This document shows positions 1 to 64,000 of a DNA stretch of 64,000 nt, in pieces. Positions within the stretch are counted from its first letter, which is position 1, and each line of letters opens with the position of its first letter. Source of the DNA: Halalkalicoccus sp. CG83 (GTDB lineage Archaea; Halobacteriota; Halobacteria; Halobacteriales; Halalkalicoccaceae); assembly GCF_037081715.1 (NCBI RefSeq), contig NZ_JAZDDH010000001.1, positions 2,046,001 through 2,110,000 on the forward strand, in the 5' to 3' direction. Below the pieces are notes generated by a model. It worked only from the letters and a program-made list of their open reading frames with translations. It made no database searches and was not told the DNA's origin. A program made the translations under genes and the position numbers.

Positions 1-1
1 C

Positions 2-916
2 GAGAACTTCCGACCGGGAACCGCCGAACGCCTCGGCATCGCCTACGAGGACGTCCGCGCGGTCAACGAGCAGGCGATCTACTGTTCGATCTCAGCGTTC
101 GGCGAGACGGGGCCGTGGAGCGACCGTCCCGGTTACGACCTGCTCGTCCAGGGCATGAGCGGGATCATGAGCGTCACCGGCGAGGAGGACGGCGACCCCG
201 TGAAGGTGGGACTCCCCCAGACCGACCTCATCACGGCGATGTGGGCCGCCTTCGGAATCGTCGGCGCACTGTATCGGCGCGAACGGACGGGCGAGGGCGA
301 GCGCGTCGAGCTGGGGATGCTCGATGCGGCGCTGCCGTGGCTCACGAAGCAGGCCGCGAAGTCGTTCGTCGGCGAGAAACCGGGGCGGATGGGGACGAAG
401 GACCCCGTGTTGGCGCCCTACCAGAGCTACCCGACCGCCGACGGCTACCTGAACGTCGCCTGTGGCAACCAGAAGCTCTGGGAGGGCTTCTGTGAGGAGA
501 TCGGCCGAGCGGAACTCGCGGACGATCCGCGCTTCGAGTCCAACGCCGACCGCGTCGAACACATGGACGAACTCGAGGCAGAGCTGTCGGAGACGCTCTC
601 GGAGCGGACGACCGACGAGTGGGTCGAGCGGTTGGCCGAGAACGCCGGCCTGCCGGTCGGACCGGTGTTCGAGGTGAGCGAGGCGCTCGGAAACGAGCAG
701 GTCGAGGCCCGCGACGTCGTTCGAACGCTCGAGCACCCGGCCGCCGGCGAGATTCCGAGCATCGAGCATCCGCTCAACTTCGAGCACGCCGACAGCGGGT
801 TCGAGGCGGCGCCGCCGCTGCTCGGCGAGGACACCGACGCGGTCCTCGGCGAACTCGGCTACTCGCGCGAGCGGATCGAGGAGCTGCGTGCGGCCGGCGC
901 GGTGCCCGAGGAGTGA
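2..916 (+). CDS. Class III CoA-transferase (CaiB/BaiF family), 5'-truncated by window edge
   Basis: The frame is open from base 2 to the TGA at 914-916, giving 304 residues. The family is usually about 400 long, so roughly 100 N-terminal residues lie outside the window. These enzymes move CoA from an acyl-CoA to a carboxylate through an aspartyl-CoA intermediate. The segment PVKVGLPQTD (Asp at visible residue 75) fits the catalytic Asp region, and the preceding YDLLVQGMSGIMSVTG is typical. A second family member lies at 5079-6290 and keeps the matching PVKVGQAIGD. The FAD/Fe-S oxidoreductase follows 60 bases downstream, with its own TATA-like box between. The acid substrate cannot be read from sequence; the neighbourhood suggests an organic acid. 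Confidence 0.93.
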   Translation, partial: ENFRPGTAERLGIAYEDVRAVNEQAIYCSISAFGETGPWSDRPGYDLLVQGMSGIMSVTGEEDGDPVKVGLPQTDLITAMWAAFGIVGALYRRERTGEGERVELGMLDAALPWLTKQAAKSFVGEKPGRMGTKDPVLAPYQSYPTADGYLNVACGNQKLWEGFCEEIGRAELADDPRFESNADRVEHMDELEAELSETLSERTTDEWVERLAENAGLPVGPVFEVSEALGNEQVEARDVVRTLEHPAAGEIPSIEHPLNFEHADSGFEAAPPLLGEDTDAVLGELGYSRERIEELRAAGAVPEE

Positions 917-938
917 CCGCCACGAGCACAGCCACGAG

Positions 939-944
939 TTTATG
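939..944 (+). promoter_or_regulatory. TATA-like box before the first FAD/Fe-S oxidoreductase
   Basis: TTTATG sits 32-37 bases before the ATG at 976 in the short gap after the CoA-transferase. It predicts a very short leader and independent transcription of the oxidoreductase. Confidence 0.45.
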
Positions 945-975
945 AGCACGGACCACCGAACGGACATCATCGAGA

Positions 976-3957
976 ATGGCTAGCACTAACCAGAACCAGG
1001 CGGGAGAGCCGGCGACCGACGGACGAGCGGACTACGACTACCAGGGTGACGAGGTCGAGCGACCCGACATGGTCGACGACCTCGAGGGGATCGTCGACGG
1101 CGACGTCCGGTTCGACGAGTACTCGCGGGAGCTCTACGCGACCGACGCGAGCGCCTACGAGGTATTGCCCATCGGCGTCGTGTTCCCCACCTCGACCGAG
1201 GACGTCTCGGCGGTCGTCTCCTACTGTGCGGAGCGGGAGATCCCCGTCCTCCCACGGGGGGGCGGCACCAGCCTCGCGGGCCAGGCGGTCAACGAGGCTG
1301 TCGTTCTCGACTTCAGTCGGTTCATGAACGGGATCGTCGACGTGGATCCCGAGGGTCGACGCGCTCGCGCACGGGCGGGGATAACGCTGGGAGAACTCAA
1401 CCGCACGCTCGAGCCCCACGGGCTGAAGTTCGCGCCCGACCCCTCGACCGCCGATCGGAGCGCCCTCGGAGGTGCCATCGGCAACAACACCACCGGCGCC
1501 CACTCGCTGAAGTACGGCAAGACCGACGCCTACGTCGAGGAGGTCGAAGCGGTGCTCTCGGACGGGAGCGTTCACACGTTCGGCGAGATCGAGATCGAGG
1601 AACTCCGCGAACGAGCCGATCCGGACGGCGACCTCGTCGAACGCATCCACGCCGAGGTGGTTCGGATCATCGACGAGGAGGGCGACGCCGTCGAGGAGGC
1701 GTATCCGAGCATCAAGCGCAACGTCTCGGGCTACAACCTCGACGTGCTGATCGAGGAAGCTCGGGGGAAGGGTGCCACCGAGGAGGGGACGGTCAACCTC
1801 GCGCGGCTGCTCGTCGGCAGCGAGGGCACGCTCGCGATCGTCACCGAGGCGGAGGTCTCGCTTGAGCCGATCCCCGAGACGAAGGCGCTCGGTCTGCTCA
1901 CCTACCACAGCCTGCTCGACGCGATGGAGGACGTCGGCGCGATCCTCGAACACGACCCCGCCGCCGTCGAGGTGCTCGACGGCGTGTTGCTCGAACTCGC
2001 GCGCGATCTCGAGGAGTTCAAGGACGTCGTCGGAATCCTGCCCGACGAGACGGACACGTTCCTCCTCGTCGAGTTCTACGCCGACGGCGACGAGGAACGC
2101 CGGGAGAGCGTCGAGACGTTGCTCGCCGATCGCGTCGGCGACGTCGCCTTCGACGGGCTCTCCGCGTTCGATCCCGACGAGCAGAAGGCCTTCTGGAAGA
2201 TGCGAAAGGCGTCGACGCCGATCCTGCTCTCCCGGACGACGGACGAGAAGCACATTGCGTTCATCGAGGACATCGCCATCCCGCCCGAGCACCTCCCGGA
2301 GTACACCGCCGACTTCCAGCAGGTGTTCGAGGACCATGACACGTTCGGCAGCTTCTACGCCCACGCGGGACCGGGCTGCATGCACGTCCGCCCGCTGGTC
2401 AACACCAAGACCACCGAGGGCGTCGAGACGATGGTCTCGATCTCGGACGCGGCGACGGACCTCGCCGTGAAGTACGGGGGTAGCGTCTCGGGCGAGCACG
2501 GCGACGGCCGCGCACGGACCCAGTGGAACAAGAAGCTCTACGGCGAGCGCCTCTGGGAGGTCTTTCGTGACCTCAAGACCGCGTTCGATCCCGACTGGTT
2601 GTTGAACCCTGGTTCCGTGTGTGGCGACTTCGACATGAGCGAGAACCTCCGTCACGACCCCGACTACGAGTTCGAGGCGGGGTTCGAGCCCCGTCTCAAC
2701 TGGGAGAACGAGAACGGCTTTCAGGGGATGGCCGAGCTTTGCCATGGGTGTGGCGGCTGTCGGACGAGCCAGGAGGGCGCCGGCGGCGTGATGTGCCCGA
2801 CGTACCGCGCCTCCCGCGAGGAGATCACCTCGACGCGGGGTCGCGCGAACATGCTCCGGCAGGCGATGAGCGGCGACCTCCCCGAGGAGCAGTTCGCCTC
2901 GGAGTTCATGCAGGAGGTGATGGAGCTCTGCATCGGCTGTAAGGGCTGTGCGAGGGACTGTCCCAGCGAGGTGGACATGGCGAAGCTGAAGGTCGAACTC
3001 ACCCACGAACACCACGAACGCCACGGCGTCGACCTGCGTTCGCGCGTGTTCGCGAACATCGACGCGCTCTCGGATCTCGGCAGCGCGACGGCGCCGGTCT
3101 CGAACTGGCTCCAGCGACTGCCGGGGTCGGGAATTCTGACGGAGAAGACGCTGGGGATCGCCCGCGAGCGATCCTTGCCGGAGTTCCACGCCGAGACGCT
3201 CACGGAGTGGTTCGAGGAGCGCGGGCCCCGCGTGAGCGAAGAGGACGCCGACCGGAAGGCGCTCCTGTTCCCGGACGCCTTCACCGACCACAACAGCCCC
3301 GACGCGGGCAAGGCCGCGATCCGGGTGCTCGAGGCGGCGGGCGTCCACGTGAAGATCCCCGACGGCGTGACCGGCAGCGGCCGGCCCGCCTACTCGAAGG
3401 GGATGATCGAGAAGGCGCGCACCCAGGCCGACCGGAACGTCACCGCGCTCGCCCACTACGTCAACGACGGCTGGGACGTCGTCGTCGTCGAACCCTCGGA
3501 CGCGGTGATGTTCCAGCTCGACTACCTCGACCTCCTGTCCGGAGACGCGGTCGAACGCCTCGCACAGAACACCTATGGCGTCATGGAGTACGTCGACCGG
3601 TTCCGCCTCGACGAGGGGATGGCGTTCGCCGACGTGGGCGAGTCGCTCACCTACCACGGTCACTGTCACCAGAAGGCGATCAAGAAGGAGCACCACGCGG
3701 TGGGCGTCCTTCGCCGGGCGGGCTACGAGGTCGACCCGCTCGATTCGGGCTGCTGTGGGATGGCGGGATCGTTCGGCTACGAGGCCGAACACTACTCGAT
3801 GAGCCAGGCGATCGGCTCGGTGTTGTTCGACCAGATCGACTCGAGCGACGGCGAGCGCGTCGTCGCTCCGGGCTCGTCGTGTCGCAGCCAGATCGGCGAC
3901 GAGTACGACGAGAAGCCGCCACACCCGGTCAGGAAGCTGGCCGACGCGCTGGCATAG
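976..3957 (+). CDS. FAD-linked oxidase fused to Fe-S/CCG protein (GlcD-GlcF type 2-hydroxyacid dehydrogenase)
   Basis: This 993-residue protein has the YdiJ-like layout. An N-terminal FAD_binding_4 domain carries PRGGGTSLAGQAV near residue 93. The GlcD-type C-terminal oxidase domain has SGEHGDGRARTQW near residue 505. Two ferredoxin-like Cys clusters follow, CHGCGGC near 588 and CIGCKGCARDCP near 651. The C-terminal cysteine-rich domain has HGHCHQ near 894 and SGCCGMAGSFGYE near 925. Family members oxidise D-2-hydroxyacids (glycolate, D-lactate, D-2-hydroxyglutarate) and pass electrons to the respiratory chain at the membrane. A close paralogue lies at 13973-16969. The substrate is unknown. 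The ATG at 976 is supported by the upstream TATA-like box. Confidence 0.93.
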   Translation: MASTNQNQAGEPATDGRADYDYQGDEVERPDMVDDLEGIVDGDVRFDEYSRELYATDASAYEVLPIGVVFPTSTEDVSAVVSYCAEREIPVLPRGGGTSLAGQAVNEAVVLDFSRFMNGIVDVDPEGRRARARAGITLGELNRTLEPHGLKFAPDPSTADRSALGGAIGNNTTGAHSLKYGKTDAYVEEVEAVLSDGSVHTFGEIEIEELRERADPDGDLVERIHAEVVRIIDEEGDAVEEAYPSIKRNVSGYNLDVLIEEARGKGATEEGTVNLARLLVGSEGTLAIVTEAEVSLEPIPETKALGLLTYHSLLDAMEDVGAILEHDPAAVEVLDGVLLELARDLEEFKDVVGILPDETDTFLLVEFYADGDEERRESVETLLADRVGDVAFDGLSAFDPDEQKAFWKMRKASTPILLSRTTDEKHIAFIEDIAIPPEHLPEYTADFQQVFEDHDTFGSFYAHAGPGCMHVRPLVNTKTTEGVETMVSISDAATDLAVKYGGSVSGEHGDGRARTQWNKKLYGERLWEVFRDLKTAFDPDWLLNPGSVCGDFDMSENLRHDPDYEFEAGFEPRLNWENENGFQGMAELCHGCGGCRTSQEGAGGVMCPTYRASREEITSTRGRANMLRQAMSGDLPEEQFASEFMQEVMELCIGCKGCARDCPSEVDMAKLKVELTHEHHERHGVDLRSRVFANIDALSDLGSATAPVSNWLQRLPGSGILTEKTLGIARERSLPEFHAETLTEWFEERGPRVSEEDADRKALLFPDAFTDHNSPDAGKAAIRVLEAAGVHVKIPDGVTGSGRPAYSKGMIEKARTQADRNVTALAHYVNDGWDVVVVEPSDAVMFQLDYLDLLSGDAVERLAQNTYGVMEYVDRFRLDEGMAFADVGESLTYHGHCHQKAIKKEHHAVGVLRRAGYEVDPLDSGCCGMAGSFGYEAEHYSMSQAIGSVLFDQIDSSDGERVVAPGSSCRSQIGDEYDEKPPHPVRKLADALA

Positions 3958-3986
3958 CCGTCGGCCGCCGTACCTCGGCTCCCGTC

Positions 3987-5033
3987 TTACGGGAGTCCCA
4001 GCACCCGCTTCGGGTTCTCGTAGACGACGTTCCTGACGTCCTCGGGCTCGACGCCCAGTCGGAGGAGATCGAGCGTCATCCGCCGCATCGTGAGCGCCGC
4101 GTCGTCGGCGTAGAGGCCGGCCAGCAGGTCCGAATCGACCATGACCCGCTCGGAGCCGTACTCCTCGATCACCCCCGCAACGTCCTCGGGGCCGACCGCC
4201 TCCGTCTGGCGGACCAGCGAGAAGCTCAGATAGCAGCCGGTCTCCTCGAGGACGTAGCCGGCGATGTCGGGGTGGCCGTGGTCGATCACCAGCCGATCGT
4301 GCGCCAGCCCCACCTCGTCGGCGACCTCGACGTCGATCCGTGCAGCCTCCCGTTTCGCGTTCGCCACGTCGAACCCCGGGTCGGGGTCGGTCTTGGGGGC
4401 CCCTTCGTAGGCGAACTTGTGATCGAACGTACGACCGAACTGCGCCGGGACGGATCCCTCGGGCGGCGACTCGTCTCGATCGCCGGGCGTGTGTAGGATC
4501 ACCGGCAGTCCCTGCTCGTCTGCGATCCGCATCTGCTCGGCGAGCACGGCCCGCTGTTCGTCGATCGGCCACGACGAGACCGACTGGACCGGGTCGACCC
4601 CCGTCTCCCCGACGGCGACGACCTCCTCGAGCGCGCAGTACTCGGGGAGGACCTCGAGCAGCTCGTCGACGCCCTCGATCCGGGCGCCGAAGTGGATCGC
4701 GGTCGCGAGGTAGACGTCGAAGAAGTGGTTTCGCGAGATCTCGCCGGCACGGCGCAGCGCCTCGTCCCACAGGAATCGCCAGTCGTCCGGTTCGATCGGC
4801 CGGTACGGTATCTGGAAGTACGACGACGCGATCATCACCACCGCACGCGCGCCGCTCACGTCCATCTTCTCGTGATGCTCCCAGCTCAGCGTCCCGGTGT
4901 GCTGGTGAACGTCGATCCAGGGGATCTCCGCCGCCTCCGGCGGGTAGGGCCGCTCGTAGCCGGCGGCCTCGTCGTCGATGGCGGCCGTCGGACGTTTCGT
5001 CGGGTAGTCACGCTCCCGCTTTCGCTCGTTCAT
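3987..5033 (-). CDS. TatD-like / amidohydrolase-superfamily metal-dependent hydrolase
   Basis: A 348-residue TIM-barrel hydrolase. Visible metal-site motifs, in order, are IDVHQHTGT (HxH) near residue 40, GETGVDP (the Glu position of TatD), ILHTPGD, VIDHGHPD and a late MVDSD that supplies the usual Asp. The order fits TatD-type or related amidohydrolases that cleave phosphodiester, ester, lactone or amide bonds with two metals. It is convergent with the FAD/Fe-S gene, leaving a 29-base gap. It has its own TATA-like box in the 45 bases before the CoA-transferase of the same strand. In this organic-acid cluster a lactone or amide hydrolase role is plausible but is inference. Confidence 0.82.
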   Translation of the reverse strand: MNERKRERDYPTKRPTAAIDDEAAGYERPYPPEAAEIPWIDVHQHTGTLSWEHHEKMDVSGARAVVMIASSYFQIPYRPIEPDDWRFLWDEALRRAGEISRNHFFDVYLATAIHFGARIEGVDELLEVLPEYCALEEVVAVGETGVDPVQSVSSWPIDEQRAVLAEQMRIADEQGLPVILHTPGDRDESPPEGSVPAQFGRTFDHKFAYEGAPKTDPDPGFDVANAKREAARIDVEVADEVGLAHDRLVIDHGHPDIAGYVLEETGCYLSFSLVRQTEAVGPEDVAGVIEEYGSERVMVDSDLLAGLYADDAALTMRRMTLDLLRLGVEPEDVRNVVYENPKRVLGLP

Positions 5034-5056
5034 GGGAACGGGAGACGGACGGGGGC

Positions 5057-5064
5057 GATATAAC
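5057..5064 (-). promoter_or_regulatory. TATA-like box for the TatD-like hydrolase
   Basis: The minus strand reads GTTATATC about 27 bases before the ATG at 5033, inside a gap of only 45 bases. It suggests separate, leaderless transcription from the upstream CoA-transferase operon. Confidence 0.5.
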
Positions 5065-5078
5065 GGTTTGCGGTCGGG

Positions 5079-6290
5079 TCAGTCGCCGAACGCGCCACCC
5101 TCGGTCCACTCCTCGAGGGTGGTCTGGTCGTCCGCGACGTCGGCGAAGACCTCCTCGGTGTGCTCGCCGAGACGCGGCGCGGGCGATCGGACCGTCGCGT
5201 CGTACTCCGGAAAGCGGATCGGATGGCCCGGGAGCAGACACGACCCCCAGTCGGGGTCCTCGTGCTCGACGACCAGGTCCCGGGCGCGGCTCTGTTCGTG
5301 GTCCGCGACGTCGGCGACGTCGTTGATCGGGCCGTTGGGGAAGCCGGCCTCGGTGAGGACCTCGAGCCAGTGGTCGGTCGGTCGTTTCGCGAACTCCTCC
5401 TGGATCGCGCCGATGACCCGCTCCTGGTTCTCCTGGCGGTCGTCGTTGGTTCGGTACTCGCGGATCTCCTCGCGGCCGATCAGGTCGACGAACGCGTCCC
5501 AGCGATCGTCGCTCGGGACGCCCGTGACGACGTAGCCGTCCGCCGTCTCGAACACCTGGTAGGGGACGAGCGTCTGGTGGGTCGTCCCCTGGGGACCCGG
5601 CACCTCGCCGTCCATCGAGTAGTTCGTCAGGTACTCGTTCATCAGAACGACGATCGAGTCGAACAGTCCGACGTCGAACTTGCCGGTGAACTCCTCCGCT
5701 TCCGTGCGATCGCGCTCGTAGAGACGCGCGAGGATACCCATGGCCGTGAACATACCTGTGGTAAGGTCGCCGATCGCCTGGCCGACCTTCACCGGTTCGC
5801 CCCCTTCGGGCCCGGTGACGCTCATGATCCCGCCCTCGGCCTGCAGGATGAGGTCGAGGCCGGGCTTCTCCTTCAGGGGGCCGGTCTCGCCGTAGCCCTT
5901 GATGCTCGCGTAGACGATTCCCGGGTTCTCCTCGCGGAGGTCGTCGTAGCCGATTCCTAACCTACTGGTGACGCCGTAGCCGAAGTTCTCGACGAAGACG
6001 TCCGCCTCCGCGAGCAGCGAGCGCGCCGCCTCGACGCCCGCCTCGCTCTTCAGGTCGAGCGTCACCGACTTCTTGTTCCGGTTGTTCGCCATGAAGTAGC
6101 CCGACTTCCCGTCGGGACCGACGCCCTGCGAGCGGGCGGGGTCGCCCGCGCCGGGACGCTCGATCTTCACGACCTCCGCGCCCATGTCCGCGAGCAGGGC
6201 TCCACAGAAGGGGCCCGCGCGGTGGGCAGTCATCTCGACGACCGAGACGCCGGCGAGCGGTCCGTCGTTGTCCGTTTCGCTCACGCTCAC
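5079..6290 (-). CDS. Class III CoA-transferase (CaiB/BaiF family)
   Basis: About 403 residues, the normal family length. The N-terminus LAGVSVVEMTAHRAGPFCGA, the MANNRNKKSVTLDLK nucleotide-binding stretch and PVKVGQAIGD (with the catalytic Asp) are all present. I chose the GTG at 6288-6290 because it overlaps the upstream crotonase stop as GTGA, the classic sign of translational coupling. A longer frame would run into the crotonase gene, and a second GTG lies at 6282-6284. The role is CoA transfer to a carboxylic acid as the entry step of a degradation route. It is co-transcribed with the crotonase-fold protein, so the pair may process the same CoA thioester. Confidence 0.93.
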   Translation of the reverse strand: MSVSETDNDGPLAGVSVVEMTAHRAGPFCGALLADMGAEVVKIERPGAGDPARSQGVGPDGKSGYFMANNRNKKSVTLDLKSEAGVEAARSLLAEADVFVENFGYGVTSRLGIGYDDLREENPGIVYASIKGYGETGPLKEKPGLDLILQAEGGIMSVTGPEGGEPVKVGQAIGDLTTGMFTAMGILARLYERDRTEAEEFTGKFDVGLFDSIVVLMNEYLTNYSMDGEVPGPQGTTHQTLVPYQVFETADGYVVTGVPSDDRWDAFVDLIGREEIREYRTNDDRQENQERVIGAIQEEFAKRPTDHWLEVLTEAGFPNGPINDVADVADHEQSRARDLVVEHEDPDWGSCLLPGHPIRFPEYDATVRSPAPRLGEHTEEVFADVADDQTTLEEWTEGGAFGD

Positions 6291-7069
6291 TCGCCCTCGT
6301 TGAACTCGTCGACCAGTCGCTGGCGCTCGTCGCTCGCGAACTGCTCCCACCAGAGGTCGGCCTCGAACTCCCGGGCGCTCTCGACGTCGGAGGTCTCGGC
6401 GGCGTAGTTGAGCGCCCGCTTCGAGTTCTTCACCGCCTGCCGGCCGGTGTCCTGGATGCCGTCGACGATCTCTTGCACTACCGAATCGAGCTCCTCGCGC
6501 GGGACGGCGTGATTGACCAGGCCGATGCGTTCGGCCTCCGCCGCGTCGACGAACCCCGCGGTGAGCACGAGCTCCTTCGCCTTCGCCTCGCCGACGAGCT
6601 CGATCGCCCGGTGGTTCGACCCGCCCGTCGGGATCTGGCCGATGTTCGCGGTCGGGACGCCGAACTTCGCGTCCTCGACGGCGACGCGCATGTCACAGAA
6701 CATCGCGAGGATCAGCCCGCCGCCGACGCAGTAGCCGTTGATCTTCGCGATGACGGGGGCGTGACACTCGAGGGGTTTGCGGTACATCTCGTAGAACAGC
6801 TCCTGGCGGTCCTCCTGGTGGGCGTGCTCCTCGGGGGGGCCCGCGTACTCCGAGATGTCCGCCCCCGCGGAGAAGGCGTCCTCACCCTCGCCGGTGAGAA
6901 CGACGGCGTCGACGTCGCGATCCAGCTGGATCTCGTCGAAGGCGCGGCTGACGTCGAGCATGACGTCGTCGTTCAGCGCGTTGTACACGTCGGGTCGGTG
7001 GAACTCGAGCGTCGCGACGCCCTCGTTCACGTCGACGCTGATGCTCTCGTAGGCCGAGTAGCGTGCCAT
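6287..7069 (-). CDS. Crotonase-superfamily protein (enoyl-CoA hydratase/isomerase fold)
   Basis: 260 residues with the crotonase oxyanion-hole segments FSAGADISEY (near 67) and GYCVGGG (near 112-118). Against rat enoyl-CoA hydratase, the two catalytic glutamates (Glu144 in GGGCE and Glu164 in QPEI) align with Ile120 and Thr140 here, so ordinary hydration of a double bond is unlikely. Other crotonase members without both Glu act as isomerases, hydrolases or decarboxylases on CoA esters. It is the first gene of an operon with the CoA-transferase (4-base overlap), so the substrate is probably the CoA ester that enzyme makes. A TATA-like box lies 27 bases before the ATG. Confidence 0.9.
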   Translation of the reverse strand: MARYSAYESISVDVNEGVATLEFHRPDVYNALNDDVMLDVSRAFDEIQLDRDVDAVVLTGEGEDAFSAGADISEYAGPPEEHAHQEDRQELFYEMYRKPLECHAPVIAKINGYCVGGGLILAMFCDMRVAVEDAKFGVPTANIGQIPTGGSNHRAIELVGEAKAKELVLTAGFVDAAEAERIGLVNHAVPREELDSVVQEIVDGIQDTGRQAVKNSKRALNYAAETSDVESAREFEADLWWEQFASDERQRLVDEFNEGE

Positions 7070-7092
7070 GTGGCCTCACGCCAGGGGGACGG

Positions 7093-7099
7093 TAAAAAG
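7093..7099 (-). promoter_or_regulatory. TATA-like box for crotonase/CoA-transferase operon
   Basis: The minus strand reads CTTTTTA centred 27 bases before the ATG at 7069, predicting a leaderless transcript. It lies back to back with a plus-strand box at 7139-7144, so the 100-base gap is a compact divergent promoter. Confidence 0.55.
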
Positions 7100-7138
7100 A
7101 TTCCCATCCACCGCACCCGAGCGCTCGCCAGTCGATGG

Positions 7139-7144
7139 ATTTTA
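7139..7144 (+). promoter_or_regulatory. TATA-like box for the tartrate/isopropylmalate-type dehydrogenase
   Basis: ATTTTA lies about 27 bases before the ATG at 7170, predicting a leaderless mRNA from the same divergent promoter region. Confidence 0.5.
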
Positions 7145-7169
7145 GCCGCTCTCCCGCGCTTGGGCCAGT

Positions 7170-8225
7170 ATGTCATACGAGATCGCGACGATCCCCGGCG
7201 ACGGAATCGGCCCCGAGGTCGTCGAGGCGACCCTCCCCCTGTTCGAACGCGTCGCTGAGGCCCAGAACATCGACGTCGAGTTCACCCGCTACGGCTGGGG
7301 AAGCGAACGCTACCTCGAGGAAGGGGCGATGATGCCCGACGACGGCCTCGAGCGCATCGAGGACAGCGACGCCATCCTGCTCGGGGCGGTCGGCCACCCG
7401 GACGTGCCGGATCACGTCACGCTCCACGGGCTGCTCCTTCCCATCCGAAAGCAGTTCAACCAGCAGGTCTGCAAGCGGCCGTCGATCCTCTTCGAGGGCG
7501 TCGAGAGCCCGCTGCGGGGCTACGAGGGCGGCGACGTCGAGTTCGTCGTCTACCGCGAGAACACCGAGGGCGAGTACGCCGACGTCGGCGGGCGCGAGCA
7601 CGTCGGCTTCGACCACGAGGTGGCGGTCCAGAGCGCGGTGTTCACCCGCCAGGGGACAGAGGCGATCCTCCGGGCGGCGTTCGAGGCCGCCCAGGAGCGC
7701 GAGGGCCATCTCACGAGCATCACGAAGTCGAATGCTCAGGCCTACAGCATGGTGTTCTGGGACGACGTCGTCGAGGAGGTCCGCGAGGACTACCCCGACG
7801 TCGAGGTCGAGAGCCTGCTGGTCGACGCCGCCTCGATGGACCTCATCCGCCGCCCCGAGGAGTTCGACGTGATCGTCGCCTCGAACCTCTTCGGGGACGT
7901 CCTCACCGACATCGGCGCCATCGTGACCGGGAGCATGGGGCTCGCGCCGTCGGGCAACATCAACCGTTCCGGCACCTACCCCTCGATGTTCGAACCCGTC
8001 CACGGGAGCGCGCCGGACATCACGGGGCAGGGCGTGGCCAACCCGACGGCGACGGTGCTCTCGGGAGCGATGCTGTTCGAGGAACTCGGCGAGAATCAGG
8101 CCTCCGAGGCGCTCTGGAACGCCGTTCGAGACGTCCTCGCCGACGAGTCGGCACCGACCCCACCGGACCTCGGCGGGTCGGCGTCGACCGAGGAGATGGT
8201 CGAGGCGTTCGAGGAACGCGTCTGA
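7170..8225 (+). CDS. Isocitrate/isopropylmalate dehydrogenase family; tartrate/D-malate dehydrogenase-like
   Basis: 351 residues of the beta-decarboxylating dehydrogenase family. It starts with IATIPGDGIGPEVVE and has the substrate loop YRENTEGEYADVGG, the SITKSNAQ segment (catalytic Lys), the metal-binding DAASMDLIRRPEEFDVIV and the GSAPDITGQGVANP adenine-site loop. The RENTEGEY plus GLLLPIRKQF pattern is nearer to tartrate or D-malate dehydrogenases than to LeuB, and the transporter and dehydratase nearby point to hydroxy-di/tricarboxylates. The reaction would be NAD-dependent oxidation of a 2-hydroxyacid with or without decarboxylation. A LeuB role cannot be excluded, but no leucine genes are adjacent. 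It is divergent from the crotonase operon. Confidence 0.85.
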   Translation: MSYEIATIPGDGIGPEVVEATLPLFERVAEAQNIDVEFTRYGWGSERYLEEGAMMPDDGLERIEDSDAILLGAVGHPDVPDHVTLHGLLLPIRKQFNQQVCKRPSILFEGVESPLRGYEGGDVEFVVYRENTEGEYADVGGREHVGFDHEVAVQSAVFTRQGTEAILRAAFEAAQEREGHLTSITKSNAQAYSMVFWDDVVEEVREDYPDVEVESLLVDAASMDLIRRPEEFDVIVASNLFGDVLTDIGAIVTGSMGLAPSGNINRSGTYPSMFEPVHGSAPDITGQGVANPTATVLSGAMLFEELGENQASEALWNAVRDVLADESAPTPPDLGGSASTEEMVEAFEERV

Positions 8226-8235
8226 TCGCGAGGCG

Positions 8236-8670
8236 CTACTCGGTCTCGACGCGCAACGAGACGACCGGACACTCGGCGGTGAGGAGGACCGACTGGACGA
8301 CGCTCCCGAACAGTGCCTTCCCGACCGGCGAACGGTTCCGGCCCCCGATGACGACGTAGCTCGCGTCGCGGTCGGCCGCGTACGACACGATCTCCTCGGC
8401 GGGATCACCCATGAGGCCGACGGTCTCGGCCTCGACGCCCGCCTCCTCGACGGCCTCGGCGGCGATCTCCTCGGCCATCTCGACCACCCTCTCGATCGGG
8501 ACGGACTCGCCCGTCTCGGAGACCTGCGTGCGTTCGAGCGAGACGAACTCGTCGCGGGCGAGAACGTGGACGACCTCGACGGCCTCGCCGAACGCCTCCC
8601 CCAGACGGGCGGCCTCGCGGACGATGGCGGTTGCTCGCTCGTTCCTGTCGACGGCTGCGACGATCGGCAT
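8236..8670 (-). CDS. Universal stress protein (UspA family)
   Basis: 144 residues with the UspA alpha/beta fold, starting MPIVAAVDRNERATAIVREA. The C-terminal nucleotide-loop region GGRNRSPVGKALFGSVVQSVL ends in CPVVSLRV. The ATG at 8668-8670 is chosen over an upstream one because it is where family members begin and because TTTATA lies 24-30 bases before it. UspA proteins bind ATP or act as stress signalling adaptors in the cytoplasm. It is convergent with the dehydrogenase, with an 11-base gap, and is probably independent of the catabolic cluster. Confidence 0.9.
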   Translation of the reverse strand: MPIVAAVDRNERATAIVREAARLGEAFGEAVEVVHVLARDEFVSLERTQVSETGESVPIERVVEMAEEIAAEAVEEAGVEAETVGLMGDPAEEIVSYAADRDASYVVIGGRNRSPVGKALFGSVVQSVLLTAECPVVSLRVETE

Positions 8671-8693
8671 GCACTGTGTTGACGCCCGACCCC

Positions 8694-8700
8694 TATAAAT
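8694..8700 (-). promoter_or_regulatory. TATA box for the universal stress protein gene
   Basis: The minus strand reads ATTTATA centred 27 bases before the ATG at 8670, matching the archaeal TATA consensus and predicting a leaderless mRNA. Confidence 0.6.
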
Positions 8701-8745
8701 CGCCATGTCCGAAGCTACTTGTCACGGGGTGGTATATCACGGTTC

Positions 8746-9885
8746 ATGGAGATCGAATCGGTCGAGGCGATACCGCTACGGCGCGATCTCGACGAGCGGT
8801 TCGCGAACGCACAGAAGTGGATCGACAGTCGGGAGTACTGCCTGGTACGCCTGACCGCCGACGACGGCACCGTCGGCTGGGGCGAGTGTTGGGGGCCGAT
8901 CGCGGGCAACCGCGAACTGATCGAGGAGTACGTCGCGCCGCGGCTCCGGGGGAGGGACCCGCGAGACGTCGAGCGGATCCACGACGACCTCGTCTTCGAA
9001 CTCCGGTCGTCGTTCCACTCCTACGTCCCCGCGAGCGTCGTCAGCGGGGTCGACATCGCGCTGTGGGACCTCAGAGGGAGGGTGCTCGGCGAGCCGATCT
9101 CGCGGCTGCTCGGCGGCCACCGCCGCGACGAGGTCCGGGCGTACGCCACCGGCCACTTCTTCCCGGACGTCGACTCGTTCGACGCGATCCGCGAGTCGGT
9201 CGTCGAGGAGGCTCGGGGCCACGTCGACGCCGGCTTCACGGCGCTGAAGAACAAGATCGGTCTCTCGCGGCACTTCCCCTACGGCGTCGAGGAGGACGTC
9301 GAACTGGTCCGCGCGATTCGGGAGGCGGTCGGCGACGACGTCCGACTGATGACCGATGCCAACCACGGCTACGGGCGGGCCGAGGCGCTCCGGGTCGCGC
9401 GAGAACTCGAGGCGCTCGACGTCCACTTCTTCGAGGAGCCGCTGCCGCCCGAGGACCTCGAGGGATACGCGATGCTCGAACGCCGGGGGCCGGTGGCGAT
9501 CGCGGGCGGCGAGTCGTGGGCCTTTCGCGAGGAGTTCGACGAGGTGCTCGATCGCGGGGCGGCGAGCTACCTCCAGCCGGACCTCACCAGCGCGGGCGGG
9601 ATCACCTCGACGAAACGGGTCGTCTCGGCCGCCGACGCGAGGAACCTCCAGGTCCTCCCGCACGTCTTCGGCAGCGCGATCGCGCTCGCGGCCAGCCTTC
9701 AGGTGCTCGCGACGATCCCGGGCGATCCGATGTTCGAGTTCGACCGTACGCCGAACCCCCTTCGCGAGGAGCTTCCGAGCGAGCCGATCGAGAACGACGG
9801 CATGGTGGTCCCGGTCCCCGACGGTCCGGGGATCGGTATCGAGATCGACCCCGACACCCTCGATCGGTTCCGCGCCGATCGCTGA
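8746..9885 (+). CDS. Enolase-superfamily sugar-acid dehydratase/racemase (mandelate racemase subgroup)
   Basis: 379 residues from the ATG at 8746; an upstream in-frame ATG at 8719 is less likely. The barrel shows the mandelate-racemase set: KNK (KxK base, near residue 170), metal ligands in DANHGYG, FFEEPLPPED and AGGES, Asp in QPDLTSAGGIT and the partner His in LPHVFGSAI. The Asp-His dyad with a KxK pair marks the MR subgroup, which abstracts the proton alpha to a carboxylate and usually dehydrates aldonic or aldaric acids. It stands just before the TctCBA operon on the same strand. A sugar-acid substrate brought in by that transporter is a reasonable inference. Confidence 0.88.
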   Translation: MEIESVEAIPLRRDLDERFANAQKWIDSREYCLVRLTADDGTVGWGECWGPIAGNRELIEEYVAPRLRGRDPRDVERIHDDLVFELRSSFHSYVPASVVSGVDIALWDLRGRVLGEPISRLLGGHRRDEVRAYATGHFFPDVDSFDAIRESVVEEARGHVDAGFTALKNKIGLSRHFPYGVEEDVELVRAIREAVGDDVRLMTDANHGYGRAEALRVARELEALDVHFFEEPLPPEDLEGYAMLERRGPVAIAGGESWAFREEFDEVLDRGAASYLQPDLTSAGGITSTKRVVSAADARNLQVLPHVFGSAIALAASLQVLATIPGDPMFEFDRTPNPLREELPSEPIENDGMVVPVPDGPGIGIEIDPDTLDRFRADR

Positions 9886-9938
9886 TCGGCCGCGGAGGAG
9901 CCGGACCTCGCCGACGACGCCGGGATGACGTAGAAAGA

Positions 9939-9944
9939 TTTATA
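9939..9944 (+). promoter_or_regulatory. TATA box of the tripartite transporter operon
   Basis: TTTATA within AAAGATTTATAC predicts transcription start near 9968. That leaves about 140 bases of leader before the TctC start at 10109, unusual beside the leaderless neighbours. The direct repeat TGATACT at 9946-9952 and 9962-9968 lies between box and start and could be an operator. A 10-codon ORF starts at 9969. Confidence 0.5.
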
Positions 9945-9968
9945 CTGATACTCTATTATCGTGATACT

Positions 9969-10001
9969 ATGACCCTGACGTGCGGTATCGGAGCACAATG
10001 A
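9969..10001 (+). other. Candidate leader peptide ORF (10 codons)
   Basis: ATG at 9969, TGA at 9999-10001, encoding MTLTCGIGAQ. The ATG falls exactly where transcription should begin, so it would be translated as a leaderless mini-gene ahead of the transporter operon. It could also be chance. Confidence 0.25.
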
Positions 10002-10108
10002 AGCTCCGCGCACGCGGACGTGGATAAGTGATGGCGGGGGCCATCGCTCGTCCGCCGTCGCCGGTCGGAGCGACCGGACGTCAGTCGGGGTCGGAAACGA
10101 GAAAACAC

Positions 10109-11218
10109 ATGAGTGAACGAGAGAACCAACCACAATCGCACGAACGTTCGAACACCGTACGGCCGGGAAGACGGCGGTTCCTGCAGCTCGCCGGTGCGGG
10201 CTCCGTCGCGGCGCTCGCCGGCTGTCTCGCCGGCAACGGCGGCGACGGTGGCGACGGTGGCGACGGCGGCAACGGCAGTGACGGCGAGAGCGACTGGCAA
10301 CCCGAGCAGGCGATCCAGTACATCGTCCCGTACGACCAGGGTGGCGGCACCGACGTCTACGCCCGGGGCATCCAGGAGGGACTGTCCGACGCGACCGGTC
10401 AGAACATCCAGATCGACAACGTCCCCGGCGCGGGCGGGCTGAACGGGTTCGGACAGCTCATGCAGGCCCAGCCCGACGGCCACACGATCCTCGGGAGCGC
10501 GACGCCACTGGAGGTCGCACCGCAGCTGCTCGAGGACCCCGGGTTCGACCAGCGCGACGCGTCGGGCGTCTGCATCTTCGGCCAGTCGGTGTGGACGCTC
10601 GTCGTCAACGAGCAGTACCAGGACGAGGTCGAGACGTTCGACGACGTCATGGAGAAGTACAACTCCGGCGAGTGGGAGTCGATCGGCGTCCAGGAGCCCG
10701 GCAGCTCCCAGGACGTCATCGTCCTCCTCGCGAAGTACCAGTACGAGGAGGAGTGGGGCTGGAACTGGACGGAACGCGTCCAGTATACGGGAACCGGACC
10801 CGTCTCGCAGGCGGTCGCCAGCAACGAGGTGCCCGCCGGCATCGGAACCGACGCGGGTACGCAGTCGGTCGTCGACAACGGCTCGATCTACCCGGTCGTC
10901 ACGTTCGTCAGCGAGGGGTCGGAGGTCTACCCCGACGTGGAGTCGGTAACCGACGCGGGCTACCCGGAGATCGACTTCGTCGGCGGACTGAGCCGGGGCG
11001 TGTTCGCGCCGCCGGACACGGATGACAACATTACCCAGGGGCTCTCGGACCTGTTCGCGGAGGCCGTCGAGCACGAGAGCACCCAGAGCTGGACCGAGGA
11101 GACCGGCAACCCGGTGTTCCACGAGGGCCCCGACGCAGCGGATCAGCTCCTCGACGACGCCTTCGCGGCTTACGAGGAGAACAACGTTATCGACCTCGTC
11201 CAGGAACACTCCGGCTGA
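10109..11218 (+). CDS. Tripartite tricarboxylate transporter substrate-binding protein (TctC family), Tat lipoprotein
   Basis: 369 residues. The N-terminus has a Tat motif (RRRFLQLAG) and a lipobox ending LAGC near residue 35, followed by a Gly/Asp spacer of GGD repeats, so it should be a lipid-anchored extracellular receptor. The mature part starts IQYIVPYDQGGGTDVYAR and has NVPGAGGLNG and QPDGHTILG, typical of the Bug/TctC fold that binds di- and tricarboxylates, often via water-mediated contacts. I prefer the ATG at 10109 over upstream ATGs because it gives a proper Tat signal. It heads a TctC-TctB-TctA operon. The ligand is unknown; neighbours suggest a hydroxy or sugar acid. Confidence 0.93.
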   Translation: MSERENQPQSHERSNTVRPGRRRFLQLAGAGSVAALAGCLAGNGGDGGDGGDGGNGSDGESDWQPEQAIQYIVPYDQGGGTDVYARGIQEGLSDATGQNIQIDNVPGAGGLNGFGQLMQAQPDGHTILGSATPLEVAPQLLEDPGFDQRDASGVCIFGQSVWTLVVNEQYQDEVETFDDVMEKYNSGEWESIGVQEPGSSQDVIVLLAKYQYEEEWGWNWTERVQYTGTGPVSQAVASNEVPAGIGTDAGTQSVVDNGSIYPVVTFVSEGSEVYPDVESVTDAGYPEIDFVGGLSRGVFAPPDTDDNITQGLSDLFAEAVEHESTQSWTEETGNPVFHEGPDAADQLLDDAFAAYEENNVIDLVQEHSG

Positions 11219-11256
11219 TCGATCGCGGCCGAACCGACCTCTCGCCCCCCTAAATT

Positions 11257-11883
11257 ATGTCAATAAAAGACAAACGCAATCAGGTGACGGCAGAGCACGT
11301 GATGCTCGTCGTTCTCCTCGCTCTCAGCGCGGTGTTTCTGATCGAACCGATCGTATCGGACTACCCGGATGACGCCCGGGTGTTCCCCCAGATGACCGCG
11401 TCGGTCGTCTTCGTAGGATCGCTGTTGTTGCTCGTTCGAAACTACCTTCCCGATCCGCTGTATACCTTCGTCGGCGAGAGCATCAACATCACGACCAGCG
11501 AAAGCGCCTCGGAACACGAGGAGGAACTCACCGAGCGCGAGAAGGAGATAGAGCGCGAGACGGGGCCGAAACGGACGCTCGGACGGAAGTACGGCTACGA
11601 GGTGAACGACACCGTGTTCATGATGGTAGCCGCGACGCTGTACTTCTTCGTGGGCTGGGCGGCCGGTTTCCTGTTCGTCACGCCGTTCTTCGTGTTCGGC
11701 TATACGACCTGGTTTCGGGTTCGGCCCCTCATCGGAATCGGACTCGCGGTGGCGTCGACGATCGTCGTCTACCTCTTCATCGAGTTTCTGATCCTGCCGC
11801 TGGATCGCGGTGCGATCTTCGACTTCAGCCCGTTCCTCCCGACCGCGTTCGACTCGACCGTCCTCGTCGCCGGGGTGATCTAG
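11257..11883 (+). CDS. Tripartite tricarboxylate transporter small membrane subunit (TctB family)
   Basis: 208 residues. Hydrophobic segments lie near residues 16-32, 46-62, 121-145 and 150-175. The first two and last two are separated by a highly charged cytoplasmic loop rich in Glu/Lys/Arg (about residues 80-110), longer than in bacterial TctB. The small four-helix subunit pairs with TctA in the membrane. It starts 38 bases after TctC, and its stop codon directly abuts the TctA start (TAGATG), so the three genes are one transcription unit. Confidence 0.88.
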   Translation: MSIKDKRNQVTAEHVMLVVLLALSAVFLIEPIVSDYPDDARVFPQMTASVVFVGSLLLLVRNYLPDPLYTFVGESINITTSESASEHEEELTEREKEIERETGPKRTLGRKYGYEVNDTVFMMVAATLYFFVGWAAGFLFVTPFFVFGYTTWFRVRPLIGIGLAVASTIVVYLFIEFLILPLDRGAIFDFSPFLPTAFDSTVLVAGVI

Positions 11884-13383
11884 ATGGCCGTCGACGCCTT
11901 CGTCGAGGGGATCGGGATCGCCGTCAGCTGGCCCGTCATCGGATGGATGGTCGTCGGGCTCCTCCTGGGGATCATCCTCGGCGCGTTGCCCGGCATCGGC
12001 TCGCCGGTGGGGATGGCGATCGTCCTCCCGCTCACGCTTCCGCTCGATGCGACCTCGGCGATCGTCCTGCTCGCGGCGATCTACAGCGGAGCGATGTTCG
12101 GCGGATCGATCGCCGCCATCCTGATCAACGCGCCCGGCACGGAGTCGGCGGCGGCGACCACGCTCGACGGTTACCCGATGGCGAAGAACGGGCTCGCGAA
12201 GAACGCCCTCGCGATCGCGACGACCGCGTCGGCGCTCAACGGCTTTCTGGCCGCGATCACGCTCGTACTCATCTCGCCGATCCTGATCGGGGTCGTCCTC
12301 GCGTTCGGCTCGCCCGAGTACTTCCTGCTCGCGATCCTCGGCATCTCGCTGATCACGATCGTCACGCAAGGGTCGATCGTCAAGGGGCTCGTCGCGGGCG
12401 CGCTCGGGTTCATGATCTCGACGATCGGGACCGGGATCCTGAGCCCGACGCCGCGATTCACGTTCGGGCAGTTCGGCCTCTACGACGGCATCTCGTTCGT
12501 CGCCGCACTGATCGGGATGTTCGCGTTCGCGGAGATGATGAAGCTCGCCGCCCAGGACATGATCGCGGAGAGCGACGTCGAGATGACCGGGAGCATCAAG
12601 GATGGCGTCATGACCGTGTTCAAGTACCCGAAGACCACGTTCAAGGCCGGCGTGATCGGGATGCTGATCGGGATGATCCCCGGATCGGGGGCGACGACCT
12701 CGACGTTCGTCGCCTATGCGGAGGAGGCGCGATCGTCGGCTGAGGACGGGTTCTTCGGCGAGGGCGATCCACGCGGGGTGATCGCTCCGGAGGGGGCGAA
12801 CAACCCGACGGTGAGCGGCTCGCTCGTCCCCACGCTCTCGTTCGGGATCCCCGGTAGCGGCTCGACCGCCGTCCTGCTCGGCGGCCTGCTCATGCACGGC
12901 CTCCAGCCCGGCCCGACGCTGTTCGGCGATCAACTTCAGATCACCTACGCGCTGTTCATCTCGTTGTTCCTCGGTAACATCGTCATCGTCCTCGTCGGCC
13001 TCTCGGTCATCCCCTATGCGAGCCGGATCACCGAACTCGACACGGACATCATCATCCCGGTCGTGGTGGTCCTCTCGTTCATCGGCGCGTACACGCTGAA
13101 CCAGAACTGGTACGACGTCGGCGCCGTCCTCGCGTTGGGGGTGCTCGGCTTCTACATGGTGCGGTACAACTACTCGGTGATCGCGTTCGTCCTCGGGATC
13201 GTGCTGGGGCCGATCGCGGAGGAGAACTTCTTCAGATCGCTCCAGATCTCCGGTGGGTCGTACTCGATCTTCTTCGATCCGATCAACCGACCGCTGTCGT
13301 TCGTGCTCGCGCTCGCCACGATCCTGATCATCACCGGACCGTTCCTCAAACCCCGCATCGACCGGGCGCTCGGTCGCGCCTGA
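11884..13383 (+). CDS. Tripartite tricarboxylate transporter large permease (TctA family)
   Basis: 499 residues, normal for TctA, hydrophobic throughout with about 11-12 predicted helices. The conserved N-terminal block GALPGIGSPVGMAIVLPLT followed by GAMFGGSIAAILINAPGT and the internal repeat GMIPGSGATTSTF and FGIPGSGSTAVLLGG are hallmarks of the family. It forms the ion-coupled translocation channel fed by the TctC receptor. It begins on the base after the TctB stop. The operon probably ends here, as the cupin 131 bases downstream has its own AT-rich upstream box. Confidence 0.95.
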   Translation: MAVDAFVEGIGIAVSWPVIGWMVVGLLLGIILGALPGIGSPVGMAIVLPLTLPLDATSAIVLLAAIYSGAMFGGSIAAILINAPGTESAAATTLDGYPMAKNGLAKNALAIATTASALNGFLAAITLVLISPILIGVVLAFGSPEYFLLAILGISLITIVTQGSIVKGLVAGALGFMISTIGTGILSPTPRFTFGQFGLYDGISFVAALIGMFAFAEMMKLAAQDMIAESDVEMTGSIKDGVMTVFKYPKTTFKAGVIGMLIGMIPGSGATTSTFVAYAEEARSSAEDGFFGEGDPRGVIAPEGANNPTVSGSLVPTLSFGIPGSGSTAVLLGGLLMHGLQPGPTLFGDQLQITYALFISLFLGNIVIVLVGLSVIPYASRITELDTDIIIPVVVVLSFIGAYTLNQNWYDVGAVLALGVLGFYMVRYNYSVIAFVLGIVLGPIAEENFFRSLQISGGSYSIFFDPINRPLSFVLALATILIITGPFLKPRIDRALGRA

Positions 13384-13514
13384 ACCCCGGAGGCCGTTCG
13401 CATCGTCGCTCGAATCCGCGTCGCCCCGTTTCGACGACGTCCCGTCCTACGGGCGCTCCTGGCCCGCTCGTCCCGAAGGAGAAGAAATTACTCGTCCCGA
13501 ACCCATTCCGACCC

Positions 13515-13922
13515 ATGACCGACGGCTGGCGGCACGTCTCGCTGGACGGCGCGGAGACCAACCCGGAGAAGCCCGGCGAGCGCTGGGAGCTCTCATCCGC
13601 GCTCGGCGTCGACGCGTTCAACCTCAACGTCGCGATACTCGACCCCGAGGACCGCCTCTCGCAGAACCACTTCCACTACCACGAGAACCAGCAGGAGCTC
13701 TTCTACGTCGTCTCGGGGCGCTGTCGCGTCGAAACCCCCGAGAGCGGGTTCGAGATGGGCGTCGACGAAGCGGTGGCCTTCGAGAAGGGCGAGGCGGGCG
13801 CACACGTGATCCACAACCCGTTCGACGAACCGTGTAAGCTCGTCGCGATCGGCTGGCCGCCGGAGGGCCGCTACCCCGTCCACCAGCTCGAGGAGACGGT
13901 GGACGTCTACGACGGCGAGTGA
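13515..13922 (+). CDS. Cupin-domain protein
   Basis: 135 residues with a single double-stranded beta-helix. The metal motif is recognisable as NHFHYHENQQELFYVVSGRC, with His and Glu ligands near residues 50-60, and a second half with AHVIHNPFDEPCKLVAIG. Small cupins act as isomerases, dioxygenases, epimerases or sensors. It sits between the tricarboxylate transporter and the second FAD/Fe-S oxidoreductase and may help the same pathway, but the substrate cannot be read. An AT-rich element (GAAATTAC) lies about 27 bases before the ATG. Confidence 0.85.
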   Translation: MTDGWRHVSLDGAETNPEKPGERWELSSALGVDAFNLNVAILDPEDRLSQNHFHYHENQQELFYVVSGRCRVETPESGFEMGVDEAVAFEKGEAGAHVIHNPFDEPCKLVAIGWPPEGRYPVHQLEETVDVYDGE

Positions 13923-13972
13923 ACGGCGAACGATCCATAGAGTAATGAATCGCCCCGTGTGAACAATAGACG

Positions 13973-16969
13973 ATGGCGACGGATCCGGATACCCCGGCTG
14001 CACGTGACGGACGCTCGCCGTACGACTACGCCGGCGGCGAGACGGAGATACCGGCAGGACTCGAGGCGCTGCCGCGGCTCGTGGGCGGTCAGGTGCGCTT
14101 CGACGAGTACTCGCGGGAGCTCTACGCGACCGACGCGAGCGCCTACGAGACCACGCCGATCGGCGTCGTGTTCCCCACCTCGACCCGCGACGTCCAGACG
14201 GTGATGCGCCACTGTGCGGAGCGGGAGATTCCCGTCCTCCCACGGGGGGGCGGCACCAGCCTCGCGGGCCAGGCGGTCAACGAGGCTGTCGTGCTCGACT
14301 TCACCCGCCACATGGACGGCGTCCTGGAGATCGATCCCGAGACCGAGCGTGCCCGAGCGGAGGCCGGCGTCTACCTCGGCGATCTCAACCAGGCGCTTGC
14401 CCCTCACGACCTGAAGTTCGCTCCCGACCCCGCGTGGGGCGATAAGAGCGCGCTGGGCGGCGCGATCGGCAACAACTCGACCGGCTCGCACTCGCTGAAG
14501 TACGGCAAGACCGACGCCTACGTCGAGGAGTGCGAGGTCGTGCTGGCCGACGGCACGCTCACGACCTTTGGCGAACTCACCCTCGAGGAACTCCGCGAGC
14601 GGGCCGATTCCGACGGCGACCTCGAGGCACGGATCCACGCCGAGGTCCTCCGGATCGTCGAGGAGGAGGCCGACGCCGTCGAGGAGGCGTATCCGAACCT
14701 CAAGCGCAACGTCTCGGGCTACAACCTCGATATGCTGATCGAGGAGGCAAGCGAGGGCAGCGTCAACCTCGCACGGCTGCTCGCCGGTAGCGAGGGGACG
14801 CTCGCGATCGTCACCGAGGCGGAGGTCTCGCTGGAACCCGTTCCGGAGACCAAGGCGATGGCGCTTCTGACCTACGACGACCTCATCGACGCGATGGAGG
14901 ACGTCGCGCCGATCCTCGAACACGATCCCTCGGCCGTCGAGGTGATGGACGACGTCCTGCTGGACCTGGCTCGCGAGACCGAGGAGTTCGCGGACGTCGT
15001 CTCGATGCTGCCCCCCGAGGCCTCCTCCGTGCTGCTCGTGGAGTTCTACGCCGAGGGCGACGCCGAAGGGATGACGAAGGTTGCGGGCCTGCTCGCGGAT
15101 CGGGTCCCCGACGCCGAAAGCGAGGTCGAGCCGGGCGACGATCCCGTCCGGACCGAGGCCCCGATCAACGCGACCGCCGCGATGGAGGCTCACGACCACG
15201 AGGAACGCGCGACGTTCTGGAAGATGCGAAAGAGCGGGCTTCCGATCCTGCTCTCCCGGACGACGGACGAGAAGCACATCTCCTTCATCGAGGACTGTGC
15301 GGTCCCGCCTGAACACCTCCCGGAGTACGCCCGCGAGTTTCAGGAGATCCTCGAGGACAACGGCACGTTCGCGAGCATCTACGCCCACGCCGGCCCCGGG
15401 GTACTGCACGTCCGCCCGCTGATCAACACAAAGGAGATCGAGGGCGTCGACGCGATGGTCGACGTCGCCGACCGGGTGACCGACGTCGTCGCACGGCTTG
15501 GCGGCTCGGTCTCGGGCGAGCACGGCGACGGCCGCGCACGCACCCAGTGGAACAAGAAGCTCTACGGCGAGCACCTCTGGGAGGTCTTTCGCGACCTCAA
15601 GACTGCGTTCGATCCCGACTGGCTCCTGAATCCGGGCTCGGTCTGTGGCGACTTCGACATGAGCGAGAACCTCCGTCACGGTCCCGACTACGAGTTCGAG
15701 ATGGGGTTCGAGCCGACGTTGAACTGGGAGAACGAGAACGGCTTTCAGGGCATGGCCGAACTTTGCCATGGGTGTGGCGGCTGTCGCGGCCCCCAGGAGA
15801 CCACCGGCGGCGTGATGTGCCCGACGTTCCGCGCGAGCGAGGAGGAGATCACGAGTACGAGGGGACGCGCGAACTCGCTCAGACAGGCGATGAGCGGCGA
15901 CCTCCCCGACGGCGAGGAGCTCTCGGAGGAATTCCTCTCGGAGGTGATGGACCTCTGTATCGGCTGTAAGGGCTGTGCGAAGGACTGTCCCAGCGAGGTG
16001 GACATGGCGAAGCTGAAGGTCGAACTCACCCACGAACACCACCAGCGGGAGGGGGCGAACCTCCGCTCGCGCGTGTTCGCGAACGTCGATACGCTCTCGA
16101 AGCTCGGCAGCGCGACGGCGCCGGTCTCGAACTGGCTTCCGGAGCTGCCTGGCGCCCGTCTAGCGATGGAGAAGACGCTGGGGATCGCCCGCGAGCGGAC
16201 GCTGCCCGCGTTTCACCGCGAGACGCTGGTCGACTGGTTCGAGGATCGGGGCCCGCAGGTGAGCGAGGCCGATGCCGAGCGAAAGGTCCTGCTCTTTCCG
16301 GACACCTATACCAACTACAACCACCCCGACGTCGGGCGAGCGGCGGTGCGGGTGCTCGAGGCGGCGGGCGTCCACGTCCAGCTGGCGGAGGGCGTCGTCG
16401 ACAGCGGCCGTCCGCCGTTCTCGAAGGGCTTTCTCGACGTCGCCCGCGAGCGCGCCGAGGAGAACGTCGCGGCGCTCGCCCCTCGGATCGAGGCGGGCTG
16501 GGACGTCGTGGTGGCCGAGCCCTCCGACGCGGTGATGTTCCAGCTCGACTACCTCGATCTCCTGTCCGGAGACGCCGTGCAGTCGGTCGCGATGAACACC
16601 TTCGGGGTCATGGAGTACCTGAACGCCTTCGGACTTGACGTACCCGAGGGGAGGGGATTGCTCACCTACCACGGCCACTGCCACCAGAAGGCCACGAAGA
16701 AGGACCTCCACGCCGCCGCGGTGCTCGAACGCGCCGGCTACGAGGTGGACGCGCTCGACTCGGGCTGCTGCGGGATGGCCGGTTCGTTCGGCTACGAGGC
16801 CGATCACTACGCGATGAGCCGGGCGATCGGCTCGATCCTCGTCGACCAGGTCGAGGAGAGCCCCGCGGACAGGGTGGTCGCGCCGGGGGCGTCCTGTCGC
16901 AGCCAGCTCGACGACCTCGCGGGTGAGGAGCCGCCCCACCCGATCGAGGTGCTCGCGGAGGGGCTCTGA
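13973..16969 (+). CDS. FAD-linked oxidase fused to Fe-S/CCG protein, paralogue of 976-3957
   Basis: 998 residues with the same order of parts as the protein at 976: PRGGGTSLAGQAV for FAD, SGEHGDGRARTQW, CHGCGGC and CIGCKGCAKDCP clusters, HGHCHQ and SGCCGMAGSFGYE. Long blocks match at DNA level too, for example the 50 or so bases around the FAD motif (1241-1305 against 14221-14295). It differs most in the middle, where it has an extra acidic insertion before the FWKMRK motif (about residues 380-405). It is expected to oxidise a D-2-hydroxyacid at the membrane. The stop overlaps the tautomerase start (TGATG), so these two are coupled. Confidence 0.93.
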   Translation: MATDPDTPAARDGRSPYDYAGGETEIPAGLEALPRLVGGQVRFDEYSRELYATDASAYETTPIGVVFPTSTRDVQTVMRHCAEREIPVLPRGGGTSLAGQAVNEAVVLDFTRHMDGVLEIDPETERARAEAGVYLGDLNQALAPHDLKFAPDPAWGDKSALGGAIGNNSTGSHSLKYGKTDAYVEECEVVLADGTLTTFGELTLEELRERADSDGDLEARIHAEVLRIVEEEADAVEEAYPNLKRNVSGYNLDMLIEEASEGSVNLARLLAGSEGTLAIVTEAEVSLEPVPETKAMALLTYDDLIDAMEDVAPILEHDPSAVEVMDDVLLDLARETEEFADVVSMLPPEASSVLLVEFYAEGDAEGMTKVAGLLADRVPDAESEVEPGDDPVRTEAPINATAAMEAHDHEERATFWKMRKSGLPILLSRTTDEKHISFIEDCAVPPEHLPEYAREFQEILEDNGTFASIYAHAGPGVLHVRPLINTKEIEGVDAMVDVADRVTDVVARLGGSVSGEHGDGRARTQWNKKLYGEHLWEVFRDLKTAFDPDWLLNPGSVCGDFDMSENLRHGPDYEFEMGFEPTLNWENENGFQGMAELCHGCGGCRGPQETTGGVMCPTFRASEEEITSTRGRANSLRQAMSGDLPDGEELSEEFLSEVMDLCIGCKGCAKDCPSEVDMAKLKVELTHEHHQREGANLRSRVFANVDTLSKLGSATAPVSNWLPELPGARLAMEKTLGIARERTLPAFHRETLVDWFEDRGPQVSEADAERKVLLFPDTYTNYNHPDVGRAAVRVLEAAGVHVQLAEGVVDSGRPPFSKGFLDVARERAEENVAALAPRIEAGWDVVVAEPSDAVMFQLDYLDLLSGDAVQSVAMNTFGVMEYLNAFGLDVPEGRGLLTYHGHCHQKATKKDLHAAAVLERAGYEVDALDSGCCGMAGSFGYEADHYAMSRAIGSILVDQVEESPADRVVAPGASCRSQLDDLAGEEPPHPIEVLAEGL

Positions 16970-17334
16970 TGCCGTTTCTCCAGTTCGACTGTAGCGCGGT
17001 CATGACCGAGGGGGAGAAGCAGGCGTTCGTTCGGCAGGTGACCGACCAGTACGCCGAGCACATGGACGCCGAAACGAACCACGTCGCGGTCGCGATCCGC
17101 GAGCGCTCGACCGCCGAACTCGCCATCGGACGCACCGGTTTCGACGAGCCCTGTCTCGTGCTCGACGCCGACGTCCGACGGGGCCGCGAGTTCGAGCAGA
17201 AACGCTCGTTCGCGCTCGCGGTCATGGGACTCGCCGCCGACACGTGGGGGCTCCGCGATCCGAACATGAAGGTAGTCTTCACCGAACACGCAGGCGAGGA
17301 GCTGATGGGCGTCGACCGCGTCGGATCGGAGTGA
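16969..17334 (+). CDS. Tautomerase-superfamily protein (4-oxalocrotonate / CHMI type)
   Basis: 121 residues starting MPFLQFD. After Met removal, Pro-2 becomes the N-terminal catalytic base typical of the tautomerase superfamily. Length and form resemble 5-carboxymethyl-2-hydroxymuconate isomerase and longer tautomerases rather than the 62-residue 4-OT. These enzymes interconvert keto and enol forms of 2-oxoacids. The start ATG overlaps the stop of the FAD/Fe-S oxidoreductase by one base, which predicts translational coupling and suggests it acts on the 2-oxoacid product of that oxidase. Confidence 0.78.
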   Translation: MPFLQFDCSAVMTEGEKQAFVRQVTDQYAEHMDAETNHVAVAIRERSTAELAIGRTGFDEPCLVLDADVRRGREFEQKRSFALAVMGLAADTWGLRDPNMKVVFTEHAGEELMGVDRVGSE

Positions 17335-17518
17335 CCGGCGGACGAAAGTGATTGAACTGTCGAACGGTAGCTCTCGTTTGTGGCTTCTCGATAGAACCGT
17401 ATTGACGATCTGATTCGACGTACGTTTTCATCTGTGTCGATAAATAGCCGCTCGTCTATCTGCGTCCGTTCGGTCCGTCGTCTCGAGATGGGACGGATTC
17501 AACGACTTCCGTCCGTTA

Positions 17519-18412
17519 CTAGATCGCGAGGTCGGTGTCGATCGCCGCACCGTTGAACAGCGCCTTCACCCGCTGGACCGCCTCGCAGTCGGCCTCCGGC
17601 GCGTTCTCCATCAGGACCGTCTCGCTGGGGAAGAGCCGTTCGCCGACGATCAGTCCGTGATCACGGGCCGTCCCGCCGGTGACGGTGAGGTAGATGCCGA
17701 CGCCGGTCTCGGCGATGGCCGCCTCCTCCTCGGCCACGTCGGGACCGGGATACCGGAACTCGATGCCGTCGGCGATCTCGGTCCCGAGCACCGCCTCGAC
17801 GAGCCGTTCGTACCGCGGCGAGATGCACAGTGGGCCCTCGTAGTCCCGGAGGAACTCCCGGGAGAACGCCTCCGCGAGGTCGGGACGGCCCATGAGCGTG
17901 TGGTGGACGGTGTCGCCGAGGCCGGTAACGACCCTGACGTCCGTGTCGTGGGGATCGATCCGCTCGTTGAGGTCGTCGATCGAGGACAGCGGCTCCGGGC
18001 GGAGCGAGACGACCTCCTCGAGGACGAGGTCGGCGCTGTCGAACCCCACCGCGAACTCGTGTTTGCGCAGCGCGCGGAACGGCTCCTCCCGCCCGACGAG
18101 TTCGAGTTCGAGACCCTCGTGTTCGAGGGTGAGGCTGTCGAAGACGATCCGTCGGGGTTTGCCCGTACGGTCGTCGCGGACCAGCGTGTACTCCGGTCGG
18201 GTCGGGTCCGAGAGATCGCTGTACTCGGCGAGGCGATCGTAGACGGTCGTCTCCTCCTCCGCCCGTCCCTTCGTGATCGCCTTCTCGTATCGGAGCGTCG
18301 AACAGATCTCGTCGGCCACCTCGGCCGTGCCGGTCAGGGTCGCGAGCCGGTCCAGCACCGCCTCCAGCGGTCGACCCTTTCGCGGAACGGCCACCGGGAT
18401 CGTCGCTGTCAT
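17519..18412 (-). CDS. HisG-like (ATP phosphoribosyltransferase fold) protein of unknown role
   Basis: 297 residues from the second of two adjacent ATGs. The start TIPVAVPRKGRPLEAVLDRL resembles the HisG opening (IAVPNKGRL), and the later GIYLTVTGGTARDHGLIVGE matches the HisG phosphate-loop region (STGTTLRxNGL). In between, the sequence is much diverged and carries an insert of about 80 residues at 70-150. It could be a periplasmic-binding-fold enzyme that uses PRPP, or a protein that lost HisG activity. No other histidine gene adjoins it; hisF is 11 kb away. A TATA-like box (CGTTTAGG, 18435-18442) lies about 27 bases upstream. The family call rests on short motifs only. Confidence 0.5.
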   Translation of the reverse strand: MTATIPVAVPRKGRPLEAVLDRLATLTGTAEVADEICSTLRYEKAITKGRAEEETTVYDRLAEYSDLSDPTRPEYTLVRDDRTGKPRRIVFDSLTLEHEGLELELVGREEPFRALRKHEFAVGFDSADLVLEEVVSLRPEPLSSIDDLNERIDPHDTDVRVVTGLGDTVHHTLMGRPDLAEAFSREFLRDYEGPLCISPRYERLVEAVLGTEIADGIEFRYPGPDVAEEEAAIAETGVGIYLTVTGGTARDHGLIVGERLFPSETVLMENAPEADCEAVQRVKALFNGAAIDTDLAI

Positions 18413-18470
18413 CACCGTATCGAGGAGTGGGTCGCCTAAACGGGTTGTGTTTGCGCCCTGTGACGCCTCC

Positions 18471-19319
18471 CTACAGGTCCACGCGACCGCCGATCTCCGT
18501 GATCTCCAGCCGTCGGGGGTACTCGAAACTCGCGGCGTGTCGGTGGAGCACCGTCGGGTCCGCCGTGAGCCCGCGCCACATGTCCCAGTGACTGGGCAGG
18601 AGTCGATCGAGCCGGAGGTGGTTCGTCGCCTCGATGATCTGGTTCTCGTCGTTGTACCACTTCGTTCGCGTGGGTTCGCCCGTCTCGGAGTCGGGTATCA
18701 TGCCGACGGTGCCGAACGCGAGCACCCCGAGGTCGATGTCGTAGTCCTCTCCGACCGACTCGAACTCGCCGGGGCGGGCGTCGCCGCCGTGGAAGAACGT
18801 ACCCGCCTCGTGTTCGATCACGTAGCTTACGGGTTGGGTCGCGTCGGGGTCGTTCGCGGGCTCGACGTTCACCGTGAAGGAGCCGATCTCGTGGACTTCG
18901 TCCTCGTCGATAGCGACGAACTGGTCGTCAGCGACGTTCCAGGCCTCGCCCCATGCCTCCTCCTCGCGAGCGACCGCGAGGCTGTCCTCGGGGGCGTACA
19001 TGGTCGCGCCGGTGTTCTCGAGGATCGGCGCCTGGCTCGGCCCGTGGACGTGATCGGTGTGTTCGTGGGTGGCGAGCAGCGCCGTCGCCTCGTTCACGTC
19101 CTCGGGATCGAACGGGATCGGAACCATCCGGACGGTCCGCGGCGGATCGCCGGTCCCGAGGTACGGGTCGATGAACAGCGTCGTCCCGTCGCTCGCCTTG
19201 AGGACGAACCCGTTGCAGCCGAGATACCAGATCGAGACGCCCTCGGGAGCGGTCCTCTCGATCTCGCGTACGAGCCAGTCGCCCCAGTCGCTGTGTGTCA
19301 CGTTCCCCGATGCACCCAC
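18471..19319 (-). CDS. Metallo-beta-lactamase fold hydrolase, UlaG-like
   Basis: 282 residues. The opening WYLGCNGFVLKASDGTTLFIDPYL and the metal motif ATHEHTDHVHG (HxHxDH near residue 85) are intact. A GGDARPGEF segment supplies the bridging Asp and LPSHWDMW the last His. The arrangement is that of UlaG (L-ascorbate-6-phosphate lactonase) and related cytoplasmic lactonases. There is no signal peptide. Neighbours on the same strand are the HisG-like gene 59 bases downstream and YlbF upstream, but no shared function is evident. The substrate is probably a sugar lactone or phosphate ester, by family analogy. Confidence 0.85.
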   Translation of the reverse strand: MGASGNVTHSDWGDWLVREIERTAPEGVSIWYLGCNGFVLKASDGTTLFIDPYLGTGDPPRTVRMVPIPFDPEDVNEATALLATHEHTDHVHGPSQAPILENTGATMYAPEDSLAVAREEEAWGEAWNVADDQFVAIDEDEVHEIGSFTVNVEPANDPDATQPVSYVIEHEAGTFFHGGDARPGEFESVGEDYDIDLGVLAFGTVGMIPDSETGEPTRTKWYNDENQIIEATNHLRLDRLLPSHWDMWRGLTADPTVLHRHAASFEYPRRLEITEIGGRVDL

Positions 19320-19440
19320 CGCCGGCGTAAGTGTTGCGCTGTCGGAGACGCGTCGGAGCGAGCTTCCAGACGCTCGATCGTCCGCTCTCGTTCCCCGGAC
19401 TCACGTGACCACGACGAAACGGACGGGTACGGTGCGGCGC

Positions 19441-19842
19441 TCAGTCCTGACAGCAGCCGCCGGCCTGCTCGCCGAAGTCCATCGAGAGCGGCTCGGAGAT
19501 CGCCTCGTTGATCGCCTCCAGCCGAGCGTCGAGTTCGGCCTGGGCCTCGAGGTAGTCGGCCATCGAGGGGATCTCGTGGAGCTCCTGCTGGGCCTGCTGG
19601 AGCTCTCTGAGGTCCTCCTGGGTGGCCTCGCCCGTCTGGCGCGCGAGCATGAACTCCTGGCGGAGCTCCTCGAACTCGTCGATCCTCCGCTGGGCCTCCG
19701 GGTCGTTCTCCACGCGGGTCCTCGAGTCCTCGTAGGCCTCGTACTCCGGCAGATCGGTGATTGCCTCGCCGAGATCGCGGGCGAGATCGGTGACGGCGGG
19801 GGCCTCGGCGTTCTCGACGGCGTCGGTGGATTCGATACTCAT
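19441..19842 (-). CDS. YlbF/YmcA family protein
   Basis: 133 residues, almost entirely helical and charged, with the YlbF pattern (YEAYEDSRTRVENDPEAQRRIDEF then a LQQAQQELHEIP segment). In Bacillus, YlbF and YmcA join YaaT in a complex with two Fe-S clusters that affects RNase Y and development. Archaeal homologues are uncharacterised. The C-terminus ends GGCCQD, two adjacent Cys that could bind a metal or cluster. A minus-strand CCTAAAC box near 19866-19872 lies 27 bases upstream of the ATG, so the gene should be transcribed alone. Confidence 0.8.
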   Translation of the reverse strand: MSIESTDAVENAEAPAVTDLARDLGEAITDLPEYEAYEDSRTRVENDPEAQRRIDEFEELRQEFMLARQTGEATQEDLRELQQAQQELHEIPSMADYLEAQAELDARLEAINEAISEPLSMDFGEQAGGCCQD

Positions 19843-20151
19843 CGCCGGTCGTTAGGGGTGTGGCCGTTTAGGTGTGCCGGAAGCGGTGGATTCGGGATCG
19901 CAGAGGCCCTCGTCCACGGTTCGACGGGCGTCGGGACGCAGGACGCGGGCCAGCGGTCTCGCCAGTGGGGATCGTTCCCGACCGACGCCCCGTGCTCGCA
20001 CGAAACGGTCGAGGCGTTGCGCTACGAGTGGGCCGGACGCGGGATCGCTCGCCATCGGATGGAGATGCCGAGGCCATCGACGCGCCATCCGGCATCGAGC
20101 GGGTCCGGCTGAAACGCCGTCGTTAAACGCCCTCGGCGAGTACGTCCGGTA
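19843..20151. other. Intergenic region between divergent ylbF-like gene and dph2
   Basis: About 310 bases between two divergent genes. It holds a minus-strand TATA-like box at 19866-19872 and a plus-strand GTTAAAC at 20121-20127, about 27 bases before dph2. Open frames here have no recognisable domain. I see no RNA gene or repeat. Confidence 0.5.
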
Positions 20152-21207
20152 ATGAGCCAGGAATCGACGTCGAACTACTCCGAGGGCGATCTCAGGAACA
20201 CGGGGATGGCCCTGAAACACGACCGTGAGTGGGACTACGAACTCGAACGAATCGTCGAGGCCGTCGACGAGCGCGACGCAGAGAAGGTTGGACTGCAGTT
20301 TCCCGAGGGGCTGAAACGGCGCGGGCCGAAGGTCGCCGACGACCTCCGGGAGCTGTTACCCGAGAACGTGACGGTGATGATCTCGGGTCAGCCCTGCTAC
20401 GGCGCCTGCGACCTCGATACGTTCCTGATGAAGCGAACGGACGTGTTCGTCCACTTCGGCCACTCGCCGATGAAGGAGTCCGAGAAGATCATCTACGTTC
20501 CGTTGTTCTCGAACGTCGAGGTCGCGCCGATCATCGAGGAGTCGCTCGCGGAGCTCTCGGATCCCGAAGAGAACCCCGCGGTCGGTCTGGTCACCACCGC
20601 CCAGCACATGAACCGTTTCGAGGAGATGCGCGCACTTCTCGAGGAGCGGGGCTACGAGGTCCACACCCGTCGTGGCGACGACCGACTCACCCACGAGGGT
20701 CAGGTGCTCGGCTGCAACTACGCCTCGGCTGACATCGACGCCGATCAGGTGCTCTACGTCGGCGGCGGGAAGTTCCACCCCCTCGGCCTGGCGATGGAGC
20801 ACCCCGAGAAGAACGTCGTGATCGCCGACCCCGTCAACAACGTCGTCACGGTCGCGGACACCGAGCAGTTCATGAGACAGCGCTACGCCTCGGTCCACAA
20901 GGCGATGGACGCCGAGAAGTGGGGCGTCATCTTCTGTACGAAGATCGGGCAGGGTCGCTGGGAGACGGCCGAGAGGATCGTCGAGGAGAACGAGAACGCC
21001 TACCTGATCACGATGGACGAGGTGACGCCCGACAGGCTGCGGAACTTCGACATGGACGCGTTCGTCAACACGGGCTGTCCGCGGATCACCACCGACGACG
21101 GCCCGCGTTTTCACAAACCCATGCTGACGCCCGGCGAGTACGAGATCGCGGTCGGTAACGAGCCCCTCGACTCGCTCTCGTTCGATACGTTCCACGGAAC
21201 CTGGTAA
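20152..21207 (+). CDS. dph2: Diphthamide biosynthesis enzyme Dph2 (3-amino-3-carboxypropyl transferase)
   Basis: 351 residues. Archaeal Dph2 is a homodimeric non-classical radical SAM enzyme that transfers the 3-amino-3-carboxypropyl group of SAM to a histidine of elongation factor 2. The three cluster cysteines are seen in GQPCYGACDLDTF (near 80), VLGCNYASADI (near 185) and NTGCPRITTDDG (near 305). The N-terminus VGLQFPEGLKRRGPKVADDL is typical. The ATG at 20152 follows a TTAAAC box by about 27 bases. No other diphthamide gene is adjacent. Confidence 0.95.
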   Translation: MSQESTSNYSEGDLRNTGMALKHDREWDYELERIVEAVDERDAEKVGLQFPEGLKRRGPKVADDLRELLPENVTVMISGQPCYGACDLDTFLMKRTDVFVHFGHSPMKESEKIIYVPLFSNVEVAPIIEESLAELSDPEENPAVGLVTTAQHMNRFEEMRALLEERGYEVHTRRGDDRLTHEGQVLGCNYASADIDADQVLYVGGGKFHPLGLAMEHPEKNVVIADPVNNVVTVADTEQFMRQRYASVHKAMDAEKWGVIFCTKIGQGRWETAERIVEENENAYLITMDEVTPDRLRNFDMDAFVNTGCPRITTDDGPRFHKPMLTPGEYEIAVGNEPLDSLSFDTFHGTW

Positions 21208-21593
21208 ACCTACGTTCTTACGGTTCGGGTACGCGGAGCGTACCACTCACCGCAAAGACCCGGAGCGAAAAGTTCGGTACGGATTCACTGCGTTAGCCCG
21301 CCACTCGTCCATCGGCATCGCGTCTCGCTCTCGCCGATCGTCACCGGAACGATCCGGCGTGACGTCGACGAGTGCACTGGACACCACGGACCGATACGAG
21401 CACGGACTGAGCGCAATCGATATCCGTTTTGTAGCGATCATAGATAGGGAGTCACGGGATGTCCGTCATTGTTCGTATCACATATGTGTCTATTATCCTA
21501 ACAACTATAACGATGTTTTATCTACTCCACTTCATGAACTCACCGAGGAACACGATCGATGACTCAGGAACCGGATGTCTCATCGAATACACG
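21208..21593. other. AT-richer intergenic region upstream of the HalOD1 gene
   Basis: The stretch from about 21430 to 21530 is clearly AT-richer than its surroundings and contains TTTTAT at 21516-21521, a likely TATA box. A 12-codon ORF (ATG 21559) ends inside the HalOD1 start codon. A 64-codon minus frame at 21247-21441 has no recognised features and I do not call it. Confidence 0.45.
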
Positions 21594-21597
21594 ATGA
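21559..21597 (+). other. 12-codon ORF overlapping the HalOD1 gene start
   Basis: It encodes MTQEPDVSSNTR. Its TGA overlaps the ATG of the HalOD1 gene as ATGA. The peptide looks like the usual beginning of HalOD1 proteins, so it may be either a coupled leader ORF or the true N-terminus separated by a frameshift. Confidence 0.35.
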
Positions 21598-21833
21598 ACT
21601 CGAGCCAGCCCGCTACCGAGGCCGTGGTGGATGCCGTGGCCACGGTTTCTGACACCAGCGCAGAGGAACTGTCCCCTCTCTACGAAGCGGTTGAAACGGA
21701 TGCCCTCGACCAGTTAGTCGCTCCACGGATACACGAAACCTCGCGTACCGATGTGACAGTGGAATTCACCTACAACGAGAAGCTCGTATCCGTGAACGGG
21801 CAGACCATCAAAGTCTACCCGTTAGAGGCGTAG
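21594..21833 (+). CDS. HalOD1 output domain protein
   Basis: 79 residues from the ATG at 21594. The central ELSPLYEAVETDALDQLV and the C-terminal VTVEFTYNEKLVSVNGQTIKVYP match the haloarchaeal HalOD1 domain, a small module predicted to act at the output end of signalling pathways. In-frame ATGs at 21459 and 21534 would add a hydrophobic stretch unlike the family, so I reject them. The first dozen residues normally present in the family seem to be in another frame just upstream (21559-21597). It stands alone on the plus strand between dph2 and an SDR gene. Confidence 0.8.
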   Translation: MNSSQPATEAVVDAVATVSDTSAEELSPLYEAVETDALDQLVAPRIHETSRTDVTVEFTYNEKLVSVNGQTIKVYPLEA

Positions 21834-21953
21834 GACGTACCGCTACGTATCGCTGAAGGAATCGTCTCTGCTTCGGATCTCCGGGAGTTCCGTCGTTTCG
21901 TCGGTCGACGCACGAGCGTCTATGGACGTCCGGTTCGTACCCAACGGAACCCA

Positions 21954-22661
21954 ATGTCACGAACCGCCGTCGTCGCCGGTGTCGGTCCAAATCTGGGCGC
22001 CACGCTCGCACGAAAGCTCGCGGACGAGGGGTGTGCCGTCGGGCTGTTCGCGCGTTCCGAATCCCACATCGAAGAGCTCGAATCGGAGCTACGCACCGGG
22101 GGTGCCGACGCGCTCGCGGTACCGACCGACATCACCGACCCCGAGGCGGTCGAACGCGGCTTCGAACGCGTTCGCGAGGCGTTCGGGCCGGTGGACGTTC
22201 TGATCAACCACGCCGGCGGCGGCAGCTGGCAGGGGATCCGATCGATCTCGGCGAAGTCGTTCGAGGACGCGTGGCGCATCGGCGCCCTCGGCGGACTGCT
22301 CTGTTCGAAGGAGGCGATCGAGGACATGCTCGCCGCCGACGGCGGAACGATCGTGTTCACCGGAGCCACGTCGTCGATCCGCGGTCGCGAGGGAGCGCTC
22401 GGCTTCAGCAGCGCGAAGTTCGCCGTTCGAGGGATGGCCGAGTCGATGGCCCGCGAGCTCGGTCCCGAGGGGATCCACGTCGCACACGTCGTGATCGACG
22501 GACACGTCCAGCGTCGATCGCCGCCGGACGCCCCGGATCGCGGGGACGTGGAGACGTTACACCCGGAGGCGATCGCGGACAGCTACTGGCACCTCGTCGA
22601 GCAGGACAGGAGCGCCTGGACGTTCGAACTCGATCTCCGACCGCACACCGAGGAGTTCTAA
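21954..22661 (+). CDS. Short-chain dehydrogenase/reductase lacking the catalytic Tyr
   Basis: 235 residues, Rossmann fold. The nucleotide loop is atypical (VAGVGPNLGATLAR), Arg34 suggests NADP, and NHAGGG near residue 86 corresponds to NNAG. In the active-site helix the YxxxK motif reads FSSAK: Phe151 replaces the Tyr while Lys155 is kept, and Ser140/141 remain. A group of SDRs with this change is known and is of unclear activity; it may bind substrate without classical hydride-transfer chemistry. The gene is monocistronic as far as seen, and the region after it is convergent with the esterase gene. Confidence 0.85.
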   Translation: MSRTAVVAGVGPNLGATLARKLADEGCAVGLFARSESHIEELESELRTGGADALAVPTDITDPEAVERGFERVREAFGPVDVLINHAGGGSWQGIRSISAKSFEDAWRIGALGGLLCSKEAIEDMLAADGGTIVFTGATSSIRGREGALGFSSAKFAVRGMAESMARELGPEGIHVAHVVIDGHVQRRSPPDAPDRGDVETLHPEAIADSYWHLVEQDRSAWTFELDLRPHTEEF

Positions 22662-22747
22662 GTCGCCACGGCGGTGGGATCGGGGACGACTCGCCGTCCG
22701 ATCGACGAACTCCGCCGAGTCGACGAACCAACCGGGCGGCGGCCGGC

Positions 22748-23677
22748 TCACTGGAGCGTGGTTCGGAGCTCCTCGCCGACCGTCTCGAGGCCGTCCCGGG
22801 CGGCGTCCAACTGATCGAGCAGGCTCACGAACCCATGGATCATCCCCTCGTACTCGTGGTGTTCGACCGGGACGCCCGCCGACTCGAGCCGATCGGCGTA
22901 CTCGCGTCCCTCGTCGCGAAGCGGGTCGAAGCCCGCCGTCAGGACGGTCGCCGACGGCAGTTCCGAGAGATCGCGTGCGAGCAGCGGCGCGAAGTAGACG
23001 TTCCGGTGATCGACCGGGTTCGGGACGTAGCGCTCGAGGAACCACTCGACGCTCGCGCCCTCGAGCAGGTAGCCCTCGGCGTTTTCCTCGTGGCTCGGGA
23101 AGTCGTGGACCGCGGGCGAGGCGACGGCGGGATAGAGTAGCGACTGGTGGGCGATCTCCGGGCCATCGTGGTCGCGACTCATCAGGGTCACGGCGGCCGC
23201 GAGGTTGCCCCCGGCGCTGTCGCCGGCGAGCGCGATCCGATCGGGATCGCAGTTGATCCGATCCGCGTGTCTGGCGGCCCACTCCGTCGCGGCGTAGGCG
23301 TCCTCGACGGCCGCCGGAAACGGGTGTTCGGGCGCGAGGCGATAGTCCACCGAGAGCACGGCACAGTCGGCGGCGTTCGAGAGCGCCCGGCAGACCCCGT
23401 CGTAGCTCTCCAGCCCGCCGAGCACCCAACCGCCGCCGTGGAGGAAGACGACCAGCGGGTGGCCGTCTCCGGCCGGGCCGTAGAGCCGGACTGGGATCGG
23501 CTCTGCCGGCCCGCCGATGGCGAACTCCTTGACGCGGTCGACGTCCTCGCCTCCGCCGGCGAACAGTTCCTCCAAGCGAGCGCGTGCGCTCTCGACCGAG
23601 AGTCCGTACGTGGGTGGCATCCCCATCGCGTCGATGGTCTCGAGCAGCGCCTCGGCCTGCGGGTCGAGTTCGGGCAT
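22748..23677 (-). CDS. Alpha/beta hydrolase, hormone-sensitive-lipase family esterase
   Basis: 309 residues. The HSL group is marked by FLHGGGWVLGG (oxyanion HGGG near residue 80), the nucleophile elbow GDSAGGN (Ser near 155), the acid in AGFDPLRDEG (near 250) and the His in YEGMIHGFVS (near 280). The catalytic triad is complete. There is no signal peptide, so it should be a cytoplasmic carboxylesterase on short acyl esters. It is convergent with the SDR gene. The next gene upstream is divergent and its promoter lies in the 97-base gap. Confidence 0.92.
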   Translation of the reverse strand: MPELDPQAEALLETIDAMGMPPTYGLSVESARARLEELFAGGGEDVDRVKEFAIGGPAEPIPVRLYGPAGDGHPLVVFLHGGGWVLGGLESYDGVCRALSNAADCAVLSVDYRLAPEHPFPAAVEDAYAATEWAARHADRINCDPDRIALAGDSAGGNLAAAVTLMSRDHDGPEIAHQSLLYPAVASPAVHDFPSHEENAEGYLLEGASVEWFLERYVPNPVDHRNVYFAPLLARDLSELPSATVLTAGFDPLRDEGREYADRLESAGVPVEHHEYEGMIHGFVSLLDQLDAARDGLETVGEELRTTLQ

Positions 23678-23774
23678 ACGCCTCGTTCGGACGGTCCCGA
23701 CTTAACGCCCGTGCCGACATTGTTTCAACGTCGTCCGCCAGAAGATATTGATACTACTGCGTCGTATTCGGCGC

Positions 23775-24671
23775 ATGACTCCGGACGCCCACGCAGCCAC
23801 CCTCCTGGAGTGGTACGAACGCTACATCGGCGAACCCGACGCTGAGACCGACGTCTACCTCGGATTCGGTCTGTTCTTCGTCGGGATCGCGCTCGCGGTC
23901 GTCGGCCTGGCGCTGTTCCTCTGGAGCGCGGGTCTCGAGGCGGGTTCGGCGTTCTACTGGAACCTGCGGCAGGTCGCGATCGTGCTGGCCTCGCTCGGTC
24001 TCCCAGCAGGGATGGTCGGGATCGTCGTCCTCCTGCCCGTCGACCGGCGGGCGCTCTACGCGGCCGGCGGTGGTCTGGCGGTCTGTGGGCTCGCGATGGT
24101 GTTCTTCGTCGCGGTCTACCCCGCCAACTGGAACGTCCAGTCGGCCGCCGACCACAGCGCTCTGGGGATCGCGCTCTACGCGATCGGTCTGGTGGTCGTG
24201 CTCGCCTCGACCGCCGCCGCGCTCGTCGCCTACCAGCTCGAACGGTCCCGACCCGCTCCGAGCGAATCGGGAGACGACCCGCGCGAGGAGATCACCGACG
24301 AACGGGTCGCACGCGACATCGAGCACGCGATGGAGGACGTGACGCTCACGTGGGGCGGCGTCCGCCGAAAGGAGACGCGGAAGCTCGCCGTCGACGTCGG
24401 TACCGAGGAGATCGATCGCTCGTCGTTCGACCGCGTCGAGGCTACGAGCACGCGAGCGGCCGGGACGGACGTCGAGAGCGCGGTCGCGAGCATTCGGGGA
24501 CTTCGGGGCGGAAACGAGAAACAGGCGACCGGCACCGGCACCGACGATCAGGCCGCGGCGCTCGTCGAACTCCGGGAGCGTAAGCACGCGGAGGCGATCG
24601 CGACTCGCGATCCTCCCCTGAAACGGCTTCGGTCGCGGGTCTCGGAACTGCTCGACCGACAGGGCAGATAA
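23775..24671 (+). CDS. Haloarchaeal multi-pass membrane protein with long cytoplasmic tail (DUF7139-like)
   Basis: 298 residues from the ATG at 23775, preceded by an AT-rich GATATTGATA box about 27 bases away. Five hydrophobic segments occupy about residues 30-55, 70-90, 97-117 and 130-155 with short loops. A hydrophilic tail of some 130 residues follows, with EEITDERVARDIEHAMEDVTLTWGGVRRKETRKL and many charged residues. I do not recognise an enzyme motif; the protein is conserved in haloarchaea as far as I recall. It ends 51 bases before the actin homologue on the same strand, so a membrane anchor or partner role for that filament is possible but unproved. Confidence 0.65.
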   Translation: MTPDAHAATLLEWYERYIGEPDAETDVYLGFGLFFVGIALAVVGLALFLWSAGLEAGSAFYWNLRQVAIVLASLGLPAGMVGIVVLLPVDRRALYAAGGGLAVCGLAMVFFVAVYPANWNVQSAADHSALGIALYAIGLVVVLASTAAALVAYQLERSRPAPSESGDDPREEITDERVARDIEHAMEDVTLTWGGVRRKETRKLAVDVGTEEIDRSSFDRVEATSTRAAGTDVESAVASIRGLRGGNEKQATGTGTDDQAAALVELRERKHAEAIATRDPPLKRLRSRVSELLDRQGR

Positions 24672-24693
24672 TTTCATTCCTTTACCAGATAGA

Positions 24694-24700
24694 TTTATTA
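24694..24700 (+). promoter_or_regulatory. TATA box for the actin-like gene
   Basis: TTTATTA centred about 27 bases before the ATG at 24723 within an AT-rich 50-base gap. It implies that the actin gene has its own leaderless promoter even though it follows the membrane protein closely. Confidence 0.6.
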
Positions 24701-24722
24701 CCTATTAGCCTATCGTACACGT

Positions 24723-25781
24723 ATGGCTAAAGGACTCGACGTCGGAACGATGAACATCCTCTCGGGCCGACAGGACGGCTCGGACACCGTCTTCGTACAG
24801 CAGCGAAACAGCTTCGTGGAGATCGAATACAGCGACATGGCCGAACAGATGCTCTCGCGGAGCGACGTCCTCCACATCCGCAAGGGCGACACGGTGTACG
24901 TCGTGGGCGACGACGCGCTCACGTTCGCGAACGTGTTCAACAGGGAGACGCGCCGCCCGATGCAGCACGGCATCCTCTCGAGCAAGGAGCAGTCGGCCAT
25001 CCCGATGATCAAGCTCATCACCGAGCAGGTCGTCGGCGAGCCCAGCCATCAGGGCGAGCGGCTGTTCTTCTCGAGTCCGGCGGATCCGATCGACTCGGAG
25101 CTCTCGACGCTGTATCACGAGAAGACGGTCGAGTCGTTCCTCACGGACATGGGCTACGACGTCGAGCCGATCAACGAGGGAATGGCCGTGATCTACTCGG
25201 AGCTCGCCGAGCGGAACTTCACGGGCCTTGGCATCAGCTTCGGCGCGGGCATGACGAACGTCTGTCTCGCCTACTACGCGGTGCCGGTGATGACGTTCTC
25301 GGTGGCTCGCGGCGGCGACTGGATCGACGAGCAGGCCGCCCAGGCCACCGGAACGCCTGTCGACAAGGTCACCTCGATCAAGGAGGACGACTTCAAGCTC
25401 GACTTCCGCACCGACATCGGCGGCGTCGAGGGCGCGCTCGCGATCTACTACGAGAACCTCCTCGACTACGTCATCGAACAGATCTCCCGCGAGGTCAACG
25501 AGGAGGACGTCGAGGAGGGCCTCGACGTTCCCGTCGTCGTCACCGGCGGCACCTCGAGCCCGCGCGGGTTCGAGGCGCTGTTCGAGGAGCACCTCGAGGG
25601 TGCGAACATCCCCTTCTCGATCAGCGGCGTCCAGCAGGCCAACGAACCGCTCTACAGCGTCGCCCGCGGCGCGCTCGTCGCCGCCCGCTCGGACGAACAC
25701 GAGGCCGACGCCGACCGGCGGGCCGCGGCCCCCGACGGCGGCGAACGGGCCGACGGCGACTCGAAACCGGCCGAGAACTGA
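24723..25781 (+). CDS. Actin/Hsp70-superfamily filament protein, salactin-like
   Basis: 352 residues. The ATPase fold shows phosphate-1 (LDVGTMN, Asp6), a phosphate-2-like loop [16 protein letters not shown] near residue 175 and the adenosine motif [13 protein letters not shown] near residue 275. The last 30 residues are a disordered, Asp/Arg/Ala-rich tail. Overall sequence and size fit the haloarchaeal actin named salactin, described in Halobacterium as a dynamically unstable polymer at the poles; this is by memory, not a search. It differs from crenactin and MreB in having ISFGAG instead of DxGxG, leaving no acidic residue at phosphate-2. It should polymerise in the cytoplasm with ATP. Confidence 0.8.
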
Positions 25782-25922
25782 CCGTCCGCGCGGCGACCGG
25801 CGCGTGACCGTCCCCCCGTAACGTTCTCTCGAGGCACGCTTCGAACGAATCGTGACTCGTCTCTTCGACGAAGCCACCTCCGCTTCCGGACCGCCTGTAT
25901 AACCACTACGCATCCGCAAAGG

Positions 25923-25933
25923 TTTTTGTATAT
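25923..25933 (+). promoter_or_regulatory. TATA-like box for the small gene at 25956
   Basis: TTTTTGTATAT lies about 27 bases before the ATG at 25956, predicting a leaderless transcript that would include the methylase. Confidence 0.5.
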
Positions 25934-25955
25934 CCGCCGTGTATCGACTCCCAAG

Positions 25956-26345
25956 ATGAGTACGTCACAGCGACCCGCCGTCGAAGGCTGCCGGCCGGAG
26001 GAGGCCACCCCCGTCAGGCTCGAGGCCGAGGCGCTCCATTCGACCGCACCGGACTACCTGCGCGAACTGAAGGAGGAACTGACCGACGAGCGTCTCGTTC
26101 CCGCCAGACTGGTCGTCGAGGTCTGCTTCGACGAGGACTGTTCGCTCTCGACCCAGGAGGAGGCCCAACGCGTTCGCGATCACATCCGCGCGGCGGCGTT
26201 CCTCGGGGCCGGCACCCTCACCGTGTCGCTCGACGACGTCGCGAACGAGCACAAGGTCCGTCCCGCGCTCGCGGCCTGCGCCGAACGGGCCCGGCGCGAC
26301 GGCGTCGTGCTCGAGGTCGACGGACCGCTCTCGATCGAACCCTAG
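25956..26345 (+). CDS. Small conserved haloarchaeal protein of unknown function
   Basis: 129 residues, acidic, alpha/beta by eye, without membrane segments. It has two Cys close together in VEVCFDEDCSLSTQEE and single Cys elsewhere (EGCRPEE, ALAACAERA). I do not recognise a family. The ATG at 25956 follows a TATA-like box by 27 bases. It is followed after 21 bases by the METTL5-like methylase on the same strand, so the two are probably co-transcribed and it may take part in RNA modification or its control. Confidence 0.7.
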   Translation: MSTSQRPAVEGCRPEEATPVRLEAEALHSTAPDYLRELKEELTDERLVPARLVVEVCFDEDCSLSTQEEAQRVRDHIRAAAFLGAGTLTVSLDDVANEHKVRPALAACAERARRDGVVLEVDGPLSIEP

Positions 26346-26366
26346 CCGATCGACTCGGATCCGCGA

Positions 26367-26990
26367 ATGGGATCGAAGCGGGCGCTGGAACGGGAGCTCT
26401 CGCGGGTCCGCGGGTTCGAACACCCGCGCGTCGAACTCGAACAGTATCCCACCCCGGCGGGGATCGCCGCCCAGCTCGTCCACCTCGCGGACCTCCAGGG
26501 CGACCTCGAGGGCTGTGTCGTCGACCTCGGTACCGGAACCGGCGTGCTCGCGCTCGGCGCCGCGCTACGCGCCCCCGAACGCGTGATCGGCCTCGATCGC
26601 GATCCGGCCGCGCTCGCGCGGGCACGGGAGAACGAACGCCGGATCGATCCTCCCCGGGGGGTGGAGTGGCTCCTCGGCGACGGCGGCCGACCGCCGCTGT
26701 GTCCCCTAGGTACGACCGTGCTCACGAACCCGCCGTTCGGCGCCCAACGGGGCCAACGACACGCTGATCGACGATTTCTGGAGGGTGCTCGCGGGTTCGC
26801 CGACGTGATCTACTCGATCCACAACGAGGGGAGTCGCGAGTTCGTCGAGTCGTTCGCCGCGGACAACGGCGGCGAGGTCACCCACGCCTACGAACTCGCT
26901 TTCGATCTCGAGCGGCAGTTCGAGTTCCACGAGGAGGAGCGCCGGACGATCCGCGCGGAGTGTTACCGATCGGCCTGGCGCGACGTGTAG
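26367..26990 (+). CDS. METTL5-like N6-adenine RNA methyltransferase
   Basis: 207 residues, class I SAM-dependent methylase. Motif I VVDLGTGTGVLALGAAL lies near residue 50, the acidic end of beta-2 is IGLDRDPAAL, and the catalytic loop is LTNPPFGAQRGQRHADRRFL with NPPF near 122. The N-terminal LEQYPTPAGIAAQLV is the usual METTL5 leader. Human METTL5 methylates A1832 of 18S rRNA; archaeal members are predicted to modify the equivalent small-subunit rRNA adenine. It overlaps the convergent rhomboid gene by 28 bases at the 3' ends. Confidence 0.85.
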   Translation: MGSKRALERELSRVRGFEHPRVELEQYPTPAGIAAQLVHLADLQGDLEGCVVDLGTGTGVLALGAALRAPERVIGLDRDPAALARARENERRIDPPRGVEWLLGDGGRPPLCPLGTTVLTNPPFGAQRGQRHADRRFLEGARGFADVIYSIHNEGSREFVESFAADNGGEVTHAYELAFDLERQFEFHEEERRTIRAECYRSAWRDV

Positions 26991-28621
26991 CGCTCCTCCT
27001 CCGCGATCGGTATCGCGGTGTCGCCGTAGACGGCGTAGAGGACGTCCCCGTCATCGCGTTCGTCGCCGTTCTCGTTCCCGTCCTCGGCCGCCTCCTCGCG
27101 GACGAACTCGATCCCCTCGACGGTCACGCTCTCGCCGAGATCGGGCATGTGAGCGCGGTCCTCCCCGTCGACGGCGATTCGGAACCCGTCGTTTCCGGCG
27201 AGGACGGCGACCTCGTGGCCGTCGATCGATCCCGGGGCGACGACGGGTTCGGAGGCGTAGGCGAGGGTGCGCTCGCCGTCGTGTTCGAGCCAGATCCGGT
27301 AGACGCGGTCGTCGTCGACGACCCAGCCCTCGCGTTCGGCCTCGATCCTCTCGCTCCAGGTCAGGCCGCCGATCCTGACGCTCCCCTCGCCGTGGGTTCG
27401 GAGTTCGGCCCTCGTCACCTCCTGACTCCAGACGGTTCGCTCCTCGCTGACGACGATCACCCCGCTCGCGGTGACGTCCGTCGCCTCGCCGAACGCCTCG
27501 ACGTCGACGACCGAGAACGTCCGGTTGGTGATCTCCTCGTCGTAGAAGACGGTGTAGTCGCCCACGGTGACGGCCTCGTCGGGCGAGGCGCCGTCGACCG
27601 CGGTGAGGTTGAGCGGGACCGCGACGAGACACATGCTCACGAGCGGGAGCATCAACAGCAGGACGGCCGTTCGACGGTAGCTCAGGGTCCCGACGAACTG
27701 GCGATCGCTCGCGGCCAGTGCCGCCGTGACGAGCGTGGCGAGCGCGATGACGAGGGCGATACCGAGCGCCCGGTAGAGAACGAACGTCTCGGCCCCCCTC
27801 ACCCACCAAACCACCCACAGCGAGAGACTCAGACCCACGAGCAGGGATCCGAGCCATAGCCGAAGGGGGTCCGGGCGGGTCCCCCGGCGATGCAGCAGCG
27901 CGGCCCCGACGAGCACGCCGAGCAGGAAGCCGAGCGCGTGGCCCTGGACGGCGATGCCGTACCACCACGGCGGGGAGACGCTCGCGGTCGTCTCGACGAC
28001 GGCGATCGGTTCGTCGAGCGCGGCGGCGACGGTGCGGAGCGCGCTCCTCGCCGCGAGCGCGACCACCACGAGCAGCGGGTAGCGGACGAGCACGAAGCCC
28101 GCGAACGCGAAGACGACCCCCGAGAAGCCGATCACCGGCCCCCAGGTGAATAAGCTGGTGAACACGCCGAGGCCCAATACGGACGACGGAAAGAGCACGA
28201 ACGCGCGGAGTCGGGGGTCGGCGTGCCACGCCCCGTCCTTCGTGCCGGGGTAGTGACCCCAGACGTACTCGGCGAGCGGGGCGAGGATCGCCGCGGAGGT
28301 GAGGTTGCCGAGGAGGTGGCCCGGACCCACGTGGGCGAAACTGGCGAACAGCCAGCCTGCCAGGTAGAAGTACGACCACGCGGAGAAGGGGATCGCCAGC
28401 GGCTCCGTCCAGCGGACCGCCCCCTCCTGAACGACGAGGTAGACGAACAGTACGAAGCCCAGCGAGAGGATCGATCCCCACGGGACGCCGAGGTAGAACC
28501 GCGAACGAAGCCTCTCGAGCCACCTCGTCTCGGGGTCGAGTCGCCGGAGCACGAGGACCGACCCCAGAAGCGCGAGCAGGAGGAGCGTCCGCCAGAGGAG
28601 GGTGTACCGCGAGTCGAGCAT
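26963..28621 (-). CDS. Rhomboid-family intramembrane serine protease with C-terminal extracytoplasmic domain
   Basis: 552 residues from the ATG at 28619-28621, chosen because it precedes the first membrane helix directly. The rhomboid core is seen in HVGPGHLLGN (loop 1 HxxxGHxxxN, near residue 105), GFSGVVFAF (catalytic Ser, near 175) and VQGHALGFLLG (partner His, near 240). Further helices follow to about residue 350. Then comes a region of about 200 residues (ASPDEAVTVGDYTVFYDEE to the end) that looks like beta-rich domains facing the outside. The catalytic dyad Ser-His is complete. Substrates are unknown. Confidence 0.88.
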   Translation of the reverse strand: MLDSRYTLLWRTLLLLALLGSVLVLRRLDPETRWLERLRSRFYLGVPWGSILSLGFVLFVYLVVQEGAVRWTEPLAIPFSAWSYFYLAGWLFASFAHVGPGHLLGNLTSAAILAPLAEYVWGHYPGTKDGAWHADPRLRAFVLFPSSVLGLGVFTSLFTWGPVIGFSGVVFAFAGFVLVRYPLLVVVALAARSALRTVAAALDEPIAVVETTASVSPPWWYGIAVQGHALGFLLGVLVGAALLHRRGTRPDPLRLWLGSLLVGLSLSLWVVWWVRGAETFVLYRALGIALVIALATLVTAALAASDRQFVGTLSYRRTAVLLLMLPLVSMCLVAVPLNLTAVDGASPDEAVTVGDYTVFYDEEITNRTFSVVDVEAFGEATDVTASGVIVVSEERTVWSQEVTRAELRTHGEGSVRIGGLTWSERIEAEREGWVVDDDRVYRIWLEHDGERTLAYASEPVVAPGSIDGHEVAVLAGNDGFRIAVDGEDRAHMPDLGESVTVEGIEFVREEAAEDGNENGDERDDGDVLYAVYGDTAIPIAEEERYTSRQADR

Positions 28622-28875
28622 GTGGTCAGTCGGGGGCCGATCGAATTGAGGGTTGTGTCCCCTCACCTTCGATTTCGAAGTCACGAACGTTATGGATATC
28701 GTCGTATAAGGAGTAAATAACAGTCAACGGTTTGACTGCTGCCGCCGTAGGTGGTGAACGCTGGCACGTACCGCCAGCACGGGGATCGTGCCTCTGACAC
28801 CCGGTTGCCCGCCGGGAACCGCCCCGTTTTCGCGCGTTCGAAAGCTTCAAACACGCCACGAGCGAAGCCCTCGCC

Positions 28876-29169
28876 ATGGAACTACGCGTCATCACTCGCG
28901 AGGATCAGGAGCTCTCGATCGAGATCGGGGGCGAGGATCACACGTTCATGAACGTACTGAAGGGAGCGTTGCTGGAGACCGACGGCGTGGTCGCCGCGAC
29001 CTACGACGTCAATCCCGAGCAGTCGGGCGGCCAGACCGACCCCGTCCTGACGGTCACCACCGAGCAGGGGGTCGACCCGCTCGACGCGATCGGGGAGGCC
29101 GCGGCGTCCATCCGCGAAACGACCGACTCCTTCCGCGACGCGTTCGCCGACGCCTCCGCCGCGGCCTGA
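28876..29169 (+). CDS. rpoL: DNA-directed RNA polymerase subunit L (Rpo11)
   Basis: 97 residues. It matches the archaeal RpoL/Rpb11 fold: [23 protein letters not shown] is the signature of the dimerisation domain that pairs with RpoD in the alpha-like platform of RNA polymerase. The C-terminus is a haloarchaeal extension rich in Ala/Asp. The gene is free-standing on the plus strand and convergent with hisF. The 250 bases upstream contain an inverted repeat (28760-28778) of unknown meaning. Confidence 0.95.
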
Positions 29170-29227
29170 ATCACCTCCGACTCCTCCGGACCGATCCCGC
29201 GAACCCGAGACGACGATCGACGCGTCC

Positions 29228-30043
29228 TCAGAAGCGGATCGGAAGCCCGCGTTCCGCGAGATACTCCTTGCTCTCCTCGATCGAGTACTCGCCGAAGTGG
29301 AAGATGGAGGCCGCGAGCGCGGCGTCGGCGCCGGCCTCCTCGAACGCCTCGTGCATGTCTTCGGGTCCGCCACAGCCCGAGGAGGCGATCACTGGCGTCG
29401 AAACCGTCTCGCAGACCGCACGCGTGACGGGGATGTCGTAGCCCTCCTTGGTGCCGTCGGTGTCGATCGAGTTGACGAACAGCTCGCCCGCGCCGCGCGA
29501 TTCGGCCTCCGCGGCCCACTCGATCACGTCGACCCCGGTGCCCTCGCGCCCGCCCTTGACCGTACACTCGAACCAGCAGGACTCGCCGTCGATCTCGGCG
29601 TAGTGCTCGCCCCGTTCGTCGAACCGCCGCTTCGAGTCGACGCTGATGACGATACACTGGCTGCCGAACGCGCGCGCTCCCTCGGTGATGAACTCCGGTC
29701 GTTCGAGCGCGGCGGTGTTGATCGAGACCTTGTCCGCGCCCGCCCGCAGGGTCTCCTTGATGTCGCCGGTGGTGCGGATGCCGCCTCCCACCGTCAGTGG
29801 GATGAACACCTCGTCGGCGACCGCAGAGACCGTATCGAGCATCGTCTCTCTTCCTTCGGCGCTCGCGGTGATGTCGAGGAAGACGAACTCGTCGGCGCCG
29901 GCCTCGTTGTACCGCTTCGCCATCTCGACGGGATCGCCGGTGTACTCCAGGTCCTCGAAGTTGACTCCGGTGTAGACCGCCGCCTCGCCGTTCTCGTTCA
30001 CGTCGACGTCGATACACGGGATGATCCGCTTGGTCAACACCAT
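29228..30043 (-). CDS. hisF: Imidazole glycerol phosphate synthase subunit HisF
   Basis: 271 residues, TIM barrel. The enzyme is the cyclase that uses ammonia from HisH to turn PRFAR into imidazole glycerol phosphate and AICAR in histidine synthesis. IIPCIDVD carries the first catalytic Asp (residue 12) and VISVDSKRR the second near 130. VGGGIRT and [16 protein letters not shown] form the phosphate-binding loops. The gene is alone; no other his gene adjoins it, normal for haloarchaea, where his genes are scattered. Length is slightly above the bacterial form owing to acidic insertions. Confidence 0.96.
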
Positions 30044-30173
30044 CTGGCTGATGGTTCACCCCACCGCGCAATCAGCCTTCGGATCCGGCCCGTACGGGCC
30101 GCTCCACGCGGCGTCGCCGACCCTCTCCGGTCGACCGCTGGCCCTCCCGACCGCTGAGTTCGTCAAGGGGTGA

Positions 30174-30371
30174 TCAGTCGTCCGTTCCTCCCCCTCGTTC
30201 GATCTCCTCATCGGTCGCCGGTCGAGTGATCACGACCTCCCGGCCGGGGCCGTCCTCGTTCCGGTAGACCCACGTCGAGACCGACCCGATCGGAACGCCG
30301 TTCCGGTAGGCCGACTCGAGGAGCAGACGGGGCTTCCGTCGAGAGGGAATCTCGTATGGGCGAGTGATACG
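30174..30371 (-). pseudogene. Start-less fragment of a small haloarchaeal protein
   Basis: This frame is open from just after a TAG (30372-30374) to the TGA at 30174-30176 and encodes 65 residues. The end looks like real protein: SAYRNGVPIGSVSTWVYRNE, then GREVVITRPATDEEIERGG. There is no ATG, GTG or TTG in the frame before it. It may be the 3' remnant of a gene whose start was lost, or a gene with a sequence error upstream. I do not know the family. Confidence 0.35.
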
Positions 30372-30542
30372 CTACGGGTGGTAGTCGCCGACTCTCTGGA
30401 CTCGCTTGGTACACCGGATCAGGAGAACGACCCGGAGATCGGGCCGTTGGCTTCGCTGGAATCCACTCGTCTCCGGGATTTCGATACGTCATGAGGAGCG
30501 GGTAATATCATCTAGCTATTATAAGTGCCTGGGCGGGGATCC

Positions 30543-30680
30543 ATGAAACGGGAACACGAAGCCGAACTAATGGCGTGTACCGTTGTCGGCTTCGTCCACG
30601 TTCCGCCTCCGGCAAGGGGGACGGAGGGGCGCTCGAACGCGAGTCCCGTTCCTGTACGACGTACCGGGGAGATTGGATGA
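30543..30680 (+). CDS. Possible 45-residue protein
   Basis: ATG at 30543 placed about 23 bases after a TATA-like CTATTATAAG (30516-30525). The product starts MKREHEAELMACTVVGFVHV and then is Arg/Pro-rich without known features. Support is only the promoter spacing, so it may not be real. Confidence 0.2.
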   Translation: MKREHEAELMACTVVGFVHVPPPARGTEGRSNASPVPVRRTGEIG

Positions 30681-30810
30681 GCTCTCCCCCGTTCTTTCGA
30701 CGGCCCTGATAGACGACGGCCTCCTTCCACCACGCGCGCTCGACGCTGGCGGCGGTCATGGCCGGGGGTACGGGGAACGCGTATTTCAACGGGTGGAATC
30801 CGATGGGTGC

Positions 30811-30817
30811 GTTTAAG
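30811..30817 (+). promoter_or_regulatory. TATA-like box for the small tail-anchored protein
   Basis: GTTTAAG centred about 28 bases before the ATG at 30842, the position expected for a leaderless transcript. Confidence 0.5.
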
Positions 30818-30841
30818 TCCCGCGCGCGAACAGTACGGGAC

Positions 30842-31111
30842 ATGAGCGAACGCGAGAACCGCCCAGACGAGGAGCGAGGAGGGGCCGACGCCCCCGGCGA
30901 GGACGGCGGCACGATGGTCGACGACGAACCGGGTACCCAGCAGGACGTCGTCGGCGCGCCGGACAAGGAACGACCGAACGTGAAGGTGCCCGCGGCCGAG
31001 CGTACGACCGCCCCCCAGAGCCCCTACACGATGCGACAGGCCGGCATCGGCTTCGCGGTGCTCCTCGTCGGTCTGCTGGTCATCTTCGGCGTGCCGCTGT
31101 TGTTCGCGTAG
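30842..31111 (+). CDS. Small C-terminally membrane-anchored haloarchaeal protein
   Basis: 89 residues. The first 60 are hydrophilic, Asp/Glu/Gly-rich and probably disordered. The last 24 (GIGFAVLLVGLLVIFGVPLLF) form one transmembrane helix at the C-terminus, so it should be tail-anchored with the acidic part in the cytoplasm. Similar small proteins are common in haloarchaea under DUF7550-type names, but that is memory. The ATG at 30842 is fixed by the TATA-like box; an in-frame ATG at 30758 would lie upstream of that box. Confidence 0.7.
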   Translation: MSERENRPDEERGGADAPGEDGGTMVDDEPGTQQDVVGAPDKERPNVKVPAAERTTAPQSPYTMRQAGIGFAVLLVGLLVIFGVPLLFA

Positions 31112-31162
31112 TCGGCGAGTCCGACGGCGATCCGCCGCGCTCCCGTTCCGAGACCGCGACGA

Positions 31163-31876
31163 TCAGATCGATTCGAGGGGCTCTCGTTCGCCGAACTCGG
31201 GGTCGGGACCGCCGGCCGGCGCGGCCCACTCGACGGCGTTCTCGAGCACCCGCTGGATCTCGGACTGGTGGTAGACGGGGTAGGTCTCGTGGCCCGGTCG
31301 GAAGTAGAACACCTTCCCCGCGCCGCGCCGATAGCAACAGCCCGATCGGAACACCTCGCCACCCTCGAACCACGAGGTGAAGACGAGCGTGTCGGGCGCG
31401 GGGACGTCGAAGCGCTCGCCGTACATCTCCGCCTCCGAGAGCTCGATACACTCGTCGATCCCCTCGGTGATCGGGTGACCGGGCTCGACGACCCAGAGGC
31501 GTTCTCGCTCCTCGGCCTCGCGCCACTTCAACGAACAGGAGGTGCCCATCAGCCGCTTGAACGGCTTCGAGTAGTGGCCCGAGTGGAGTACGAGCAGCCC
31601 CATCCCCTCCAGAACGCGCTCCTGGACCCGGTCGACGATCGCCTCCTCGACCTCGTCGTGGGCGATGTGGCCCCACCAGGTCAGCACGTCCGTCTCCTCG
31701 AGCACCTCCTCAGTGAGCCCGTGTTCCGGCTCGTCGAGAGTCGCCGTTCGTGTGTCGAAACCCCGCTCCTCGAGAAAGCCCGCGATCGTCTCGTGGATGC
31801 CGTCGGGGTACTGTTCCCGGGCGGCCTCGTCCTCGCGCTCGTGGCGAAACTCGTTCCAGACGGTGACCCTGGTCAT
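31163..31876 (-). CDS. ThuA-like protein (trehalose-utilisation family)
   Basis: 237 residues with the ThuA fold (glutamine-amidotransferase-like, without the amidotransferase site). It starts [15 protein letters not shown] and includes [31 protein letters not shown] and [17 protein letters not shown], all conserved in the group annotated as trehalose utilisation protein. In rhizobia ThuAB oxidises disaccharides to 3-keto forms. It is divergent from a TIM-barrel sugar isomerase at 31948, with only 71 bases between, so the two probably share control and serve the same carbohydrate route. Confidence 0.87.
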
Positions 31877-31947
31877 GGTCGGACCTCGCGCCGGAGGGGA
31901 AAGGAACTACCGATGGGGGTTAAGGGATCACCGGTTGAAACCCCGGC

Positions 31948-32664
31948 GTGAACGTTGCGATCAACCTCTACACCGTCCGAGATCTCGACGAACCGCTCCT
32001 CGACGTCCTGGACCGCGTCGCCCGCGCGGGCTACGACGGCGTCGAGTTCGCCGGCGTCGAGGCCGACCCCGAGGACGTTCGCGAACGGCTCGACGGCCTC
32101 GGGTTGGCCGTTGCGGGCGCACACGTCCCGATCGAGGAACTCGAGGAGGGGTTCGAGGCGACGGCCGACCGCTACCGAGCGCTCGACTGTGAGCGCGTCG
32201 TCGTTCCCTATCTCGACGAGGGGGCGTTCGCCTCGCTCTCCTCGAGCGAGCAGACCGCCCGACGTCTCGACGCGCTCGGGGGGCGGGTGGCGGAGCAGGG
32301 GTTCGACCTCAACTACCACAACCACGACCACGAGTTCGTCGACGTCGGGGAGACGACCGGCTTCGAGGCGTTCGTCGAGCATTCCGCGGTCGGCCTCGAA
32401 CTCGATCTAGGCTGGATCGAGGCCGCGGGCGCGAACCCCGCCAGGCTGCTCGAACGCTACGCCGATCGCGTCTCGCTGCTCCACTGCAAGGACACCCGCT
32501 CCGGAGCCCCGGTCGAACTCGGCGAGGGCGACCTCGATCTCGGGACGTGTCTCGACGCCGCCCGCGAGGCGGACGTCGAGTGGCTGGTCTACGAACACGA
32601 CGCGCCCGACGATCCGGTCGAGTCGCTCGAACGCGGCGTGGAGACGCTCCGCGGACGGCTCTGA
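31948..32664 (+). CDS. Sugar phosphate isomerase/epimerase (xylose isomerase-like TIM barrel)
   Basis: 238 residues, starting with GTG at 31948; a TTAAGG element lies about 27 bases upstream, so a leaderless GTG start is likely. AP_endonuc_2 fold: DVLDRVARAGYDGVEFAG near residue 20, DLNYHNHDHEF (metal-site region) near 120, ELDLGWIEAAGANP near 150 and LLHCKDTRS near 180. The Glu, Asp and His ligands of the metal site are there. The family isomerises or epimerises sugars, inositols or 3-keto sugars. Pairing with the divergent ThuA-like gene supports a keto-sugar substrate, by inference. Confidence 0.87.
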   Translation: MNVAINLYTVRDLDEPLLDVLDRVARAGYDGVEFAGVEADPEDVRERLDGLGLAVAGAHVPIEELEEGFEATADRYRALDCERVVVPYLDEGAFASLSSSEQTARRLDALGGRVAEQGFDLNYHNHDHEFVDVGETTGFEAFVEHSAVGLELDLGWIEAAGANPARLLERYADRVSLLHCKDTRSGAPVELGEGDLDLGTCLDAAREADVEWLVYEHDAPDDPVESLERGVETLRGRL

Positions 32665-32726
32665 ACGGATTTCGCTGGTAGAACCGGCGCTCCGCCGTCG
32701 CCGTGTCCTCGGCGAGTATCCTCGCC

Positions 32727-33386
32727 CTACCGGACGTAGTAGAGCTCGTCGGTGCCGAGAAACCGGCTCAGGTCGGCCGTCTCGCGGTAGTCGCGACCGC
32801 GGATCGACAGGAGGCGCTCGACCAGCGCGTCGGCGTCGTCCTCGTCCCACCCGAGGGGGTCGCGAACGGGGACGATGAGGAAGCCGCTGCCGCGGATCTC
32901 GGTCGCGTGAAGCGTCGTCATCTCGATCTCGAGCTTCGACGCGCGGGCGGTGTAGGTCTCGATCACGTGTCTCGTCGCGCGCTCGCCGACGGGAACGAGC
33001 ACGTGTGCGGCGATCGCCCGGAGCTCCGCGTCGAAGAAGGGCTCCAGGTCGGCGTAACGCTCGGGGTCGGGATCGCGGCTCTTCGGCGGACAACACATGT
33101 GGAGGTAGCTCAGGAAACAGTTCTCCAGTGTCGGCTCGTCGGCGTTCGGGTCGTCGAGGAAGTCCGCTCCATGGAGCGTCCGCCGGATCGCCGTCCCCGC
33201 CTCGGTGCCGGCGAAGGGGACGCCGGTCTCGCGACCGCCGTGGACGCCCGGGTGGTCGCCGACGACGTGGAAGTCGGCGTTGGCGTCGCCGTAGCCGAAG
33301 ACGGCAGGGACGTCCGCGGAGCAGGGCGCTTCACAGGGCGGGCGCATCCCGAAGGGGTTGCTCGTTCGATCGGTTACGTTCTCCAC
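32727..33386 (-). CDS. Uracil-DNA glycosylase superfamily protein
   Basis: 219 residues. The uracil-binding motif resembles GEAPG...GxPFVG of family 4: VVGDHPGVHGGRETGVPFAG near residues 41-60, and later the segment VLVPVGERATRHVI. Cysteines PPCEAPC near residue 17 and ENCFLSYLHMCC near 88 could bind the Fe-S cluster known in family 4/5 enzymes. Enzymes of this family remove uracil from DNA made by cytosine deamination, an important repair step in GC-rich genomes. The second motif (HPS..) is not obvious, so the exact subfamily is unsure. A GGTTTTGAT box lies 27 bases upstream. Confidence 0.82.
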   Translation of the reverse strand: MENVTDRTSNPFGMRPPCEAPCSADVPAVFGYGDANADFHVVGDHPGVHGGRETGVPFAGTEAGTAIRRTLHGADFLDDPNADEPTLENCFLSYLHMCCPPKSRDPDPERYADLEPFFDAELRAIAAHVLVPVGERATRHVIETYTARASKLEIEMTTLHATEIRGSGFLIVPVRDPLGWDEDDADALVERLLSIRGRDYRETADLSRFLGTDELYYVR

Positions 33387-33476
33387 GGCCCGTCTACTCG
33401 GCTGGGGATCAAAACCGTCGCGGTTCGCCGGAGGCCCGCGTCAGCGTGCGTAGGGCGCGCCGATGCGGCGATGCGT

Positions 33477-33983
33477 TCACTCCTCGACGACGATCGCGCC
33501 GCGCATGCCCTGGGTGTCGTGAGGCGTACAGACGTAGCGGTAGGTCCCGGGCTCCTCGAGGGTGTGTTCGTAGGTGTGGCCCTCCTCGGTGTGGATCTCG
33601 TCGTCGCCGAACGTCTCGTCCTCCTCGACGACGTTGTGGCCGCCGCCGCTGCCGGTCCACTCCCAGACGACGGTCGTCCCGAGCTCGACCATCACCGCGG
33701 CCGGCTCGAAGGCATAGCCCCGGTCGCCGGCGCCGACCGCCACCCCGACCTCGCTCTCGCCGCGGCCGTCCGCGGTGCCCTCGTAGTTCCCCGTGGTGTC
33801 GAACCAGCCCTCGTAGTCGGGCTCCTCCTCCTCGGGGACGCGCTCGTACTCGTCGCCGGAACCGGCGTCGTCACCCTCCTCGCCGTCGCCGCCCAGACAG
33901 CCCGCGAGGGCGCCAGTGGCGAGGAGCGTACCGGTCGTTCTGAGGACGGTCCGACGGTCGTACGCCGCTGGTTTCCGGTTCAT
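33477..33983 (-). CDS. Halocyanin-type blue copper protein, Tat lipoprotein
   Basis: 168 residues from the ATG at 33981-33983. The N-terminus has a Tat motif (YDRRTVLRTTG) and lipobox ALAGC, followed by an acidic linker and a plastocyanin-like domain. Copper ligands are seen as His in GGGHNVV and Cys, His, Met in YVCTPHDTQGM. Halocyanins are peripheral electron carriers outside the membrane, linking the respiratory chain to terminal oxidase or other acceptors. The upstream in-frame ATG at 34034 gives a poor signal, so it is not used. A copper homeostasis operon lies about 1 kb further on (copA at 35079-37727). Confidence 0.93.
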   Translation of the reverse strand: MNRKPAAYDRRTVLRTTGTLLATGALAGCLGGDGEEGDDAGSGDEYERVPEEEEPDYEGWFDTTGNYEGTADGRGESEVGVAVGAGDRGYAFEPAAVMVELGTTVVWEWTGSGGGHNVVEEDETFGDDEIHTEEGHTYEHTLEEPGTYRYVCTPHDTQGMRGAIVVEE

Positions 33984-34577
33984 GATCAGTTGGGCCTCGA
34001 TCCGCTCGAGTGTTGCTCGGTGGCGAACGGGCAAAAGCGAACGGAAACCGGTCGTCCCGAGCCGCCCGGGAACCGACCACGCTCGCTCGGGAGGCGATCA
34101 CGGCGAGACGAGACGGACCGGCCGCACCGACGGTCGGTTACGCCGACCGAGCGGTCACTCCGCGTCGACGAGGACGAACGTGCTCTCGCTCCCGCCGTTT
34201 CGGATTCGTCGGGTCGCCTCGAGGGCTACCCGGAGCGCGTCGCCGCTCTCCATCGCCACCTTCTCGCCCTCGATGAGCAGGTAGCTCTCCTCCTGGCCGT
34301 CGGCGTGGTCGTGTTCCTTCCCCGTCCAGCCGGCCTCGCAGTCGAGAATCGTCACGCCGAGGCGTTTCGCAATCGAGCGCGTCGCGCAGGAAGTGCATCC
34401 CCTCTCTCATCGGTTCGACGTCGGTGTACGCGACCTCAGGGTCACGTCCGCCCGTCGCGTCGTCACCGTCACGTAGCCGACGCCGGCGATCGCGATCCCG
34501 ATTCGAACCTGGTTCGGAGATAGACCCGATCGGTCTCGAAGCGGAATCGGGAGTCGGCCCTCGAGACCGGTGGGCGT
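33984..34577. other. Region between halocyanin and zinc-ribbon gene, with cupin pseudogene
   Basis: No intact gene. The core is the broken cupin at 34155-34437. On each side, about 170 and 140 bases show no convincing frame, although minus-strand translation at 34441-34520 contains a hydrophobic IGIAIAGVGYVT piece that might be a remnant of a membrane protein. Confidence 0.45.
34155..34437 (-). pseudogene. Frameshifted cupin-domain gene
   Basis: Two adjacent minus frames together rebuild a typical haloarchaeal cupin. The first gives EVAYTDVEPMREGMHFLRD to LDCE; after a shift near 34370 the second gives TILDCEAGWTGKEHDHADGQ. It then continues with EESYLLIEGE, KVAMESGDALRVALEATRRI and ends ESTFVLVDAE. 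The usual VTVDGED segment between IEGE and VAME is missing too, so there is at least one frameshift and one internal deletion. No start codon is found at the N-terminus. In intact relatives these proteins are about 110 residues. It looks like a dead gene. Confidence 0.7.
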
Positions 34578-34805
34578 TCAGAGGTACTGGCGGTACCCGC
34601 AGTCGGTACACTGGAGCGTATCGCCGGTCCTGACGATCCAGCCCCGGTCGCAGTGATCACACTCCCACTCGTACTCGGCGTCCGGCCCGACGACGAGCTG
34701 GCGCTCGAGCCGTTCGAGCTCCTCGAGTCGACGCTGCTGTGCTGCGATCCGCCGCTCGAGCTCGTGAAGCCGATCGTCGGTTCGCCATCGAGTGATCCGT
34801 GTCAT
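34578..34805 (-). CDS. Small coiled-coil/zinc-ribbon protein
   Basis: 75 residues. The first half (RLHELERRIAAQQRRLEEL to QLV) is a heptad-patterned coiled coil. The second half is a zinc ribbon with CDHC near residue 49 and CTDC near 66. The product is cytoplasmic. Such proteins may dimerise and bind nucleic acid or protein, but no function is known. A minus-strand CTAAACC box lies about 27 bases before the ATG, so leaderless transcription is likely. Next upstream, 274 bases without features, is the end of copA. Confidence 0.75.
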   Translation of the reverse strand: MTRITRWRTDDRLHELERRIAAQQRRLEELERLERQLVVGPDAEYEWECDHCDRGWIVRTGDTLQCTDCGYRQYL

Positions 34806-35078
34806 CGTTAGCCGTTCTCACGGTTTAGTACGTCACTGACTGGCATGAGCTCACGCCTGGCGGTGGCAGGGCGTCGAAGAGAGAAAGCGAACGGCGTTCG
34901 TACGCCGTCCGTCCGTCCGCGGATGCTGGGAGTCGATCGTGGTGTCCGTCCGACGCAGGTGTACTATGGCCTCTGACTGCGTCCGATCCCAGCGTCCGTA
35001 GCGACACGAGGCGCTCTGGTAAGTTTTGTGATTGCTGTAGACCGACCGTCACGTCGGCGAACGGGGCGAAAACGTCGC

Positions 35079-37727
<2,649 letters not shown>

Positions 37728-37758
37728 TGTGTTTCCGTAGGAGCGGTACGTTGATCCC

Positions 37759-37764
37759 CTTTAT
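37759..37764 (-). promoter_or_regulatory. TATA-like box of copA
   Basis: The minus strand reads ATAAAG 32-37 bases before the copA ATG (37727), leaving a leader of a few bases. It is directly next to the palindrome at 37767-37778. Confidence 0.5.
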
Positions 37765-37766
37765 CG

Positions 37767-37778
37767 TTCGAATTCGAA
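37767..37778 (-). promoter_or_regulatory. TTCGAATTCGAA palindrome, likely operator/BRE-overlapping site of copA
   Basis: A perfect 12-base palindrome 2 bases upstream of the TATA-like box, overlapping where TFB would bind. The flanking TTCGAAGG (37773-37780) recurs at 37804-37811 and 38455-38462, always near genes of the copper unit. The regulator encoded next door has an Lrp-type HTH that would bind such sites. Confidence 0.55.
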
Positions 37779-37803
37779 GGCGAAAACCGACGTTCACTTC
37801 AGT

Positions 37804-37811
37804 TTCGAAGG
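37804..37811. promoter_or_regulatory. Second TTCGAAGG copy in the copA upstream region
   Basis: Copy of the motif, ending one base before the regulator stop codon, 24 bases further from copA than the palindrome. The two together could hold two dimers of the regulator. Sequence only. Confidence 0.4.
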
Positions 37812-38402
37812 TCAGTCGGCGCCGTCAGCGATCTCCTCGTAGCGATCGACGTAGAGGGTCTCGCACGAGGAACAGCAGAACGGTTTCAGTTCGCCGTCGA
37901 TCCGGCGGGTGACGCCGCCGGGGCCGACGTCGTTGCCACACTCGATGCAGGTGAGCGCGAACGCCGCCTCGCCGCCGATGCCGACGGCCCAGTCCGCGTC
38001 GACGAGCAGTCGCACGTCGACGTCGCGCACGGCGTCGGCGTCGATCTCGGCGAAGAGCCACGAGCGGACGTCCTCGGTGGGCGCATGCGCGTGGACGACG
38101 ACGCGTGCGTCGGCGGTGACGTAGACGTGTTCGACGCCCTCGATCCCGAGCAGCGCGTCACGGAGGTCGTCGCCGACCCCCGGATCGACCGTCAGCGTCA
38201 CGAGCACGGGCGTGCCCTCCCGGAGTTGGGACCGATCGAGATCGACGGTGAACCGTCGGATGATCCCGTGTTCCTGGAGTTTCCGCACGCGCTCGGAGAC
38301 GGCGGGCGGCGAGAGGTCGACTCGGTCGGCGACCTCGCTGTACGGACGGCGGGCGTCCTCGGTCAGCAACTGCAGGATCCGGAGGTCGATCTCGTCGAGC
38401 AT
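37812..38402 (-). CDS. Lrp/AsnC-type HTH regulator with C-terminal TRASH metal-sensing domain
   Basis: 196 residues. The N-terminal winged HTH (LDEIDLRILQLLTEDARRPYS to RVRKLQEHGIIRRF) is of the Lrp/AsnC type. A ligand-domain-like middle contains VLVTLTVDPGVGDDLRDALL. The C-terminus is a TRASH zinc-knuckle domain: CIECG near 151 and FCCSSCETLYVDRY near 177. TRASH domains are thought to sense copper or other metals through Cys. It stands between copA and the CopZ-like gene, divergent from the latter, so it should control both. TTCGAAGG elements flank the gene. Confidence 0.92.
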   Translation of the reverse strand: MLDEIDLRILQLLTEDARRPYSEVADRVDLSPPAVSERVRKLQEHGIIRRFTVDLDRSQLREGTPVLVTLTVDPGVGDDLRDALLGIEGVEHVYVTADARVVVHAHAPTEDVRSWLFAEIDADAVRDVDVRLLVDADWAVGIGGEAAFALTCIECGNDVGPGGVTRRIDGELKPFCCSSCETLYVDRYEEIADGAD

Positions 38403-38423
38403 GGTTCCGGTTGGGGTTGTACT

Positions 38424-38430
38424 GGAAAAG
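38424..38430 (-). promoter_or_regulatory. TATA-like box of the regulator gene
   Basis: The minus strand reads CTTTTCC 22-28 bases before the regulator ATG (38402), with the TTCGAAGG copy at 38455-38462 a further 25 bases upstream. Confidence 0.4.
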
Positions 38431-38454
38431 CCGTTTCGCCGGACTCGGCTTCGG

Positions 38455-38462
38455 TTCGAAGG
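38455..38462. promoter_or_regulatory. Third TTCGAAGG copy between regulator and copper chaperone genes
   Basis: It lies in the 128-base divergent gap, 53 bases from the regulator start and about 69 bases before the preferred chaperone start. Candidate shared operator. Confidence 0.4.
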
Positions 38463-38530
38463 TTAGACTCGGATCTAGCCGTTGAATCCGAAGAACAACG
38501 GTGAAAGGCACGGAGGGTGTAGTGAGGAAC

Positions 38531-38734
38531 GTGACCCGAAACCTGCACGTGGGCGACATGAGCTGTGGAGGCTGTGAGACGGCCGTCGTCGACGCGCTTC
38601 GTGACGTGGACGGCGTCGAACGCGCGGAGGCCGACCACGAGACCGGACGCGTCACGATCGAGGGCGGAGCCGACGACGCCGACGTCCGAGCGGCGGTCGA
38701 GGAAGCCGGCTACACGTTCGAGGAGTCGGCCTGA
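38531..38734 (+). CDS. Heavy-metal-associated domain protein, CopZ-like copper chaperone
   Basis: 67 residues as called from the GTG at 38531 (VTRNLHVGDMSCGGCETAVV); GTG codons at 38522 and 38501 would lengthen it by 3 and 10 residues. The single HMA domain carries the metal site MSCGGC and ends VEEAGYTFEESA, the normal fold of CopZ/Atx1. It delivers Cu(I) to CopA or to the regulator in the cytoplasm. It is divergent from the Lrp/TRASH regulator gene, with a TTCGAAGG copy in the gap. The start is unsure; the family is not. Confidence 0.88.
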   Translation: MTRNLHVGDMSCGGCETAVVDALRDVDGVERAEADHETGRVTIEGGADDADVRAAVEEAGYTFEESA

Positions 38735-38850
38735 GCAGCCGATCCCGGAGGACGATCGGGCGTGGATCGGCTGCTCAGTGAGTGTGCTCCGTTTGACGTC
38801 ACGACTTCAGAAGCGAAGGGCTATCTCCGTCGAGGAGGACCGTTCTACCC

Positions 38851-40278
38851 ATGGGGGGAACGAACGACCGTGCCGAGTGGGAGTGGAACTTCGTACCGAG
38901 ACTACTCGCACAGTCGCTCCTGTACCCGATACGCGCCGGCGATCCACTGCGTCTGTTGAAGTCGTTCCTCCTCGGTGGGGTGCTGATCGTTCCGTTCGTC
39001 GTCTTCCTGTACGGCGTCTCGAGGGGGGAGTTGAGCGAGGTGTGGCGAGCGGCCGCGGAACAGGGCTCCGCCCTCACAGCGTTCCTCGTGGTGATCCTCG
39101 CGTTCGTGCTCGCGTCGGCGGTCGGCCCGCTCGGATACCTCCTGCGCGTCGTCCAACGGACGGCCGTCGAGGACGCGGCGCTCCCGACGATAGCGAACTG
39201 GCGGAGCGTCGCCGTGGACGGAGCGAACGTGCTGGCGATCTACTTCTTCTATCTCTTCTTCCCGCTGGACGTCATGCGACGGTTCCTCGGCGTGTTCGGG
39301 GAGGCCCTGCCGATCATAGAGCGGACCGTCCCCGAGTTCGTGCTGGTGTTTCTGGTGTTCCTCTATCTCTATCCCGCGGCCGCGGGGAGCTTCGCCGAGA
39401 GGGGACGGCTCCGGTCGGCGCTTCCACAGCGTCTCCAGTCCCTGCTCTGGTCGCGGACCTACGCGGTAGGTGCGGTGACCGCCGGCCTGCTGGGAGGGCT
39501 CATCTACGTCATCAGCGCGGGGATCGAGCTGGCCGATACGAGCCTGATCAGCCTGGTGATCGTGGGTGCAGGCACGTTCTATCTCTTCGTCGCACAACAC
39601 TACGTGATCGGACGGACCTGGAGCGTCGTCGGCTCGGAGGAGCCGTCTGTCGACTCGATCGACGCGACCGCCGGTGACCCGATGCCGAGGAGCGGGATCG
39701 CCACCGGCGACCTGCGGGATCACGGGGTCCTCTCGGCGGAGGACGCCGCCACGATCCGGGGACGGTTCGAGGCGGCAGCCCGATCTCCCGACCCCGACGC
39801 GGCGGAACAGCTCGAAGCGCTGCGGACGCTCCACGGCCGGGGGATGTTCACCCGGGAGGAGTACGAGGAGAAACGCCGGGAGATCGCCGCTTCGGCGGGG
39901 CGGACCGACCTCGGGGACGACCTCGGAAGCGAGCGCTCGACGACCTCGAAGGACCGAACGACGGACGTCGAGGGGACCGAAACCGGTCGAGGAGCCGGAC
40001 CGGTGGGCGGATCGGGGACGGCCGAGGAGGACGCCTCGGACCGCCTCGAGCGGTTCGCGATGCTCCGACAGCTCTACGGACAGGACGTCCTCACGGAGCG
40101 GGAGTACGGGGAGAAACGGCGGGAACTCGGGCCCGATCACGGGTCCGAAGGGGTCCCCGGCGGTTCCGGATCCGACCTCGCCGAGCGTTTCGAGACGCTG
40201 CGGGGGCTCTACGACCGGGGTCTGCTCACCGAGGAGGAGTACGCCGAGAAGCGACACGACCTCCTCGAGGAGCTGTGA
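38851..40278 (+). CDS. DUF4013-like membrane protein with three C-terminal SHOCT motifs
   Basis: 475 residues. The N-terminal 270 residues hold about six membrane helices, beginning with an aromatic, amphipathic start (WEWNFVPRLLAQSLLYPIRA), as in DUF4013 proteins. Then a cytoplasmic tail has three SHOCT-type motifs: LHGRGMFTREEYEEKRREI (near 324), LYGQDVLTEREYGEKRREL (near 403) and LYDRGLLTEEEYAEKR (near 449). SHOCT is a short helical hairpin proposed to mediate oligomerisation and often ends membrane proteins. Three copies with Gly/Ser/Asp linkers are unusual. No function is known. Confidence 0.8.
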   Translation: MGGTNDRAEWEWNFVPRLLAQSLLYPIRAGDPLRLLKSFLLGGVLIVPFVVFLYGVSRGELSEVWRAAAEQGSALTAFLVVILAFVLASAVGPLGYLLRVVQRTAVEDAALPTIANWRSVAVDGANVLAIYFFYLFFPLDVMRRFLGVFGEALPIIERTVPEFVLVFLVFLYLYPAAAGSFAERGRLRSALPQRLQSLLWSRTYAVGAVTAGLLGGLIYVISAGIELADTSLISLVIVGAGTFYLFVAQHYVIGRTWSVVGSEEPSVDSIDATAGDPMPRSGIATGDLRDHGVLSAEDAATIRGRFEAAARSPDPDAAEQLEALRTLHGRGMFTREEYEEKRREIAASAGRTDLGDDLGSERSTTSKDRTTDVEGTETGRGAGPVGGSGTAEEDASDRLERFAMLRQLYGQDVLTEREYGEKRRELGPDHGSEGVPGGSGSDLAERFETLRGLYDRGLLTEEEYAEKRHDLLEEL

Positions 40279-40459
40279 ACCGACGAAAAACGGGTCCGAG
40301 GTGCGATCGCGAGCGGCTCGTCCGTGGGCCCGGTCGGGACCGGGTGGCGGACGAACGCGAGGACGGCGGAGGGCCGAGGGTCGCGGGGATCGTTCGGTTC
40401 GAGTACTGGAAATCACGCCACCAGGTCGTTCGTTCCCCTCGAACGACGCGGAAACCGCA

Positions 40460-41674
40460 CTACTGGAGCGACTCGATGCCGTGGAGGAGCCCCCGTCGGC
40501 GGTCCTCTCCGATGAGGGGTCTGCCGTCGTAGGGGTCGTCGAGGTCGACCGGCGCACCGACGTGCGACCGCTTCGCCTCGCCGGCGCCGTACTGGTTGTC
40601 CGAGAACTCCCAGTCGTGCCAGCCGCTGCCGACGTTGACCTGTCGGTACGGGACCGGCTCGTAGCTGGAGTTCGCGACGTTCTCGATCGTGCCGTCGCCG
40701 TCCGCGGAGTGGAGGAACCGGTTGTTCTCGGTGACGTACCCGTGGGCCGGGTAGCCCCGGAAGGCGATGGCCTGTGCCCACCGTCCGTTGATGTTGTGGG
40801 TGAAGGCGAACGTACACCGGCGCACGTCGATGCGGCCGCCGGCGGTCAGGTCGCCGCTGTAGCCGTTCTCCGAGAGACAGTGCATGTCGACCGCGTGCGA
40901 GAGGGTCGACGGGCCGAACACCGAGTCCTCGACGGTGAACCCGCAGTCCTCGTGGCCGAACCCACAGATCGCGTGGCGCGTCGCGTCGAAGTAGCAGTAC
41001 TCGATCCGCGGGTGACCGCGGATGATGTCGACGACGTAGCCGGCCCCGGCCATCATGCAGTCGTGTCCGTAGACGTGGTGGATGTACGGCGAGTGCGAAC
41101 TCGAGGCCGAGCCGACGTTGATCGCCTGGACCGGCCAGCCGTAGATCTCGCAGTTGTCGATCTCGACGTCGCCGGAGACGACGTTGATGCCGCGGGCGTA
41201 ACGCGCCTGGCGCTTTCGTCGGCGTTCGGAGGCGCTGCCGCTGTCGAGCGGGATGTAGCCCGGGTAACGGGGGTCGTCGTAGTGGTCGTGGTAGGGGCCG
41301 CGGTAGCGCACGCCCGTCAGCCGGGAGCCGCCCGCCATCTGCATGACGCCGCGGCCGCTGCCGCCGTCCCACGCCTGGGAACTGCTCCCGTGGTCGGTCG
41401 TGTAGAGCAGCGCGCCGGGCAAGCCGTCGACGCCGCGCTCGGAGGCGACGGTCGCCCGAACGGTACCCGACCAGCCGCTCAGGTCGATCCGCTCGTGGCC
41501 GGGGATCCAGACGACGGTCCCTCGGCTCCCGATGTGGTCCAGCAGCTCCGAGCGGGAGGTGGCGACGACGTCGGCATCGGCGGCCGTTACGTCGCTTCGA
41601 TGGCCCTCGCCGCCGCCGACCTCGGAGCCCCGGAGACACTCGAGGATGCGTTCGTTGGTGAAGTGGTCCTGCAT
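40460..41674 (-). CDS. Right-handed beta-helix protein, second gene of an exported-protein operon
   Basis: 404 residues. The middle shows the repeating short beta-strand turns of a parallel beta-helix: GDVEIDNCEIYGWP, ARTINV-like INVGSASSS, HPRIEYCYFDATRH, CGFTVEDSVFGP, GRIDVRRCTFAFTHN and HGYVTENNRFLHS. Such folds bind or cleave polysaccharides. It has no signal peptide of its own although helix proteins of this type are usually extracellular. It starts 3 bases after the Tat substrate gene on the same strand, so it may ride out with that partner. The sequence has several His/Asp/Tyr residues, but no catalytic set I can name. Confidence 0.72.
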   Translation of the reverse strand: MQDHFTNERILECLRGSEVGGGEGHRSDVTAADADVVATSRSELLDHIGSRGTVVWIPGHERIDLSGWSGTVRATVASERGVDGLPGALLYTTDHGSSSQAWDGGSGRGVMQMAGGSRLTGVRYRGPYHDHYDDPRYPGYIPLDSGSASERRRKRQARYARGINVVSGDVEIDNCEIYGWPVQAINVGSASSSHSPYIHHVYGHDCMMAGAGYVVDIIRGHPRIEYCYFDATRHAICGFGHEDCGFTVEDSVFGPSTLSHAVDMHCLSENGYSGDLTAGGRIDVRRCTFAFTHNINGRWAQAIAFRGYPAHGYVTENNRFLHSADGDGTIENVANSSYEPVPYRQVNVGSGWHDWEFSDNQYGAGEAKRSHVGAPVDLDDPYDGRPLIGEDRRRGLLHGIESLQ

Positions 41675-41677
41675 GAT

Positions 41678-42349
41678 TCAGAGGTGAGCGTCGGCGTTCG
41701 CGGCGACGTGCAGGTCGAAGAAGTAGTACCAGAACCGATTGTCGGAGAAGTCGCCGGGCTTGGACCCGCCGAGCAGCTCGAGACCGTCGCGGCTCTGGCT
41801 CTCCCACCCGCTCCACTCGCCGCGTCGGAGCGGGAAGCCGCCGTCGCGGGTCAGCAGGTACTCGCCGGGTTCGAGCGGCATGTCGAGGTCGATCTCGTTG
41901 AGCCCCGCGTCGACGTCGATCTCCCGCCGGTGAACGGGCTCGAAGGCGGCGTCGCCGTCGTACGTACCGACGACCGCGGTGAACGAGCCCGACTCGTCCG
42001 CGTCGACCGTTGCCTCGCCGAGGTGGATCGGCCGGTCGGTCCGGAAGTGGATCCCCCAGTGGCTCGCTCCGTGCTGTTCGCCGCGTGGCGCCGCACCGAC
42101 GCGTCGTGCCGGGAACTCGAGCATGTCTGCAGCCGCGTTGAGGCGAGCGATCACCGCGTCGAGCGCCTCGCTGTCGACGTCGCCGCTAGTTCTGGCCTCC
42201 TGGCAGCAGCAGCAGCAGCAGTACCCTTCCTCCGCGCTCGCCGTCGACGTCGAGGCGGCGAGTCCCGTCGCACCGAGGGCGGTCATGAACGACCGCCGCG
42301 TCCAGTTGGCGTTCGGTTCCGCTTCGTCCGTTGTGTGTCCGTTGGTCAT
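41678..42349 (-). CDS. Tat-exported protein with a run of six cysteines
   Basis: 223 residues. The Tat signal WTRRSFMTALGATGLAAS is followed by a cleavable site near ASA, after which the mature chain begins EEGYCCCCCCQEART. The six Cys are coded by six TGC codons in a row, a triplet repeat (42203-42220). The rest is a compact beta-rich domain (about 150 residues) with WGIHFRTDRPIHLGEATV and EFLV-like MPLEPGEYLLTRDGG. I do not know the family. It heads the operon with the beta-helix protein. The Cys run could bind metal, be lipidated, or cross-link. Confidence 0.75.
   Translation of the reverse strand: MTNGHTTDEAEPNANWTRRSFMTALGATGLAASTSTASAEEGYCCCCCCQEARTSGDVDSEALDAVIARLNAAADMLEFPARRVGAAPRGEQHGASHWGIHFRTDRPIHLGEATVDADESGSFTAVVGTYDGDAAFEPVHRREIDVDAGLNEIDLDMPLEPGEYLLTRDGGFPLRRGEWSGWESQSRDGLELLGGSKPGDFSDNRFWYYFFDLHVAANADAHL
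42203..42220. repeat. Six-unit GCA/TGC trinucleotide repeat inside the Tat-substrate gene
   Basis: Six perfect GCA units on the plus strand (TGC on the coding strand). It is a potentially slippage-prone microsatellite that encodes the Cys run, so the number of Cys could vary between strains. Confidence 0.85.
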
Positions 42350-42378
42350 GTTTCCGCAACTGGCAAAAATAGAACTAA

Positions 42379-42387
42379 TTATATAAG
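42379..42387 (-). promoter_or_regulatory. TATA box of the Cys6/beta-helix operon
   Basis: The minus strand reads CTTATATAA, a near-consensus archaeal TATA box, 30-38 bases before the ATG at 42349, predicting a leader of under 15 bases. Confidence 0.6.
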
Positions 42388-42446
42388 TCTAGGATTACAT
42401 TTTAGTTCTCGGATTCGGTTACTGGCCGGTAAGCGGCGCGAGCTCA

Positions 42447-42575
42447 TCAGAGGACCGCACGAAGCAGCACGTAGCCGATCGCCCCGAGGACGAACAGGAC
42501 GACGGGGACGAGGAACGCACCCAGTAGGCCGACCGCCGACTCGACGAGCATGTATCTCCCTTCTGTAGCCACCAT
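42447..42575 (-). CDS. Small single-helix membrane protein
   Basis: 42 residues as called from the ATG at 42575 (MVATEGRYMLVESAVGLL...), or 34 from the ATG at 42551. Almost all is one hydrophobic helix ending GAIGYVLLRAVL. Longer in-frame upstream ATGs overlap the divergent DUF457 gene start and are unlikely. Short membrane proteins like this are frequent in haloarchaea but have no known role. Support is only hydrophobicity and codon use. Confidence 0.4.
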   Translation of the reverse strand: MVATEGRYMLVESAVGLLGAFLVPVVLFVLGAIGYVLLRAVL

Positions 42576-42648
42576 CCTAACGGTACGGATCCCGCCGAAC
42601 CGACGACGGAGTGATACAGTGATATGGACCCGGTTCGAACGGAACGAC

Positions 42649-43140
42649 ATGTACAAGACGGGTCACATCGGCGCGGCGTTGCTGGTGTACTCGCCGGTCG
42701 GCCTCCTGTTGCTGCTCATGGGGCTGGACGAACTCGCGGTGCTGGGCGGCGTCGGCATGGTCGTGCTCGCGACGCTGCCCGACTGCGACCACCGGCTACC
42801 GCTCGTCTCGCATCGCGGCCCCACTCACTCGCTGACGTTCGCGGTGGCGCTCGGAGCGGCGCTCGGCGCGCTCGGGTTCGCCCTGGGCGGGTACGTGGTG
42901 GCCGTTTCCGCAGTCGCGATGGGTGCGTTCGCCTCCCTGATCGGCGTGCTCGCGGTGCTCTCGCATCTCGCCGCCGACTCGATCACGCCGATGGGGATCC
43001 GTCCGTTCTGGCCGTTCTCGCGGTGGCACTACTCGGCGAACGTCGTCCCCGCGAAGAGTCCGGTCGCGAACTATCTGCTGCTCGCGGTCGGTATCGTCTC
43101 GGTCACGGCGGCGCTGCTCCTCGCCGTCGAACTCGTCTAG
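42649..43140 (+). CDS. Membrane-bound metal-dependent hydrolase (YdjM/DUF457 family)
   Basis: 163 residues from the ATG at 42649, which starts MYKTGHIGAALLVYSPVG as in the family. It has about four membrane helices. The conserved segments are LPDCDHRLPLVSHRGPTHSLTF near residues 43-64 (His/Asp putative metal site) and LSHLAADSITPMGIRPFWPF near 108. YdjM-type proteins are predicted membrane metal-dependent hydrolases, with no known substrate. The stop codon TAG shares CTAG with the stop of the convergent HAD gene. Confidence 0.88.
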   Translation: MYKTGHIGAALLVYSPVGLLLLLMGLDELAVLGGVGMVVLATLPDCDHRLPLVSHRGPTHSLTFAVALGAALGALGFALGGYVVAVSAVAMGAFASLIGVLAVLSHLAADSITPMGIRPFWPFSRWHYSANVVPAKSPVANYLLLAVGIVSVTAALLLAVELV

Positions 43141-43919
43141 AGCAGCCGGCCGATCTCGGCGATCGACTCCAGTACGTGGTCCGGCGTGATACCCGTGGCG
43201 TCGAGCGTCCGCTCGTCGGTGACGCCCGTGCGGACGAGCGCGGTCGTCATCCCGGCGCGTTCGCCCATGACGATGTCGGTGTCGAGGCGGTCACCGACGA
43301 CGAGACACTCGGCGGCGTCGACCCCGAGCGTACGTTCGAGCGCCTCGACCGCCGTCGGCGCGGGCTTGCCCATGATGGCGTCGGGTTCGCGGCCAGTCAC
43401 GCCCGAGACGGCGTTGATGATCGCGCCAGACCCCGGGACCTCCCGGTCCTCGGTGGGGATCGTCCGGTCGGGGTCGGTGCCGACGAACCGAACCCCGGGA
43501 TCCGAGAGCGCCCACAGCGCGTTGGTCAGTTCGTCGTAGTCGAACCCGCGGTCGATCGAGGCCACGAGCACGTCCGCCCGGTCGTGATCGTCGGTCAACT
43601 CGAGTCCGGCCTCGCGGAGCTGCTCGCGCAGTCCGGTCTCGCCGATGACGTAGAGGGCGTCGTCCCCGCGTTCGCGTGCGAGGTGTTCGGCGGTGACCGT
43701 TCCGGCGGTGATCAGCTCCTTCGCGTCGAGCGAGAAGCCGTGGGAGGCCAGCCGATCGCGGTAGGCCTCGCGGGTGCGGATCGGGTTGTTCGAGACGAAC
43801 GCGATCGCGAGCCCGGCCGATCGAAGCCGCTCGACCGCCTCGATCGCGCCGGGGATCGGTTCGCTGCCGCGGATCAACGTGCCGTCGACGTCGAGCACCA
43901 CGCCCGAAAAGCCGCTCAT
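43137..43919 (-). CDS. HAD-superfamily IIA phosphatase (NagD family)
   Basis: 260 residues. HAD motif I VLDVDGTLIRG (Asp10, Asp12), motif II FVSNNP, a cap of type C2A, motif III GKPAPTAVEAL and motif IV VGDRLDTDI are all present. These cytoplasmic Mg-dependent phosphatases act on small phosphates such as sugar or nucleoside monophosphates or 4-nitrophenyl phosphate in the test tube. A minus-strand CTATAA box (43944-43949) is centred 27 bases before the ATG, so leaderless. It overlaps the convergent DUF457 gene by four bases (CTAG). Confidence 0.92.
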   Translation of the reverse strand: MSGFSGVVLDVDGTLIRGSEPIPGAIEAVERLRSAGLAIAFVSNNPIRTREAYRDRLASHGFSLDAKELITAGTVTAEHLARERGDDALYVIGETGLREQLREAGLELTDDHDRADVLVASIDRGFDYDELTNALWALSDPGVRFVGTDPDRTIPTEDREVPGSGAIINAVSGVTGREPDAIMGKPAPTAVEALERTLGVDAAECLVVGDRLDTDIVMGERAGMTTALVRTGVTDERTLDATGITPDHVLESIAEIGRLL

Positions 43920-43943
43920 AGGCCCGTGTCTCGGTGCGAGGAG

Positions 43944-43949
43944 TTATAG
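43944..43949 (-). promoter_or_regulatory. TATA box of the HAD phosphatase gene
   Basis: CTATAA on the minus strand, centred 27 bases before the ATG at 43919. Confidence 0.5.
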
Positions 43950-44005
43950 TGTGGGTTCGGAGCCCGAGGTGCGACTCGGATCCCCACGTGGTCGGCGACC
44001 GCGGC

Positions 44006-44824
44006 TCACTCGGCCGCCGGTCGCTCGTTCCAGGGGGCGTCGTCGGGATCGATCAGTCGTTCGCGCTCGTCGATCGCGTCGATCTTCTCGATCTCGCCCT
44101 CCGAGAGCTGATCGGCCAGCTCGAGCGCGCGGTAGTTCTCCGCTACGTGGTCGCCGCTGGCCTTCGGGATCGGGTGGACGCCCTTCCGGATCAGCCACGC
44201 GAGCGCGACCTGGGCGGCCGTCGCGCCGTGGTTGCCCGCGACGTCGTTGATCGCCGGAACGTCCCCGACGTCGCCCCGAGCGATCGGCGAGTAGGCGACG
44301 AGGTGGTGGCCCGCCTCCTCCGCGTACGCCCGGAGCTCCTCCTGGGCCAACAGTGGGTGGCACTCGACCTGGTGGGCGAAGATCGGCGTCCGGAGGATCT
44401 CGCTGGCCTCCTCCAGCTGGTCGACCCGGAAGTTGCTCAGTCCGACGTGTTCGACGGTGCCGTTCTCCACGAGGTCATCGAGCGCCTCGAGGGTCTCCTC
44501 GGGATCGTAGGTGTTCGTCGGCCAGTGGACGTAGAGCAGATCCAGCGTCTCGACGCCGAGCTTCTCGCAGCTCTCCTCGACGGAGCCGAGCACGTCCTCG
44601 TAGGCGAGGTTCTCCGTACCGACCTTCGTCGCGAGGAACACGTCGTCGCGGGGAACGTCGCTCTCCGCGATCGCGTCGCCGACGTACGCCTCGTTGTCGT
44701 AGACCTGCGCCGTGTCCACGTGTCGATAGCCGACGTCGAGCGCCCGCGTGACGTTCTCGACGCAGTCCTCGGGATCGTCGAGCTTGTACGTGCCGAACCC
44801 GATCTCGGGAAATGATCGCGACAT
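44006..44824 (-). CDS. Aldo/keto reductase (AKR), 2,5-diketogluconate-reductase type
   Basis: 272 residues from the ATG at 44822-44824, starting MSRSFPEIGFGTYKLDD. The tetrad is visible: Asp in DTAQVYDNEAYVG, with Tyr, Lys in LATKVG and His in LLYVHWP. The NADPH loop IPKASGDHVAENY (IPK near residue 225) is at the end. It would reduce an aldehyde or keto group with NADPH in the cytoplasm. A longer version from the ATG at 44872 is possible. A second, different AKR lies at 51722-52699; the two are not close paralogues. Confidence 0.9.
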   Translation of the reverse strand: MSRSFPEIGFGTYKLDDPEDCVENVTRALDVGYRHVDTAQVYDNEAYVGDAIAESDVPRDDVFLATKVGTENLAYEDVLGSVEESCEKLGVETLDLLYVHWPTNTYDPEETLEALDDLVENGTVEHVGLSNFRVDQLEEASEILRTPIFAHQVECHPLLAQEELRAYAEEAGHHLVAYSPIARGDVGDVPAINDVAGNHGATAAQVALAWLIRKGVHPIPKASGDHVAENYRALELADQLSEGEIEKIDAIDERERLIDPDDAPWNERPAAE

Positions 44825-44957
44825 GTCCCCGTCTGAGAGACCCACCGACAAATCGACTCCGGTATCGGTCATCGGCCGGCCGTCGTCCAGTCGACGATCG
44901 TTCGCTGACCGCTCGGCCGACCGAAGGGGTATTGATCTCGGATGATCAATAGTGTAC

Positions 44958-45356
44958 ATGGATGATCGCATCATTGACACCGAACTCGCGGACGAACTGA
45001 TCAGCGTCTGTCGCACCGTCGTCGGCGACGAACTCCGGAGCATCACTTACTTCGACGAGGAGCGCGTCGAACAGCTCTACCGGCGGTCGGACCTCGACCG
45101 CACGGCCGACCTCGTCGGCTTCGCCGAACAGGAACGGGCAGGATTCAGATCTCAGTCGGCCTACCGGAACACCCAGTTGGGGGAGTATCAGGCCACCGTC
45201 AGGATGTTCGAACGCGGCTTCCTCACCCGGGTCATCGAGGGCGAGCACGGCGTCTGGGTGACGACCGACGACATCTCGATCGATCGCTTCGAGGAGCTCT
45301 CGACCGCGCTCAAGTCCGTTCTCGGCGACGTGGTGGACTCGATCGAAGCGGCCTGA
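44958..45356 (+). CDS. Haloarchaeal conserved protein (DUF7522-like)
   Basis: 132 residues from the ATG at 44958 (a GTG lies 6 bases before), about 27 bases after GTATTGAT. The sequence opens MDDRIIDTELADELISVCRTVVGDELRSITYFDEERVEQL and has FERGFLTRVIEGEHGVWVTTDDISIDRFEELSTAL. It is globular and acidic with no membrane segment and no catalytic motif. I recall a haloarchaea-wide family of this kind under DUF7522, sometimes near sensors. Function unknown. Confidence 0.75.
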   Translation: MDDRIIDTELADELISVCRTVVGDELRSITYFDEERVEQLYRRSDLDRTADLVGFAEQERAGFRSQSAYRNTQLGEYQATVRMFERGFLTRVIEGEHGVWVTTDDISIDRFEELSTALKSVLGDVVDSIEAA

Positions 45357-45541
45357 GAGGGGCCGCCCCACCGTCCCGCGACTAGCCGAGCCCTTTCGGT
45401 CCGTCGTTCTCCCGTCATCCGTCCGAGACCCGATCTCGATCGAGCGCGAGCGCGAGCGCGAACGAACGGCGCCTCGAGGCGAACGCCAGTGCGTGCCGTC
45501 GCCGGGTAAAGGTTCTTCCGCGAAGCGTCCGACCCCTTGCC

Positions 45542-46030
45542 ATGGTCGAACGCATCACCGCGGAACAGGTCCGAGCGTGGCTCGACGAGCAGGTCGTCAG
45601 CGACGTCCAGGAGGACACCGAGGGCGACGCGGAGTACAACCTCCAGATCGAGCTGTCGTTGCTCCCGCTTCACATCATCAAGGAGGAGCCGACGGGTCCG
45701 CTGCGGATCGTCGGGCGGACCGCGTTCGACACCGAACGGACCGCGACGCTCGTCGAGGATCCCGAGGCGCGACGGGATCTCCTCACGCGCATCGGGCCAG
45801 TGTTGGCCGCGACGCCGGGCTTCTACACCTTCCTCGACGAGGAGGGGAACCGATGCGAGTTCGACTCCGTCCACACGATCCAGCTCGAACACCGGATCTA
45901 TCCGGAGGGCGTCAGCCGACAGAGCCTGATGGAGGGGGTGCTTGCCGTCGCGACGGCGATGCGCTACGTACAGAACATGATGGCGGTGCTGTTGACCCAG
46001 TCCGACGAGGGGAGCGAGGCGAACGGATGA
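45542..46030 (+). CDS. DUF2299-like protein of unknown function
   Basis: 162 residues, acidic, no signal or membrane segment. The general pattern (N-terminal helix with WLDEQ, a beta-sheet middle with LPLHIIKEEPTGPLRIVGRT, then IQLEHRIYPEGVSRQSLMEGVLAVATAMRYVQNMMAV) recalls archaeal DUF2299, which has a chaperone-like type III secretion-chaperone fold, but this is only by eye. A GGTAAAGG box lies about 27-35 bases before the ATG, so the transcript is nearly leaderless. No partner gene is nearby; the following 266 bases contain a possible SDR remnant. Confidence 0.6.
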   Translation: MVERITAEQVRAWLDEQVVSDVQEDTEGDAEYNLQIELSLLPLHIIKEEPTGPLRIVGRTAFDTERTATLVEDPEARRDLLTRIGPVLAATPGFYTFLDEEGNRCEFDSVHTIQLEHRIYPEGVSRQSLMEGVLAVATAMRYVQNMMAVLLTQSDEGSEANG

Positions 46031-46117
46031 CCGTCGTGGCCGTGAAGCACGGCTCCAGCGTGTGAGGACCGACTCCACGAGGGAGAAAAGAGAGTCAGGT
46101 CGGGCGTCAGTTCCCAA

Positions 46118-46171
46118 TCCGAACGCGAGCCACCCGCCGTCGGGATGCAGAGCCTTCCCGGTCATGAAGTG
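46118..46171 (-). pseudogene. Possible SDR C-terminal remnant
   Basis: Minus translation reads HFMTGKALHPDGGWLAFG, which looks like the end of a classical SDR (TGxxLHxDGG). No frame upstream or downstream continues the family, and there is no stop at the expected place. It is either a decayed gene end or chance. Confidence 0.3.
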
Positions 46172-46296
46172 GCCACCAGCGCAGGCCCTCTGCAGAGCGG
46201 CCAGAGCAGGGAGCGAGCCGGCGGAGCTCGCGTCGAACGCCGAGTCCGGTGCGCCATTGGGGACTCTCGAGGCCGCCGCAGACTGGTTATAGGGCG

Positions 46297-47814
46297 CTAC
46301 TCCCCGGGTTGCTCGAAGGAGGGAAGCGCGCGTTCGATCGCCCGCTCGCGGGCGGCGAGCCGTCTTCGCTCGGCGAGCGCGCCCTGCAGCCGAGCGGCGA
46401 CCGTCTCGCGGAGGTCGCTCGCCTCGCGGGCGTCGAGGTCGAACGCGCGCGAACCGCCACCGACGAGGCCGCTCGACCCGGCCGTGTCGATCAGGACGCT
46501 CGCCAGGCGCCAGCGGCGCTGGAACACCGTCCGGCTCTCGATGACGTTCTGGATGCGGTAGTAGGGAACCACCCGGGTGGTCCGGTTCCAGAACCCGCTG
46601 CGGGTGGCGACGTACCCCTCGCCGACGTGATAGCCCCGGGACTTCCACTTGTAGTGGGCGGCGACCGGCGCGAGCGGAACGCCGAGCAACACCACGTACC
46701 AGTACATCTCCATGCCCAGTGCGAGCGTCACCGCGTAGACGACGCCCGCGAGCACCCCGAGGGCGATCAGGTAGCGAAACGCGTAGCGCCTGCGAGCGCG
46801 TCTCGGCGGGCGGGTCATCTCGAGCCCCTCGAAGGGCTCGATCTCCCGGGCGATCCGCCAGGTCGTCTCCCGGTCGGCGATCGGGACCGCCGACTCGGAG
46901 CCGACGCCGCCGCCCTGTCCGGGGGCGTAGCCCGCGGTCTCGACTACCAGCGAGGAGTAGTCGAAGACGCGTTTGAGGAGGTTCTCGCGGAACGCGAGCA
47001 GCTGGACCTTATCGAGCGGGATCGAGCCGTCGTAGCGCTGGAGCAGGCCACGCTCGTAGCGCAACTCCTCGCCTGATCGGGTCAGCCGGAAGCCGTAGGT
47101 GTTGATCACGGCGTTGGCCCCACTGAGGATCGCCGAGCCGATCACGACGAGCACGATCACCGCCGCGACCACCAACAGCGGGTCGACCGGCAGATCGGTG
47201 ATGATCTCCACGAGCACGGGCGGGGCGACGACCGACAGCAGCACCGAGACGAACGAGACCAGCCGAAGGTCGAACGAGGCGATCGCGAGCACCGCGAGGT
47301 CCTCGGGCGTGATCTCGTAGAGGAGGCGCTCGGACTCCTCGTGAGTCGCCGTCTCGCCCTCGCTCTCCTCGCGGCGCTTTCGCCTGCGGAGCTCGTTCTG
47401 GAGGCGTTTGGCCTCCTCGTAGCCGACGTACCGGAGGACGGCCTCGGTCTCGCCGCCGCCGGCGGTCTCGATGCTGAGCTGGGCGATGCCGAGCGCGCGC
47501 TGGGCGACGTTCCGCGAGATGTCGACGTTCTGAACGCGCCAGTAGGGGATCTCCCGATTTCGCCGCGAGATCACGCCCGAACGGATGTCGAAGGTGTCGG
47601 GGGTGGTCTCGTAGGCGAAGCGTCTGTAGTAGGCGAGCTGCCAACCCCCGACGGCGACGACGCCGAGGACGATCGCCAGGAACCAGAGGACCGGCGTGAG
47701 GTCGCCGACGACGGGCCCGGAGGCGACCGCGAGGAAGATCAGCAGGGGGACGTAGCCCAGCCCGGACTGGACGATCCGGTAGGGCACCGAGAGCGGGTGG
47801 AGGGCCTGGCTCAT
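46297..47814 (-). CDS. Bacterial-PH domain membrane protein (YdbT-like)
   Basis: 505 residues. Membrane helices near residues 10-60, 180-240 and 345-395 alternate with bPH2 domains, seen as YYRRFAYETTPDTFDIRSGVISRRNREIPYWRVQNVDIS near 65, YGFRLTRSGEELRYERGLLQRYDGSIPLDKVQL near 250 and WKSRGYHVGEGYVATRSGFWNRTTRVVPYYRIQNVIES near 400. It is the large partner of YdbS/YdbT pairs. The start overlaps the stop of the small partner by 4 bases. In bacteria, YdbST has been linked to resistance to antimicrobial compounds; the archaeal role is unknown. Confidence 0.9.
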   Translation of the reverse strand: MSQALHPLSVPYRIVQSGLGYVPLLIFLAVASGPVVGDLTPVLWFLAIVLGVVAVGGWQLAYYRRFAYETTPDTFDIRSGVISRRNREIPYWRVQNVDISRNVAQRALGIAQLSIETAGGGETEAVLRYVGYEEAKRLQNELRRRKRREESEGETATHEESERLLYEITPEDLAVLAIASFDLRLVSFVSVLLSVVAPPVLVEIITDLPVDPLLVVAAVIVLVVIGSAILSGANAVINTYGFRLTRSGEELRYERGLLQRYDGSIPLDKVQLLAFRENLLKRVFDYSSLVVETAGYAPGQGGGVGSESAVPIADRETTWRIAREIEPFEGLEMTRPPRRARRRYAFRYLIALGVLAGVVYAVTLALGMEMYWYVVLLGVPLAPVAAHYKWKSRGYHVGEGYVATRSGFWNRTTRVVPYYRIQNVIESRTVFQRRWRLASVLIDTAGSSGLVGGGSRAFDLDAREASDLRETVAARLQGALAERRRLAARERAIERALPSFEQPGE

Positions 47815-48272
47815 ACGGCGTCGTCACCCTCGGCGGCGGTCGCGAGCGCCTTCAGTCGGCGCTGGAGGTCGTCGGCGCCGTCGGGCGTGAGACCGGGGAC
47901 CGTCACGTCCGCGCCGCGCGAGCCGGCGGTGTAGACGACGGTGCTCGCGAGCCCCGTGAGCCGCTCGAGTGGGCTTCGCCGCGAGTCGACGTGTTGGATC
48001 CGGACGAACGGAACCACCGTCTTCACGCGCGTGAGCACGCCGCGTTCGAGATAGAGCTCGTCGTCGCGGATCTCGTAGCGCCATACCCGGTATCGAAGCA
48101 GGCTATGGACGCCGGTCAGCGAGAACAGCCCGAGGAAGACCGCTGCGGGGAGCCACGTCCCGATCCCGAGGAGGAACCGGTCGGCGGCGGCGACGATCGC
48201 CGCGAGAACGGCCGAGGTGAGCACGGCCTGGAACAGCCAGACGATCCGAATCCGGGAGTGGAGCGAGCGCAT
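47811..48272 (-). CDS. Bacterial-PH domain membrane protein (YdbS-like)
   Basis: 153 residues. Two membrane helices near residues 12-30 and 40-60, then one bPH2 domain: YRVWRYEIRDDELYLERGVLTRVKTVVPFVRIQHVDSRRSPLERLTGLAS. The last part (VTVPGLTPDGADDLQRRLKAL) is helical. It is the upstream gene of a two-gene operon with the YdbT-like gene (47811-47814 overlap), which usually forms a complex in the membrane. Function unknown. Confidence 0.9.
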   Translation of the reverse strand: MRSLHSRIRIVWLFQAVLTSAVLAAIVAAADRFLLGIGTWLPAAVFLGLFSLTGVHSLLRYRVWRYEIRDDELYLERGVLTRVKTVVPFVRIQHVDSRRSPLERLTGLASTVVYTAGSRGADVTVPGLTPDGADDLQRRLKALATAAEGDDAV

Positions 48273-48311
48273 TGGGCCCCGTTGGACCTCGATCGAAATG
48301 AACGGCCGGGA

Positions 48312-49076
48312 TTACGGTCGCGCGGTAGCGACGTCGGGATCGAGCACCTCGACGCGGAGCCCGCGCGAGCGGACGTCCTCGGCGAACGCCTCCTCGTCGG
48401 CCTCGAGCGCCTCGAACGTGTCGTAGTGGACCGGGACGACCAGCTCCGCGCCGAGGCGCTCGGCGAGGTCGGCGGTGGCGTCGGGCGACATCGTGTAGGC
48501 GTCGTCGATCGGCGCGAGGAAGACGTCGGCGGTCAGCCCCTCGTACTCGGGGACGACGTCGCTGTCGCCGGGGTAGAACACGGTGGTCCCGTCGATCCCG
48601 AGCCGGTAGCCTACGCCCTCGCCCTCGGGATGGTAGGGGGTTCCGTCCTCGCGCGTGTGGCCGTCGGCCGTGTTGTAGGCGCTGATCGCCTCGACGGCGA
48701 TCCCGTCGACCTCGAAGGAGTCGCCGATCCCGATCCGGCGGACGTCGTACTCCAACTCCTCGACCGGCCGCGAGTCGCGATCGATCTCCGCCGCGTCGAT
48801 CCCCTCGAACACGCCGACGACGGCGTCGGGCGCGGCGACGCGTTCGATCCCGTCGGGGTCGTAGTGGTCGTCGTGGGTTACGAGCACGAGATCGCCGTCT
48901 CGCGCGTCGTAGGCGTCGAGAACGCCGTATCGTCCGGGGTCGACGTAGACGACGCGCTCTCGCGGTGCGTCACCGCTCGTTTCCGAGGTGCGATGCACCT
49001 CGCTCTCCCCGTCGGTGATCCGCGAGGTCGCGTAGCCCAGCCAGTCGATCGTGAGGTTCTCGTGGGTGACAGCCAT
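48312..49076 (-). CDS. Metallo-beta-lactamase fold protein with an unusual metal motif
   Basis: 254 residues from the ATG at 49074-49076. The fold is seen in ITIDWLGYATSRI-like start, VYVDPGRYGVLD, PGDSDVVPEYEG (Asp) and VVPVHYDTF (last His). The normal THxHxDH motif reads VTHDDHYDPDG: an extra Asp is inserted and the final His is Pro. So the first zinc site is altered although other ligands remain. It resembles UlaG-like cytoplasmic hydrolases in overall layout. It stands 39 bases from the YdbS-like gene, on the same strand. Confidence 0.82.
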   Translation of the reverse strand: MAVTHENLTIDWLGYATSRITDGESEVHRTSETSGDAPRERVVYVDPGRYGVLDAYDARDGDLVLVTHDDHYDPDGIERVAAPDAVVGVFEGIDAAEIDRDSRPVEELEYDVRRIGIGDSFEVDGIAVEAISAYNTADGHTREDGTPYHPEGEGVGYRLGIDGTTVFYPGDSDVVPEYEGLTADVFLAPIDDAYTMSPDATADLAERLGAELVVPVHYDTFEALEADEEAFAEDVRSRGLRVEVLDPDVATARP

Positions 49077-49345
49077 GACCGACGATACGTCGAGGAGGAC
49101 GAAAAAGCCACCAGAACCGAGACCCAGCGATGAACGATCGGCTGCGATACGAAACGAGGAATCCAGGAACCCACAGCGACGCACACGTCGGGGTCTCGGA
49201 TCGCTCCGCACGTCTATCGCCCCACGACTGTGAGGCAGGTCGCATCGAATCCGATCCCGAGGTCGGCATGGGTGGCTCCGAACCCACTCGATCGAGGATC
49301 GAAGAGGGTGAACACGGCCGCATCCGGGCTCAGCGTTTCGAGGCG

Positions 49346-49579
49346 TTACCCGTCCGTCTCGTTCTCCCCGTCCGTGGTGTTGCCGGCCTCGTCGTCCCGG
49401 TCGGTCGTGTCGGGGTCGTCACCCTCGGCTTCGTCGTGGTCCTCCGGATCGTCTACCCCGCCGTTCCCGTCCTCGCCCTCTCCGTCGCTACACCCCGCGA
49501 GCCCGACGGTGCCCGCGGTCGTCGCACCGGCGAGCAGGAGAAAGCGTCGTCGGTCCGTCGTCGAGTGGTCTCGGTGCAC
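49346..49579 (-). CDS. Small Tat lipoprotein with acidic low-complexity mature part
   Basis: 77 residues. The N-terminus TTDRRRFLLLAGATTAGTVGLAGC is a clear Tat signal with a lipobox. Everything after the Cys (about 45 residues) is Asp/Glu/Gly/Asn-rich and disordered. No domain is present, so it may be an anchor-like surface peptide or a truncated lipoprotein gene that kept only the signal and linker. Codon use fits neighbours. Confidence 0.55.
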   Translation of the reverse strand: MHRDHSTTDRRRFLLLAGATTAGTVGLAGCSDGEGEDGNGGVDDPEDHDEAEGDDPDTTDRDDEAGNTTDGENETDG

Positions 49580-49656
49580 GCCCGCCGGTTCCGACGCCAG
49601 CTACTTACGTCCTGTTCGTTCCGGCCGCTGATCGCGAAACCGGCGGTGCGAACGCG

Positions 49657-49944
49657 CTACGAAGGGTCGTTCTCGTCGGTACGGACGTCGTTGGCTCCGC
49701 AGGCCGGACACGCGAGTTTGCCCTTCGTCTCGGTGACGGCCTCGGTCCGTGAGAACGTCGCGCCACAAGAGCCACACCACGCGTTCTCCTGGCGGACGAG
49801 CGTGGTGTGCTGTGCGGGGATCCCTCGAACGACGGAGCAGCCACAGGCCGGACACGCCAGCGCGTTCTCCGTCTCCGTGGTGGCTTCCTCCCGCGGGAAG
49901 GTCGCTCCACAGTCGGTGCAGCGTGCGTTGATGGGGTTCGGCAT
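49657..49944 (-). CDS. Double zinc-ribbon protein
   Basis: 95 residues from the ATG at 49944 (MPNPINARCTDCG). Two tandem zinc ribbons share the same pattern: CTDCGATFPREEATTETENA then CPACG, and CGSCGATFSRTEAVTETKGK then CPACG. The halves are alike enough to come from an internal duplication. Such proteins bind Zn and often nucleic acids or protein partners, but no function is known. The stop is at 49657. No operon partner. Confidence 0.8.
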   Translation of the reverse strand: MPNPINARCTDCGATFPREEATTETENALACPACGCSVVRGIPAQHTTLVRQENAWCGSCGATFSRTEAVTETKGKLACPACGANDVRTDENDPS

Positions 49945-50186
49945 TACCGTGATATGGGATGACACGACCATAGATCATCCGGTGGTTCGACCGAGGAGGG
50001 TGGAACGCGGTTCGAAGGCGTCACTCGGGCCCCCGAGAGACGAACCGCCCGAACGAGCGTGAGCGTTCACGACGCCGACTCGAAGTTCCGGATCGATCAG
50101 CTACTAACGATCAGTTTAATAATAATATTATGTATTATGCCGGAGGGAAGAGACCCTTTTTCCACCGTCGCGGCGATAGTGACCGC

Positions 50187-51641
50187 ATGGACGACGAACG
50201 AAGTCATGGAGGGAGGGTACGCTCCGATCGGCGGGCGGTTCTGCGGACGCTCGGCGCGGCGGGTCTGGCGGGTCTCGCCGGCTGTACCGACAGCATTCCG
50301 GGAGGCGAGTCGGGAGAATCGGGATCGAGGAGTCAGAACCTCATCTGGGCGACCACGGCGACGGCGGAGACGTACTACGAACTCAGCCAGGAGTTCGAGG
50401 AACTGATCGAGGAGGGGACCGACTACTCGTTGGACCTCCGGACGGTCGACGGCGAGACCGACGAGGCCGCCAGCGTCGACCTCCTCCGGAGTCTCGACGG
50501 CGCCGACCTCGACTTCGCGACGGTGCGAAACGACCTCGCGTACTTCGGCCGGACGGGAACGGGTCTCGAGGCGTTCGAGGAAGAGCCAGCGGAGAACCTC
50601 CGCGGGGTCGCGACGCTCTATCCGGAGGGGATCCACGTCCTCACGCGGGCGGACGCCGGCATCGAGTCGCTCGAGGACCTCGAGGGCAGGACGATCGACA
50701 CCGGCGCCGTCGACTCCGCGACGCGAGTCAACGCGCTCCGGATCCTCGAGAACGTCGGCCTCTCGGAGGGCGACTTCAGCGAACGAAACGAGGGGTTCAC
50801 GCGGACTGCCCGACCGAACGGCGTCGTTCGAGGGGACGCCGCTCGAGGCATCGGGTTCGCACAGACGGACGGCGATCCCCTCGCCGACGTCGACGCGGCG
50901 TTCGTCATCGGCGACTGGCCGATCGAGGCGGTCGAGGAACGCCTGGTGGCTGGCGACGTCAACCTCCTGAGTCTCGACGAGGAGTCTCGCGGCGCCATCA
51001 CCGACGGGACCGAGTGGCTCACGCCGGACGTCATCCCGGCCGACGCCTACGACGGCCTCGAGGAGGACGTCGACGTCGTCTCCGTCCGGGCGATGATCGC
51101 CACCCATCAGGGGACCGACGACGAGGTCGTCGGAAACGTCACGACGACGATCTTCGAGAACGCCGATCGGATCGAGACCAAGGGGAGCTTCATCTCGAGC
51201 GAGACGGCGATGGAGGGCATGTCGCTGGAGATGGACGCCGCCGCAGAACGCTCCCTCCAGGAGACCGACGGCGAGGCCGAGGAGGCGAACGAGACCGGAG
51301 ACGGGTCGGAGGGCTCCGGGGACGCCGAGGACGGCAACGAGAGCACCGGAGACGCCGGTGACGGCGGAACCGAGAGCGGTGGGGACGGCGGCACCGACGA
51401 CGGAAGCGAGGACGGAACTGACGGGACCGACGGAACCGAATCGGGAGAAACCGACGATACGGGAAGTGGAGGAACCGATGGCGATGCGGGAGGTGGCGAC
51501 GCCGAGGACTCCGGAGATTCGGACGACTCGGGGAACGGTGATGGAGCCGACGCCGGTGACACCGGGACGGAGGAGACGGACGCCGCCTCCGATGGAGGGG
51601 GAGAGGACGCTGAGGCCACCGGCGGGAACGAAAGCGCCTGA
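50187..51641 (+). CDS. TAXI-family TRAP receptor with long acidic C-terminal tail (orphan)
   Basis: 484 residues from the ATG at 50187. The Tat lipoprotein signal DRRAVLRTLGAAGLAGLAGC is followed by a TAXI substrate-binding domain (ATTATAETYYELSQEFEELI, LDFATVRNDLAYFG, GVATLYPEGIHVLTRADAGI, RTIDTGAVDSATRVNALRIL, AFVIGDWPIEAVEERL). The domain ends near residue 360, where other family members stop. The remaining 120 residues are only Gly, Asp, Glu, Ser, Thr and Ala repeats. No permease gene adjoins it. The close TAXI paralogue at 56875-57939 lacks the tail. It may share that permease, or serve as a sensor. Confidence 0.88.
   Translation: MDDERSHGGRVRSDRRAVLRTLGAAGLAGLAGCTDSIPGGESGESGSRSQNLIWATTATAETYYELSQEFEELIEEGTDYSLDLRTVDGETDEAASVDLLRSLDGADLDFATVRNDLAYFGRTGTGLEAFEEEPAENLRGVATLYPEGIHVLTRADAGIESLEDLEGRTIDTGAVDSATRVNALRILENVGLSEGDFSERNEGFTRTARPNGVVRGDAARGIGFAQTDGDPLADVDAAFVIGDWPIEAVEERLVAGDVNLLSLDEESRGAITDGTEWLTPDVIPADAYDGLEEDVDVVSVRAMIATHQGTDDEVVGNVTTTIFENADRIETKGSFISSETAMEGMSLEMDAAAERSLQETDGEAEEANETGDGSEGSGDAEDGNESTGDAGDGGTESGGDGGTDDGSEDGTDGTDGTESGETDDTGSGGTDGDAGGGDAEDSGDSDDSGNGDGADAGDTGTEETDAASDGGGEDAEATGGNESA
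51286..51636 (+). repeat. Low-complexity GDG/ES/GT-coding tail in the TAXI receptor gene
   Basis: About 350 bases of imperfect GGNGAC/GGAACC-type triplet repeats coding an acidic Gly-rich tail. It is compositionally distinct from the enzyme-like part and likely variable between strains. Confidence 0.75.
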
Positions 51642-51721
51642 GGTAGCGGAGAGGTCGAAGGCCCGTTCGGCTCGGGGCGCTTCGACCCGTGGAGCCGGCC
51701 CGGCGGCGCTCGACGGACGGA

Positions 51722-52699
51722 TCAGGTGTGGCCCGACACCCGAACCGGCTCGTACGGCTCCTCCAGGTAGTCGAGGTCGCTCTCAGACAGCGAGATCTCG
51801 AGCGCCTCGACGGCCTGTTCGAGGTGTTCGACGCTCGTCGTGCCGACGATCGGAGCGTCGACGGCGTCCTGGTGGAGCAGCCACGCGAGCGCGATCTGGG
51901 CCATCGTGACGCCCCGTTCCTCGGCGAGTTCCTCGACGCGGGCGTTGACCTCGCGGCCGCCGCCCTCGCGATAGGGGTGGCGGTACATGTGCTCCTCCGA
52001 CTCCCCGCGGCTCGTGGCGTCGATCTCCTCGGCCGGCCGGGCGAGGTAGCCACGCGCGAGCGGGCTCCACGGCATCACGCCGACCCCCTCCTTCGCACAG
52101 AGCGGCAGCATCTCTCGCTCCTCCTCGCGGTAAACGAGGTTGTAGTGGTTCTGCATCGTGACGAACCGATCCAGGCCCATCGAGTCGCTGGTGTGGAGCG
52201 CCTCGGCGAACTGGTGGGCCCACATCGACGAGCCGCCGAGATATCGGACCTGGTTTCGGCGAACGGCGTCGTCGAGCGCCCGTAGCGTCTCCTCGACTGG
52301 CGTCTCGTCGTCCCAGCGATGCGTCTGGTAGAGATCGATCGTCTCCCTTCCGAGTCGATCGAGGCTGTTCTCGAGCTCCTGTTCAACGGCCTTGCGCGAG
52401 AGCCCGCGCGCGTTGGGATTGTCGTCGTCCATCGGGTTGTAGACCTTCGTGGCGACGACGCTCCAGTCCGGATCGTAGCCCTCGAGGGCGTTCCCAAGGA
52501 TGCGTTCGCTCTCGCCCCGGGAGTACATGTTCGCGGTGTCGAAGAAGTTGATTCCCAGGTCAATCGCGCGCTCGATGATCTCCCGGCTCTCCTCCTCCTC
52601 CAGCACCCACTCGCGCCAGTCGGGATCGCCGAAGCTCATACAGCCCAGACAGATTCGGCTGACGCGCATACCCGTCGAGCCGAGGGTCGTGTACTCCAT
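51722..52699 (-). CDS. Aldo/keto reductase (YajO/Tas-like)
   Basis: 325 residues. It begins MEYTTLGSTGMRVSRICLGCMSFG, as in the Kv-beta/YajO group. The tetrad is Asp in FFDTANMYSRGESE with Tyr, Lys in VVATKV and His in YQTHRWD. NADP-binding segments APIVGTTSVEHLEQAVEAL are intact. It should reduce aldehydes or ketones with NADPH. It is different in sequence from the AKR at 44006 and is probably autonomous; the gene upstream is divergent. Confidence 0.92.
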   Translation of the reverse strand: MEYTTLGSTGMRVSRICLGCMSFGDPDWREWVLEEEESREIIERAIDLGINFFDTANMYSRGESERILGNALEGYDPDWSVVATKVYNPMDDDNPNARGLSRKAVEQELENSLDRLGRETIDLYQTHRWDDETPVEETLRALDDAVRRNQVRYLGGSSMWAHQFAEALHTSDSMGLDRFVTMQNHYNLVYREEEREMLPLCAKEGVGVMPWSPLARGYLARPAEEIDATSRGESEEHMYRHPYREGGGREVNARVEELAEERGVTMAQIALAWLLHQDAVDAPIVGTTSVEHLEQAVEALEISLSESDLDYLEEPYEPVRVSGHT

Positions 52700-52829
52700 G
52701 GCCCGACTGTGTCGGGTGTGGACAAAAGGCTACGGCTCCCGGAAACGCCGACAGCCCGCTTCTCCGGCGTCGGTTCGACGGGATCGTGGCCCGCGTAAGG
52801 TTGACGTGGACCCGGAGCGAAGGCGGACC

Positions 52830-53075
52830 ATGGACACGCTTCGATTCCTGAAGACCGCCGGACTGGTCGTTCTCGGCCTGGTCGCGCTGGTGATCCTCAG
52901 CGCGCTGGCGAGCGTCGTGCTGTCGCTCCTAAGCGCAGTCGTCACGATCGCGGTCGTTGCCGGAATCGTCTACCTCGCCTACAGGCTCCATCGTTCGTTC
53001 GACGGCGGCGAGGAGTTCGACGCCGGGGAGATCGACGAGACGATCGGCGAGTTCGAACGAGAGTTCGAGCGCTAG
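52830..53075 (+). CDS. Small membrane protein with two helices
   Basis: 81 residues from the ATG at 52830. A hydrophobic region spans residues 8-52 (probably two helices), followed by an acidic tail (EEFDAGEIDETIGEFEREFER). No motif. The longer open frame upstream runs antisense to the AKR gene and has no signal. The stop codon shares CTAG with the convergent gene. Confidence 0.65.
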   Translation: MDTLRFLKTAGLVVLGLVALVILSALASVVLSLLSAVVTIAVVAGIVYLAYRLHRSFDGGEEFDAGEIDETIGEFEREFER

Positions 53076-53536
53076 AAGGGAATCGCCGAGGGAACCGACA
53101 ACAGGGCGGCGACGGCGAACAGCAGGACGCCGACGGCCGATCCCGCGAGGAAGTACGGACGCGCCTCGCGAGCCGGGGCGCGCACCTTTCGCTCCGCGAG
53201 ACCCGTCGAAAGTCGTTTCGCGCCGATCTCGACGAGCGCCGCGAGGACGAACCACAGGCCGACCATCGCGAGCACCAGCCATCCCTGCCCGGTTCCGAAC
53301 AGCGAGCCGGCGGTGTAGCGCGTACCCGCGAGGTGGCCGCCGCTCACGAACAACAGCAGCACGCTCGTCCGCGAGATCCACGTCAGCCGGGCTGTGACGG
53401 TCTCGAGTGGTGCGGCGTCGAACGCTCCCTCGCGGGCGACCGGAAGGATTGCGACCGTGAGGAAGATCACGCTCCCGACCCAGAGGCCGGCGAACCCGAG
53501 GTGGAGGCCGTTCATGAGTGCGTCGATGATGGACAC
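53072..53536 (-). CDS. Multi-pass membrane protein, CopD-like
   Basis: 154 residues with four hydrophobic segments near 10-30, 58-75, 83-108 and 128-150. The start MNGLHLGFAGLWVGSVIFLTV with a His near the first helix and a second His in LFVSGGHLAGTRY recalls the CopD/DUF4149 type membrane proteins, often heme- or copper-related. The His residues might bind metal. It is the next gene after the TRAP permease on the same strand but separated by 83 bases, and convergent (CTAG overlap) with the small membrane protein. Confidence 0.65.
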   Translation of the reverse strand: MSIIDALMNGLHLGFAGLWVGSVIFLTVAILPVAREGAFDAAPLETVTARLTWISRTSVLLLFVSGGHLAGTRYTAGSLFGTGQGWLVLAMVGLWFVLAALVEIGAKRLSTGLAERKVRAPAREARPYFLAGSAVGVLLFAVAALLSVPSAIPF

Positions 53537-53618
53537 GACCGGAGTTCGGCCGAGGGGATCTCAGTGGTTTCGATCCGCGGTGGAGGAGGCCGGATCGGCG
53601 GAGAAGGCCGGCGGCGAG

Positions 53619-56321
53619 TTACGGCGACTCGGCGGTCGCGCCCGGCGCGGGCTGTTCGTCCGTCCCGACGCCGCCGCGGTTGCGAAGCATCAGCGCCAAC
53701 AGCAGGACGACGCCGACGCCCCGCAGCGCGAAGTCGAGGGTCGGCGTGTTGAGGACCAACCAGACGCCCATCGCGCGGCCGAGCCCCTGTACCGTCAGCA
53801 ACAGCAGCCCCGGTGCCATCATCGCGATCGAACTCAGCGCGAACAGCCCACGGTCGAGATCGGAGACCTCCTCGGTGTAGTAGCCGATGATCGCGATGCC
53901 GAGCGCGTAGACCCCGGCGAACATGCCGACGATGGGGATCGCGACCTGGGGGACGAAGAAGCCGAGGTCCAGGACGTCGGCGAGACCGATCACCGAGGTC
54001 TCGCCGCCCTCGCCGGTGCGCAAGAGCAGGATACCTGGTGAGAGGACGAACGCGAATGGGACGAGGATCTTGTTGAGCGAGAGCGTGAACGCGATCACGC
54101 CCGTCGAGAACTCGTCGGCCTTGGCGACGCCGGCGGCGGCGTAGGCCGCGACCGCGACCGGCGGCGTGACGTCGGCCATCAACCCGAAGTAGAGGATGAA
54201 CAGGTGCGCCGCGAGGATGGCGACGCCGAAGTCCTCGAGGGCGGGTCCGAGCATCGAGACGAGGATCACGTACATGACGGTCGTCGGCATTCCCATCCCC
54301 AGAATGATCGCCGAGAGTCCCGCCAGCAGCATCAGGACGAGCAGCGACCCGCCGCTGACCGAGATGATCAGCGCGTTCAGGTTCGGTCCCAGCCCAGTCG
54401 CACCGATGACGCCGGGGATCACGCCCGCGGCCGCGACCGCGATGACGACGGTCGTCGCGGTGCGCGCACCCGAGTCGAGCGACTGGAGGATGAACGTGAC
54501 GAACCGACCCGGCTGGGAGGTCGCGAACCCCTGACGGCCCAGCGAGTCGTCGATCCGTTCGGCCTTCTCGTCGACCGAGGGGTCGAGATCGAGCAGTTCC
54601 GAGCGCATGGCCGGGCGTGCGAGGATGACTACCAGACTCACGAGAATGATGATCACGCCCAGATCGCCGACGGCGGCCCGCAGCGCGCCGGTGATCCCGA
54701 CGGCGGCGCCGGTGGTTCCGGTGACGACCTGGTGGAGGCCGCCGCCGAGCGCGGCGTACGCGGCGGTCTGTGCGCCGAAGAGCGCCAGGATCGATCCGAG
54801 CAGCGGGATGCGGGTTCGGTCGTCGTACGCAGAGAGCAGCGCGACGAGCGCGACGATCACGATGATGGTGTACCAGCCGGCACGCGCGATCGAGAGGCGC
54901 GCCCCGATGATGAAGTACAGCAGTAATGCCAGCGGCAGGATGTAGAACCACCCTCCCTTCAGGTGCCCTCCGAGGTCGACCAGTTCCGAGCGGTCGATCC
55001 CGCCGATACCCTGGCGGACGGCCTCGAAGTGGACCATCACCCACATGCCGAAGAAGAAGGCGATGGCGGGCAGCGTCGCGGCGATGATGACCTCCGCGTA
55101 CGGCGTACCGGTGAACTCGATGATCAGGAAGGCGGCAGCACCCATCACCGGGGGGAGGACCTGCCCGCCCGAGGACGCCGAGGACTCGACGGCGCCGGCG
55201 AACTCGGGGGAGTAGCCCGAACGCTTCATCAACGGGATCGTGAACGCGCCGGTCGTGACGGTGTTCGCGACCGACGAGCCGCTGAGCATGCCCATGAATC
55301 CGCTGGCGACGGTACTCGCCTTCGCGGGACCGCCCTGGCGAGTGCCGGTCAACCCGTAGGCGAGGTCGATGAACCACTTGCCCGCCCCGCTCATCTCCAG
55401 GAACGCGCCGAAGAGGATGAAGATGTAGATGAAGCGAACGCTCACGATGACCGGGATGCCGAAGATCCCCTCGGTGGTGAACCAGAGATAGCGCACGATC
55501 GTCTCCCAGGCGACCCCACCGATCGAGAGCGTCCCGATCAGCGGTGCGTCGCCGGGGATCAAGTAACCCCAGCGCGCGTAGACGATGAACGCCCCGACCA
55601 GCGACATGAGGAAGAACCCGAGCGCCCGCCGGGTCGCCTCGAGGACGAGCAGGATTCCGAGGACGCCGACGATGAACATGTAGGAGGTCTGGTCGAGCGG
55701 GATCCCCAGCGCGGAGACCGCCGAGACGGGCGCCTCGAGGATCGGGTACACCTCGTCGATCGAGCGACCGATCCCGAGACCCCGCACGCGCGCCTGGCGG
55801 ATCTCGTCGAACGACCGGACCATGTAGAGCGGCGAGAGCAGCGCCAGGAGGATGAGCGCGTAGTCGACGGGGGTGATGCGGTCGCGGTCGGGATCCGCAG
55901 CGGCCCAGCGGACCGCCCCGCGAACCCGTCGCAGCCCGTTCGTGACCCCGTGACTCTCGCCGAATCGGTCGCGAGCGGCGGGGAAGACGCGCGACAGGCC
56001 GCGAAAGACGAACCCGTCCCTGGAGCTCACCGGAAACATCAGGAACGCGAGCACGAGCGCGAACGCGACGTGAACCGAGTTGATCTGGAGCTGCTGGAGC
56101 GCGGCGATATCGAACCGGATCCCCGTGAACGGGATCGCGAGGTAGAACGTAAAGCCGCGGGCCGCGATCCAGACCTGGAAGATCGAGAAGACGATGCCGA
56201 TGGCCGCGACGACGATCGCCCCCCATCCGCGGAGCGACCGCTTTCGTTCGATCTCCTGGAGGATCTCGTCGGGGTTCTCCCCCTCGATGTCCTCGTCGGC
56301 TGGAGCGGTATCAGTTGACAT
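53619..56321 (-). CDS. TRAP transporter fused permease (4TM/12TM)
   Basis: 900 residues. Cytoplasmic N-terminus ends with RKRSLRGWG, followed by the small-subunit-like helices and a large DctM-type domain. Signature blocks are SGLLGSV-like FMGMLSGSSVANTVTTGAFTIPLMKRSGYSPEFAGAVESSASSGGQVLPPVMGAAAFLI, and the repeat near the C-terminus (LIISVSGGSLLVLMLLAGLSAIILGMGMPTTVMYVILVSML). The TAXI type of TRAP uses a TAXI receptor and this fused permease, driven by sodium. The gene follows the DUF1850 gene with an 11-base overlap and the TAXI receptor gene above it, making one transport unit. The ligand is unknown; known relatives transport glutamate or 2-oxoglutarate. Confidence 0.96.
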   Translation of the reverse strand: MSTDTAPADEDIEGENPDEILQEIERKRSLRGWGAIVVAAIGIVFSIFQVWIAARGFTFYLAIPFTGIRFDIAALQQLQINSVHVAFALVLAFLMFPVSSRDGFVFRGLSRVFPAARDRFGESHGVTNGLRRVRGAVRWAAADPDRDRITPVDYALILLALLSPLYMVRSFDEIRQARVRGLGIGRSIDEVYPILEAPVSAVSALGIPLDQTSYMFIVGVLGILLVLEATRRALGFFLMSLVGAFIVYARWGYLIPGDAPLIGTLSIGGVAWETIVRYLWFTTEGIFGIPVIVSVRFIYIFILFGAFLEMSGAGKWFIDLAYGLTGTRQGGPAKASTVASGFMGMLSGSSVANTVTTGAFTIPLMKRSGYSPEFAGAVESSASSGGQVLPPVMGAAAFLIIEFTGTPYAEVIIAATLPAIAFFFGMWVMVHFEAVRQGIGGIDRSELVDLGGHLKGGWFYILPLALLLYFIIGARLSIARAGWYTIIVIVALVALLSAYDDRTRIPLLGSILALFGAQTAAYAALGGGLHQVVTGTTGAAVGITGALRAAVGDLGVIIILVSLVVILARPAMRSELLDLDPSVDEKAERIDDSLGRQGFATSQPGRFVTFILQSLDSGARTATTVVIAVAAAGVIPGVIGATGLGPNLNALIISVSGGSLLVLMLLAGLSAIILGMGMPTTVMYVILVSMLGPALEDFGVAILAAHLFILYFGLMADVTPPVAVAAYAAAGVAKADEFSTGVIAFTLSLNKILVPFAFVLSPGILLLRTGEGGETSVIGLADVLDLGFFVPQVAIPIVGMFAGVYALGIAIIGYYTEEVSDLDRGLFALSSIAMMAPGLLLLTVQGLGRAMGVWLVLNTPTLDFALRGVGVVLLLALMLRNRGGVGTDEQPAPGATAESP

Positions 56322-56817
56322 CGTCCATCACTCGTGTCTCGCGTTCGGTGACGTAGATGGAGACCGGCTCCCCACCCGACCGCTCGACGAGGTCGTAGTG
56401 CACCTCGTCGATCACGAGTCGGTGACCGGCCCGATCGCCCGGCGACACCGTGAGTCGGTCGTACGTTCGATCCAGTTCGTAGACGTAGCCCTCGCCGTCG
56501 GCCGCCCGTTCGACCGGGGCGTCCGAGGGCAGGCCCGCGCCGTAGGAGTTGAATTCCATGTGAGTCATTCGGAGAGTCGTCCCGTCGACGGTGTAGACGT
56601 CCGCGACGGGCGTTTTCTCGACGCTGTGCGTGTACTCGAGCCGAACCGTGGTGTCATCAGTGACGGGTTCGCTAAGCAGTACCTTACCGTCATCGCTCGC
56701 CACGACGAGCACCCGCTCCGTCGTGGGGACGGTCGCGACGGCGGTGATCGAGAGGACGAGCACGAGAGCCAGCACTACCAGCGGGCGAACTGTCGATCTC
56801 GATGGAATGGGGTTCAC
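56311..56817 (-). CDS. DUF1850 protein of a TAXI-TRAP operon
   Basis: 168 residues with an N-terminal membrane segment (PLVVLALVLVLSITAVATV) that may be a signal anchor. The core follows the DUF1850 pattern: TTVRLEYTHSVEKTPVADVYTV (with RxxYxHSVEKTP) and EFNSYGAGLPSD. DUF1850 genes occur almost only beside TAXI-TRAP permeases, and it probably forms an accessory outside part of the transporter. It overlaps the permease gene by 11 bases (56311-56321) and follows the TAXI receptor by 57 bases. Confidence 0.92.
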   Translation of the reverse strand: MNPIPSRSTVRPLVVLALVLVLSITAVATVPTTERVLVVASDDGKVLLSEPVTDDTTVRLEYTHSVEKTPVADVYTVDGTTLRMTHMEFNSYGAGLPSDAPVERAADGEGYVYELDRTYDRLTVSPGDRAGHRLVIDEVHYDLVERSGGEPVSIYVTERETRVMDDVN

Positions 56818-56874
56818 GCTCGTCCTGAAGGAACGCGGGGAGTCGGAGCGGTCTACCGTGTCATTGGCTCGTGA

Positions 56875-57939
56875 TCACTGCTCCGTCTCGTTCTCGCTCT
56901 CGTTCCCGCTGCTCTCGTTTCCGGAGCCCTGTTCGTCGAAGTACGCCGCGGCGGCGGGGTGCATCTCGAACGACATGCCGTCGAGGGCGGTGTCGGCCGA
57001 GATGAAGTCCGCCTTGGTGCTGATCGAGTCGGTGTTGTCGAAGATCGCGGCGGTGACGTCCTCGACGAGGGCGTCGTCGACGGCCTCGTGAGTGGCGATC
57101 ATCGCCTGGACCGAGACCGTGTCGACGTCCTCCTCGATGCCGTCGTAGGTGCCGGCCGGGATCGTGTCCTCGGCGAACCACTCGGCGCCCTCGAGGATCG
57201 TCTGACGGTCCTCCTGCTCGATGTTGAGGATGTCGATCTCCGCGGTGGTCGCGAGCTCCTCGACCGCGCCGACGGGCCAGCCGCCGACGATGAACGCCGC
57301 GTCGATGTCGCCGTCCTGGAGCTGGTCGCCGGCCTGCGAGAAGCCGGTGTTCTGCTCCTCGAAGTCGTCCTGCGAGAGGCCGACGCTGTCGAGGATCTGG
57401 AGGGCGTTGACCTGGGTACCCGACCCGAGGTCGCCGGTGTTGACCGTCGTACCCTCGAGGTCCTCGAGCGACTCGATGCCCGCGTCGGGGCGAGTGATGA
57501 TGTGAATCGTCTCCGGATAGAGCGTCGCGACCCCGCGGAGGGTCTCCACCGGATTGCCCTCGAACTCATCGAGGCCGGTGCCGTTGAACGCGAAGTAACC
57601 GACGTCGTTCTGGATCAGCGCGAAGTCAGCCTCCTCGTTCTCGAGGTTCCCCACGTTCTCGACGCTCGCACCCGTCGAGCGGACCTGTAACACGTGGGGC
57701 GTGTTCTCCTCGACGATCGTCTTGAACTCGCCCGAGAGCGGGTAGTAGGTCCCGCCGGTGCCGCCGGCGTCCCAAACGACGTTCTGGCCGCCCTCCTCGG
57801 GTTCCTGATCGCCCCCGCTCTCGTTGTCGCCACCCTCGGGCTCCTCGCCGACACAGCCGGCGAGGCCGAACGCCCCGGCGATGCCGACCGCTTTCAGTAC
57901 TCTGCGTCGATCGTAACCGTCCGTGACGTCATTCGCCAT
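56875..57939 (-). CDS. TAXI-family TRAP transporter solute receptor, Tat lipoprotein
   Basis: 354 residues from the ATG at 57937-57939; a GTG at 57943-57945 is the alternative. The signal is DRRRVLKAVGIAGAFGLAGC (Tat plus lipobox). The mature part shows VWDAGGTGGTYYPLSGEFKTIV, FALIQNDVGYFAFNG, TIHIITRPDAGIESL and TVNTGDLGSGTQVNALQI, all typical of TAXI receptors. It is the first gene of a unit with DUF1850 and the fused permease. The receptor feeds substrate to the permease. The downstream part ends in ESSGNESENETEQ, a short acidic tail. Confidence 0.95.
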   Translation of the reverse strand: MANDVTDGYDRRRVLKAVGIAGAFGLAGCVGEEPEGGDNESGGDQEPEEGGQNVVWDAGGTGGTYYPLSGEFKTIVEENTPHVLQVRSTGASVENVGNLENEEADFALIQNDVGYFAFNGTGLDEFEGNPVETLRGVATLYPETIHIITRPDAGIESLEDLEGTTVNTGDLGSGTQVNALQILDSVGLSQDDFEEQNTGFSQAGDQLQDGDIDAAFIVGGWPVGAVEELATTAEIDILNIEQEDRQTILEGAEWFAEDTIPAGTYDGIEEDVDTVSVQAMIATHEAVDDALVEDVTAAIFDNTDSISTKADFISADTALDGMSFEMHPAAAAYFDEQGSGNESSGNESENETEQ

Positions 57940-57963
57940 ATCCACCTATTCGAATCTGACGAA

Positions 57964-57973
57964 ACATATATGT
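57964..57973 (-). promoter_or_regulatory. TATA region of the TAXI-TRAP operon
   Basis: ACATATATGT, a palindromic AT-rich element, is centred about 29 bases before the ATG at 57939. It predicts a nearly leaderless mRNA. Confidence 0.5.
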
Positions 57974-58053
57974 ATCGGGAGATATCCGTTTCGTTCGGCT
58001 CGGCCGCAGAAGAACTGAACGTCTAAGAAATAAGTTATGAAACGGCTGTGGTT

Positions 58054-59838
58054 TCAGTCGGCGGTCTCGTCGATCCCGACCGCCATCCCCTCGCGGACCT
58101 GATCGGCTGCGCCCTCGTAGACGTCGTTGGCGCGGAGCATGTTGACGTTGCCGATCGGCACGTTCTCGACCCACTCGTTGCCGAGGTCGGCCGCCTCATC
58201 GCGCGCGTCCTCCGGGATCCCCTCCTCCCAGCGGGTGATCTCCGGCGACTCGGGCGCGTAGATGCTCGGCTCGTCGATCGCCTCGATCAGTTCGAGGCCG
58301 TACTCGACGTGGTGGAGGATCGCCTGGACGACCGACGTGATGATCGTCGGTCCGCCGGGCGAGCCCACCGTGAGGAACGGTTCGTCCCCCTCGGCCACGA
58401 TCGTGGGGCTCATGCTCGAGAGCGGCCGCTTGTTCGGCTGGACCTGGTTCGCGCCGCCGGGTTCGGCGTCGAAGTCGGTGAGCTCGTTGTTGAGCATGAT
58501 GCCGTAGTCGGGGACCATCACTCCGGAGCCGAACGGCTGTTCGATCGTCGTGGTGTAGGAGACGAGGTTGCCCTCGCCGTCGGCGACCGTGAAGTGGGTC
58601 GTCTGGCCGACTGCGCGCTCGGTCGGTCGGCTCGCCGACGGCGCCTCGCCGCGCTGGTAGGGCCACGGGTTGCCCGGCTGAGGGTCCTCGTTGAGCGCGT
58701 CGGGACTGATGAGTTCGCGTCGCCCCGCGACGTACGACGGATCGAGCAGCCCCTCGCTGGGCACCTCGACGAACTCCGGATCGCCCATGTACTCGCCGCG
58801 GTCGGCGTACGCGAGTCGCATCGCCTCGGCGAGCAGGTGGTACTTCGTACCCTCGCGCACGTCGTAGTTCTCGCCCAACTCGAACGGCTCGAGGAGGTTG
58901 AGGATCTGGATCACCGTCAGCCCCCCGGAGCTCGGCGGCGACATCGAGTAGACGTCGTAGCCCCGGTAGCTCCCCTGGACCGGTTCGTCGAGGGTCGCCT
59001 CGTACCGGGCGAGGTCGTCGACGGTCATGCTGCCGCCGGCGTCCTGGACGGTCTCGGCGATCGCGTCGGCGATCTCGCCCTCGTAGAACTCGCGGATCCC
59101 CCGATCGCGCAGCAGTTCGAGGGTGCGTGCGAGATCCGGCTGGACGAGCGAGTCGCCCTCCTCGAGCAGTTCGCCGCCCGGCACGAACACCTCGCGTGCG
59201 GCGTCGTTGAGCTTCCACTCCCTCTCGACGAGCTGTTCGGCGAGATAGCTGCTGACCGGAACGCCATCGGCCGCGAGGTCGATCGCGGGATCGATCAGCT
59301 CCTCGATGGGCATCGATCCGTAGCAGGCGGCCGCCCGTCGGAGACCGCTCGCCGTGCCGGGGACGCCGACCGCGTCGCCGTGGGTGTGGCGCTCGTCGAA
59401 CGGGATCGGCTCGCCGCCGTCGAGGAACATGTCGGGGGTAGCGCCAGCCGGCGCGCGCTCGCGGCTGTTGACGACGTCTACCTCGTTGGTCGCGTTGTCG
59501 TAGTAGAGCATGAACCCGCCGCCGCCGATGCCCGACGTGTGTGGCTGGGCGACGTTGAGCGCGAACTGTACCGCGATCGCGGCGTCGACGGCGTTGCCGC
59601 CCTCCCTGAGGACGCGCGCGCCGACCTCGCTCGCCTCGGGGCTGACCGAGACGACCATCCCGTCGGCGCCGGTCGCCACCACGCCACAGTCGACGCCCTC
59701 CTGCGAACAGAGGTCACCGTCCTGCTGTGCGATTGCTGGCACCGACGACAGCGAAAGCGCCGTCCCCGCAGCCGCCCCGGCGAGGAACGTACGTCGGCTC
59801 AGGCTCGATCTTCGTTCCTGATTGGTATTGTCAGACAT
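58054..59838 (-). CDS. ggt: Gamma-glutamyltransferase, Tat-exported
   Basis: 594 residues from the ATG at 59836-59838. The N-terminus has a Tat motif (SRRTFLAGAAAGTALSLSS) with a cleavable site after AIA (PAIAQQDG). The enzyme is an N-terminal nucleophile hydrolase that processes itself to expose a Thr. The processing site reads VGQTTHFTVADGEGN, with Thr near residue 410, as in bacterial GGT. The start of the large subunit has NAVDAAIAVQFALNVAQPHTSGIGGGGF. It cleaves gamma-glutamyl peptides such as gamma-glutamylcysteine or poly-gamma-glutamate outside the cell. It lies directly upstream of the TAXI-TRAP unit on the same strand, so the released glutamate may be the transported ligand. Confidence 0.94.
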   Translation of the reverse strand: MSDNTNQERRSSLSRRTFLAGAAAGTALSLSSVPAIAQQDGDLCSQEGVDCGVVATGADGMVVSVSPEASEVGARVLREGGNAVDAAIAVQFALNVAQPHTSGIGGGGFMLYYDNATNEVDVVNSRERAPAGATPDMFLDGGEPIPFDERHTHGDAVGVPGTASGLRRAAACYGSMPIEELIDPAIDLAADGVPVSSYLAEQLVEREWKLNDAAREVFVPGGELLEEGDSLVQPDLARTLELLRDRGIREFYEGEIADAIAETVQDAGGSMTVDDLARYEATLDEPVQGSYRGYDVYSMSPPSSGGLTVIQILNLLEPFELGENYDVREGTKYHLLAEAMRLAYADRGEYMGDPEFVEVPSEGLLDPSYVAGRRELISPDALNEDPQPGNPWPYQRGEAPSASRPTERAVGQTTHFTVADGEGNLVSYTTTIEQPFGSGVMVPDYGIMLNNELTDFDAEPGGANQVQPNKRPLSSMSPTIVAEGDEPFLTVGSPGGPTIITSVVQAILHHVEYGLELIEAIDEPSIYAPESPEITRWEEGIPEDARDEAADLGNEWVENVPIGNVNMLRANDVYEGAADQVREGMAVGIDETAD

Positions 59839-59856
59839 GCACAAATGGATCCGTTC

Positions 59857-59863
59857 GTTTAGA
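59857..59863 (-). promoter_or_regulatory. TATA-like box of the gamma-glutamyltransferase gene
   Basis: TCTAAAC on the minus strand about 22 bases before the ATG at 59838. The surrounding 60 bases are AT-rich. Confidence 0.4.
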
Positions 59864-59954
59864 TGTTATCAGTATCTGTTTAATTCTTAGAATAGCATAT
59901 CGGAAAAAGTCCGTCGGCCGGCAAACTGAAGCCCGTCGGCGCCCTCCAGCCGGC

Positions 59955-60323
59955 ATGAGCGACGAGCCGTCGTTCCGGATCCCCGCCCGCCCCGAACGCG
60001 AGTACCGGGAGGGCGGGGTCGAGCGCACGAGGGGATCGGTGTTCACCCTCACGCCCGACGACGGCGCCGTCGAGGACCGGGTCGAACGCGCCCTCGCCGA
60101 CGAGCGCTACACCGTCGGCGACTGGTTCGACCTGCCCGCACCCGTGTATCTGGTACGCGACGCCGAGCGCAACGGCGTCTTTCGCGTCGTTCGACACGAC
60201 GACCGGGTCGACGTCCACGTCATGGCGACCACCGATTCGGGCGTGTTGCGTGCCTTCTACGACCGTCTCGGCGCCGTCGGCGACGTCTCGTGGTCGGTCG
60301 AGTGCGAGACGAACGACGACTAG
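59955..60323 (+). CDS. Hypothetical acidic protein
   Basis: 122 residues from the ATG at 59955, acidic and Arg-rich at the start. It is likely alpha/beta with a repeating pattern (RVERALADERYTVGDWFDLPAPVYLVRD then FRVVRHDDRVDVHVMATTD) and no membrane segment. I do not recognise the family. The stop TAG shares CTAG with the convergent small membrane gene. Function unknown. Confidence 0.65.
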   Translation: MSDEPSFRIPARPEREYREGGVERTRGSVFTLTPDDGAVEDRVERALADERYTVGDWFDLPAPVYLVRDAERNGVFRVVRHDDRVDVHVMATTDSGVLRAFYDRLGAVGDVSWSVECETNDD

Positions 60324-60529
60324 CGCGACCGGCGCGGGTCGTCAGAGGGGCCGAGCAGGATCCGGTAGACGAGATAGCCCAGCAGCGCGGCGAGGGCCAC
60401 CAGCGCGAGCGTCTCGACGAGGAGGACGACCGAATAGAACAGTCGCGTGAGCACGCGAACGGCGACGAACCCGCCGAGGATCAGTATCGCGAAGGCCAGT
60501 CCGCCGAGGGCGGCACCGAGGCGTTCCAT
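60320..60529 (-). CDS. Small membrane protein with two helices
   Basis: 69 residues. One helix near residues 6-28 and one near 30-58 leave a short Arg-rich C-terminus (DDPRRSR). It is similar in build, but not in sequence, to the neighbour at 60554. The two are 24 bases apart on the same strand and likely co-transcribed. Function unknown. It overlaps the gene at 59955 by four bases (CTAG). Confidence 0.65.
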   Translation of the reverse strand: MERLGAALGGLAFAILILGGFVAVRVLTRLFYSVVLLVETLALVALAALLGYLVYRILLGPSDDPRRSR

Positions 60530-60553
60530 ACGTACGCCGACGTCCTCGGGACG

Positions 60554-60781
60554 TTAACCCCCGTCGAGATCCGACTCCATCGGCCGAACGCCCGTCACCG
60601 CCAGCAGGGCGGCCAGGAACAGCCAGACGAGCAGGGCGAGCGTGAACAGCCCGACCGGCGCGGAGAGCAGCGTCGCGGTCCGCTCGCCGAGGAACAGCCG
60701 CGTCGTGCCCCGAACGACGAACGTCGCGAGGACGAGACCGAACGAGAGCAGGCCGAGCCGGACGAACGTCGACTGCTTCAC
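60554..60781 (-). CDS. Small membrane protein with two helices
   Basis: 75 residues: a positive start (MKQSTFVRLG), two helices near 10-26 and 40-63, and a short acidic tail. No motif. It precedes the small membrane gene at 60320-60529 on the same strand by 24 bases. Function unknown. Confidence 0.6.
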   Translation of the reverse strand: MKQSTFVRLGLLSFGLVLATFVVRGTTRLFLGERTATLLSAPVGLFTLALLVWLFLAALLAVTGVRPMESDLDGG

Positions 60782-60852
60782 GGTGGGCTCTCGCGTCCGA
60801 GCGAGCCTCCGTCTTTCGGTCCGCTTATCCCGCGGAACGCGCTACTTCGACC

Positions 60853-61404
60853 ATGAACCCGACGACGAGCGGGCGGTTCCGCGTCCTGGGGGACCCCCAC
60901 GGGGAGTGGCTGCTCGTCGACCGCGAGACGACCGATCCGATCGCCGTCTCCGGCGGCGAGGGGCTCGAACCCGGCTACCTGATCGAGGCGACCGTCGAGT
61001 GGGACGACGGCGATGCGACCCTCGCCGAGTGGAAGGCGGTCGCCGAGACGCGGATCCACTTCGTCGGAAGCGTGACGAACCTCTTCGAAGTCGCCCGCGA
61101 CCTCTGTGAGGACGCCCGACTGCAGGGCGAGGCGGTCCTCGGGAAGACCACCCGAAGCACCGACAACGAACCCAACGGCGCGGTCTACGTCTTCGCCGAG
61201 CAGTCCGGTGCGCGCGACCTTTGGGAGGAGTTCCGGACGGGCGCGATGCCGCTCGAACCGCTCGTCGAACGGCTCTCCGATCACTCGCCAGAGCCGTACG
61301 AGATATTCGTCCTCGATCCGGTCGACGAGCCGTTCGTCGTCGTCTACCTGGTCCCGGATCCCGACTCGATGCTCGCGGAGACGGTACGCGACACCTACCT
61401 CTGA
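60853..61404 (+). CDS. Haloarchaeal conserved protein (DUF6663-like)
   Basis: 183 residues. The start GRFRVLGDPHGEWLLVDRETTDPI and FVGSVTNLFEVARDLCEDARLQGEAVLGKTTRSTDNEPNGAVYVFAE with EPYEIFVLDPVDEPFVVVYLV are conserved in a haloarchaeal family I recall as DUF6663. The protein is cytoplasmic, without membrane segments, and one Cys. Function unknown. It is divergent from the small membrane genes, with a 71-base gap, and followed by 143 bases without features. Confidence 0.75.
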   Translation: MNPTTSGRFRVLGDPHGEWLLVDRETTDPIAVSGGEGLEPGYLIEATVEWDDGDATLAEWKAVAETRIHFVGSVTNLFEVARDLCEDARLQGEAVLGKTTRSTDNEPNGAVYVFAEQSGARDLWEEFRTGAMPLEPLVERLSDHSPEPYEIFVLDPVDEPFVVVYLVPDPDSMLAETVRDTYL

Positions 61405-61547
61405 GGATCGGACCGCAACGATATCGGAAAAGCCTAGATCAACGACTATTCATCGGTCTGACGTGTATCGGATCCGTTCCGATACACGACGGAGAAGCGG
61501 ACTCCACAACCGCATGTCGAAAGACGGTTAGATCCCGCAAAGCACGC

Positions 61548-61991
61548 TCATGATGCGCTAAGAGGCGGCTCAGGCATGTCGGCTTCGTCGTTGGCGTAGG
61601 CGCTGTAGGCCGAGAGGACCGCGATGATCAGACCGGAGATAACGGTGCTCCTCGCGAGTTCGGTGCTTCCCATCTCGATGACATAGGGTGAGATGAGCGC
61701 CCAGAGTCCGAGCAGGGCGGCCAGCGATGCGATGCTACTCCTCCCCAACTGATCCTTCGACAGTCGGTAGAAGTTGTATCCGCCGAGCAGGAAGATCGCT
61801 GTCCCGACGAGCCTGTCGTTCCAGATCGCCGTCTCGGTGGCTTCGAAGATGAACGGCGAGGCGACGAGGTACAGCCCAACCAGCGCGACGATGGCGCTCA
61901 ACCACTGCATTACGTCCGTGTCAAGGGTGTCCTGACTTTGGTCGGTTTCGGCAGCCTGGTTCGTCTGGTTGGACGTTGGCGTGTTGCTCAC
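61548..61991 (-). CDS. SPW-repeat membrane protein
   Basis: 147 residues. Two copies of the SPW-type motif are present: ASPFIFEATETAIWND near residue 45 and ISPYVIEMGS near 100. Four membrane helices span about residues 30-47, 60-77, 87-103 and 112-130. The acidic/Gln-rich N-terminus (30 residues) is cytoplasmic. SPW proteins are small membrane proteins of unknown function. It is divergent from the peroxiredoxin gene. Confidence 0.88.
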   Translation of the reverse strand: MSNTPTSNQTNQAAETDQSQDTLDTDVMQWLSAIVALVGLYLVASPFIFEATETAIWNDRLVGTAIFLLGGYNFYRLSKDQLGRSSIASLAALLGLWALISPYVIEMGSTELARSTVISGLIIAVLSAYSAYANDEADMPEPPLSAS

Positions 61992-62203
61992 GATGGATAC
62001 TGGCCGCGTTCGGCGAAAGTGCCGTGCTTGCAGTTGCCGGACATCTCGGGTATTGGCTGTCTCTGCTCACGGTTCGGTTCGCTTCCTCTTCGTACCGGTC
62101 TGCTGAATCCATCCTCCGTGTTCAGCACGTCATTTTCGTCGGATTGCGATGGTTCCGGCAGGGTCATCGAAACGGGTTTGACCCGCGAGCCGTTGTCTCC
62201 GGC

Positions 62204-62653
62204 ATGCTCGACGTCGGAGCCGACGCCCCCGCGTTCGAACTCGCAAACCAGAACGGCGAGGCCGTCTCCCTCGACGAGTTCGAGGGACGCGTCGTCGTCT
62301 ACTTCTACCCGCGGGCGGACACGCCCGGCTGTACGACCGAGGCCCGCGGGTTTCGCGACGCCTGGGACGCCTTCGAGGAGCGCGACGTCGCCGTTCTGGG
62401 CATCAGCGACGATTCCGTCGAGGACCTCGCCGACTTCGCCTCGGAGTACGACCTCCCGTTCGAACTGCTGAGCGACCCCGACGGCGAGGTCGCAGCCGCG
62501 TACGACTCCTACGGCGAGAAGACCATCGGCGGGAACACCTTCGACGGCACCTTTCGAAACACCTACGTCGTCGAGGACGGCAGGATCGCGGCGGCCTACG
62601 AGGGCGTCTCGCCCGAAGGCCACGCCGAGGAGATCCTCGCCGACCTCGAGTAG
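62204..62653 (+). CDS. bcp: Peroxiredoxin, BCP/PrxQ type, 1-Cys form
   Basis: 149 residues from the ATG at 62204 (MLDVGADAPAFELANQNG); a longer open frame upstream has no domain. The peroxidatic site is YPRADTPGCTTEARGF, with Cys43. In E. coli BCP the resolving Cys lies five residues later; here position 48 is Arg, and no other Cys is in the protein, so it must be a 1-Cys enzyme that relies on an external thiol. It reduces peroxides in the cytoplasm. A GGGTTTGAC element lies about 27 bases upstream. Confidence 0.93.
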   Translation: MLDVGADAPAFELANQNGEAVSLDEFEGRVVVYFYPRADTPGCTTEARGFRDAWDAFEERDVAVLGISDDSVEDLADFASEYDLPFELLSDPDGEVAAAYDSYGEKTIGGNTFDGTFRNTYVVEDGRIAAAYEGVSPEGHAEEILADLE

Positions 62654-62742
62654 CGATCGGAGCGCTCCGCGTCGCGGCCCGACTCCCGGTCGATGGTATA
62701 GCGGCTCGCGGTGTACGGGCGGGCCGTGATCGACGCTCGCGA

Positions 62743-63108
62743 TCAGACGCGTGGCTCCTCGAGCGTGTCTAGTACCTGCTCGGAGAACTCGACCTCCGAG
62801 AGCTCGCCCTCCTCGAGCGCGCGGAGCCACCCCTCCTCCATCCGCCACCGTCCCCGCCGGTGGTCCTCCTCGACGTCGATCACCGTCGCCTCGATGGTCG
62901 TCGGCTCCCAGCCCTCGTCGATGACGTCGCGGAACGTGTTTATCACCTGTCCGATCTGCTGGTGGGGGACGCCCTCGCCGGGCGAGATCGTTCGGTACTC
63001 GATCTCGAGGCGGTCGTCTCCCTGGTCGGCCGCCTCGAAGTAGACGCCCTGGCTCATGAGTCGGTTGCTGACCCGCTCGAGGACGGGGTCGTCGGGTTCG
63101 AAGGCCAT
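62743..63108 (-). CDS. Conserved haloarchaeal protein of unknown function
   Basis: 121 residues, acidic, likely alpha/beta: YRTISPGEGVPHQQIGQVINTFRDVIDEGWEPTTIEATVIDVEEDHRRGRWRMEEGWLRALEEGEL. No Cys or membrane segment. It is the gene before the helicase in transcription order reversed; its start (63108) is 28 bases from the helicase stop (63137), so it is likely co-transcribed with the helicase and may assist in DNA repair, by position only. Confidence 0.7.
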   Translation of the reverse strand: MAFEPDDPVLERVSNRLMSQGVYFEAADQGDDRLEIEYRTISPGEGVPHQQIGQVINTFRDVIDEGWEPTTIEATVIDVEEDHRRGRWRMEEGWLRALEEGELSEVEFSEQVLDTLEEPRV

Positions 63109-63136
63109 GCCCGGGAGTTGGGACGGCTGCGTATAG

Positions 63137-64000
63137 TCAGTGGCGGTCCCAGAACCGATCGAGACCTAGCGAGAGCATGTCCGAACTCACCGGCCGGAAC
63201 TCCTCGCGCTCGTTCTCGGGGAGGTGTTCGCGGACCCCGTCCCACGATTCGCGGGCGTAGCGCGCGTCGAGCAACACGCGGACGCCGACCTCCTCGGGCC
63301 CGCGGATCACGCGACCGATCGCCTGGCGGGCCTTGCGCACCGCGGGAACGGTGAGCGCGTACTCGAACCCGTCGCCGAACTCACGGTCGTAGGCCGTCCG
63401 AACCGCGCGCGTGCGCGGACTCGCGGTGTTGATGATCGGCACGCCACAGACGACGGCCGCCGAGAGGCGGTCGCCGCTGTAGTCGACGCCCTCGGTCAGC
63501 GTGCCCCGGAGGCTCGTCACCAGCACCTTCCCCTCGCCCGCGAAGAACTCGCGTTTGAGCGCCTCGGTCGCGTCGTCGCCCGAGGACTCGTCGAGCAGAA
63601 CCGGCTTCGCGACCCGTTCGCGGAGGTGAGCGGCGGCCCACTCCGCCTCGGCGTAGTTGGGCATTCCGACGAGGACGTTCCCCGGGCTCTCGGCGACGTC
63701 GCGCAGCAGGTCGCCGTAGAGCTGACGAGTCCGGGTCTCCTCGCCCGGCGCGCCGCGGTTCTCGTAGGTGAACTTCGGCGCGTCGACCGCGAAGCTCGCA
63801 CGGTTCGTCTCGGGGAAGGCGAGCGGATAGGTCCGCTCGACGACCGGCCTGCCGCTCTCCGCGAGCCGGTCGAGCCCCGTCACCTCCCGGAGGACGTCGA
63901 GCGGTTCGAGCGTCGCGCTCATCAGCACGCCGCCGCCGAACGCCGCGAGCCGTTCGGCGATCGCGTCGCCCGGCACGCAGTTGTGCAGCGCGAGCCGCGC
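63137..64000 (-). CDS. DinG/XPD-like superfamily 2 DNA helicase, C-terminal part (window edge)
   Basis: The frame is open to base 64000, so 287 residues of the C-terminal half are visible; the N-terminal half, with Walker A and the Fe-S cluster, is outside. Motifs seen are GGGVLMSATLEPLD (motif III-like) near visible residue 25, GNVLVGMPNYAEAEW, GKVLVTSLRGTLTEGVDYSG (motif V) and AVRKARQAIGRVIRG (motif VI, Arg finger). XPD-type helicases unwind 5'-to-3' in nucleotide excision repair and related steps. The small gene at 62743 follows on the same strand. Confidence 0.92.
   Translation of the reverse strand, partial: ARLALHNCVPGDAIAERLAAFGGGVLMSATLEPLDVLREVTGLDRLAESGRPVVERTYPLAFPETNRASFAVDAPKFTYENRGAPGEETRTRQLYGDLLRDVAESPGNVLVGMPNYAEAEWAAAHLRERVAKPVLLDESSGDDATEALKREFFAGEGKVLVTSLRGTLTEGVDYSGDRLSAAVVCGVPIINTASPRTRAVRTAYDREFGDGFEYALTVPAVRKARQAIGRVIRGPEEVGVRVLLDARYARESWDGVREHLPENEREEFRPVSSDMLSLGLDRFWDRH

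Follow-up and report, generated by a model that had tools for sequence, protein, structure and literature searches.

Export of a signal-less protein on the Tat signal of its partner (hitchhiker export) is established in Escherichia coli for HybO-HybC and PaoABC, according to the sections of the source drawn on here (PMC4273604), and the initial annotation of the locus studied in this work, which had stated that no system like it was described, was in this respect too strongly worded. A cellular enzyme with a tailspike fold is also on record, namely, WceF of Pantoea stewartii, which is reported in the excerpts consulted to remodel exopolysaccharide (PMC7949094). The locus analyzed here lies in a 64,000-nucleotide stretch of the genome of Halalkalicoccus sp. 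CG83 (the window) and consists of two genes, designated A and B, whose features are listed in Table 1; the matches listed in the literature on haloarchaeal tailspike and beta-helix proteins contained nothing on the A-B pair. According to our analysis, A and B may constitute a glycan-acting two-gene unit exported by Tat hitchhiking, a reading to which we give an even chance of being correct.

Table 1. Features of the A-B locus, with positions counted along the window
Feature	Position	Strand	Description
TATA-like stretch CTTATATAAT	42378..42387	minus	Upstream of A, recognized by eye
Gene A	41678-42349	minus	Tat protein, 223 aa; helix and jelly-roll beta-sandwich
Tat signal region of A	42233..42349	minus	TRRSFM, 20 uncharged residues, A-S-A, then EEGY
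(TGC)6 = Cys6 tract in the A linker	42203..42220	minus	Pure CTG-type tract; present in 0 of 13 relatives
A-B gap	41675..41677	minus	3 bases (ATC) between the TGA of A and the ATG of B
Gene B	40460-41674	minus	404 aa, right-handed parallel beta-helix, no signal peptide

The N-terminal part of A reads ...WTRRSFMTALGATGLAASTSTASA-EEGYCCCCCCQ, and the Tat cleavage site is predicted to follow A-S-A, directly before EEGY. The Tat signal model TIGR01409 was passed with 17.3 bits against a cut-off of 16.7, while the Pfam model PF10518 scored under its cut-off on A and a PHROG scan of A returned no family of note. Haloarchaeal Tat lipoproteins carry a lipobox Cys just behind the hydrophobic stretch; A was considered as a candidate for this class and rejected because, by eye, it has no lipobox and EEGY precedes its first Cys. 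The structural model of A, with a mean pLDDT of 64 and core blocks at 78 to 91, is a beta-sandwich, in which residues 60 to 78 form a helix and residues 100 to 170, approximately, a confident jelly-roll core. When this model was submitted to VIA-align, PHR domains were the best matches (Z scores of 10.2, 9.3, and 9.2), the baseplate protein of phage phi812 reached a Z score of 7.9, and many carbohydrate-binding modules (CBMs) were returned with Z scores of about 5.4 to 6.8, a range that the tool itself rates as common. Upstream of A, the stretch CTTATATAAT could act as a joint promoter of A and B.

B had been annotated as a signal-less beta-helix protein that starts 3 bases behind A, and both the sequence and the AlphaFold2 modeling bear this out. 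Its N-terminus contains no RR motif, and a hidden signal was ruled out, since the stop codon of A stands in frame just upstream of the ATG of B, so that B cannot be extended to include one. At the sequence level the beta-helix call is weak (PF13229 at an E value of 0.28, short of the cut-off); scans of B against Pfam, NCBIfam, and PHROG gave no meaningful family score, and its alignment against the sequences of solved structures gave no match. In an AlphaFold2 model of A and B as one joined chain (pTM of 0.60, with A mostly at pLDDT values below 50, too low in confidence for an A-B interface to be read from it), the B part, at approximately residues 251 to 600, shows strand-rich ten-residue blocks with pLDDT values of 52 to 96, most of them above 70. 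Foldseek retrieved GH87, PL6, pectin methylesterase, chondroitinase B, and pectate lyase for B, all with TM-scores that are low, in part because the query was the joined A-B chain. Invariant residues are present in the alignment of B, none of them assigned as catalytic. On the basis of this modeling, B is predicted to be a beta-helix of the pectate-lyase/tailspike type, and, for want of a family match at the cut-off, it is assigned to no family of lyases or hydrolases.

Across 391 genomes of the class, A has matches (E ≤ 0.001) in 12 genomes, which are strong in only six of them, all from one genus and including the genome of the window itself, and B has matches in 47 of the same 391 genomes. 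In Halalkalicoccus, where often several copies are found, B lies directly downstream of A on the same strand at 11 of the 12 readable A loci (the window, L065, L067 to L073, L077, and L114); the A loci L074 and L075, which lie at contig ends, and L078, a decayed pair, were not counted. At the remaining locus, L076, the A-like domain forms one protein with a different beta-helix. The gap between A and B amounts to 3 or 4 bases at L065, L067, L068, L069, L077, L080, L081, and L114 and to about 60 bases at L070 to L073. Both A and B are under purifying selection: two A copies in genome G060 differ by a dS of 0.275 and a dN of 0.010, and the B copies of the same two pairs differ by a dS of 0.326 and a dN of 0.013. 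The decayed pair mentioned above (L078:5702-6889, minus strand) is found in the same genome, its B interrupted by a stop codon and its A reduced to remnants. Two copies of A have no Tat signal, one in a provirus (L077) and the other at L065:6849-7493 (minus strand), where an otherwise intact A has a decayed signal, with RQ in place of RR and the hydrophobic stretch gone, and a core that shows a dN/dS of about 0.2 against its paralogues.

In four sister genomes (G215, G225, G060, and G195), a B paralogue carries an A-type Tat leader at its own N-terminus; we refer to these proteins as Tat-B. Their leaders score 67 to 136 against 11 A leaders and do not exceed 59 when compared with 21 other Tat leaders, the L065 A leader being excluded from this summary for having lost its signal. 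The best tree, which was built without the leader columns, places the Tat-B fusions in two positions among the paired B proteins, and they are united in 0 of 200 bootstrap trees; a single origin is not rejected by the AU test (p = 0.06), in a set without the rows for the lipoprotein, the provirus, and the MAG. At L076, Tat signal, A-like domain, and beta-helix are joined in one protein of 649 aa. Outside the genus, a Tat-like motif is found upstream in 16 of the 24 B homologues fetched and is missing from 8, a count in which the start position of L045 is uncertain. Two signal-less B homologues in the genome of the window, L055 and L056, have no adjoining Tat partner. Both of these proteins (L055:5634-7310, minus strand, and L056:6165-9389, plus strand) contain C-terminal domain repeats of the YYEFEFSVDGDVEKS type, with more copies in L056.

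Genes for glycan enzymes accompany several of these loci. The gene order in G060 is A, B, DUF7344, a signal-bearing polysaccharide deacetylase, and Tat-B, and homologues of DUF7344 and of the deacetylase (83% and 90% identical) occupy the same place in G215, where the contig opens with the final part of a B gene, followed by DUF7344, deacetylase, and Tat-B. Tat-B is adjoined by a polysaccharide deacetylase in G225 and by a GH97 enzyme in G195; at the window locus itself, A and B have no glycan-enzyme neighbors. In light of the deacetylase and GH97 neighbors and of the fold matches of A and B, a role of the pair in surface or matrix polysaccharide is our best guess.

The description of A as a Tat protein with six cysteines encoded by a TGC repeat proved correct, the six codons being consecutive (42220-42203). 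When the window was shuffled 100 times by dinucleotide, no (TGC)6 tract arose, and six TGY codons in a row are found at two sites in the 3.64-Mb genome to which the window belongs, the tract in A and L088, of which the former alone is in a Cys frame supported by homology, L088 being judged by eye. Runs of six consecutive TGY codons occur in 146 of the 391 genomes, and at 30 such loci inspected by eye (L084 to L113) the run mostly seems to be in a Leu or Ala frame or antisense to another gene; at L092, L093, and L095, we take the TGY repeats to belong to the Leu run of a short TatA-type-like frame (PGGPEVLLLLLLVVLLFGANKIPKLA). The leader and the domain that flank the Cys6 run are read in the frame used by the relatives. 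These are 13 A-type proteins (L065, L067 to L077, and L114, with L076 being the fusion and L114 a MAG locus), none of which contains the run; the longest run anywhere is two, in L076, which has nine cysteines. The alignments of the distant A relatives L061 (33% identity) and L062 (32%) are likewise free of a Cys run. The 13 relatives include L069 in G225 and L074 in G195, which share the chromosomal position of the window A and adjoin the same YdjM-type gene. Since the run is missing in the relatives and the linker is fast changing and little constrained, with dN/dS values for leader plus linker of 0.47 to 0.81 (where computable) versus 0.07 to 0.45 for the mature part, Cys6 is best read, from these sequence comparisons, as a recent lineage-specific expansion of a triplet repeat with no conserved role. 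As the comparison indicates, a striking motif of low complexity can be of recent origin and lack conservation.

The initial annotation had suggested that the cysteines bind metal or crosslink, and it had named absence of the run from all relatives as the finding that would count against its proposal; absence is what the 13 relatives read display, and the suggestion is not supported. A functional run, serving metal binding or crosslinking of A after export, is in our judgment very unlikely. Six consecutive Cys residues are very improbable by chance, and the pair lies near window positions 35079-37727, which we take to encode a copper-type P-ATPase with two GMSCxTC-type motifs, and 38501-38734, presumably a small HMA-domain open reading frame with GMSCGGC. 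However, the run occurs in no other A, it sits in a linker that evolves fast, and the same ATPase adjoins a Cys-less A at L069, where P-type ATPase and regulator stand beside A as in the window, and also the G195 B gene on the matching contig L081, the separate contig that holds the ATPase/regulator side of the G195 locus. A was also rejected as a Cys-cluster metal-binding protein, as its cysteines are not conserved and 12 of the 13 relatives lack Cys altogether. That the run is an assembly or sequencing artifact of a short repeat is hardly probable: it is known from the assembled sequence, but the frame is intact on either side of it, and 18 bases would be short for current sequencing.

As for export, we propose that A and B would first fold and associate in the cytoplasm and would then be exported jointly by Tat on the signal of A; outside the cell, A, by means of its PHR/CBM-like beta-sandwich, would hold on to a glycan of the surface or matrix, which the beta-helix of B would bind or cut. 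Complex formation, export of B, and glycan activity are the parts of this proposal that we infer; the sequence traits of a hitchhiker pair are themselves found, namely, a Tat signal on A, none on B, and conservation of the adjacent pair. Co-export is favored by the conserved adjacency, the A-type Tat leaders on B paralogues, the L076 fusion, and the glycan-enzyme neighbors taken together, and with this comparative support the idea appears strengthened, if still unproven. Weighing against it are the two A copies with no Tat signal (L065 and L077), the signal-less B homologues for which no Tat partner is known, and the lack of glycan-enzyme neighbors at the window locus. Alternatively, A could be exported alone, with B being cytoplasmic or an uncoupled gene that merely stands beside A, which we deem possible, if somewhat unlikely. 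Consistent with it, B is signal-less, as are homologues of B for which no Tat partner is known (L055, L056, and 8 of the 24 outside the genus), and at L065 the Tat signal of A is gone, with both A and B still intact. On the other hand, an uncoupled B is at odds with its place directly downstream at 11 of 12 A loci, with the gain of A-type Tat leaders by B paralogues, and with L076, in which a beta-helix and an A-like domain make up a single Tat protein.

A further alternative concerns the origin of the pair and is compatible with hitchhiker export. At L077, in genome G134, an A-B pair with no Tat signal (46% and 43% identical to the window A and B proteins, respectively) lies between tail-fiber-like genes and a holin-like gene (E value of 0.005), in the tail region of a provirus whose terminase, portal, head protease, and tape-measure genes are found further upstream on the same strand. 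Here, A and B keep together as neighbors with no signal, in a setting in which cytoplasmic virion assembly would presumably make one dispensable. The same provirus has, at L119:1132-3432 (minus strand) and directly behind the tape-measure gene, a 767-aa gene with the Tat-like start TTRRSFFGVLGAAAGAVGYLFG; such a signal is unusual for a tail gene, and the gene has no PHROG match at E ≤ 0.001. Virion structural genes surround the pair at L077 only, and not at the window locus, where the neighbors, scanned in part, look cellular and where we recognized no viral gene close by; the portal of the L077 provirus had no match in the genome of the window. The pair might be a virus-derived tail adhesin pair (fiber plus spike) domesticated through the Tat signal on A, or a virus might have captured a cellular pair, and the copies that are secreted may mask the receptor of the virus or change it; we regard this account as unlikely. 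The Tat-less pair in the provirus tail region argues for it, as do the Foldseek matches against viral models, weakly, to tailspikes and tail fibers. Against it, L077 is the sole viral copy found, with no homologue of A or B in a pattern-limited search of IMG/VR or in INPHARED, and the trees leave the direction of transfer unsettled; moreover, B homologues occur widely in cellular genomes and mostly bear Tat motifs, which makes capture of a cellular pair no less likely than domestication. More doubtful is a wider scheme in which one adhesin pair would be common to a tailed virus of archaea and the genus that it infects, serving in virions as a signal-less tail module and being exported whole from cells via Tat, with the signal on one partner, where its several copies would remodel or mask surface glycan and thereby virus attachment.

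Should B indeed be exported on the signal of A, the pair would represent an archaeal Tat hitchhiker pair composed of a glycan-binding protein and a beta-helix, and the sister species already provide a natural control in their Tat-B proteins, which carry the leader themselves. Through the copy in the provirus, a connection between surface proteins of the host and tail adhesins of the virus becomes open to testing.

Among known systems, the pectate-lyase-like families PL6, GH87, and PL1 are similar to B in fold, whereas B has neither a match to a sequence family nor an identified active site. Phage tailspikes and tail fibers have the beta-helix fold in common with B, and one A-B pair is located in a provirus tail region; unlike them, the window pair has a Tat signal and no viral gene recognized in its immediate neighborhood. 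B is like WceF in being a cellular protein with a tailspike-like right-handed beta-helix, the action on exopolysaccharide being that of WceF, whereas WceF, unlike B, is a trimer encoded in a bacterial exopolysaccharide cluster, and the parts of the publication consulted make no mention of an A-type Tat partner (PMC7949094). HybO-HybC and PaoABC are described, in the sections drawn on, as cofactor-loaded redox enzymes with demonstrated complexes (PMC4273604), and the A-B pair is instead made up of a putative binding protein and a beta-helix, with complex and export predicted, and shares with these E. coli systems the Tat signal on one partner and a signal-less second partner.
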